Assembly: GCA_937918905.1 (NCBI GenBank)
Contig: CAKZSH010000110.1
Span: 1-34,380 of the forward strand
Length of the DNA: 34,380 nucleotides
Reading direction: 5' to 3'
Origin: an uncultured Saprospiraceae bacterium
GTDB taxonomy: Bacteria; Bacteroidota; Bacteroidia; Chitinophagales; Saprospiraceae
Part shown: piece after piece, positions 1 to 34,380 of the stretch
Layout of the letters: every line of letters starts with the position of its first letter
Position numbering within the stretch: the stretch's first letter is position 1
Notes under the pieces: model-generated
Databases searched by the model: none
The model's input: the letters and a program-made list of their open reading frames with translations, nothing else
What the model was told of the DNA's origin: nothing
Position numbers and translations under genes: made by a program

Positions 1-2416
1 TTACTTCTTTTTCCAAAACTTCTGTTCTAGCAATAAGGTTTGCTGTACGGATTCTAATAATGGAATAGATAAGACTAGTTAACAATACAATTGCAGAAAG
101 TATAAACCACCATCTTAAATAAATTGGTTTTTGCACATAAATAGGAATCGTTAAAAATTTATTAGACCAAGTGCTATTAGCATTTTTGGCTTTAACTAAA
201 ATATCAAAATTACCACTTGGTAAGCCATTGATATTGACGGTATTGCCATCCATCATTTTCCATTTATTGATAAAACCGTTGATTTTATAACAGTACTTAT
301 TGGCATCAGGTTTTTGAAAATCTAAAAGAGAAACTGTGACTTTAAAATTCTTTTCCGAAGGGGAAAGTTCTAAAATATTATCCTTTTGAAATGATGGCAA
401 TCTAGAAATCATTTCTCCTTTTTTTGTATCGAGTACTTCTATATTTGTAATTAGTAATGGAGCATCTTCTATTTGTTTAGGAAGATCATTTGGGTGGAAA
501 GTAGTGATTCCATTTAACCCTCCAAAAAATAAATTTCCGTCTGTATCTTGAAAGTGAGAGTTATAATTAAATTCATCGTAAGGTAAGCCATCTTCAGTAG
601 TGAAAGTAATGACCTCTTTTGTTTTTTTATTAAACTTCATTAGCCCTTGATTACTAGGTAACCATAAAAACCCATCATCATCTTCATAAACCGCATATAT
701 TAAATCATCAGATAGTCCATCTTTTTTGGTAAAAATTTTTGAAGTATTATTTTTTTTATCCCAATGAATCAATCCCCCTAATTTAGTTCCTAACCAAAAA
801 GTTTTGTCCTCTTTATCTTGATGAATATGAGTTATAAATTCATGTAGAAAGGTATTATTTTTTGTGGGGAAATGTTGGGTAAAACCAATGGTTGGATCAA
901 ATTCAAAAATACCTTTATCTGTTGAAATAAGATTTAAGTTTTCAAATTCAGCAAAAAATATAACTTGAATAGAATCGAATGCACTAAAATTATCTTGATG
1001 ATGAAATAGTAGAAATTCATCTTTGCTTTTATCATATCGATATAAACCTTTGGCAGAGCCAACCCATAAATGATTGGTCTTTTTATCTCGATGGATAAAA
1101 TGAATACTAGGTGAATTTACAACAGTCTGCGTTAAAAAGTATTTTTTTTCGATGGTCTGTTGAGATGGATTAACTTTGAAAATTTTGTGACGATGTAATG
1201 CCATCCAAATTTTGTTATCGTTCTCCCAGATTATATCTTTACCAGCTCGCCATTGTGATTTAGTGAATGTTAATTCTTTATCATTTTCTTCTCCTTGGAG
1301 GTCAATTTTATGTAAGCCACTTGTAGAAGTAACCCATAAGTCATTGTTGTCATCTTGTGCCATTTTACGGGCACTTGTGCCAGAGATAAAGTTCTGAAAA
1401 ATCTTTTTATTTAATTGGATATGGTAAATACCATCATGAGTATTCAACCATATGGAATTTGGATTTTCTAGAAAATAACTATTAGGGGTTATATTGGTTT
1501 TTTCTATTCCAAATGGCTCAATATCTATTATGGAAGAATCATCTAAATTAACGAATGATAGATCATAGGTTTCAGTTCCTTTTGAAAATAAATAATATCC
1601 AAGATGGAATCCATGTTGATTGATTTTATTCTCTCTTTTTATTTTATTGGAAAAGGAAGCAGGTTGGATAGGGCTATCAATATTTTCCTTTAAATAAATT
1701 TTTTTTCCTTGATGTAACCAAATTCGATTTTTTGGATCTTTATTAATATATAAATGTTGGTATGGAAGTTCTTCCTGCTTTATTATTTCTTGTTTAGAGG
1801 ATACGGTTAATAGATTCTTTCCTTGGGTTATCCAATAGGAATTATCTGTCGCCTTTTCAATATCAATATAAAATAGAGGTCTTTTATATGATGGCCCAGT
1901 ATTTAATATTACTTGATGAATTTTAGAAAATGAACCATCTAAATATTCAAAGATTTGCCCATTATCATAAATTAAACCAATAAAATGCGGTGCCTTAAAT
2001 ATAGGTCTGATTAAATTTTGTGTTGGAAAGGGCATTTTTTGTTTAAAGAAATGATTAAAGGAAACCAGGCTATCTTTTCCAAAAGGTAAAATAGAAATAT
2101 CGAAATTATTTGAACCCTCAATGGTATGATTAAACCAAATATTGCCTTCATGGTCTTCTACAATGTTGTGCATTGAATAAAAATCGTCATTATTTATTTT
2201 TCGTTTATAATTTTTAAATTCATACCCATCAAAGCGATAAGCACCCATCTCTGAAGTGAACCAAAGAAAACCTTGGGAATCTTTTAATCCAAACCGAAAA
2301 TCCCTTGTTTCTAATCCTTTCTCAAAATTATAATGACGGATACTAGTGATATATTCTTGCCCGAATAGGACAGAGGTATAGGATAGGAGGAAGAAGAAGT
2401 AGATTCGTTTTGACAC
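1..2416 (-). CDS. Hybrid two-component regulator, N-terminal part (runs off window)
   Basis: The minus-strand frame opens at a GTG (2416-2414) directly after an in-frame TAA and was checked as the same frame at both ends; it covers about 805 codons. A signal peptide (SKRIYFFFLLSYTSVLFGQ) leads into QEYIT, the same mature N-terminus as in both downstream paralogs. Then come Reg_prop-type beta-propeller repeats, a Y_Y_Y domain and one membrane helix (RWWFILSAIVLLTSLIYSII) close to the window edge, followed by the start of a coiled coil (NLIARTEVLEKEV). The histidine kinase, receiver and HTH are expected beyond base 1. In this family the propeller senses periplasmic ligands, often glycans. It is clearly more divergent from the other two than they are from each other, and it lacks their upstream direct repeat. 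Ligand unknown; no susC/susD genes are in view. Confidence 0.88.
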   Translation of the reverse strand, partial: MSKRIYFFFLLSYTSVLFGQEYITSIRHYNFEKGLETRDFRFGLKDSQGFLWFTSEMGAYRFDGYEFKNYKRKINNDDFYSMHNIVEDHEGNIWFNHTIEGSNNFDISILPFGKDSLVSFNHFFKQKMPFPTQNLIRPIFKAPHFIGLIYDNGQIFEYLDGSFSKIHQVILNTGPSYKRPLFYIDIEKATDNSYWITQGKNLLTVSSKQEIIKQEELPYQHLYINKDPKNRIWLHQGKKIYLKENIDSPIQPASFSNKIKRENKINQHGFHLGYYLFSKGTETYDLSFVNLDDSSIIDIEPFGIEKTNITPNSYFLENPNSIWLNTHDGIYHIQLNKKIFQNFISGTSARKMAQDDNNDLWVTSTSGLHKIDLQGEENDKELTFTKSQWRAGKDIIWENDNKIWMALHRHKIFKVNPSQQTIEKKYFLTQTVVNSPSIHFIHRDKKTNHLWVGSAKGLYRYDKSKDEFLLFHHQDNFSAFDSIQVIFFAEFENLNLISTDKGIFEFDPTIGFTQHFPTKNNTFLHEFITHIHQDKEDKTFWLGTKLGGLIHWDKKNNTSKIFTKKDGLSDDLIYAVYEDDDGFLWLPSNQGLMKFNKKTKEVITFTTEDGLPYDEFNYNSHFQDTDGNLFFGGLNGITTFHPNDLPKQIEDAPLLITNIEVLDTKKGEMISRLPSFQKDNILELSPSEKNFKVTVSLLDFQKPDANKYCYKINGFINKWKMMDGNTVNINGLPSGNFDILVKAKNANSTWSNKFLTIPIYVQKPIYLRWWFILSAIVLLTSLIYSIIRIRTANLIARTEVLEKEV

Positions 2417-2507
2417 TTATGTATTTTATGAGGCCAATATTATATGGAAATAAAAATAGGGAATTATTTCAAAATGCAGCTAATAAATTCTGCAAAGAAC
2501 ATAAAAA

Positions 2508-2542
2508 GTTGAATAGCGAAGCGAACTAATTAACTATTCAAC
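2508..2542. repeat. Short inverted repeat between two HTCS genes
   Basis: GTTGAATAG (2508-2516) and CTATTCAAC (2534-2542) form perfect 9-bp arms around a 17-nt spacer containing CGAAGCGAAC. It lies 20 bp beyond the stop codon of the middle HTCS and upstream of the first one. It could be a weak terminator, but no clear T-run follows on the minus strand. Confidence 0.5.
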
Positions 2543-2561
2543 ATAAAATCATTTAAAACCA

Positions 2562-5500
2562 TTATTTAAAATAATCAGAGGGAAGTTTTCCAAAACGAGC
2601 TTTATATAATTTTGAAAAATATTGAGGTGTAGAAAATCCTATTAAGTAAGAAACTTCAGATACCGTGGAATAAGCTTTGTTTTCCAAAAGTTGTCTTGCT
2701 TTTTGCAATTTAATTTCTTTTAAATAATTACCTGGAGTCAGTCCAGTTATTTTTTTGACTTTTCGATTAAGTTGTCGTTCGCCAATAGCCATCTCAAATG
2801 CCAACTGGCCTATCTTGAAATTTGGAGTCGTTACTTTTTCGAAAGCCATAGTTTCTAATTGTTTTAACCATTTTAAATCTGCAGATTCAAGTTGAGGTAA
2901 GTTAGGATTGGTATCCACATCATCGCTAGAGACTGGCTCTTCTTCAAAAGTTTCCTTTCTCAAAGCCGCATTTTCTAACAAACTACTTACACGAGCGGTC
3001 AACTCTTCTGGCTCAAAAGGTTTGATCAAATAATCATCTACTCCAAATGTAATTGCTTTGTCTTTATTATATTTAGAAGTTAGCGCAGTCAGTATAATTA
3101 CTGGAATAGATTGGAATCGTTCATCAGATTTTAATTTATCTAACAAGGTAAATCCATCCATTTCGGGCATCATGATATCTGAGATGATGAGATCAATTTT
3201 ATCATTTTTATTTAGTATTTGCAAGGCATGTATTCCATGATTTGCAATGATAGTATTTACATGAGGCGAGAGTAAGTCTTGAATAAAAACTTGCATACCT
3301 GGAGTGTCCTCGACGATTAAAACGGTATTTTTATTTTTATTAAAAGATGGTTTTTCATCGCTTACTCCAGCCAAAATTGTTTCGATTTCTTTTTGTTGGA
3401 CAATCTGTTCAAAGCTCTCTTCTTTAGGAAATTTTAAAGTAAAAGTACTTCCCTTTCCAATAGTAGAAGTTGCTGTTAATGTACCTCCCATCAATTCAGC
3501 CAAACCTCTGGATAACGCCAATCCAATTCCTAGTCCTCCATTTTGTTCATGTCTATTTTGTTCGGATTGATAAAAACGATCAAAGATTTTAGGTAATTCC
3601 TTTTCAGAGATTCCTGGACCACTATCAGTCACTTGAATAAGAATTTCATTTTTATGTTCTGAAATATTTAAAATAATTCGATCACAACATTTAGAGAACT
3701 TAAAAGCATTAGAAAGAAGATTCGTTACGATTTTTTGAATTTTTTTGGAGTCAACATTGAGTTGAATATCAAGAGGTAATTGAAAAAGTAATTGAAAGTC
3801 AATTTCTCTTTGTTGCGCTTGAATATCAAAGCCTGCTGCGCATTTTTTAATTTTAGAAAGAAAGTGGACAGGTTGTTTATTCAGTTGTAATTTTTGTAGA
3901 TCATATCTACTCAAGTCAAGAATTTCTTCTACCAAATCTTTTAGCGTTTCTCCGTTTTGTGCGATAGCCTTTAATGATCTCAATGTTTTTTCATCTAGTT
4001 GAGTGGTATTCATTAAATGTTTTAACGGACCAATAATGAGTGACAATGGCGTACGTAATTCATGTGTTACATTTGCAAAAAATTGAGTTTTTAGCGCATC
4101 CAGTTTTTGAAGTTCTTCTGCCTGTTTTTCTATAACTTCTTTATCCCGTTTAAGTTCTTCTGTACGTCGCGATACTACTTCTTCCAGTTCCAAATTTCTT
4201 TTAGTAAGTAATGCAGTCCTTCGATAGGAAACTAATTTTACAGCAACCCAAATAAATAAAAGTGTAGCTATAGCAAGGAACCACCATGTTTTATAAATAG
4301 GCTGAATAATATGAACTGGGATTTCTAGGATTTCATTTGACCATTGTCCATGAGCATCTTTACCTTTTATCAAAAGTGTATATTCACCATAAGGGAGTCC
4401 ATTGAATCGAAGAGAATGACCATCTATATTATTCCAATTATTCTCTAAGCCATCTATTTTATATACAAAATTATTTTGGTCAGGATCATCATAGTCAAGT
4501 AATGCAAATGATAATTTGATAGATTTGTCATTGGTATTAAATTCAATGCTTTTTGCTTGCTGATAGTCATCCCACATTGAAATCATTTCCCCTGTTTGGA
4601 AGTTCAAGGTTTCGATATTTGTAAGATAAACCTTCGCATTAAAATTCGTTAAATTAATTTCCTTAGGATAAAAAGCAGTAATTCCATTCAATCCTCCAAA
4701 GTATAATTTGCCATCTTTATCTTGAAAATGAGAGGTATAATTAAACTCATTATGAGCGATTCCGTCATTGGCAGTAAACGTATTAATCTCCTGTGTTTTT
4801 TTATTGAATCGCATCAAACCATTATTACTAGGTAACCATAAAAATCCATGCTCATCTTCATACACCGCATAAATCATGTTATCGGTAAGTCCGTCTTTAG
4901 TTGTAAACTGACGAGGTTTGCCTGAGGGAAAATCCCAATGAATCAAACCACCTTGAGCGGTACCTATCCAAAGTGTTCCATCTTGTAAATCAGTATGAAT
5001 AAAATTAATATAGTCAAATGGGAAATTATTGTTTTGGGTACAATAATGCTGCGTAATTCCTTTATTGTAATCTATTTGAAAAATTCCTTTTGAAGAAGCA
5101 ACTAATAAGTTTTTAGAATTATTGACTTCTTCAAAATCTCTAACAAGAGAAGAATTAATTTCATCAAAGCCATTTGTTTTTGGGTAAATAATAAAACTAT
5201 CTAATGGTAGATTATAGTGGTACAGTCCTCGTTGTGTTCCTGCCCAATAGGTTTCATTGATAATATCTTGGTGGACAGTATATATTTCTTCAATGTTTAC
5301 ATCTGCTTTTAACTTATAATTTTTAGCTTCCTTAAAATTGGTATTCTTGAATTTGTAAATCCTAGAATCCATATATCCCATCCAATAATCATTTTTGTTG
5401 TCTTTGGTAATACCTTGGCCAACTTTTATTTTTTTATCAATAAGTTTTGCAGTATTATTTTTTAATGGATCCAGTTCGTAAAAACCACTATAAGAAGCTA

Positions 5501-6590
5501 CCCATATTTTGTCATCATTTCCTCTAATAATTCCACGTGTACTTTTCTCATTTATATATTGGAAAAATGGATTCTTAGAAAAATGAACTCGATAGATACC
5601 ATTAAAAGTACATACCCAAATCGTATTTTCATTCTCAATAAAAAAACTGGAAATCGTATTTTTTTCTGATTCAATTCCCATTTGAGCAAAATCAATCTTT
5701 TCCTCATTTTGAGTATTGTAAAGTGTGAAATTAAAGGTTTTATTATTTTTAGATGCTATGATATATGGATATTGAGGATCCTTATAAAAATGTCCATTTC
5801 TATGAACGGATGGATCAATAAAAGGGAATTTTTTAATGAGACTATCTTCCTCTAAAAGAAATACTCCTCTTTCATAATTACTTAACCACACTCGATCGAA
5901 TGGATCTAATTCAAAAATAATATAGGCAGGAAGAGATATTTCTTTTTCAAATTTTCCATTGGGAGCTATCTTAAATAATTTAGAGTAGGTGCCTATCCAG
6001 AGATTTCCATTTTTATCTTTTCTAATGTAGGTCCAATATTTTTGGGCGGAAGGTTTAAAAGGATGGCTTGCTATATCTAAAATTTTTGTAAACACACCTT
6101 TAGAGTATTCATAAACTAGTCCTTGTTTACTTGTAATCCAAATAAGAGAGGTAGTTCGTTGGAAATCAAATCGACTAATTTCTTCAATAGGAAAAGGCAA
6201 TTTTTCTCCAAAAAAATCAGAGATACTGACTAAGGTATCTCTTCCAAAAGGAAGAATGAGAATATCATTAATATCTTTTCGTGCATTCGGATTCGGATGA
6301 TTAAACCATATATTTTTCTCATCATCCTCTGTTATTTGGTCAGTAAGTGCGAGGGGAGTCGTAGTTTTATTTCTGGGAAAATGCTTAAATTCATACCCAT
6401 CAAAACGGTAAGCACCTAAGTCTGTACCAAACCACATAAATCCTTGACTATCTTTAAAAGCAGTCTTTATATCACGAGTTTCCAACCCTTTATCAAGAAG
6501 ATAGTGTTGCACATTAGTAATGTATTCTTGTGCAGTAAGCACAAAAGAAGATAGGGTAAGTAAGAATAGAAAGATCGATTTTAAAATCAC
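2562..6590 (-). CDS. Hybrid two-component system (propeller/HK/receiver/AraC HTH), paralog A
   Basis: Single-protein signalling system of the Bacteroidota HTCS type. Taking the GTG at 6590 gives 1342 residues and a signal peptide (VILKSIFLFLLTLSSFVLTAQ) aligned with paralog B; a TTG at 6713 would add 41 residues without similarity to B. Order: signal peptide 1-20; periplasmic beta-propeller to about 680 with repeated LWIGT/GLYHY-type blades; Y_Y_Y about 690-760; membrane helix about 769-790 (TWWFLAIATLLFIWVAVKLV); coiled coil; HisKA with H843 in VTHELRTPLS; HATPase with N box TNLLSNAFKFSK and G boxes DSGPGIS and GGLGIGLALS; receiver with D1138 in SDIMMPEMDG and lysine in YLIKPF; C-terminal AraC HTH ending in FGKLPSDYFK. 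All catalytic residues are present. It senses a periplasmic ligand and should activate transcription; the target is not visible here. Confidence 0.93.
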   Translation of the reverse strand: MILKSIFLFLLTLSSFVLTAQEYITNVQHYLLDKGLETRDIKTAFKDSQGFMWFGTDLGAYRFDGYEFKHFPRNKTTTPLALTDQITEDDEKNIWFNHPNPNARKDINDILILPFGRDTLVSISDFFGEKLPFPIEEISRFDFQRTTSLIWITSKQGLVYEYSKGVFTKILDIASHPFKPSAQKYWTYIRKDKNGNLWIGTYSKLFKIAPNGKFEKEISLPAYIIFELDPFDRVWLSNYERGVFLLEEDSLIKKFPFIDPSVHRNGHFYKDPQYPYIIASKNNKTFNFTLYNTQNEEKIDFAQMGIESEKNTISSFFIENENTIWVCTFNGIYRVHFSKNPFFQYINEKSTRGIIRGNDDKIWVASYSGFYELDPLKNNTAKLIDKKIKVGQGITKDNKNDYWMGYMDSRIYKFKNTNFKEAKNYKLKADVNIEEIYTVHQDIINETYWAGTQRGLYHYNLPLDSFIIYPKTNGFDEINSSLVRDFEEVNNSKNLLVASSKGIFQIDYNKGITQHYCTQNNNFPFDYINFIHTDLQDGTLWIGTAQGGLIHWDFPSGKPRQFTTKDGLTDNMIYAVYEDEHGFLWLPSNNGLMRFNKKTQEINTFTANDGIAHNEFNYTSHFQDKDGKLYFGGLNGITAFYPKEINLTNFNAKVYLTNIETLNFQTGEMISMWDDYQQAKSIEFNTNDKSIKLSFALLDYDDPDQNNFVYKIDGLENNWNNIDGHSLRFNGLPYGEYTLLIKGKDAHGQWSNEILEIPVHIIQPIYKTWWFLAIATLLFIWVAVKLVSYRRTALLTKRNLELEEVVSRRTEELKRDKEVIEKQAEELQKLDALKTQFFANVTHELRTPLSLIIGPLKHLMNTTQLDEKTLRSLKAIAQNGETLKDLVEEILDLSRYDLQKLQLNKQPVHFLSKIKKCAAGFDIQAQQREIDFQLLFQLPLDIQLNVDSKKIQKIVTNLLSNAFKFSKCCDRIILNISEHKNEILIQVTDSGPGISEKELPKIFDRFYQSEQNRHEQNGGLGIGLALSRGLAELMGGTLTATSTIGKGSTFTLKFPKEESFEQIVQQKEIETILAGVSDEKPSFNKNKNTVLIVEDTPGMQVFIQDLLSPHVNTIIANHGIHALQILNKNDKIDLIISDIMMPEMDGFTLLDKLKSDERFQSIPVIILTALTSKYNKDKAITFGVDDYLIKPFEPEELTARVSSLLENAALRKETFEEEPVSSDDVDTNPNLPQLESADLKWLKQLETMAFEKVTTPNFKIGQLAFEMAIGERQLNRKVKKITGLTPGNYLKEIKLQKARQLLENKAYSTVSEVSYLIGFSTPQYFSKLYKARFGKLPSDYFK

Positions 6591-6699
6591 TTTATGGGTA
6601 AAAATTGTGTTTTGTTTGTATGTTAGTTTATTATTTTTTTTAAAGTTTTTTTGGGTAAACCGATTTTGAGAAGAATGTAAAATTAGAACTCGTAACAGG

Positions 6700-6734
6700 A
6701 AAAAAACAGACAATTCATTATAAAAAACTGGACA
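6700..6734 (-). promoter_or_regulatory. Candidate direct-repeat operator of HTCS paralog A
   Basis: On the plus strand, AAAAAACAGACA (ending 6712) and AAAAAACTGGACA (ending 6734) form a direct repeat with the GACA cores exactly 22 bp apart (6709 and 6731), two helical turns. It lies 120-145 bp upstream of the chosen GTG. AraC-type regulators typically bind direct repeats of this spacing, so autoregulation is a reasonable inference. Confidence 0.4.
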
Positions 6735-6862
6735 TTCTACACTATTATTAAGAAATGATCAATTTTTATTGATTGAGTTGAAAGGTTTACCAGATCTGTA
6801 TTTTTGGCAAAAAAAATACACGATAAAAAAATATCCAAACTAATTTTAAGAAAGTCTCTTAA

Positions 6863-9800
6863 TTATCTGAAATAATCTGAAGGAAGTTTTCCAAAACGCT
6901 TTTTATACAATTTGGAAAAATATTGAGGAGTAGTGAATCCAACCAAATAAGAAACTTCGGCTACCGTATCGTAAGCTTTGTTTTCTAGAAGTTGTCTTGC
7001 TTTTTGAAGTCTAATTTCTTTTAAATAATTACCTGGAGTAAGTCCAGTTATTTTTTTGACCTTTCGGTTGAGTTGTCGTTCGCCGATAGCCATCTCAAAT
7101 GCCAGCTGTCCTATTTTAAAATTAGGAGTTGTCACCTTTTCAAAAGATAAAGATTCTAATTGCTTTAACCATTTTAATTCTGCTGATTCGAGTGGAGGTA
7201 AATTTATGTTCACCTCAAGATCATTTTTAGAAATTATTTCGGGTACATAAGCCTCTTTCCTCAAAGCTACATTTTCTAACAAACTACTTACAGTAGCAAT
7301 CAATTCATCAGGATCAAACGGCTTGGTCAAATAATCATCTACCCCAAATGTAATTGCTTTGTCTTTATTATATTTAGCGGTAAGTGCAGTAAGCATAATT
7401 ACTGGAATAGATTGGAATCGTTCATCAGATTTTAATTTATCTAACAAGGTAAACCCATCCATTTCGGGCATCATGATATCAGAGATGATGAGATCAATTT
7501 TACCATTTTTATTTAGTATTTGCAAGGCATGTATTCCATGATTTGCAATGATAGTATTTACATAAGGCGAGAGTATGTCTTGAATAAAAATTTGCATACC
7601 TAGAGTGTCCTCGACGATTAAAACGGTATTTTTATTTTTTTTATTAAAAGAGACTTTTTCGTTGCCCACTTCAGCCAAGAGTGTTTCGATTTCTTTTTGT
7701 TGAGTAATTTTTTCGGAACGCTCTTCCTTAGGAAATTTAAAAGTAAAAGTGCTTCCTATTCCTAAAGTAGAGGTCGCAGTCAATGTTCCTCCCATCATTT
7801 TGGCCAAGCTTCTAGATAAAGCCAACCCAATACCTAGACCTCCATTTTGGTCGGTTCTATTTTGTTTGGATTGATAAAAACGATCAAAGATTTTAGGTAA
7901 TTCCTCTTCAGAGATTCCCGAACCACTATCAGTCACTTGAATAAGAATTTCGTTTTCATGTTCTGAAATATTTAAAACAATTCGGTCACAACACTTAGAG
8001 AATTTAAAAGCATTAGAAAGGAGATTCGTTACAATTTTTTGAATTTTTCTGGAGTCAACATTGAGTTGAATATCAAGAGGTAACTGAAAAAGTAATTGAA
8101 AATCTATTTCTCTTTGTTGCGCTTGAATATCAAAGCCTGCTGCGCATTTTTTGATTTTAGAAAGAAAGTGGACAGGTTGTTTATTCAGTTGTAATTTATG
8201 TAAATCATATCTACTCAAGTCAAGAATTTCTTCCACCAAATCTTTTAGCGTTTCTCCGTTTTGTGCGATAGCACTTAATGATCTCAATGTTTTTTCATCC
8301 AGTTGAGTGGTATTCATCAAGTGCTTTAATGGGCCAATAATAAGTGATAAGGGGGTACGTAATTCATGTGTTACATTTGCAAAAAATTGAGTTTTTAGCG
8401 CATCTAACTTTTGAAGTTCATCTGCTTGTTTTTCTATAACTTCTTTATCTTTTTGAAGTTCATTTGCTTGTTTTTCTATGACCTCTTTATCTTTTTGAAG
8501 TTCTGCAGTACGTTTAGAGACTTCTTGTTCGAGTTCTAAATTCCTTTTAGTGAGTAATGCAGTTTTTCTATAGGAAACTAATTTTGCAGTAACCCAAATA
8601 ATTAGAAGTGTAGCTATGGCAAGAAACCACCATGTTTTATAAATAGGTTGAATAATGCAAACTGGGATTTTTAGAATTTCATTTGACCATTGTCCATGAG
8701 GATCTTTACCTTTTATCAAAAGCGTATATTTACCATAAGGGAATCCATTAAATCGAAGAGAACGACCTTCTATATTATTCCAATTATTCTCTAAACCATC
8801 TATTTTATATTTAAAACTATTTTGGTCAGGATTATCATAATCGAGCAAAGCTAATGACAACTTAATGGATTTATCATTGGTATTAAATTCAATATTTTTT
8901 GTTTGCTGATAGTCATCCCACATTGAAATCATTTCCCCTGTTTGAAAATTCAAAGTTTCGATATTTCTAAGATGGATTTTTGCATTTGCATTTGATAAAT
9001 TAATTTCCTTAGGATGAAAAGCATTAACTCCTCTTAATCCTCCAAAGTATAGTCTCCCATCTTTATCTTGAAAATGAGATTGATAATTAAATTCATTATG
9101 AGAAATTCCATCATTGGTAGTAAGGGTATTGACCTCTTCTGTTTTCTTATTGAATCGCATCAAACCATTATTACTAGGCAACCATAAAAACCCATCCTCA
9201 TCTTCATACACCGCATAGACCATATTATCTGTAAGGCCATCTTTAGTTGTAATCTGACGAGGTTCTCCTGAGGGAAAATCCCAATGAATCAATCCACCTT
9301 GAGCAGTACCCATCCAAAGGGTTCCATCTTGTAAATCGGTATGAATAAAGTTGATATAATCAAACGGGAAATTATTGTTTTGGGAACAAAAATGATTCGT
9401 AATTCCTCTATTGGGGTCTATTTGAAAAATACCTTTTGAAGAAGCAACTAATATGTTTTTAGAACTATCGACATCTTTAATATCTCTGATGAGGGAAGTA
9501 TTAATTTCATCAAAGCCATTTGTTTTGGAGTAAATAGTAAAACTATCTGATTGTAAGTCGTAATGATAAAGTCCTCGTTGAGTTCCAGCCCAATAAGTAT
9601 TAGTCATATTGTTTTGATGAACCGTATATATGTCTCCTACGTTTTCGGCGGCTTTTAAGTTATAAATTTTGGCTTCGTCAAAATTGGAGTTTTCGAATTT
9701 ATAAATCTTAGAGGACATATATCCCATCCAATAATTACCTTCATTATCTTTTTTTATGCCTTGAGCGACATTAATTTTTTTATCAATAAGTTGAGAAGCA

Positions 9801-10936
9801 TTATTCTTTTCCGAGTCCAATTCAAAAAAACCGCCATAAGAAGCGACCCATATTTTGTCATTATTTCCTCGAATAATCCCACGAGTACTATGCTCATTGA
9901 TATATTGAAAATATGGATTTCTAGTAACATGAATACGGTATATCCCATTGAAACTACATACCCAAATCGTATTTATATTTTCTATAAAAAAACTGGAAAT
10001 AGGAGTGGTTACTGATGGCAATTCTAAATTTTTAAAATCAATTTTTTTGCCATCTTGAGTATCATAAACTATGAAATCAAAGGTCTTATTAGTCTTAGAG
10101 GCTACGATATATGGATATTGGCTATCTATATAATAATGCCCATAATTATTATCGTATGTATCAATAAAAGGATCTTTTTGAATAAGGTTATCTCCCTCCA
10201 AAAGAAATAACCCTTCCTCAATATGACTAAACCATAAGTGGTCAGATGCATCTATTTCAAAAGTAGTAGGGAAGGGAAGGGGGATTTCTTTTTCAATTTT
10301 TCCATTAGGTGCTATCTTGAATAATTGGGTAAGTGTTGTTACCCACCTATTTCCATTTTGATCTTTTCTAATTTGGGTAGGCCCATACCCATAGATTTTG
10401 GAATATTCAAAAGGAGCAGTTGATATATCTAAAATCTTTGTAAATGTACCTTTGGAATATTCATAAACTTCGCCTTGCATATTTATCATCCAAATATTAG
10501 AGGTAGTCTGTTGAAAATCAATTTTACTAATATCTTGAGTAGGGAAGGGTAATTTTTCTTTAAAAAAATCGTAGATATTCACTAAGGTATCTCTCCCAAA
10601 AGGAAGAATAGAAACATCCTTAGATTCACCTTGTGCATTAGGGTGAAAAAACCAGATATTCTGCTCATCATCCTCTGTCATCCGACTTGTAAAAATAGGG
10701 GCGTTAGTAGTTTTATTTTTATGGAAATGCTTGAATTGATAGCCATCAAAACGATAAACACCTATATCAGTACTGAACCACATAAAGCCTTGACTATCCT
10801 TAAAAGCAGTCTTTATATTACGAGTTTCTAAGCCTTTGTCAAGAAGATAATGTTGTACATTAGTGATGTACTCTTGGGCATGTAGCGCAAAAGAGGATAG
10901 GGTAAGTAAGAATAGAAAGACAAATCTTAGAATCAC
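6863..10936 (-). CDS. Hybrid two-component system (propeller/HK/receiver/AraC HTH), paralog B
   Basis: A 1357-residue HTCS starting at GTG 10936, with signal peptide MILRFVFLFLLTLSSFALHAQ and mature start QEYITNVQHY. Domains as in paralog A: propeller to about 680, Y_Y_Y, membrane helix 769-790 (TWWFLAIATLLIIWVTAKLV), coiled coil, HisKA with H857, HATPase (DSGSGIS; GGLGIGLALS), receiver with D1153 and the YLTKPF lysine, and an AraC HTH from about 1255 to the end (FGKLPSDYFR). The N-terminal part keeps exact residue register with A up to the membrane; the coiled coil carries an extra 14-residue repeat. The kinase and receiver halves of A and B are nearly identical while the propellers differ more, as expected for duplicated sensors kept for different ligands or homogenised by gene conversion. 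The leader holds a 17-bp palindrome that A lacks. Confidence 0.93.
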   Translation of the reverse strand: MILRFVFLFLLTLSSFALHAQEYITNVQHYLLDKGLETRNIKTAFKDSQGFMWFSTDIGVYRFDGYQFKHFHKNKTTNAPIFTSRMTEDDEQNIWFFHPNAQGESKDVSILPFGRDTLVNIYDFFKEKLPFPTQDISKIDFQQTTSNIWMINMQGEVYEYSKGTFTKILDISTAPFEYSKIYGYGPTQIRKDQNGNRWVTTLTQLFKIAPNGKIEKEIPLPFPTTFEIDASDHLWFSHIEEGLFLLEGDNLIQKDPFIDTYDNNYGHYYIDSQYPYIVASKTNKTFDFIVYDTQDGKKIDFKNLELPSVTTPISSFFIENINTIWVCSFNGIYRIHVTRNPYFQYINEHSTRGIIRGNNDKIWVASYGGFFELDSEKNNASQLIDKKINVAQGIKKDNEGNYWMGYMSSKIYKFENSNFDEAKIYNLKAAENVGDIYTVHQNNMTNTYWAGTQRGLYHYDLQSDSFTIYSKTNGFDEINTSLIRDIKDVDSSKNILVASSKGIFQIDPNRGITNHFCSQNNNFPFDYINFIHTDLQDGTLWMGTAQGGLIHWDFPSGEPRQITTKDGLTDNMVYAVYEDEDGFLWLPSNNGLMRFNKKTEEVNTLTTNDGISHNEFNYQSHFQDKDGRLYFGGLRGVNAFHPKEINLSNANAKIHLRNIETLNFQTGEMISMWDDYQQTKNIEFNTNDKSIKLSLALLDYDNPDQNSFKYKIDGLENNWNNIEGRSLRFNGFPYGKYTLLIKGKDPHGQWSNEILKIPVCIIQPIYKTWWFLAIATLLIIWVTAKLVSYRKTALLTKRNLELEQEVSKRTAELQKDKEVIEKQANELQKDKEVIEKQADELQKLDALKTQFFANVTHELRTPLSLIIGPLKHLMNTTQLDEKTLRSLSAIAQNGETLKDLVEEILDLSRYDLHKLQLNKQPVHFLSKIKKCAAGFDIQAQQREIDFQLLFQLPLDIQLNVDSRKIQKIVTNLLSNAFKFSKCCDRIVLNISEHENEILIQVTDSGSGISEEELPKIFDRFYQSKQNRTDQNGGLGIGLALSRSLAKMMGGTLTATSTLGIGSTFTFKFPKEERSEKITQQKEIETLLAEVGNEKVSFNKKNKNTVLIVEDTLGMQIFIQDILSPYVNTIIANHGIHALQILNKNGKIDLIISDIMMPEMDGFTLLDKLKSDERFQSIPVIMLTALTAKYNKDKAITFGVDDYLTKPFDPDELIATVSSLLENVALRKEAYVPEIISKNDLEVNINLPPLESAELKWLKQLESLSFEKVTTPNFKIGQLAFEMAIGERQLNRKVKKITGLTPGNYLKEIRLQKARQLLENKAYDTVAEVSYLVGFTTPQYFSKLYKKRFGKLPSDYFR
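8421..8504 (-). repeat. 42-bp tandem duplication inside HTCS paralog B
   Basis: Two adjacent 42-bp copies (8421-8462 and 8463-8504), nearly identical, encode ELQKDKEVIEKQA twice in the helix joining the membrane segment to HisKA. Fourteen residues equal two heptads, so coiled-coil phase is preserved. Paralog A has only one copy. Confidence 0.9.
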
Positions 10937-10966
10937 TTTATGGGTAAAAATTGTGTTTTTTATTTG

Positions 10967-11006
10967 ATAAGTTCTTGTCTATAACTAATTATAGACAAGA
11001 ACTTAT
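10967..11006. promoter_or_regulatory. Perfect 17-bp palindrome in the leader of HTCS B
   Basis: ATAAGTTCTTGTCTATA (10967-10983) and TATAGACAAGAACTTAT (10990-11006) are perfect complements around a 6-nt loop. They sit 31-70 bp upstream of the GTG start, between the operator-like repeat and the gene, so the hairpin would be in the mRNA leader. Paralog A has unrelated sequence at this place. It may be a repressor site, an mRNA structure controlling translation, or a small insertion. Confidence 0.6.
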
Positions 11007-11102
11007 TATATAGAAATGATAAAATCATTATTACCATTTTTTTTGAGTTGTTATTGGGTAAACGATTTTGGAGTGAAGGTAAAAATAGAGTACCTGAAAA
11101 GA

Positions 11103-11136
11103 AAAAAACAGACAATACTCTATGAAAAACCTGACA
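11103..11136 (-). promoter_or_regulatory. Candidate direct-repeat operator of HTCS paralog B
   Basis: AAAAAAACAGACA (ending 11114) and GAAAAACCTGACA (ending 11136) repeat the motif seen upstream of paralog A, again with GACA cores 22 bp apart (11111 and 11133). Flanking sequence (GGGTAAACGATTTTG) is also shared, so part of the conservation is simply duplication history. Confidence 0.4.
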
Positions 11137-11253
11137 TTTACTATTATTTTTAAAAGTAATAAATTCTAAAAAGAATCTCTAAGCATATAGTAAGAAAAGG
11201 CTAAAACTAGTAGATATTAGCAAATTGTAAAATGTGGTATTTCATAAATTAGA

Positions 11254-11281
11254 AAAACCGCAAACAAAAGTTTGCGGTTTT
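11254..11281. terminator. Terminator-like hairpin in a divergent region
   Basis: AAAACCGCAAAC (11254-11265) pairs perfectly with GTTTGCGGTTTT (11270-11281) across an AAAA loop, followed on the plus strand by TAATTTTTT and bordered on the other strand by a short T-run. It has the form of a bidirectional intrinsic terminator, yet both flanking genes start here rather than end. Confidence 0.6.
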
Positions 11282-11465
11282 AATTTTTTGCGATCTTCAC
11301 GTTTTTTTATGTTAGCGTGTGTATAAGATTGCATTCAAGTGGTTATAGGATAGCCCTATATAAATATAGTGTTCCATAAAAGTGGAAGAGCAAGTGTGAA
11401 CATATACATTATAATTGGATTTAATGTAATTTTGTAAATATATTTTTTAAACAAAAAAAATAGTC

Positions 11466-11693
11466 ATGGTAAGATTACTCATTTTCGCCATCCCAATAGT
11501 TTTGATTATTTTATTTATCAATGAATATATCAAGCAACGACATCTTGCTGAAGAAAATTGGGAGAATCAATGGGAGGAGAAAAAGAAGAATTTTCAACAA
11601 GAGCAAGAGCTTAAAGACAAAGAGCGAGAAATTCAAAAACTAAAAGAAAAATTGAAAGATAAACCACAAATAGAAAGATTGGATGATGATTGA
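11466..11693 (+). CDS. Small membrane-anchored coiled-coil protein
   Basis: A 75-residue protein with an N-terminal hydrophobic helix (MVRLLIFAIPIVLIILFI, about residues 1-18) followed by a highly charged stretch (about 25-70) rich in E, K and Q with heptad character, ending in RLDDD. It would be anchored in the inner membrane with a cytoplasmic or periplasmic helical tail. I do not recognise the family. Strong amphipathic composition and an ATG with an AT-rich leader support it as a real gene. The following plus-strand gene starts about 140 bp downstream, after a short imperfect inverted repeat (ATTGACG near 11687 and CGTCAAT near 11714). Confidence 0.65.
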   Translation: MVRLLIFAIPIVLIILFINEYIKQRHLAEENWENQWEEKKKNFQQEQELKDKEREIQKLKEKLKDKPQIERLDDD

Positions 11694-11831
11694 CGGTAGA
11701 AGCGTCCGTCCATCGTCAATAGGTTAATGAGTTGTTAATCGAAAAGAATTAGTTTCTTTTTGGCAAATAATCGTTTACTTTTCGAGACTGATTTTTAAAA
11801 CAACTATCGCTACTTAATTCATAAATAACTG

Positions 11832-12497
11832 ATGTTTAGATTTATTTCAAATTTTACTTGGTTTTTTCTTATCGTAGGTATCATTACACTTATCAATGAT
11901 CCATTGAGATTGAATCAATCTTTTTCTCATTACTATATGTCTGGGGTAAAAGTATATCTATTTGGGATGTGTGCCTATTTAGTTTTGAAGCGAGTTGTTT
12001 TTTATCGTTTGAAGGGAAATATCAATATTGTTAGTTTGATAAAAAAGAGCGAATATCAAATTAATTTATTGGCACAAGGACTTGTATTAGCATTGTTAGG
12101 AGTTGCCTACGTTCAGGCGTATGGAAATTTACAAAGTTTTGATACCATAATATTTGCATTGCTAGGTGTGTACTATTGGGTACAAGTTTTGATAAATTCT
12201 AACCCAACCATTTATTTGGATGATAACTCTTTTTCTTACGATGATTATTTTATTGATAAATGGGATTGGTCGAAATTGCAGCGAATAGATTTAAACGAGG
12301 AAAAATTAACGCTAGTCAGTTCTGAAAAAGATTTTGAATTGGACTTTGAATTAGTGGATGAATTGGATTATAGAAAACTGACTGCCGAAGTAGAACACGA
12401 TGTACTCGATGGAGAATTTGGTCGAGATAAAACTTCAAAATCTCTTATTGAAATCATTGAAAGCTATGCTAAAAATTCTGGCGTTCAAATGAATTAG
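11832..12497 (+). CDS. Predicted multi-pass membrane protein of unknown function
   Basis: A 221-residue protein. The N-terminal 125 residues contain about four hydrophobic helices (around 7-22, 38-55, 78-95, 103-122), then a soluble C-terminal part beginning NPTIYLDDNSFSYDDYF. The membrane block followed by a beta-rich segment containing a W-S-K-L-x-R-I-D-L stretch and an acidic segment resembles small proteins with a bacterial PH-like C-terminal domain, but this is impression only. Its stop is convergent with uvrA, with the inverted repeat at 12500-12603 filling the gap. No function can be assigned. Confidence 0.75.
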   Translation: MFRFISNFTWFFLIVGIITLINDPLRLNQSFSHYYMSGVKVYLFGMCAYLVLKRVVFYRLKGNINIVSLIKKSEYQINLLAQGLVLALLGVAYVQAYGNLQSFDTIIFALLGVYYWVQVLINSNPTIYLDDNSFSYDDYFIDKWDWSKLQRIDLNEEKLTLVSSEKDFELDFELVDELDYRKLTAEVEHDVLDGEFGRDKTSKSLIEIIESYAKNSGVQMN

Positions 12498-12499
12498 AG

Positions 12500-12603
12500 A
12501 ACGTTGGATGTTAAACGTTTTACGTTACACGTTCATTCGGTGAGTATCAAAAGTATTCGAAAAAAACCGTCTAACGTCCAACGTCAATCGTAAAACGTTT
12601 AAC
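12500..12603. repeat. Heptad-armed palindromic element, copy 1 (convergent gap)
   Basis: The left arm reads as 7-bp units (ACGTTGG, ATGTTAA, ACGTTTT, ACGTTAC, ACGTTCA from 12501), the right arm as TCTAACG, TCCAACG, TCAATCG, TAAAACG. GTTAAACGTTTTACG (12510-12524) is perfectly complementary to 12589-12603. The core TTCGGTGAGTATCAAAA then GTATTCGA lies between. The element spans from just after one stop codon into the uvrA stop codon (12599-12601). Likely acts as a bidirectional transcript end. Confidence 0.7.
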
Positions 12604-15448
12604 CTAACTTCTCTTTCAAAAATTGACCTGTATAACTCCCCTTCACTTTAGCCAACTTTTCAGGTGTCCCTTGAAAAACTAAATTACCACCATTCTTTCC
12701 CCCATCAGGACCAAGGTCAATCACCCAATCCGCAGATTTTATCACTTCCATATTATGCTCCACCACTAGAACCGTATGCCCTTTTTCCACCAACGCATTG
12801 AGCGCATCCAATAGTTTTTGAATATCATGAAAATGCAAACCCGTTGTAGGTTCATCAAAAATAAAAAGGATTTTTTCCGTTACTCTTTCTTTAGTTAAAA
12901 ACGAAGCCAACTTTACCCGTTGCGCTTCACCGCCTGATAGGGTAGAAGAAGATTGCCCTAATTTGATGTACCCCAAACCAACATTATATAATGGTGTAAT
13001 TTTTTTAACGACATCTTTTGCCCCTGCAAAAAATTCTAAAGCCTCCTCAATACTCAAATCTAAAATTTCATAAATGTTTTTGTCTTTGTATCGAACATCC
13101 AAAACTTCAGCTTTGAATCTTTTGCCCTTGCATTCCTCACATTCCAATCTGACATCAGCGAGGAATTGCATTTCTACGACTTGTTCGCCATCACCACTAC
13201 AAGTTTCGCAACGACCTCCATCCACATTAAAAGAAAAATGTTTTGGTAAATATCCCCTGATTTTTGAAAGCTGTTGTTCCGACATCAATTTTCGAATGGT
13301 ATCGTATGCTTTGACATAAGTTACAGGATTGGAACGAGAGGATTTTCCGATTGGATTTTGATTGACCATTTCTACTTGAGTCAATTTTTTCAAACTCCCA
13401 GAAAGTTCATCATGCATACCAGGTGCAATAGGATACGCTTCGCCCAAATGTCTTTTTAATGCTGGATATAAAATTTGTTTGACCAAAGTGGTTTTCCCTG
13501 AACCTGAAACTCCACTTACAACGGTCAAAGTATTCAAAGGAAATTTTACATCAATCCCTTTTAAATTATTTTGTCGAGCTCCTTTTATTTCAATCGCATC
13601 CGTAAATTTTCTACGAATTTTTGGAACTGGAATTTCCATTCGACCACTCATATAACCTGTGGTCAAACTATCTTTGGCGAGTTTAAAAATCTTTTTATAA
13701 TCTCCTGCAAAAACTACCTCACCACCATGAATACCGGCCTCTGGGCCCATGTCAATTAAGTAATCCGAATTTTTAATAATATCTTCCTCATGTTCAACAA
13801 CCACAACTGTATTTCCTAAATCTCGAAGTGATTTTAAAACTTTAACCAACCGATCCGTATCTCTTGGATGCAAGCCTACACTTGGTTCATCCAAAATATA
13901 AAGTGAACTGGTCAAGTTACTTCCTAGCGTTCGAGTCAAGTTGATTCGTTGCGTTTCGCCACCACTAAGTGTTGCAGAATTTCTACTCAAAGTCAAATAT
14001 CCTAAACCTACATCCAACATAAATTGCAACCGATTTTCTACTTCCAATAACAATCGCTTTGCAATTTCAGCATCGTTCTTATCCAGTTTTATTTTTTGGA
14101 AAAAAACCAATAACTCATCAAGTGGAATGTCGAGCAAATCCGTAATAGGTTTTTTATCTATTTTGATATAAGTAGCTTCAGGTCGAAGGCGACCACCATC
14201 GCAAGTAGGGCAAGTAGTTTTGCCTCGATAGCGAGCGAGCATGACTCGGTTTTGAATTTTATAGGTTTTTTCTTCTAGCTCCGCAAAAAAATCATGGATA
14301 CCATTAAAGTGTTGATTCCCTTTCCAAACCAATTTCTTTTGTTCCTTAGTCAAGTCTTGCCAAGGGCGATGAACTGGGAAATTAAATTTATGCGCAGCAG
14401 TCACAAACAGATCCAACCATCGACCTAGTTTTTCTCCTTTCCAACAAGCAACCGCTCCATCAAAAACGGAAAGCGATGGATTTGGAATTACTTTGTTTTC
14501 ATCAATGCCCATCACTCTTCCAAAACCTTCGCAAGATGGACAAGCTCCAAAAGGATTGTTAGAATTAAATAATTGATGCGAGGGTTCTATAAATTCCATT
14601 CCATCCAATTCGAATCGGTTGTTGAAATTTTTAGTTTCTTTTTCCATTACCTCAACAATACACTCCCCTTCACTTTCATAAAAAGCCGTATTGACAGAAT
14701 CTCCAATCCGTTGTTGATGTTCCAAATCATCTTCCCGAACTGCAAATCGATCAATCAAAATTCGCATGTCTTTTTTCTCATAAAAGGTAACCGTCTTTTC
14801 TAATTTTAAATTACCTTCTTCGAGTACATCTTCGATACGTTGTAATTTTTTCTTAAAATACAATCGGGAATATCCTTTTTGTAGCAAAAGATTTAACTCT
14901 TGCTTTAAGGTTCGATCACGATATTTTTGTTGGAGGGGAATAAAGAGTTGTACTTTGTCACCTGCCTTTTGACTTTGAATAAAATCCACAACATCTTGCA
15001 CTTCATGCTTACGTACTTGCTTTCCGCTGATAGGTGAAAATGTTTTTCCAATCCTTGCATACAACAATCTCAAGTAATCAATGATCTCCGTCAAAGAACC
15101 TACTGTCGAACGAGAGTTTCGAGTACTTACTTTTTGCTCAATTGCAATGGCAGGACAAATCCCTTTGATGTAATCCACCTCAGGTTTTTTCATCCGCATC
15201 AAAAACTGCCTAGCATAACTCGATAAACTTTCCACATATCGACGTTGCCCTTCAGCATACAGGGTGTCCATGGTAATCGAAGATTTTCCAGAACCCGATA
15301 CACCTGTTACTACAACAAGTTTGTTTCGAGGAATCACCAAATCGACATTTTTTAAATTATTCCCCTTGGCACCTTTAATAAAAATACCATCGTATTGTTT
15401 ATCCTTTCTAGACTTTTCGAGTACAGCAGTTTCTTTTTTTGTAGGCAT
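12599..15448 (-). CDS. uvrA: Excinuclease ABC subunit A
   Basis: The 949-residue protein is of normal UvrA length and architecture. It is the damage-scanning ATPase of nucleotide excision repair that loads UvrB on DNA in the cytoplasm. First ABC module: Walker A GVSGSGKSS at 49-57, signature LSGGETQRINL near 490. Second module: GVSGSGKTT near 650, signature LSGGEAQRVKLA near 840, Walker B-type FIFDEPTTGLH. Zinc-binding pairs are intact: CPSC near 302, CPTC near 412, CETC and CEEC near 750-780. The start MPTKKETAVLEK precedes the conserved IFIKGAKGNNLKNVDL. It appears monocistronic, its stop codon lies within a palindromic element, and no LexA-type site was recognised upstream. Confidence 0.98.
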   Translation of the reverse strand: MPTKKETAVLEKSRKDKQYDGIFIKGAKGNNLKNVDLVIPRNKLVVVTGVSGSGKSSITMDTLYAEGQRRYVESLSSYARQFLMRMKKPEVDYIKGICPAIAIEQKVSTRNSRSTVGSLTEIIDYLRLLYARIGKTFSPISGKQVRKHEVQDVVDFIQSQKAGDKVQLFIPLQQKYRDRTLKQELNLLLQKGYSRLYFKKKLQRIEDVLEEGNLKLEKTVTFYEKKDMRILIDRFAVREDDLEHQQRIGDSVNTAFYESEGECIVEVMEKETKNFNNRFELDGMEFIEPSHQLFNSNNPFGACPSCEGFGRVMGIDENKVIPNPSLSVFDGAVACWKGEKLGRWLDLFVTAAHKFNFPVHRPWQDLTKEQKKLVWKGNQHFNGIHDFFAELEEKTYKIQNRVMLARYRGKTTCPTCDGGRLRPEATYIKIDKKPITDLLDIPLDELLVFFQKIKLDKNDAEIAKRLLLEVENRLQFMLDVGLGYLTLSRNSATLSGGETQRINLTRTLGSNLTSSLYILDEPSVGLHPRDTDRLVKVLKSLRDLGNTVVVVEHEEDIIKNSDYLIDMGPEAGIHGGEVVFAGDYKKIFKLAKDSLTTGYMSGRMEIPVPKIRRKFTDAIEIKGARQNNLKGIDVKFPLNTLTVVSGVSGSGKTTLVKQILYPALKRHLGEAYPIAPGMHDELSGSLKKLTQVEMVNQNPIGKSSRSNPVTYVKAYDTIRKLMSEQQLSKIRGYLPKHFSFNVDGGRCETCSGDGEQVVEMQFLADVRLECEECKGKRFKAEVLDVRYKDKNIYEILDLSIEEALEFFAGAKDVVKKITPLYNVGLGYIKLGQSSSTLSGGEAQRVKLASFLTKERVTEKILFIFDEPTTGLHFHDIQKLLDALNALVEKGHTVLVVEHNMEVIKSADWVIDLGPDGGKNGGNLVFQGTPEKLAKVKGSYTGQFLKEKLG

Positions 15449-15543
15449 AGATTCTTTTTTATTAAGAAAGCGAAATTAGGATTTTTTGATGGAAAAAATA
15501 AGGTTAAGAAATGATTGTTTTTATTTCCTCTTTTTGAGTACAC

Positions 15544-15656
15544 GAGTCAAGGTCTGACTTGAAAAGTCAGGCTTTGACTTATGAGCGCATCAATACCAAT
15601 AAGTACATCAATAGAAGTAGAAGTCAAGGCTTGATTTTCAAGTCAAACCTTGACTC
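15544..15656. repeat. Inverted repeat upstream of uvrA
   Basis: Arms of about 36 bp (15544-15580 and 15621-15656) are inverted copies with a few mismatches and one indel, sharing GAGTCAAGGTnTGACTTGAAAA. Each arm internally repeats TGACTT and AAGTCA, making it nearly self-complementary. It lies between divergent uvrA and the gene at 15819, so it is not a terminator by position. It lacks the GGTGA...TATTCGA core of the other elements. Confidence 0.65.
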
Positions 15657-15818
15657 ATTTAAGTTTTTTTTAAGTGAAAAAAATAAAATGTGAATGAGTA
15701 AAGCTATCTTTTGAAAAATTTAAGTAGGTTTAAAAATTCATTAATATTGTTAATTTGTATTTGTTTTTTTTGATTAAGAAATACCTTGCGGACTTTATTT
15801 AACCAAAACATCATTGCT

Positions 15819-16445
15819 ATGAAAAATTTAATTATTATTCTATTTTTTATGATTCTTGGAAGTTATCTTCAAGCTCAAACCTTAAATGAATCCTCCTATT
15901 CTGAACGTTATACAAAACAAGTAGGATTTAATTTTACCGATTTTGCGTTACGGTTTTTGAGTTTTAATGAAGCAACTGGATCAACGCCTAGCATTTTAGT
16001 TTTATACAAAAAAGGGAACAATGGAAAAAAATGGAGGTATGGAATAGGAGGAAGTATTAACTGGGGTAAAAATCCTGCAAATTCTCAAACCTCACAATCG
16101 GTAAGTTTTAATTTTCTTTTTGGGAGAGAATATTATCGAAATATTTCTCAAAGATGGACAGCATACTATGGATGGGAGGTACTTCCCAGAGTAAGTTTTA
16201 GCAAATCAGAATCTATAAGTTTTGGATCTCAAGAACCTCAAGTGAATTCGTTGCTTACACTCAGATTAGGAGGACAAGCTTTGGTTGGTATTCAATATAA
16301 TTTTAATGAAAGGCTATCACTTTTGACAGAATCGAGTTACCTGATACAATTTGCATATCGAAAAGATGAAGACAGTCGAGAAGATTATAGTCTTCGTTCA
16401 TTTTATATTTCTCCTATTTCTTTGATTTTGAATTATCATTTTTGA
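15819..16445 (+). CDS. Predicted outer-membrane beta-barrel protein
   Basis: With the ATG at 15819 the product has 208 residues and a clean signal peptide (MKNLIIILFFMILGSYLQAQ). A TTG at 15786 would put 11 non-hydrophobic residues ahead of it and is not preferred. The mature part alternates polar and aromatic residues in short strands (KWRYGIGGSINWG; SVSFNFLFGREYY; WTAYYGWEVLPRVSF; LSLLTESSYLIQF) and ends in LILNYHF, a terminal aromatic typical of proteins assembled by the Bam complex. Probably an eight-stranded barrel of the OmpW/PorT-like size class. Specific function unknown. A hairpin terminator follows at 16464. Confidence 0.75.
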   Translation: MKNLIIILFFMILGSYLQAQTLNESSYSERYTKQVGFNFTDFALRFLSFNEATGSTPSILVLYKKGNNGKKWRYGIGGSINWGKNPANSQTSQSVSFNFLFGREYYRNISQRWTAYYGWEVLPRVSFSKSESISFGSQEPQVNSLLTLRLGGQALVGIQYNFNERLSLLTESSYLIQFAYRKDEDSREDYSLRSFYISPISLILNYHF

Positions 16446-16463
16446 TTTGGACTTACAACGGAC

Positions 16464-16499
16464 AAATCCCTAATTTTAAATTATAAGAATTAGGGATTT
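16464..16499 (+). terminator. Intrinsic terminator after the beta-barrel gene
   Basis: AAATCCCTAATT (16464-16475) pairs with AATTAGGGATTT (16488-16499) and is followed by a T-run ending TTTTTTG. Located 19 bp after the stop codon. Confidence 0.85.
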
Positions 16500-16618
16500 T
16501 TTGTTCTAACAATAAATTGGCAAACAAATTGAAATGCCATAATCGAATCCAATCTAATAAACAAGAAACTCCTTCTTAATTTAAAGCCCTCCATCTATTG
16601 TTCACTAAAACAATTACG

Positions 16619-17803
16619 ATGAGAAAATATTTCACATTCCTTTTCACATTCCTCTACTGTTCTATTTTTGCTCAAGTTACTTTAAATGAAATTGTGTATG
16701 ACCCACCAACAGGTAATGCAGATGGTGGAAATACTGCTGGTGAATGGATTGAATTACATGGAACTGCAGGGACTGATATTGGATGTTATATTGTGACTGA
16801 CGGAGATTGGACGATTACGATTCCATCAGGAACGACAATTCCTACAGATGGATTTTTTGTAATAGGAAAAGCAACTTATGCGAATACTCCTGGTGGAAAT
16901 GGGACTACCGCACTTGATTTGGATGTCGAAACTTGTGGATGTACGACAGGTTCAAAAGTTATGGAACTGACAAACTCGGGTGAATTTGTAGGTATTTATA
17001 ATCCAGCAGCAACACCTTCATTATTGGATGGGGTAATTTATGAAAGCCCTTCTGCGGGTAACCTTCCAGCTAATGAAGGAACGATTAATTCTGCATCAAC
17101 TACTGGATGTTCTTCCGAAAATATTGATATAGCAGGAAGTGCAGGGAGTTATAATTCTACAGGTGCAGGAAATAATGTTGGAGTAGCAAGAACTTCAGAT
17201 GGAACGGGAAGTTGGGTATATTTAGATGAAACGGAAGTGACTCCAAATGGTAGCAACGCATTAGGACTGCCTATTGAATTGATCAATTTTGAAGCCAATG
17301 TCGTTGAAGCCGATGTTCAATTAAAGTGGACTACTGCCTCAGAGTATAATAATGCGTATTTTTTAATAGAGCATAGTTGGGATGGAATTACTTTTGATGA
17401 GATTGGTAGGGTAGAAGGAGCTGGGACGATTTCAATACAGCAGACTTATAATTTTTTACATATTGATGTAGAGAAAGGAGTTCATTATTATCGTTTAAAG
17501 CAAGTCGATTTCGATGGGAAAAATGAGAATAGTGAAATTCTTGCAGTTCAAACTTTAGGTAAAAATGAAATTAAAGTATATCCAACCGTAGTTGAGAATA
17601 GTTTTACGATAGAGGCAGGGACTGCTTTTGGAAATACTGCTTTTTTTGAAATTTTCGATATTTCAGGTAAAAAAATCCAAAATGGGGATTTTTATGAAAA
17701 AGATAATTTTTTAAAAATTGATACTTCTAACTGGAATCAAGGACATTATATTATTCAAATTATCCAAAAAGGTCAAAGAATTACTCGAAGAATAATCAAA
17801 TAA
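16619..17803 (+). CDS. Lamin-tail-domain protein with T9SS sorting domain
   Basis: Taking the ATG at 16619 gives 394 residues and a signal peptide (MRKYFTFLFTFLYCSIFAQ). Residues about 20-150 form a lamin tail domain (VTLNEIVYDPP; GEWIELHGT; GFFVIGKATY), an Ig-like fold common in secreted bacterial proteins. A linker rich in G, S and T follows, then LPIELINFEANVVEADVQLKW, a segment often placed before T9SS C-terminal domains, and a final type A sorting domain (IKVYPTVVENSF; FFEIFDISGKKI; QGHYIIQI; RITRRIIK). It should cross the outer membrane by type IX secretion, with the last domain removed and the protein released or attached to the surface. This agrees with gldM/gldN at 26029-28557. Four cysteines near 60-150 suggest disulfides. 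Ligand unknown. Confidence 0.88.
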   Translation: MRKYFTFLFTFLYCSIFAQVTLNEIVYDPPTGNADGGNTAGEWIELHGTAGTDIGCYIVTDGDWTITIPSGTTIPTDGFFVIGKATYANTPGGNGTTALDLDVETCGCTTGSKVMELTNSGEFVGIYNPAATPSLLDGVIYESPSAGNLPANEGTINSASTTGCSSENIDIAGSAGSYNSTGAGNNVGVARTSDGTGSWVYLDETEVTPNGSNALGLPIELINFEANVVEADVQLKWTTASEYNNAYFLIEHSWDGITFDEIGRVEGAGTISIQQTYNFLHIDVEKGVHYYRLKQVDFDGKNENSEILAVQTLGKNEIKVYPTVVENSFTIEAGTAFGNTAFFEIFDISGKKIQNGDFYEKDNFLKIDTSNWNQGHYIIQIIQKGQRITRRIIK

Positions 17804-18165
17804 ATTCTAAGTAAAACTCCTTGAAAATCAATTAGTTGGGTGTTTTTTTGTTAAAAAAATAAAGACAAAATAGACTAGGATTGAGCTATTTTACCTTTAT
17901 TCTGTATATTTTTCAACAGCTTGCAATAAATGTAAAGTATTTAACGTTTTCGTTAATTTTTTCTTAATCATGAAAAAAAAATTGGCGACAGATATAATAA
18001 TCCCTTATCTTGGGAACAGATTTTGATTCTAACAGATAAATCTATCTTTTTTAAACATATTTCTTCATAAAAATTAATTGTCTATAGATCGAATAACTTC
18101 TACACTTTAAATTTTAAATATTTTTCAAAGACCAATTTTTATTTAACATTAATATTGTAGTAGTT
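17804..18165. other. Intergenic leader of the sigma factor gene
   Basis: A 362-bp AT-rich stretch with no coding potential seen and no convincing terminator or palindrome. It probably carries the promoter of the sigma factor, but no clear TAnnTTTG element with a -33 partner could be chosen. Confidence 0.4.
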
Positions 18166-18747
18166 ATGCAAGTTACACCATTGAACGATCAGCAATTGAT
18201 TATCAGTTACCTAGATGGTAACGAAAAAGCCTTCGAGGAATTATTAACTCGCCACAAGGCAAAAATTTACACTCAAATTTATTTATTCGTTAAAGACACA
18301 GCACTCGCTGAGGATATCTTCCAAGAAGTGTTTATCAAGATTATTGATACACTACGTAAAGGAAAATATAATCACGAAGGGAAATTTTTGCAATGGGCTT
18401 TGCGAATTTCATATAATATGTGTGTAGATTATTTCCGACGTAACAAACGTCGTCCAAAAGTATCTCAAACTGAAACTTTCGATATTTTTGATGTATTGAA
18501 ATCTGATGATGACAATGCGGAGCAATCCATCATGAAAAGTCAGACACATCAAAAGATTCGAAAATTAGTAGATGCTTTACCTCCAGAACAAAGAGAGGTT
18601 GTGATTTTACGTCACTATGCAGATATGAGTTTTAAAGAAATTTCACAATTGACACGTGTTAGCATCAATACGGCTTTGGGGCGAATGCGATATGCATTGA
18701 TCAACATCCGTAAGATGATTGAAGAAAGAGAAGTGACACTACAGTAA
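18166..18747 (+). CDS. ECF-type RNA polymerase sigma factor
   Basis: A 193-residue sigma-70 family protein with region 2 at about 15-95 (AFEELLTRHKAKIYTQIYLF; DIFQEVFIKI; FLQWALRISYNMCVDYFRR) and region 4 at about 130-190 (LPPEQREVVILRHYADMSFKEISQLTRVSINTALGRMRYA split across the helix-turn-helix). Region 3 and region 1.1 are absent, as in ECF factors. No anti-sigma gene follows, which is the case for a conserved group of Bacteroidota ECF factors not paired with a FecR-type partner; one such factor (SigP) in Porphyromonas takes part in T9SS control, and membership of that group here is only a possibility. Two hairpin terminators follow. Confidence 0.9.
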   Translation: MQVTPLNDQQLIISYLDGNEKAFEELLTRHKAKIYTQIYLFVKDTALAEDIFQEVFIKIIDTLRKGKYNHEGKFLQWALRISYNMCVDYFRRNKRRPKVSQTETFDIFDVLKSDDDNAEQSIMKSQTHQKIRKLVDALPPEQREVVILRHYADMSFKEISQLTRVSINTALGRMRYALINIRKMIEEREVTLQ

Positions 18748-18755
18748 AATGTAGT

Positions 18756-18780
18756 GGTCCGCTTTTGCTGACCGTTTTTT
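18756..18780 (+). terminator. Terminator of the sigma factor gene
   Basis: GGTCCGC TTTT GCTGACC (18756-18773) forms a stem with a single C-T mismatch, then G and six T. It lies 9 bp beyond the stop codon. Confidence 0.7.
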
Positions 18781-18810
18781 ATTGCGTAATTTTTTATTAT
18801 AAAAATAATG

Positions 18811-18849
18811 AAGCGGAGTTCGTGCTTAGGTACGGGCTCCGCTTTTTGA
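18811..18849 (+). terminator. Second hairpin terminator after the sigma factor
   Basis: AAGCGGAG (18811-18818) pairs with CTCCGCTT (18837-18844), with a further CGT/ACG pair inside, followed by TTTTT. A backup terminator or the end of a small transcript. Confidence 0.7.
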
Positions 18850-18856
18850 TTTTTTT

Positions 18857-18965
18857 GATTGTTAAATGGTTTTGCTTCGCAATTGTTCGATTGTTGTCGA
18901 ATATTGGTGAATCAAAAATATTCGATAACAATCGAACAATTGCGAAGCAAAACCATTTAACAATC
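18857..18965. repeat. Heptad-armed palindromic element, copy 2 (49-bp arms)
   Basis: Arms 18857-18905 and 18917-18965 are 49 bp long and complementary at all but one position. The 11-nt loop GGTGAATCAAA followed by AATATTCGA is the shared core. The arm is only loosely heptad-structured (ATTGTTA, AATGGTT; ATTGTTCG, ATTGTTGT). It sits between the sigma terminators and the PadR operator. Such an arm would form a very stable hairpin in RNA or single-stranded DNA. Confidence 0.8.
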
Positions 18966-18972
18966 GTTAATA

Positions 18973-19020
18973 TACCTAATTTTCTTAGGTAAAAATTTGC
19001 ATACCTAAAATTCTTAGGTA
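18973..19020 (+). promoter_or_regulatory. Two palindromic operators in front of padR
   Basis: TACCTAA-n5-TTAGGTA occurs twice (18973-18991 and 19002-19020), both 19 bp with identical half-sites and only the 5-bp centre partly different; centres are 29 bp apart. The second ends 10 bp before the ATG of the PadR gene. PadR repressors are usually autoregulated through such dyads, so this is the probable PadR binding site. Confidence 0.75.
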
Positions 19021-19030
19021 TATTTACTAT

Positions 19031-19369
19031 ATGTTATCAAATGAATTAACCAAAGGGACTTTGCAAACCATCATTTTAAAACTCCTTGCGGAGGAACAAA
19101 AAATGTATGGTTACGAAATCACTCAACATGTTAAATCCATTTCTGAAGGGAAAATGATTTTAACAGAAGGTGCACTTTATCCTACGTTACATAAACTTGA
19201 AAAGAACGGCCTTGTTCGAACTCAGCAAGTAATGATAGGAAAACGAATGCGTAAATATTACTCGCTCACCGCAAAAGGAAAGAAAGCTAATGTCAATAAA
19301 CTAGCAGAATTTCAAGAGTTTATCAATGCGATGCATTTAATTTTAAAACCTAAAACTACGACCTCATGA
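19031..19369 (+). CDS. PadR-family transcriptional regulator
   Basis: A 112-residue PadR protein: winged helix GTLQTIILKLLAEEQKMYGYEITQHV, followed by LTEGALYPTLHKLEKNGLVRTQ and KYYSLTAKGKK, the canonical wing. The short C-terminal helix (about 85-110) provides dimerisation as in the PadR-s2-like short subfamily. The gene overlaps the next by 4 bp (ATGA), so both are translated together. Two perfect dyads directly upstream argue for autorepression. In Bacteroidota such PadR genes often precede membrane or peptidase genes with a DHFCC-like N-terminal segment, as here. The effector is unknown. Confidence 0.9.
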   Translation: MLSNELTKGTLQTIILKLLAEEQKMYGYEITQHVKSISEGKMILTEGALYPTLHKLEKNGLVRTQQVMIGKRMRKYYSLTAKGKKANVNKLAEFQEFINAMHLILKPKTTTS

Positions 19370-19716
19370 AACCACAACTAAATGAGGAGCAAGTTTTATT
19401 AATAGAAAAAAAGCTAGAAGAATTAGGTTTAAATTATGCTCCCCTTCAAAATGAAATATTAGATCACTTCTGTTGCCTAACAGAAGATGAAATGGAAAAT
19501 GGACATGGTAATTACATTATTGTACAACATGATGAAACTTATAAAACAAAGTATTCACATTTAAGTAAATTAAAAGTGAAAGTAGGAGAAACTATTAAAA
19601 AAGGAAAAGTAATTGGGCTAGTAGGAAGTTCTGGAATGTCTACGGCTCCGCATCTTCATTATGAGGTGATTAAGAATGGAAAGAAAGTAAATCCGAAGGA
19701 TTATTATACTCCGTAG
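19366..19716 (+). pseudogene. Internally deleted M23 (LytM) peptidase gene
   Basis: The 116-residue product joins two unrelated halves. Residues 1-46 (LEELGLNYAPLQNEILDHFCCLTEDEMENG) resemble the N-terminal cytoplasmic segment of proteins encoded after padR. From residue 47 (HGNYIIVQHDETYKTKYSHL) to the end it is the C-terminal half of an M23 peptidase, including SHL, KVGETIKKGKVIGLVG and the HLHYE zinc motif. The first zinc-binding H and D of M23 enzymes and any membrane helices are missing, so activity is not expected. The frame is intact, consistent with an in-frame deletion of the middle of a longer gene. It overlaps padR by 4 bp. It might still be expressed as a peptidoglycan-binding fragment. 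Confidence 0.65.
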
Positions 19717-19725
19717 GATTGGTTA

Positions 19726-19771
19726 TTAGTGATTGGTAAATCGAAACCAATAACGAGTTACCAATCACTAA
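19726..19771. repeat. Inverted repeat with 7-bp units after the M23 remnant
   Basis: TTAGTGATTGGTAA (19726-19739) pairs with TTACCAATCACTAA (19758-19771). The left side from 19718 reads ATTGGTT, ATTAGTG, ATTGGTA. The loop ATCGAAACCAATAACGAG may be a degenerate form of the GGTGAATC...TATTCGA core. It starts just after the stop codon at 19716. Confidence 0.6.
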
Positions 19772-19876
19772 TTACGACATTTAAGAAATTTGATTAGTTG
19801 GATGAAAATAATAATTGAAGTTATTATTCATCTTTTCGAAAAAGGTTGTTCGCAATAGTGAATAGCCTTTTTACTT

Positions 19877-20386
19877 TTATCGTTGGTTATAATCTTTGAA
19901 GTCTTGATTTAGTATTTTAAAATCCAATTTGCCATTCAACCTTTTGAGGTGTTCTGTTACGACAATTGCTTTTTTGAGTCGGATATCAGAACTCTTAGGT
20001 TTTCCGATGATGTAAAGTAAACTCCTTTGTTTGCCTTTGGTTAAGGCATGAAAAAAATCATTGGCTTCATCATCAATTTTGAGGAGTTCGTCCATTTCTT
20101 CGGGCATCGGCATCCCATATTTACTGGTGTCAGGTTTTAAAGTGGCTTGAACTTTTGAACCTATTTGGAGTCTACATTTTTTACGAACTTCTGCATTGAT
20201 ATGAATAAAATGAATACCTCTCTTAGGCAATATGGCACATGGAAATGAATGTACATCATTTAAAGTGCAAATAAAACGTTTGACTTTTTTCTTAGAAAAA
20301 TATTCCACAACTTCCTCAGGGATAATGAGATGATGACCATACACATTATCATTATGAAAATTATCAATTTTGGCTTCGAATTCCAT
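19877..20386 (-). CDS. DUF1905 / YdeI-OmdA-like protein
   Basis: A 169-residue cytosolic protein. Residues about 1-90 match the DUF1905 pattern (F-x-A-K-I; LIIPEEVVEYF; VKRFICTLNDVHSFPCAILPK; FIHINAEVRKKCRLQIGSKV), a small beta-barrel; residues about 105-160 match the YdeI/OmdA helical domain (ANDFFHALTKGKQRSLLYIIGKPKSSDIRLKKAIV). This two-domain layout is common in Bacteroidota; the biochemical function is unknown, although the second domain is named for bacteriocin protection in enterobacteria. Monocistronic, with its start downstream of a minus-strand terminator at 20437. Confidence 0.85.
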   Translation of the reverse strand: MEFEAKIDNFHNDNVYGHHLIIPEEVVEYFSKKKVKRFICTLNDVHSFPCAILPKRGIHFIHINAEVRKKCRLQIGSKVQATLKPDTSKYGMPMPEEMDELLKIDDEANDFFHALTKGKQRSLLYIIGKPKSSDIRLKKAIVVTEHLKRLNGKLDFKILNQDFKDYNQR

Positions 20387-20436
20387 TTTATACTTTTTAC
20401 AAAAATATAAAACCCTTTGGTTTAGGCAAAAAAAAT

Positions 20437-20462
20437 AGAGTTCTCACCGAAGCGAGAACTCT
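20437..20462 (-). terminator. UUCG-capped intrinsic terminator
   Basis: On the minus strand AGAGTTCTCGC, loop TTCG, GTGAGAACTCT forms an 11-bp stem (one G-T pair) closed by C(UUCG)G, followed by A and eight T. It is the strongest terminator in the window and faces leftwards, upstream of the DUF1905 gene, so it must end a transcript that begins to its right. Confidence 0.85.
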
Positions 20463-20592
20463 TAAATGATAACTAACACACGCCCTATAGTCTTGATATT
20501 TAGCAATTAACTAAATAGTATAATCTTATATCTAAAGCGTAATAGATTAAGTTTTAAAAACTATTAATGGCGTGTGAGTAATTTTTTTAAGG
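20437..20592 (-). ncRNA. Candidate structured small RNA
   Basis: No open frame covers this stretch, but it ends in a textbook terminator (20437-20462). On the minus strand a closing stem CACACGCC (20569-20576) / GGCGTGTG (20477-20484) encloses two hairpins: CTTAATCT/AGATATAAG (about 20520-20555) and TATTTAG/CTAAATA (about 20499-20520). TAAGTTTC near 20593-20600, close to the Bacteroidota -7 consensus TAnnTTTG, could place the 5' end around 20590. Length of about 150 nt and a long closing stem are compatible with a 6S-like RNA, but the family is not established. Antisense orientation cannot be excluded. Confidence 0.45.
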
Positions 20593-20810
20593 CTGGAAAC
20601 TTAGTTTTTAATTAATGTGTTTGTTTAAAATTTAGGCGTAAAATATTTAAAACGATTGATTAAAAAAAAGGTTTCAAATATTTCAGTTTGAAGACCGAAA
20701 TTGAATTCAGCCTTCAAGAATTTAGCTCAAAAGTTATACCATTATTTAATATGATAGAACAAAATACTAAGATTCTTTTTTGGAGGCAGTATGAGTTTCA
20801 TTCCTACTCC

Positions 20811-21224
20811 CTAAACCTCAATAATTATATTTTCATGTTCTTTAAATTCAAGATGAGCATCTACATCCTTTAAAAAGAATTTATGGTTGCCTTCGGCAGA
20901 TACTTGAAGTTTAGGTTCTTCTGGGGCGATGACCCAAAGTTCATTATTTTCAATAAAGAAATTTAATTCGAATCCTGGATCGATTTCGTAGATTCCTGCG
21001 TATTTTTGAAGAATTTTTTCATCTAGTTTTACTTCCTTTCGTTCCTTAATTTTTTCATCATTTTTAAAAGCTCTACCCGTTTTTCCGTTTGGAAGCTGAG
21101 CAATGAACAAAAGGATGGTCTTGAACATATATAAGATGTTACAAGCCAAGTTGTTAATGGTATTTTTTTGGAAAAGATGGCGAAAAAATAGACCGTCAAA
21201 AACTGCATTTGTTATTTTTTCCAT
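20811..21224 (-). pseudogene. Remnant of a serine-hydrolase C-terminal domain
   Basis: A 137-codon frame whose last 75 residues (KLDEKILQKYAGIYEIDPGF; NELWVIAPEEPKLQVSAEG; KFFLKDVDAHLEF) match the DUF3471-type beta domain found at the C-terminus of beta-lactamase-like serine hydrolases. The first 60 residues (MEKITNAVFDGLFFRHLFQK) match nothing recognisable, and the end (KEHENIIIEV) stops before the last strands that usually follow. Both sides look truncated, so a decayed gene is more likely than a stand-alone small protein. No catalytic SxxK motif remains. Confidence 0.5.
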
Positions 21225-21302
21225 TCCTAAATGGGAGTCGAATTATAGAAAAGATACGATCTTCCACAATTCTGAATCGATAATCGATTTTTGAATCAAA
21301 AT

Positions 21303-21341
21303 ATTTTGTTTAATTTTTTAGCCTATAAGATTAAACAAAAT
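21303..21341 (+). promoter_or_regulatory. 12-bp palindrome in front of crtI
   Basis: ATTTTGTTTAAT (21303-21314) and ATTAAACAAAAT (21330-21341) are perfect complements around a 15-nt spacer, ending 24 bp before the crtI ATG. Its position fits an operator for the carotenoid genes. The regulator is unknown; the MerR gene at 24878 is one candidate by proximity only. Confidence 0.45.
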
Positions 21342-21365
21342 TATTTTTATAATGTTTCTTTAATT

Positions 21366-22898
21366 ATGATTAAGAAATCTGCACATATAATAGGTTCTGG
21401 TTTTGCTGGATTAGCTTCGGCGGCAAGTTTGGCTCAAAAAGGCGTGAATGTAACGGTTTTTGAGAAAAACAGTACGATCGGCGGACGCGCTCGGCAATTC
21501 AAAGAAAAAGGATTCACTTTCGATATGGGACCAAGTTGGTATTGGATGCCTGATGTATTTGAGGTGTTTTTTAATCGTTTTGGAAAAACCGCTTCCGATT
21601 ATTATGATTTAAAAAAATTAGACCCTGGGTTTACCATTTTTTTTGAAGGAGAAGAAAGGATGGATGTTCCTGCTGAGTTGGAAGGGATTTATGAGATGTT
21701 TGAAAATTTAGAAAAAGGGAGTGCAGATAAGTTGAAAAAATTTCTGAAAGAAGGAAAATATAAATACGAAGTAGGAGTCAAAGATTTAGTGTATAGACCG
21801 AATCTTTCTGTAACTGAAATCATGGATTTTCGCTTGATGATGGGCGCATTGAAATTACATGTATTTAAGCCTTTTGATAAATATGTTCGAAGTTATTTTA
21901 AACATCCTCAATTGATACAATTGATGGAGTTTCCAGTTTTGTTTTTGGGCGCAATGCCAGCGGATACTCCTGCACTATATAGTTTAATGAATTATTCTGC
22001 ATTAGCCGATGGGACTTGGTATCCAATGGGCGGAATGCATGAAATCGTAAAAGCAATGAAGTCGGTTGCGGTAGAACAAGGTGTGCAATTTGAAACGGAT
22101 GCTGAGGTTGAAAAAATAATTGTAGAAAATAAAAAAGCTACAGGCATTCAGATTAATGGGGCACAATTTCGTTCTGATGTTACCATTGCGTCAGCAGATT
22201 ATAATCATGTTGACCAGAAATTATTAGACTCCTCACATAGGCACTATTCCAAAAATTATTGGGACAAGCAAACGCTCGCACCATCTTCATTGATTTTTTA
22301 TTTAGGGGTTAACAAAACAATTCCAAAACTCAATCATCATAATTTGTTTTTTGATGCAGACTTTGAAGGACATGCAAAAGCGATTTATAAAAATCCCGCA
22401 TATCCTGAAAGTCCTCTTTTCTATGTGTGTTGTCCTTCCAAGACAGATGACACCATTGCCCCTCAAGGAAGTGAGAATATTTTTATCTTAATTCCTATTG
22501 CTGTAGACCTAGAGGATAACGAAGAATTAAGGCAAAAATATTTTGATAAAGTGATGACTCGAATGGAAAAAAGATGTGGTGTAAATATCCGTGAAAGTAT
22601 TGTTTATCAAAAAAGTTATTCTGTCAAAGACTTTAAAAAGGATTATCATTCTTTTAAAGGAAATGCATATGGACTTGCGAATACATTGTTTCAAACTGCT
22701 ATTTTTAAACCCAAAATGAAGAGTAAGAAAGTACAAAATTTGTACTACGCAGGTCAATTGACTACACCTGGGCCAGGAGTTCCACCTTCTTTGATTTCAG
22801 GGATGGTTGCAGCGGATTTGGTGGGAAAGCAGGTGTTTGATTTGCCCAAAGATTTTAAAAATCTGATTGGAGCAAACACACAAAAAACAGTTATTTAA
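21366..22898 (+). CDS. crtI: Phytoene desaturase (CrtI type)
   Basis: FAD-dependent desaturase converting phytoene to lycopene at the membrane. The chosen ATG (21366) gives 510 residues; an upstream TTG at 21291 would place the 12-bp palindrome inside the gene and adds residues without similarity. The N-terminal dinucleotide fold is clear (AHIIGSGFAGLASAASLAQ; VTVFEKNSTIGGRAR), with the substrate-side motif FTFDMGPSWYWMP. The C-terminal CrtI signature YYAGQLTTPGPGVPPSLISG is intact. Length is normal (about 490-510). It is first of crtI-crtB-crtZ, separated from crtB by 100 bp. Whether it makes lycopene by four steps cannot be read from sequence. Confidence 0.95.
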   Translation: MIKKSAHIIGSGFAGLASAASLAQKGVNVTVFEKNSTIGGRARQFKEKGFTFDMGPSWYWMPDVFEVFFNRFGKTASDYYDLKKLDPGFTIFFEGEERMDVPAELEGIYEMFENLEKGSADKLKKFLKEGKYKYEVGVKDLVYRPNLSVTEIMDFRLMMGALKLHVFKPFDKYVRSYFKHPQLIQLMEFPVLFLGAMPADTPALYSLMNYSALADGTWYPMGGMHEIVKAMKSVAVEQGVQFETDAEVEKIIVENKKATGIQINGAQFRSDVTIASADYNHVDQKLLDSSHRHYSKNYWDKQTLAPSSLIFYLGVNKTIPKLNHHNLFFDADFEGHAKAIYKNPAYPESPLFYVCCPSKTDDTIAPQGSENIFILIPIAVDLEDNEELRQKYFDKVMTRMEKRCGVNIRESIVYQKSYSVKDFKKDYHSFKGNAYGLANTLFQTAIFKPKMKSKKVQNLYYAGQLTTPGPGVPPSLISGMVAADLVGKQVFDLPKDFKNLIGANTQKTVI

Positions 22899-22998
22899 AG
22901 GCTAAAAAACCCGACGACTAAAATTATTCGTACATATCCTGAGTAACTCTATTATTTTATTTAAATTCACGTTCAACAAAATACGTAAACTCCTGATT

Positions 22999-23835
22999 AT
23001 GAAAGAATTGTATGACACCTTGTCCCATAAAATTAGTAAATCGACTACCCGCTTGTATAGTACTAGTTTTTCTATGGGCATCATGCTTTTGAATAAAAAA
23101 ATTCACGCACCTATTTATGGTATTTATGGTTTTGTAAGATTAGCAGATGAGATTGTGGATAGCTTTCATGGTTATGATAAAGAAAAAATGCTAACGGAAT
23201 TTCGACAACAAACTTACCAAGCAATAGAAGAAAAGATCAGTCTAAATCCCATCTTAAATAGTTTTCAAGAAGTAGTGAATCGGTATGAAATCAATATGGA
23301 ATTGATTGATACTTTTTTGGATTCTATGGAAATGGATCTGCACCAAAATTTTCACGACCTTGCTTCCTATCAACAATATATTTTAGGTTCAGCAGAAGTA
23401 GTGGGGTTGATGTGTTTAAAAGTTTTTACAGATGGCGATGAAGAACAGTATTTACATTTGAAGCCATCTGCAATGCGATTGGGTGCTGCTTTTCAAAAAG
23501 TAAATTTTCTTCGAGATATTCAAGCGGATTTTGATGGAATGGGAAGAACCTATTTTCCAGGAGTTGATTTTGAGAAATTTAGTCAAACTCAAAAACTAGA
23601 AATCGAAGAAGATATTCGAAGAGATTTTGAAGCAGCTTTGATTGGAATTAAACAATTACCAAAGAGTGCTAGACTGGGAGTATATGCAGCATACCGATAT
23701 TATATTTCTTTATTTAAAAAAATAGAAACGTTACCTGCTCAACGAATTATGCATGAAAGAATTAGAATTTCTAATCCAAGAAAATTTTTATTGACTTGCA
23801 GATGTTTCTTAAAATTGCAATTGAATTTACTGTAA
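22999..23835 (+). CDS. crtB: Phytoene synthase
   Basis: Condenses two geranylgeranyl diphosphates to phytoene, the first committed carotenoid step. The 278-residue protein has both aspartate-rich Mg-binding motifs: RLADEIVDSF near 47-56 and FLRDIQADFDGMGRTYFPG near 171-190. YSTSFSMGI near 20 and the RLGAAFQKVNFLRD segment are also typical. Length is normal for bacterial CrtB. It lies between crtI and crtZ and is transcribed with them; the 100-bp gap before it has no terminator. Confidence 0.95.
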   Translation: MKELYDTLSHKISKSTTRLYSTSFSMGIMLLNKKIHAPIYGIYGFVRLADEIVDSFHGYDKEKMLTEFRQQTYQAIEEKISLNPILNSFQEVVNRYEINMELIDTFLDSMEMDLHQNFHDLASYQQYILGSAEVVGLMCLKVFTDGDEEQYLHLKPSAMRLGAAFQKVNFLRDIQADFDGMGRTYFPGVDFEKFSQTQKLEIEEDIRRDFEAALIGIKQLPKSARLGVYAAYRYYISLFKKIETLPAQRIMHERIRISNPRKFLLTCRCFLKLQLNLL

Positions 23836-23921
23836 CTGCCAATTTCAATTGGCGAGTTGTCAAAATTAATAGGTTTTCAATCAGCTAAATAAATTTGGCG
23901 ATTACTTAAAAAAAGTAAACA

Positions 23922-24404
23922 ATGATATTCCAAGGCATACTAATATTAATAGGAACATTTTTGGTAATGGAAGGCATAACATGGTGTACACATAAATATG
24001 TAATGCATGGTTTCCTTTGGTATTTACATGAAGATCATCACCAACCCAAGTACCCACATCCATTCGAAAAAAATGATTTGTTCTTTGTCATTTTTGCGGC
24101 ACCAAGTATTGCATTGATTTATTTTGGAAATGAAGCAGGTTACGACTACCGATTTTGGGTAGGATTTGGAATAGCAGCATATGGCGCAGCGTACTTTTTT
24201 GTACATGATATTTTTATCCATCAAAGATTTAAATTATTTAAAAATATAGATAACGCTTATTTCAAAGCATTGCGGAAAGGACACAAAGTGCATCATAAAC
24301 ATTTAGGAAAAGAAGAGGGCGAATGCTTTGGAATGTTGTGGGTACCTTATAAATATTTCAAAGAAGCGGCAAAGAGTAAAAAGAAACAGCGAATTAAAAC
24401 TTAA
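23922..24404 (+). CDS. crtZ: Beta-carotene 3-hydroxylase
   Basis: A 160-residue integral membrane diiron hydroxylase of the fatty-acid hydroxylase superfamily that makes zeaxanthin from beta-carotene. All histidine boxes are seen: HKYVMH (about 27-32), HEDHH (about 40-44), HDIFIH (about 98-103) and HKVHH (about 123-127). Hydrophobic helices lie at about 3-22, 50-66 and 78-97. It is last in the cluster and its stop codon overlaps the first base of the terminator stem. Its substrate needs a lycopene cyclase, which is not encoded in this window. Confidence 0.95.
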   Translation: MIFQGILILIGTFLVMEGITWCTHKYVMHGFLWYLHEDHHQPKYPHPFEKNDLFFVIFAAPSIALIYFGNEAGYDYRFWVGFGIAAYGAAYFFVHDIFIHQRFKLFKNIDNAYFKALRKGHKVHHKHLGKEEGECFGMLWVPYKYFKEAAKSKKKQRIKT

Positions 24405-24446
24405 AAAAAGCCTCGAATTTTCAACTTGAAAATTCGAGGCTTTTTT
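24404..24446 (+). terminator. Terminator of the crt cluster
   Basis: Perfect 21-bp arms, AAAAAAGCCTCGAATTTTCAA (24404-24424; written here in full as the key stem) and its complement at 24426-24446, ending in TTTTTT. It starts in the crtZ stop codon and is symmetric, so it can stop transcription from both sides. Confidence 0.92.
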
Positions 24447-24599
24447 ATGATTGTAATGTCAAAAGTGGGATTAGTGAATTGGTTTAATGGTTCATTAGGT
24501 TAGCGCGAATCGAAATTCGGATCGCAATATTTTTGATCACCAATTTGCTTAATTAACTATTTAACCAATTCACTAATTCACTTTTGACATTACAATCAT
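24447..24599. repeat. Heptad-armed palindromic element, copy 3 (reverse orientation)
   Basis: Arms of about 52 bp (24447-24499 and 24548-24599) are complementary with a few mismatches (shared ATGATTGTAATGTCAAAAGT, then TTAGTGAATTGGTT). The shared core is on the minus strand: AATTGGTGATCAAAAATATT then GCGA. Right-arm units read ATTCACT, AATTCAC, TTTTGAC. Directly follows the crt terminator with no gap. Confidence 0.75.
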
Positions 24600-24683
24600 A
24601 TAACTTCCTACAAATCAATGACTTACAAAAATTTAGTTCCATAAATCTTTGTGATTCTTTTCAATGGTACATATATTGCACTA

Positions 24684-24843
24684 AGGTAACAAGTAAGGAA
24701 TAACTTAATCATTTGGACCGATTCTTTTGCTCCTATTTTACTTTAAAATCAATCATAGTATTAACAATACTCCTTCTTTTAAAGAAAAACTAGAAGCAAA
24801 ATAACCTCGTCAAAATGACTAATTTTTTCTTTGCTTGTTACCT
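24684..24843. repeat. Widely spaced 10-bp inverted repeat before the MerR gene
   Basis: AGGTAACAAG (24684-24693) and CTTGTTACCT (24834-24843) are perfect complements 140 bp apart, ending 34 bp before the MerR ATG. It may bracket a structured transcript or be a paired regulator site; chance is possible in such AT-rich DNA. Otherwise nothing is seen in 24600-24877. Confidence 0.3.
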
Positions 24844-24877
24844 AGTGAAATGAAAAAGGGATTTCTTTCACATATAA

Positions 24878-25225
24878 ATGCATACTATTATGTCAATGAA
24901 AGACAATGAAATCACAAAATTATACTGGTCGATAGGAGAGGTGGCAGAAATGTTTAGCGTATCAAAATCTTTAATTCGATTTTGGGAAAATGAATTTGAT
25001 ATTTTACGACCAGCAAAAAATACCAAGGGAGAACGTCGCTTCACCGCTCAGAATCTTGAGCAAATGCGAATCATTTACCGACTCGTAAAAGAAAGAGGTT
25101 TTACTATCAAAGGTGCAAAACAAGAAATCCGCGAGAATAAAAAACGTATTGTTAATTTACGAGATAGCATCCTTTCTTTAGAAAAAATTAAGAAAGGAAT
25201 GGAAGGCTTGTTGTTGAAAATATAG
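24878..25225 (+). CDS. MerR-family transcriptional regulator
   Basis: A 115-residue protein with a MerR winged helix: LYWSIGEVAEMFSVSKSLIRFWENEF (about 15-40), LRPAKNTKGERRFTAQNLEQ (about 43-62), IYRLVKERGFTIKGAKQEI. A dimerisation helix (about 85-115) ends the protein; no effector domain (B12, metal-binding cysteines) is present. In-frame ATGs at 24878, 24890 and 24896 are all possible, the last giving the usual N-terminus. Small MerR proteins of this kind are widespread and conserved in Bacteroidota, with unknown ligand. It lies between the crt genes and gldM, but no shared promoter is seen with either. Confidence 0.88.
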   Translation: MHTIMSMKDNEITKLYWSIGEVAEMFSVSKSLIRFWENEFDILRPAKNTKGERRFTAQNLEQMRIIYRLVKERGFTIKGAKQEIRENKKRIVNLRDSILSLEKIKKGMEGLLLKI

Positions 25226-25239
25226 TTTTTTAAAGTCAC

Positions 25240-25377
25240 CTAATTCCTCTCAGCCTTGATAAACTTACCTGAATATTCCAATAAATCATTTTTATAAAAA
25301 ATAAAATATGATCCATTTGGGAGATGCGAAAGATTGATTTTCAAGTCTCCTTTCAAACTTTTCCTTTTGATCAACTT
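25240..25377 (-). pseudogene. Remnant of a T9SS C-terminal sorting domain
   Basis: On the minus strand an open stretch after an in-frame TAA (25378-25380) reads SLKGDLKINLSHLPNGSY, then FIFYKNDLLEYSGKFIKAERN and stop (25240-25242). The LSHLPNGSYFI...SGKFIK pattern is the last part of type A T9SS sorting domains. No start codon, signal peptide or cargo domain precedes it, so it is the surviving tail of a lost secreted protein gene. About 45 codons. Its stop lies 15 bp past the MerR stop, convergent. Confidence 0.6.
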
Positions 25378-25541
25378 TTAGTTGAAGAGGAGGAAGATTT
25401 GATATATTTTATCCTTTTGTTACATTGAACTCTATAACATGTTTTTCTAAGCGAAAAAGTACTCATAATATTTTCTAGATTATAGAATGATGATACATTA
25501 CCAAGATGATTAAAATTAAAAAATAATTGTAGTAAAACTTG

Positions 25542-25699
25542 TACCGAATTTAATAATATATGTCGTACATATTGAATTATCTTTCGCCGCTACTCTTCGT
25601 TAAAAAGCCTCATGATAGCTAGGCTATCCCTACTTTTTTTGCCTCGATTATCGACAAAATCTAAATCAATATACACGACACCTCGAATTAAATTCGGTA
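25542..25699. mobile_element. MITE-like element, 158 bp
   Basis: Terminal inverted repeats of about 33 bp (25542-25574: TACCGAATTTAAT...TGTCGTACATATTGA; 25666-25699: TCAATATACACGACA...AATTAAATTCGGTA), imperfect. The interior is unlike its surroundings: GCCGCTACTCTTCG, a GATAGC-TAG-GCTATC hairpin and two GCCTC-containing stretches next to A or T runs. There is no reading frame. Copy number and target duplication cannot be judged from one window. Confidence 0.5.
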
Positions 25700-26028
25700 T
25701 AAAATTCAAATTTTCCTATGAAAAAATGTTACTTTTTTTTTCCTTACCGTTATGCTAGCAAATTCCTCCAAAATGAAAATGAATTGTTATAAAAATTCAC
25801 TTTTCATTTTAAGATTGTTTCAAATCAATTTTTACAAAAAAGACAACAGAACATTTACGGACTTAAGAAAAGTCAGTTTTTAAGATCATTGGATTTTAAA
25901 AATTAGCCCATCTTATTTTTAATTCAACTAAGTAACGCACTTGGTTGAGAGTAGATGTTAATGTCTTGTTATGAATTTTATTATCTAATTTCTTCAGCCT
26001 TAATTGGTTGAGGTCAAATATTAAACCT
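25700..26028. other. Leader region of gldM
   Basis: 329 bp of AT-rich sequence between the MITE-like repeat and gldM. No gldL is present. Only short frames (for example from 25718) are seen and none is convincing. It probably carries the gldM promoter; no element could be assigned. Confidence 0.4.
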
Positions 26029-27546
26029 ATGTCATTACCTAAAGAGCCTCGTCAGTTGATGATAAATCTGATGTATCTAGTTTTAACTTGTATGTTGGCA
26101 CTCAATGTTTCCGCAGAAGTATTGAATGCTTTTTTATCCATGGATAAAAGTATTGGAGAAAGTAGTCGAATTGTGGGAGATTCCAATGGACAATTGTTTT
26201 CTGCAATTGAACAACAAGCAGATGCCTATTCGCAATTTGCTCCTTTTAAAGATAAAGCGAATGAAGCGCAAATTTTAGTAAAAGAATTCTATCAATATGT
26301 TGGAGATTTAAGAGAAGAGTTGATAGCAACTTCTGGAGGGTTGGATGAAAATAATGAACCTAAAGCCAAACAGAAAAAAGAACCTGCGACTCGACTTTTT
26401 GTCAATGAAGGCAAAGGAGATGAATTGGAAAATCGAATTATTGAAGTGCGACAACAATTACTCGATTTGATTGAGGATGGAAATGAAAAAGAATTGTTAG
26501 ATAAAATTTTGCCTCTAGAGTTGCAACCGATTCCAGAGGATTCAGATAAAAAATCATGGGCACAATTTACATTTCAGCAGATGCCTGTAGCGGCGGTTTT
26601 GCCCATACTTTCCAAATTTCAAAATGATGTAAAGATTGCGGAGAGTGCGATTCTAAGTCATTTTTATAATAAAGTGCAAGGAGAGAAAATTGTATTTGAT
26701 GAGTATGCGGCAGTCATTTCTGCTGATAAAAGTTACGTTATCAAAGGAGAAGAATTGTCTTCAGAAATTTTTCTATCTGCATTTAGTACGACTGCTGATA
26801 ATATTTCCATCAAAGTAAATGGACGACCGATTGAAGTGAGAAATGGAAAAGCATTGTTTAATATTCGTCCGAATGAAATTGGAAGTCAAAGTTTTACAGC
26901 AGAGATTTCCATGACCAATCCAATATCAAAAAAAGTAAAAACCTATACCAAGAAATTTAATTACGAAGTAGGCGAGCGTTCTGTAACGGCGTCTGCTGAT
27001 AAAATGAATGTATTTTATTTAGGTGTTGACAATCCTTTTTCCGTTTCCGCCGCTGGAGTTGCGAGTAAAGATGTGAACGTTTCGAGTAATGATGTCCGTT
27101 TGGAAAAAATTCGAAATGGTAAGTTTAATGTAAAACCTACCCAGGTTGGTGAGGCAAAAATTGTAGTCTCTGGCGGTGGATTGGATCCTACTAATTTTAT
27201 TTATCGAGTAAAGCGAATACCTGATCCTGTGATTCGATTGGGGCGGAAAGGTGAGACGGGTATGTCGCCTGCAAAGTTTAAAGCTTTTAAAGGTTTGTTA
27301 GCGATTTTGGAAAACTTTGATTTTGATGCAAGGTGCAATGTTGCGGGATATGAAATCACTAGAGTTCCTGAAAGAGGAGATGCAGAGGTAGTCAAAAATC
27401 AAGGTGGTAAATATTCTAGTCAGGCTAGGAATTTGATTAATCGGGCTAGGTTTGGAGATACTTATTTTTTCGATCAAGTGAGGGTTAAATGTCCTGGAGA
27501 TAAGGCATCAAGAAAGTTGAATGGGTTGAGTATTAAAATTCAGTAA
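26029..27546 (+). CDS. gldM: Type IX secretion/gliding motor protein GldM
   Basis: Inner-membrane protein whose single N-terminal helix pairs with GldL to form the proton-driven T9SS motor and whose long periplasmic part reaches the GldK/GldN ring. The ATG at 26029 gives 505 residues, close to the usual 510-520; a TTG at 26008 adds seven residues and is not preferred. The N-terminus (MSLPKEPRQLMINLMYLVLTCMLALNVSAEVLNAF) is the family hallmark, including the conserved membrane helix (12-32). The helical domain (about 35-215) is followed by three beta domains (about 220-310, 315-400, 405-505) ending in RKLNGLSIKI. The immediate upstream region has no gldK or gldL. Downstream lies gldN after a 120-bp gap that contains one arm of a palindrome. 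Confidence 0.97.
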   Translation: MSLPKEPRQLMINLMYLVLTCMLALNVSAEVLNAFLSMDKSIGESSRIVGDSNGQLFSAIEQQADAYSQFAPFKDKANEAQILVKEFYQYVGDLREELIATSGGLDENNEPKAKQKKEPATRLFVNEGKGDELENRIIEVRQQLLDLIEDGNEKELLDKILPLELQPIPEDSDKKSWAQFTFQQMPVAAVLPILSKFQNDVKIAESAILSHFYNKVQGEKIVFDEYAAVISADKSYVIKGEELSSEIFLSAFSTTADNISIKVNGRPIEVRNGKALFNIRPNEIGSQSFTAEISMTNPISKKVKTYTKKFNYEVGERSVTASADKMNVFYLGVDNPFSVSAAGVASKDVNVSSNDVRLEKIRNGKFNVKPTQVGEAKIVVSGGGLDPTNFIYRVKRIPDPVIRLGRKGETGMSPAKFKAFKGLLAILENFDFDARCNVAGYEITRVPERGDAEVVKNQGGKYSSQARNLINRARFGDTYFFDQVRVKCPGDKASRKLNGLSIKIQ

Positions 27547-27549
27547 ATT

Positions 27550-27764
27550 AAGCCCCCAGCTCCCAAAACTTCGGGAGAGCCTTTTTCTTTTGCCTTTCGG
27601 TAAGAGAAAAAGTTCAGGGGAATGTGATTTTAGAAAATTATTTATTCTCAAAAAAATAAAATAATAATGATTAAAAGTAATGTGATTCAAGTATTAATAA
27701 ATTTTTTCTCTTGCCGAAAGGCAAAAGAAAAAGGCTCTCCCGAAGTTTCGGGAGCTGGGGGCTT
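27550..27764. repeat. 64-bp-arm palindrome spanning the gldM-gldN junction
   Basis: Left arm 27550-27613 begins 3 bp after the gldM stop; right arm 27700-27764 lies inside gldN codons 12-33. They are complementary with about three mismatches. Each arm holds a smaller hairpin (CTCCCGAAG/CTTCGGGAG type) and GC-rich ends (AAGCCCCCAGCTCCC), unlike the AT-rich context. The 86-nt loop contains the gldN ATG (27667) and a direct repeat of AATGTGATT. In mRNA this stem would present the gldN start in a loop. Confidence 0.85.
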
Positions 27765-28557
27765 TCTCTTAATCTGTATTTGTATTGTTATTTCAAATGT
27801 AAGTTATTCACAAGTTGAAGTATTAGATGGAATAACAAAAAAAACTTTAATGAAAGACCGTCAAGTTTTACAACATCGAATGCCACGTGAAGCTGATGTT
27901 TTTTGGGAAAAAAGAATATGGCGAGTAATTGATGTTAGGGAAAAAATGAACTTACCATTTTTATATCCTGAATCTCCATTTTTTACCATTTTACAAAATG
28001 CGGCTATGAATGGAGAAATCAATTTGTATTCTGCTGTGGATGATAAATTTTCAGAGCGACTTACGGATTTTGATGGTATTTTTTCAAGTAGAGATACGGG
28101 GTGGATTGTTGATCCAGAAACCTATGATGAGAAGGTTCAAGTTTATGAAAACTTCATCAATTTTGAAGACATCAAAAGATTCCGAATCAAAGAAGTTTGG
28201 TATTTTGATGAAGCGACTTCTACAATGAATGTTCGAATATTAGGGATTGCGCCTATGCAAGATGTTATGGATGACAATGGAAATTTTAGATTTGAAAAAC
28301 CATTGTTTTGGATTTATTTTCCAGAGTTGAGAAATGTAATTGCAAGGCATGAAGTATATATTCCAGGTAATGATAATCAAGTGATTTCTTGGGATGATTT
28401 ATTTGAAATGCGATATTTTGCAAGTACGATATATAATGAAGGAAATGTTTATGGAAGAAGAATTAAAGATTATGCGGAAGGCTTGGATAGACTTTTGGAA
28501 GCGGATAAAATCAAACAGGAGTTATTTAATTTTGAACATGACTTGTGGAGTTACTAA
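27667..28557 (+). CDS. gldN: Type IX secretion/gliding protein GldN with an expanded signal peptide
   Basis: Periplasmic ring component of T9SS (PorN/GldN), partner of GldK and of the GldM tip. The 296-residue protein has the family core DVFWEKRIWRVIDVREKMNLPFLYP (about 77-101) and LFWIYFPELRNVIARHEVYIP (about 215-235). The N-terminus is odd: MIKSNVIQVLINFFS, then CRKAKEKGSPEVSGAGG encoded by a palindrome arm, then the hydrophobic segment FLLICICIVISNVSYSQ with its cleavage site. No in-frame ATG, GTG or TTG occurs after the arm before the mature part, so translation must run through it. Export should still work because the hydrophobic core and SYSQ site are intact. It is co-transcribed with gldM. 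Confidence 0.95.
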   Translation: MIKSNVIQVLINFFSCRKAKEKGSPEVSGAGGFLLICICIVISNVSYSQVEVLDGITKKTLMKDRQVLQHRMPREADVFWEKRIWRVIDVREKMNLPFLYPESPFFTILQNAAMNGEINLYSAVDDKFSERLTDFDGIFSSRDTGWIVDPETYDEKVQVYENFINFEDIKRFRIKEVWYFDEATSTMNVRILGIAPMQDVMDDNGNFRFEKPLFWIYFPELRNVIARHEVYIPGNDNQVISWDDLFEMRYFASTIYNEGNVYGRRIKDYAEGLDRLLEADKIKQELFNFEHDLWSY

Positions 28558-28559
28558 GT

Positions 28560-28654
28560 TAATTGAAAATTAAAAATGGAGAATTGAAAATTTTCGTAGT
28601 GCGGTGATCTACATTATTCGAAATTTTTAATTCTCCATTTTTAATTTTCAATTA
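28560..28654. repeat. Heptad-armed palindromic element, copy 4 (convergent gap)
   Basis: Left arm 28560-28596 reads AATTGAA, AATTAAA, AATGGAG, AATTGAA, AATTTTC; the right arm 28619-28654 reads TTTTAAT, TCTCCAT, TTTTAAT, TTTCAAT. The loop holds GCGGTGATCTACATTATTCGA, the shared core (given here in part only as GGTGATC...TATTCGA). The element fills the space between the gldN stop (28557) and the rfbD stop (28655) exactly. Confidence 0.85.
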
Positions 28655-29545
28655 CTACCCCATATCTTTTTCTCGTAATAATTCTAAGCATTCTTTCAAA
28701 CTATCTTCCCAATGTGGGATTTTTAAATCGAAAGTGGTTTTGATTTTTGTTTTATCCAACAAAGAATAAGGTGGACGACTGGCAGGAGTAGGGTAGTCCT
28801 CTGTTCCGATTTGATTAACTTTACAATTGATGTTTTCTAATCTAAAAATTGCTTCTGCAAATTCTGCCCAATGCGTTATTCCCTCATTGCTATAATGGAA
28901 AATTCCTTGCATTTTTCCAGAAACCAAATCACCATTTTCCATTTTAAAAATAATATCTAACATTGCTTTTGCAAGATCACGTGCGTAGGTCGGTGTACCG
29001 ATTTGGTCAGAAACAATTCCAAGTTCATCTCTATCTTTTCCAAGTCGTAACATTGTTTTTACAAAATTATGTCCGAAAGAAGAATACACCCAAGAAGTAC
29101 GAATGACCATACTTGAAGGCATCATCATTTGTACAAATTGATCGCCTTGCAATTTAGTTTTAGCATACACACTTTGAGGATTCGTTTTGTCGGTCTCCAA
29201 AAGTGGGCGAGCTAGACCATTATGATAAACATAATCCGTAGAAATATGGATCATCTGAATATTTCGAATCACAGCTGCTTGAGCGATGTTTTTTGCACCT
29301 TCAGCATTGACTTTGTATGCTAGTTCTTCGTCCGTTTCTGCTTTGTCAACTGCTGTGTAAGCTGCACAATTGATAATATAATCGAAATCACCTCCATTGA
29401 TAAAGTCATAAACTGCATTGGTATCGGTAATATCTAAATCTGCGACATCAACAAAAGTGAAATTAAAATCTTCATATTTTTTTGCCAAATGTTGTAACTC
29501 CGTACCGACTTGACCATTTGAACCTGTAACTAATATGTTAGCCAT
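28655..29545 (-). CDS. rfbD: dTDP-4-dehydrorhamnose reductase
   Basis: NADPH-dependent last step of dTDP-L-rhamnose synthesis for cell-surface polysaccharide. The 296-residue SDR protein has the Rossmann motif TGSNGQVG (7-14), the DLDIT segment, INCAAYTAVDKAE, the catalytic STDYVY and YAKTK (near 148-152), and SWVYSSFGHNFVKTM typical of RmlD. Length is normal. No other rml genes are adjacent. Two copies of a 15-bp repeat lie just upstream of the ATG. Transcribed in the same direction as rel, 246 bp downstream of it, but separated by a palindromic element. Confidence 0.95.
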   Translation of the reverse strand: MANILVTGSNGQVGTELQHLAKKYEDFNFTFVDVADLDITDTNAVYDFINGGDFDYIINCAAYTAVDKAETDEELAYKVNAEGAKNIAQAAVIRNIQMIHISTDYVYHNGLARPLLETDKTNPQSVYAKTKLQGDQFVQMMMPSSMVIRTSWVYSSFGHNFVKTMLRLGKDRDELGIVSDQIGTPTYARDLAKAMLDIIFKMENGDLVSGKMQGIFHYSNEGITHWAEFAEAIFRLENINCKVNQIGTEDYPTPASRPPYSLLDKTKIKTTFDLKIPHWEDSLKECLELLREKDMG

Positions 29546-29552
29546 TGTTTAA

Positions 29553-29582
29553 TTTTGAATGAATGAATTTTGAATGAATGAA
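29553..29582. repeat. Tandem 15-bp repeat upstream of rfbD
   Basis: TTTTGAATGAATGAA occurs twice in direct succession (29553-29567, 29568-29582), starting 8 bp before the rfbD start codon. It is in the translation-initiation region, where slippage could change spacing. Confidence 0.85.
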
Positions 29583-29655
29583 TACTTCTTCAACGGGTAT
29601 TCCTACAAATCGTTTTTATAAAAGCTGAATTTCCATTTTTTTATTTAAAAAAACG

Positions 29656-29792
29656 AATGGGAAGAAGGGAAAAAGGGAAGACGGATTTAAGATTTGGGAA
29701 ATCTGTCGGAAATTGGTGATTCTACTTTTCACAATTATTCGACAAACTTCTCAAATCTTAAATCCGTCTTCCCTTTTTCCCTTCTTCCCATT
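29656..29792. repeat. Heptad-armed palindromic element, copy 5 (rel 3' end)
   Basis: Arms 29656-29700 and 29748-29792 are 45 bp long with one mismatch. Left units read GGGAAGA, AGGGAAA, AAGGGAA, GACGGAT, TTAAGAT, TTGGGAA; right units TCTCAAA, TCTTAAA, TCCGTCT, TCCCTTT. The core is AATTGGTGATTCTAC ... AATTATTCGACAAA. The right arm overlaps the first base of the rel stop codon (29792-29794). Confidence 0.85.
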
Positions 29793-32017
29793 TAATCAAT
29801 CCTCGTCACGGAAGAAATTCCTTCCTCCTCCTTCAACGCTCGAATAGCGATTTCCAATTGATCTTTATTTTTTATCAAAAGGGAAACACGTCCTTCAAAA
29901 TATCCTTCATTTCCATCAATATAAAAAGAACGAATATTTAGTCCCAATGAGTTGGAAATTTTATTCGATAATTGTTGAATCACACCAGGGCCGGAGTCAA
30001 TTCCGACAATCAAAAGTTCAGCAATAAAATTGGTATTGGTAGTACTGACCCATTCTGCTTTCATCACACGATAACCATAATGTGCCATCAAGTGAGTAGC
30101 ATTAGGACAAGAGGTACGGTGAATTTTCATACCAGCCGTAGCCGTCAAATATGCAAAAACATCGTCACCTTGAACAGGATGACAACATGTTGCCAGTTGA
30201 TAATTATATTGATCGGCATCTTGACCTCCTACGCGTAATTTAGGTTTTCCTTCGTATTTAGGTTTTCTACTCCGCCTAGGAGAAGCAGGAGTTGGAACTA
30301 CCTCCTCTACCTCTTCGATGATTTCGACCAATTTGTTATTTTCTACTGTGAAATTTTTAAGGACATTGTTGATATTAATTTCATCGATGCTAATGCCATA
30401 GAACAAATCTACCCTTGATTGGAAACCAAAATATTTTACTAAGATTTCAACATTTTCCTCAAAATCAATTTTTAAATTTTTGAACTTTCGTTGCAACGCT
30501 TCTTTTCCAAACTCTCCTTGTTTTCGTTTTTCCTCTTTCATGGAAGAACGAATCTTCGAACGTGCACGCCCTGTTACCACCATCTTTAACCAAGCTTCGG
30601 AAGGCTTTTGATTCTTGTTGGTGATGACACTTACTTGGTCACCGCTGTTGAGTTTATAACCCATCGGAACCAACTTCTTATTTACTTTGAGTGCTTGACA
30701 ATGGTATCCAATATCTGTATGAATACTAAAAGCAAAATCCAAAGCAGTTGCTCCTTTTGGTAAAATTTTCAAATCCCCTTTAGGGGTATAAACATAAACT
30801 TCTTCGTTGAAAAGATTGGTTTTAAAATCTTCGATAAATTGAACTGCATCACCATCTCCTGTATCCAAAATATCTCGAACATTATTTAACCATGCATCAA
30901 AGACATTATAACTATCATCTTTTCCACCTTTATATTTCCAATGGGCAGCAAATCCACGTTCCGCAATTTCATCCATTCTTACACTTCGTATTTGAACTTC
31001 TACATAGCGACCATCGGGGCCAATTACTGTAGTGTGCAATGATTCATAACCATTTGATTTTGGAGTAGTGACCCAATCTCGAAGCCGTTCAGGAATCGGA
31101 GTGTGTACATCTGTAACGATGGAATAGACTTGCCAGCATTTTTGTTTTTCCTGCGCGCGAGGAACATCCAAAACAATACGGATGGCAAACAAATCATAAA
31201 TTTCTTCGAAGGTTACTTTCTTTTGTTTGACTTTATTCCAAATCGAATAGATTGATTTTGGACGACCAAAAATTTTATAATTTTCAAAACCAGCATTTTT
31301 TAAGGCATCATCCAATGGTTGGATAAAAGATTCTACAAAAGCTGTTCGAGCTCTTTTGGTCTCTTGCAGCTTTCTCGCAATTTCGCTGTACGTTTCTCGA
31401 TTCGTGATTTTCATACACAAATCTTGATACTCTGTTTTGATTTGATATAAACCCAAACGATGCGCCAATGGCGTATAAATATAGCTGGTCTCTGCTGCGA
31501 TTTTCAATTGCTTGTGGCGAGGCATGGCACCGAGCGTACGCATATTGTGAAGCCGGTCAGCCATTTTTATTAACACTACTCTCACATCATCGGCAAGGGT
31601 AGTCAATACCTTTTTAAAATTCTCTGCCTGTTGGCTAGTTGACTTATGCAACCCATCCAACTTAGTCAATCCATCAACTATCATTGCGAATTTATCTCCA
31701 AACTCTTGTCGAATTTCTTTCAAAGTAATCGGAGTATCTTCCACTACATCATGTAACAATGCACATACAATTGCGGTAGGGCCAAGACCAATTTCCGCTG
31801 CACAAATCCGAGCTACTTCAATAGGATGAAGCACATAAGGTTCTCCTGATTTTCGACGTTGTTCTTTGTGAGCATCTACTGCGATCTCAAAAGCACGGAA
31901 CATTTGCCGTTCATCTTCTTCAGAGAATTTTGATTTGATGCAAAGAATCATTTCGTCATACGCTTGGCGTATGTCCTTCATTTCTTCAGGAGTGTAAGTG
32001 ACGATTGTATTTTGCAT
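29792..32017 (-). CDS. rel: Bifunctional (p)ppGpp synthetase/hydrolase (RelA/SpoT)
   Basis: Makes and degrades the stringent-response alarmone. The 741-residue cytosolic protein has: HD hydrolase domain about 45-200 with HPIEVAR and HDVVED (H89, D90, E93, D94); synthetase domain about 230-350 with GRPKSIYSIWNK, YDLFAIRIV and GYESLHTTV; TGS domain about 400-460 (VYVYTPKGDLKILPKGATALD, SIHTDIGYHC); a conserved Cys segment about 610-650 (ATCCHPVQGDD; HRTSCPNA); ACT domain about 665-741. Both catalytic motif sets are intact, so it should be bifunctional. Its 3' end abuts a palindromic element. The 5' gap (32018-32228) probably carries its promoter. Confidence 0.97.
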   Translation of the reverse strand: MQNTIVTYTPEEMKDIRQAYDEMILCIKSKFSEEDERQMFRAFEIAVDAHKEQRRKSGEPYVLHPIEVARICAAEIGLGPTAIVCALLHDVVEDTPITLKEIRQEFGDKFAMIVDGLTKLDGLHKSTSQQAENFKKVLTTLADDVRVVLIKMADRLHNMRTLGAMPRHKQLKIAAETSYIYTPLAHRLGLYQIKTEYQDLCMKITNRETYSEIARKLQETKRARTAFVESFIQPLDDALKNAGFENYKIFGRPKSIYSIWNKVKQKKVTFEEIYDLFAIRIVLDVPRAQEKQKCWQVYSIVTDVHTPIPERLRDWVTTPKSNGYESLHTTVIGPDGRYVEVQIRSVRMDEIAERGFAAHWKYKGGKDDSYNVFDAWLNNVRDILDTGDGDAVQFIEDFKTNLFNEEVYVYTPKGDLKILPKGATALDFAFSIHTDIGYHCQALKVNKKLVPMGYKLNSGDQVSVITNKNQKPSEAWLKMVVTGRARSKIRSSMKEEKRKQGEFGKEALQRKFKNLKIDFEENVEILVKYFGFQSRVDLFYGISIDEININNVLKNFTVENNKLVEIIEEVEEVVPTPASPRRSRKPKYEGKPKLRVGGQDADQYNYQLATCCHPVQGDDVFAYLTATAGMKIHRTSCPNATHLMAHYGYRVMKAEWVSTTNTNFIAELLIVGIDSGPGVIQQLSNKISNSLGLNIRSFYIDGNEGYFEGRVSLLIKNKDQLEIAIRALKEEEGISSVTRID

Positions 32018-32228
32018 ATTGAATATTAAACTTTGTTTCGCCCTAAAATGCTGCCTCTATACCTACATTAGGCGTAGGTTTTCTATATTTAAAGTATTGG
32101 GGAGTAGTTAAAGAAGACACTTGGTTAGGTAAATTAGAATATAAAAATAGGGAGAAATTTCGAGAATTATATATTTTTTTATGTTTAATATGAAAGTGTG
32201 AAGCTAGTTTTACATTTATTGGTAAAAG

Positions 32229-32261
32229 AAAAACCCATCTCGTTGACCAAGATGGGTTTTT
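32229..32261 (-). terminator. Terminator after the ATPase/TOPRIM gene set
   Basis: AAAAACCCATCT (32229-32240) and AGATGGGTTTTT (32250-32261) form a 12-bp stem with a 9-nt loop; on the minus strand TTTTTCTTTT follows. It lies 29 bp after the stop of the 58-residue gene and closes that operon. Confidence 0.88.
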
Positions 32262-32289
32262 CAATATATTTTATAAAAATATTAATGAG

Positions 32290-32466
32290 CTATTCTTTGA
32301 ACCTCTTTTTTAATTTGAGAGCCATTTCAATTAACATCTCATATTTTTCTTTCATCTCAGCAACTTCTTCTTTTGACAATTCATCATAATTGATCTGAGA
32401 AAGTGGTTTTAGGTTTTCATCAATAGTTTGGAAAACGTCGTTTGGATTGATAACAGTTTTTTCCAT
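32290..32466 (-). CDS. Small 58-residue protein, third gene of the ATPase/TOPRIM set
   Basis: A frame from ATG 32466 to TAG 32290 encodes 58 residues: MEKTVINPNDVFQTIDENLK, then PLSQINYDELSKEEVAEMKEKYEML, ending EMALKLKKRFKE. It is highly charged and helical, with a predicted amphipathic C-terminal helix. It begins 21 bp after the TOPRIM-like stop, with only a short AT-rich gap, and precedes the terminator, so all three are probably one transcript. The conserved-looking spacing and amphipathic pattern support translation, though no family was recognised. It may be an accessory or antitoxin-like regulator; that is inference. Confidence 0.6.
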   Translation of the reverse strand: MEKTVINPNDVFQTIDENLKPLSQINYDELSKEEVAEMKEKYEMLIEMALKLKKRFKE

Positions 32467-32487
32467 TTTATTCTTCTTTTTGTAAAA

Positions 32488-33108
32488 TCATTTTTTTAGT
32501 CCGACCTTTTTATCAAGTTCTTTTATAAAATTTTGAAAACTATATTCCCCCTTATGATTTTTATAAATTTTGTTGAAATCTGATTGCTCTAAAACTCTTT
32601 TAGAGTCAGATTCTTTATATTCGTTTCTTACCTTTCTTGTTTCTCTAATCAATAACTCTTTCGGATCAGATTGGAATAATGGATTTGATTTGAATTTAAT
32701 GTTTGAATTAAAAATTTGATTAAAAGTTTCAATATCAGCAAGCATGAGTGCCTCTAGTTCAAAAATTGCAAGAAAAAAAATACCATTATTATTTCCACCT
32801 TCTTTATCTAATTGTGTGAACCATTTTAATCTGTTTTTGATTTTTTTATCGTCAGAAGGTAAGCCGTCTAGGTCTCTGATGTAAATAACAAAATTAAAAT
32901 TATGATCTTTAAATTCTTGTTGAAGTAGTCTGATTGCTTTTTTTGAAGCTGTTCCATTTTTTCCATCCAAAGCTCCGCCTCTCATTCGTTTTAAAATAAT
33001 CCTCCAAGAGAGTTTTATTTTATCATATCTTTTTGAGTTTTCAAGAAGTGCTTTGAGAGCGTCTGAGTCGTTGAGTGGATGTTCCCCAACTATTCCAATT
33101 TTAATCAT
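32488..33108 (-). CDS. TOPRIM/DUF4276-like putative nuclease
   Basis: A 206-residue protein with the metal-binding pattern of TOPRIM-fold DUF4276-type proteins: IGIVGEHPLND with E9, VIYIRDLDGLPSD with D79 and D81, and FELEALMLAD with E117, E119 and D125. This fold occurs in the nuclease domain of OLD-family proteins, where ATPase and TOPRIM are fused; here they are separate. The gene overlaps the upstream ATPase by 4 bp (ATGA), so they are translationally coupled and likely form a complex. Similar ATPase plus TOPRIM pairs (PARIS, Gabija, RloA/RloB types) are anti-phage systems. Direct membership in any of these is not shown by the sequence. Confidence 0.75.
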   Translation of the reverse strand: MIKIGIVGEHPLNDSDALKALLENSKRYDKIKLSWRIILKRMRGGALDGKNGTASKKAIRLLQQEFKDHNFNFVIYIRDLDGLPSDDKKIKNRLKWFTQLDKEGGNNNGIFFLAIFELEALMLADIETFNQIFNSNIKFKSNPLFQSDPKELLIRETRKVRNEYKESDSKRVLEQSDFNKIYKNHKGEYSFQNFIKELDKKVGLKK

Positions 33109-34379
33109 AGTATTTGTTCTTCTAAATCAGAGTGAATCCAATAATCACTTAGGGAAAGTCCATCATCATCCATAAAAGATTTTGCTTTCTTTATTTCTCT
33201 TTTAGAAAGATTACGTAAAGTCGTTCCTTTCTTTTTTTCATTTTTTGCGATGATGATTCGGTCTAATTCATCATCGTCTAAAATATTTAAGACTTGTGGT
33301 GAATGTGTTGTTATAATTATTTGATTCTCTTTTGATTTTTCTTTTAGAAAAGTCATTAGGAGATAGAGTTGATGTGGATGAATTCCAAGTTCGGGTTCTT
33401 CGATTAGATATTTTGTATGATGTTCATTAAATGATAAAGAGAAAATAATATAAAAAAGCCGTTTTGTTCCATCAGATAACATATCCCAACTTATCCATTC
33501 TCCATCTACTAAAAATGATAAGCGTAAATACTTTATGTCAACTGAAATTTCACCATTTGTTTTTTTCGTTTTAACTGAAACATCTTCATCAATTATGATA
33601 TTTTTAATAGGACTAAATTTTTGAAGATTGTCAATAGCTTTATCGAATTGCTGGTTTGAGAAAATTTTACTATTGACATTGCATAGCGTTTTTTTAGTGA
33701 AATTTTTATTTTCTCTAATAATGTATGAAAAAGAATTATGAAGCCAAAGAAAAATCTTATTATTTAGATGAAATTCTGACCAGGTTGTATGTTTAAATTC
33801 TGCAGGGGCAAAATGTGCAATAGATTTGGTGTCTTTATTATATTGGAAATTAAATGAATAAGGAAGATTTAACCCATTAATGAATTTTGGAAGATCAAAT
33901 GCTATTTTTGTGAAATTAAAAATAAACTGCAATGATGTGAAGTAATCAATTTTTGATTCATAAAGATCATATTCATTGTTTTTAGCTAAAAATTTTTTAT
34001 CTATTTTTAGTGTTTCTTTAATTTTTTGCGTGAGTCTATTTTCTTCAAATCTATTTGAATTCCCAATAGGAAAATTTCCTGGTAAAGTTTGTTCCGCTTT
34101 TTTAGAATAGAATGAATGTCTATATTGATTTTTATTATAATCAAAATCATGGTAATCAAACTCGCAAGCATGCGGGGTTTTTATTACTCCGCTTTTGCTA
34201 ACATCAACCAGAAAATCCAACAAATTAGTTTTCCCACTTCCATTCGGTCCAATGACAATATTCAAGCCTTCTTTAAATTCAATTTCTACATCTTTAATTG
34301 ATTTATACCCTTTCAGTTTTACTTTACTGAAATAGGCAGGTTGAGGAGCAATGTAATTTTGTGAATTGTTTTTAGTCAT
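33105..34379 (-). CDS. AAA (OLD/SMC-like) ATPase of a putative defence pair
   Basis: A 424-residue ABC-type ATPase without transmembrane segments. Walker A GPNGSGKT at 44-51 follows LKGYKSIKDVEIEF, the usual N-terminal start of AAA_15/AAA_21 ATPases. The middle (about 90-280) is variable and helical. LSDGTKRLFYII is the signature helix, LIEEPELGIHPHQL (near 325-338) the Walker B and D-loop, and IITTHSPQVLNIL the switch histidine. The C-terminal DDGLSLSDYW resembles related ATPases. The ATG at 34379 is one base from the window edge, so an upstream start cannot be excluded. Couples by 4-bp overlap to the TOPRIM-like gene. Confidence 0.88.
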   Translation of the reverse strand: MTKNNSQNYIAPQPAYFSKVKLKGYKSIKDVEIEFKEGLNIVIGPNGSGKTNLLDFLVDVSKSGVIKTPHACEFDYHDFDYNKNQYRHSFYSKKAEQTLPGNFPIGNSNRFEENRLTQKIKETLKIDKKFLAKNNEYDLYESKIDYFTSLQFIFNFTKIAFDLPKFINGLNLPYSFNFQYNKDTKSIAHFAPAEFKHTTWSEFHLNNKIFLWLHNSFSYIIRENKNFTKKTLCNVNSKIFSNQQFDKAIDNLQKFSPIKNIIIDEDVSVKTKKTNGEISVDIKYLRLSFLVDGEWISWDMLSDGTKRLFYIIFSLSFNEHHTKYLIEEPELGIHPHQLYLLMTFLKEKSKENQIIITTHSPQVLNILDDDELDRIIIAKNEKKKGTTLRNLSKREIKKAKSFMDDDGLSLSDYWIHSDLEEQIL

Positions 34380-34380
34380 T

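Follow-up and report, generated by a model that had tools for sequence, protein, structure and literature searches.

How a gene can have its beginning encoded by repeat DNA and still be read is the question raised by a gldN gene in the window (i.e. the whole 34,380-nt stretch of an uncultured Saprospiraceae bacterium that was analysed). Between gldM and gldN, we observed a palindromic element of 215 bp (27550-27764), made of two 65-nt arms (27550-27614 and 27700-27764) that are 95% complementary and have 85 nt between them. The original prediction was right about this inverted repeat and about its other arm following gldM, and wrong about the arm length, which was given as 64 nt. Folding of 27545-27770 (226 nt) yielded -125.1 kcal/mol, as compared to -48.7 (SD 4.6) in shuffled sequences (z -16.5; 0 of 200 equal). 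All features of the element lie on the + strand. The left arm (27550-27614), which matches the arm model R1 described below with E 3e-20, has the outer end AAGCCCCC and contains a terminator-like hairpin (27560-27577), followed by AGCCTTTTTC. The fold of the element also contains a weak central hairpin (27617-27649), which by eye, as an unscored reading, may be a decayed form of the one found in sibling elements, such as GTTCAAGGAATTATTTTCA..GAAAATAATTCCCTGAA in G000:C33 (G000 being the window's own genome). The inner spacer (27650-27699) holds the present gldN start codon, ATG 27667, together with codons 1-11, and an A-rich stretch 5' of this ATG is like the leaders of the relatives' genes. 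The right arm (27700-27764; model R1, E 1.7e-20) overlaps gldN codons 12-33 (NFFSCRKAKEKGSPEVSGAGGF), in agreement with the 22 or so codons first proposed. As had also been noted, the arms bracket the gldN start, which sits in the palindrome loop, and no usable start follows the right arm: the next in-frame ATG, GTG or TTG is at 27850, well within the mature part.

As judged by consensus match alone, the element has the features of an intrinsic terminator (a GC-rich hairpin, then a T run), and three terminator-like sites were found in 500 nt against 0.3 expected from shuffles, one of which is on the + strand, behind gldM. All six frames are open through the arm. Only 7 of 5000 65-mers of the window have this property; selection for it need not be invoked, because 1797 of 5000 dinucleotide shuffles of the arm (36%) are open as well. 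A search of Rfam gave below-threshold matches only, mostly to miRNA families, which we took to be caused by the long stem, and PADLOC gave only weak matches (E 8e-5 and 3.5e-4).

The two genes flanking the element are second copies. The gldM gene (26029-27546, + strand; PF12081/PF12080/PF21601/PF21602, TIGR03517) starts with MSLPKEP, as set by comparison with relatives, and its C-terminus, LNGLSIKIQ, ends at the same place as in these; its stop codon (27546) is separated from the left arm by a 3-nt spacer. The gldN gene (27667-28557, + strand) encodes 296 residues and was identified with Pfam and NCBIfam (PF19841, TIGR03523). No gldK or gldL adjoins the pair. An intact canonical gldK-gldL-gldM-gldN cluster, whose GldN bears a normal-looking signal peptide, is present at G000:C130, and the order gldM, gldN, reductase (-), RelA-SpoT type (-) recurs in four same-genus relatives (G001-G004, of which G003 is 66% complete); thus the window pair is a conserved second copy. 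From their sequences, we take the neighbours to be a MerR-type regulator, a dTDP-sugar reductase and a RelA-SpoT type protein; among G001-G004, the MerR-type ORF ahead of gldM was longer than the 120-aa limit for listing in G004 alone. Since gldKLMN is intact at G000:C130, it is doubtful that the arm lies, as had been supposed, in an essential secretion component. The spacers of this window contain long inverted repeats of several further kinds: one at 28560-28654, directly between the gldN stop codon and the convergent reductase gene, with 34-nt arms that are 97% complementary and 27 nt apart, nested 28-nt (89%) and 25-nt (96%) pairs at about 24443-24603 in the spacers around the MerR-type gene (region 24404-24603), and a worn 68-nt pair (71%) at 25539-25702, also in a spacer by that gene.

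The arm-encoded segment and the element are absent from the second GldN (GldN2) of 4/4 same-genus relatives, in which the protein starts with MKNILLICICIV.. or similar, i.e. MKN followed by the hydrophobic core. The syntenic gldM-gldN pair is kept in G001-G004 with spacers of 67, 103, 161 and 76 nt, respectively, and the gldM stop is at the identical place in all five genomes. In the alignment, homology of the own GldN2 to its relatives resumes at FLLICICIV, directly after the arm (N-terminus MKNILLICICIVMSHAAFSQ in G003 against arm plus FLLICICIVISNVSYSQ in the own genome), and at the DNA level the G003 junction ATGAAAAATATC/CTTTTAATCTG lies opposite GCTGGGGGCTTT/CTCTTAATCTG. The outer end of the right arm, GGGGGCTT, occupies the position that in the relatives runs from the start codon to codon 4, and by this comparison of sequences the arm end sits on the ancestral gldN start codon and codons 2-4. 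The idea that the arm was simply inserted in frame, into a signal peptide that was left intact, does not hold: the arm end replaces the ancestral start and codons 2-4, and a start inside the element is needed. An ancient coding origin of the segment was considered and is ruled out by its absence from 4/4 relatives. The hydrophobic core LLICICIVI is unchanged and is preceded by about 32-33 residues, with 5 K/R and 2 D/E, as compared to 3-4 residues in the relatives. Other, unrelated hairpins were seen by eye at the gldM-gldN junction of G003, G004 and G001 (L043 1365-1480; L044 1428-1455; L045), of type CGCAGAGTTACACAGAG in G003 and CACGTGGTGGTC..GACCACCACGTG in G004, with a worn form of the latter in G001; those of G004 and G001 are flush with the gldM stop.

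The reading that we favour, with a probability of roughly 70%, is that the 215-bp structure is a copy of a palindromic element dispersed in the genus, which replaced the gldM-gldN spacer and the first gldN codons and left the frame open from an element-borne ATG, with an unchanged core and with expression probably lowered or retuned. It builds on the repeat family, the absence of the element in relatives, the lost ancestral start, the open frame and two parallel cases. Such an element would consist of two arms of about 65 nt, each of two hairpins, around a variable centre, often with a terminator-like hairpin, and on arriving between gldM and gldN it would have replaced the intergenic spacer along with the first gldN codons; the way in which it moved is something we infer. 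What would keep the gene open is an arm free of stop codons together with an in-frame ATG upstream in the element. With an open arm and no start shortly after it, translation would have to begin at the element-borne ATG 27667 (or at another upstream start). The GldN2 signal peptide would then be an n-region of about 32 residues followed by the unchanged hydrophobic core, and the protein would presumably still be exported. In the RNA, the left arm would form a terminator-like hairpin and the two arms could anneal to a long stem whose loop holds the start codon, which makes a lowered expression likely; the element probably lowers or retunes gldN2 in this way. The loop by the ATG resembles the relatives' gldN leaders, and the element may therefore retain some of the native 5' region.

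The arm belongs to a dispersed repeat family. The 226-bp element query gave 59 matches at E<=1 in the own genome, counted in both orientations (40 of 138 first-look candidates were scored, and some matches are one arm read in both directions). With model R1, made from 10 arms, 32, 14, 8, 4 and 21 matches at E<=1 were found in G000-G004, i.e. in all five genomes, with 150 candidates scored per genome and with weak and shadow matches included in the lists. Matches with E<1e-9 occur in G000, G001, G002 and G004, and the best one in G003 (66% complete) has E 7e-4. The search of the genome thus bore out the proposed repeat nature of the arm, and paired copies are present in the own genome and in 3/4 relatives. 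As the segment is absent from relatives and the arm is dispersed, neither of the findings that had been named as speaking against the original prediction (the same segment in relatives without a palindrome, or an arm unique in the genome and of ancient coding origin) was made. Many copies form inverted pairs with a length of about 205-365 nt (641 nt at G004:C13), with an outer hairpin CTCCCGAAACTTCGGGAG or CCCCTAAAGGGG or a variant and frequently another hairpin in the centre; the consensus of the 10 arms ends ..GGGGGCTTAA. Copies about 90% alike lie at unrelated places, and places with one arm only were also found in the own genome.

When 37 arms, chosen from the matches of the element query and of model R1, were examined, 26 faced the 3' end of an ORF, with the stop codon at most 6 nt from the arm end in 24 of these and 19 and 59 nt inside the element in the two exceptions, a count made on chosen arms without a placement control. 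By reading, seven of the remaining 11 arms are at a gene start or no more than about 25 nt away from one (gldN2, DUF4249, ruvX in four cases, a TPR gene). The count leaves out reverse-strand shadow matches, G003:C88 (which reads as a plain hairpin), G002:C32, G004:C8, weaker matches, the C60 right arm and three loci (L213-L215). Flushness is not general: a DUF559 element in G148 lies about 25 nt from the upstream stop. Copies are found beside orthologous genes, namely ruvX in G000, G001, G002 and G004, an ABC permease in two genomes, where the copies carry different arm types, and ABC-F in two. The identity of ruvX is given by Pfam in G004 only; that of ruvX in G000, G001 and G002, of the ABC permease and of ABC-F is presumed. 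No target-site duplication was seen by eye in three empty-site comparisons (gldN2, DUF4249 and coaX), which show replaced spacers. At G000:C174 (L194) and G000:C33 (L196), the C-terminal ends of two host genes seem to extend into an arm; one gene stops inside the arm and the other crosses the left arm into the centre. The own genome also holds a second, MITE-like family with 37-nt arms of type TTAGGGAGTAGGAATTAAATAACCTACCC, separated by 93 and 91 nt (L004 1265-1431 and L038 1607-1771), a single arm of which is found in L013, from about 1697.

Two further genes show the same arrangement as gldN2. In G000:C99, the upstream gene, presumably a TonB-type receptor, ends ..VAYNFKF TGA/GCCCCC, and about 211 bp further on an arm covers about codons 1-6 of a DUF4249 lipoprotein gene (PF14054), which now begins MNNRIKINLLRKRSRNFGSWGLALLSLLIFNSC (MNNRIKINLLRKRSRNFGSWG). 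The lipoprotein of G004 and G002 is MKKYFLFLITI(L/F)LLTSC, behind spacers of 46 and 43 nt; G001 has a distant relative only (34% identity) and G003 has none. The second gene is coaX, which follows a gene that we take to be purH. In G002, the upstream stop is followed by a 24-nt spacer and MNLIFDIG, and in G001 the same start lies behind a 140-nt spacer holding another inverted repeat. In G004, the stop TAA/ACCCCC is followed by the element and then by AGG GGG/TTA ATC ATT GAC, giving the N-terminus MSKAKKTTQLKEKSYSPLGARGLIIDIG. The G000 N-terminus, MSISKSTNVSRSSGANLIIDIG, holds the worn sequence AGGAGCTCGGGGGCTAAC, which can be read as an arm relic, and G003 has only a distant match. In all three genes the upstream stop is the host's own, and the element reaches from just behind this stop to somewhere in codons 2-6 of the gene that follows. 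As with the core of gldN2, the hydrophobic core (DUF4249) or the kinase domain (coaX) starts immediately at the end of the arm. Spacer, start codon and one to about five more codons appear to have been replaced, the native spacer being absent by eye, and the element would supply the new upstream ATG; parts of the native spacer could survive inside it. The exchange seems to be of recent date in gldN2 and of older date in coaX, where, provided that the G000 relic is correctly read, it would predate the G000/G004 split. This would be a route by which a gene swaps its start codon and the front of its signal peptide for repeat DNA and stays open.

The family also leads to a nuclease. A DUF559 gene is found within the R1-type arms of G004:C13, with two copies of the central hairpin flanking it; the one in G001:C295 has 49-nt arms of a second type around it, and the one in G000:C177 adjoins a third arm type, on one side only. 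These are 3/3 DUF559 matches in the five genus genomes searched, PF04480 having no match in G002 and G003. DUF559 is a PD-(D/E)XK (Vsr-like) nuclease to which Pfam assigns no role; D86, E97, H103 and R128 are kept in 26/26 aligned proteins, and the endonuclease-like protein 3hrl_A is the sole clear relative of solved structure. PF04480 matches were found in 84/199 Saprospiraceae genomes and in 109/198 genomes sampled across Bacteroidota. Each locus was scored by the best inverted repeat between its 500-nt flanks, a score of 16 or more being a pass. In Saprospiraceae, 25/66 stand-alone loci passed, as compared to 0/60 small-ORF controls (23/63 if the three genus loci from which the idea arose, two of them passing, are set aside); in the other Bacteroidota, 33/59 passed, as compared to 0/45 small ORFs and 1/400 random placements, the phylum controls being taken from 20 genomes, most of which belong to that same set. 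Small-gene controls of both sets together thus passed in 0/105 cases, and 41/66 and 26/59 DUF559 loci remained below 16. At a score of at least 14, the figures are 34/66 and 37/59 loci versus 3/60, 1/45 and 5/400 controls. Some loci share a genome and therefore DUF559 loci are not independent. Domains in long ORFs, left out of the stand-alone counts (7/30 in the Saprospiraceae set, 11/30 in the phylum set), were scored apart, and 1/11 passed. In an earlier scoring of 30 loci with 600-nt flanks, the random-control maximum was 17 in 300. Passing arms have a G+C of at least 0.5 in 20/25 (Saprospiraceae) and 32/33 (phylum) cases. The association ties this widespread nuclease to GC-rich palindromes. 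Arm distance tracks protein distance (Mantel r 0.33, 0/5000 permutations, n=35; r 0.23, 7/5000, n=27 without proteins more than 70% identical), host kinship being uncontrolled in both tests.

Two genomes, G148 and G151, searched with the arms of their own DUF559 elements, look from their sequences like hosts of a gene-carrying form with gene-less derivatives. In G151, 32 arms make 13 gene-less pairs of 118-192 bp, a count that excludes both arms of the DUF559 copy, 16 MITE passengers, two more equal-score copies and their partner arms; in G148, 61 arms (two at DUF559) make 25 pairs, mostly of 134-163 bp. A recent palindrome burst in G151, as identical-score copies might indicate, was rejected: 16 copies ride in another MITE with its own 20-nt ends. 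This MITE (L332-L347) is about 260 bp long, has the ends CTGTCGATTACCCACAAAT and carries the CCCCTAAAGGGG palindrome in 16 near-identical copies, with flanks that resemble target duplications. The arms of the G151 DUF559 element (L255 1379-1455 and 1955-2031) include the 3' end of the neighbouring ORF (..KID stop), inverted on the far side, as if one arm had been lengthened by copying flank sequence. The gldN element is probably a non-autonomous member of the DUF559-linked palindromes. DUF559 would mobilise these, or it could instead be their guest. We put forward only tentatively, and at somewhat less than even odds, that a large, undescribed class of palindromic elements owes its mobility to the stand-alone DUF559 nucleases of Bacteroidota. 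Every lineage of the nuclease would then be paired with a GC-rich palindrome of its own; complete elements would have the gene enclosed by the arms, and gene-less ones would spread in trans, lie flush with coding ends and sometimes give new starts or N-termini (gldN2, DUF4249, coaX). This wider association is the more novel part, and its mechanism is what we infer; among the papers listed, judged by titles or abstract beginnings, none was found on these palindromes or on DUF559 with palindromes.

If DUF559 were mere cargo or a guest, a RAYT (Y1 transposase) or some other transposase might spread the palindromes, which we regard as rather unlikely. PF01797 genes are present at 8 loci in 3/5 genus genomes, Bacteroidetes subclass 2.6 RAYTs are described in excerpts of PMC6006769 as flanked by atypical hairpins, and 16 of the G151 arm copies do ride inside another MITE. 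However, no convincing R1 arm was found at the 8 PF01797 loci (best E 1.6), G002 has element copies yet no PF01797 match at E<=0.001, at the four of these loci scanned for inverted repeats, the GC-containing ones, where present, differ in sequence from the arms, and a GT[AG]G foot is not seen in the arm alignment. For lack of cognate arms at the PF01797 loci, RAYT was rejected as the element's partner.

It is unlikely, too, that gldN2 lost its start and signal peptide and is turning into a pseudogene whose open frame through the arm is luck. Another GldN with a normal-looking signal peptide is present, and the six-frame openness of the arm is shared by more than a third of its dinucleotide shuffles (36%). 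Moreover, GldN2 changed faster relative to GldM2 than in G003 (own-lineage changes 14 vs. 9 in G003 for GldN2 and 11 vs. 34 for GldM2; 14/23 vs. 11/45, Fisher p 0.007), and therefore some relaxed constraint is possible, although the difference fits normal use equally well. Against this, the full 296-aa frame and the mature GldN2 are intact and dN/dS versus G003 is low (dN 0.15, dS 1.56), and the same arrangement would have persisted in coaX since before the G000/G004 split, if the G000 relic is correctly read.

Replacement by a single element also has to be weighed against separate entry of the two arms, one behind the gldM stop and the other inside the gldN signal peptide, with the native spacer and ATG surviving between them. 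The loop stretch AAAATAATAATGATTAAAAG is, by eye, like the relatives' leaders (e.g. AAAAATAATAACATGAAAAAT), and single-arm places exist in the own genome. Nevertheless, the arms of one element share variants that are rare in other copies (CTCTT and AAAAGAAAAAGG in C110; ATAGG and CTCTACC in C337), and therefore behave as a unit. By eye, the central hairpin in the loop is similar to the one of sibling elements, there are about 10 residues more than expected from the gldN ATG to the arm, and in G004 coaX the element-typical GTTTGACGAT lies between arm and ATG, all of which makes two separate entries a doubtful account. Weakest of all, and improbable, is an immobile two-way transcription terminator of gene ends that changes by gene conversion and not by transposition: stop codons abut the edges, there are terminator-like hairpins and T runs, and several copies lie beside orthologous genes (ruvX in four genomes, ABC permease and ABC-F in two each), but copies about 90% alike occur at unrelated places, the relatives' orthologous junctions are without the element, and it intrudes into coding sequence.

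Replacement by a mobile palindrome, as we propose, can be compared with several known systems. The original prediction likened the locus to the palindromic elements of Rickettsia (RPE; WPE in Wolbachia), and the likeness stands for behaviour: a palindromic repeat capable of a long stem-loop is read within a host protein with the frame unbroken. RPEs, in the excerpts of PMC3767692 and PMC2229807, are 100-150 bp units within ORFs, and a whole element lies in frame inside an existing ORF that keeps its start; here, in contrast, the 215-bp palindrome is a spaced one that codes with a single arm, the other arm lies in the spacer, and the ancestral start is replaced, so that, compared by description, the element would not be best described as an RPE. 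With REP/REPIN-RAYT systems it shares dispersed hairpin repeats in inverted pairs and a nuclease-type gene (here DUF559) among its own repeats. The associated gene, however, is a PD-(D/E)XK (Vsr-like) nuclease and not a Y1 HUH transposase, no cognate Y1 gene flanked by the same repeats was found, and the element does not have the GTAG/GTGG tetranucleotide that, in excerpts of PMC6006769, is the foot of REP hairpins, with subclass 2.6 as an exception. In the inverted-repeat-replacing transposition of IS1272, as given in excerpts of PMC5678879, an element with tnp replaces inverted repeats; our element likewise replaces local sequence, with no target-site duplication seen by eye, but what is replaced is spacer and start codon, and no tnp lies within it. 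As compared to bacterial MITEs, nearly the whole unit can be palindromic and no known transposase lies between the arms; like them, it is a short element with terminal inverted repeats, and it has a longer gene-carrying relative with the same ends, the R1-type arms around DUF559 at G004:C13, the DUF559 gene of the own genome adjoining a different arm type.
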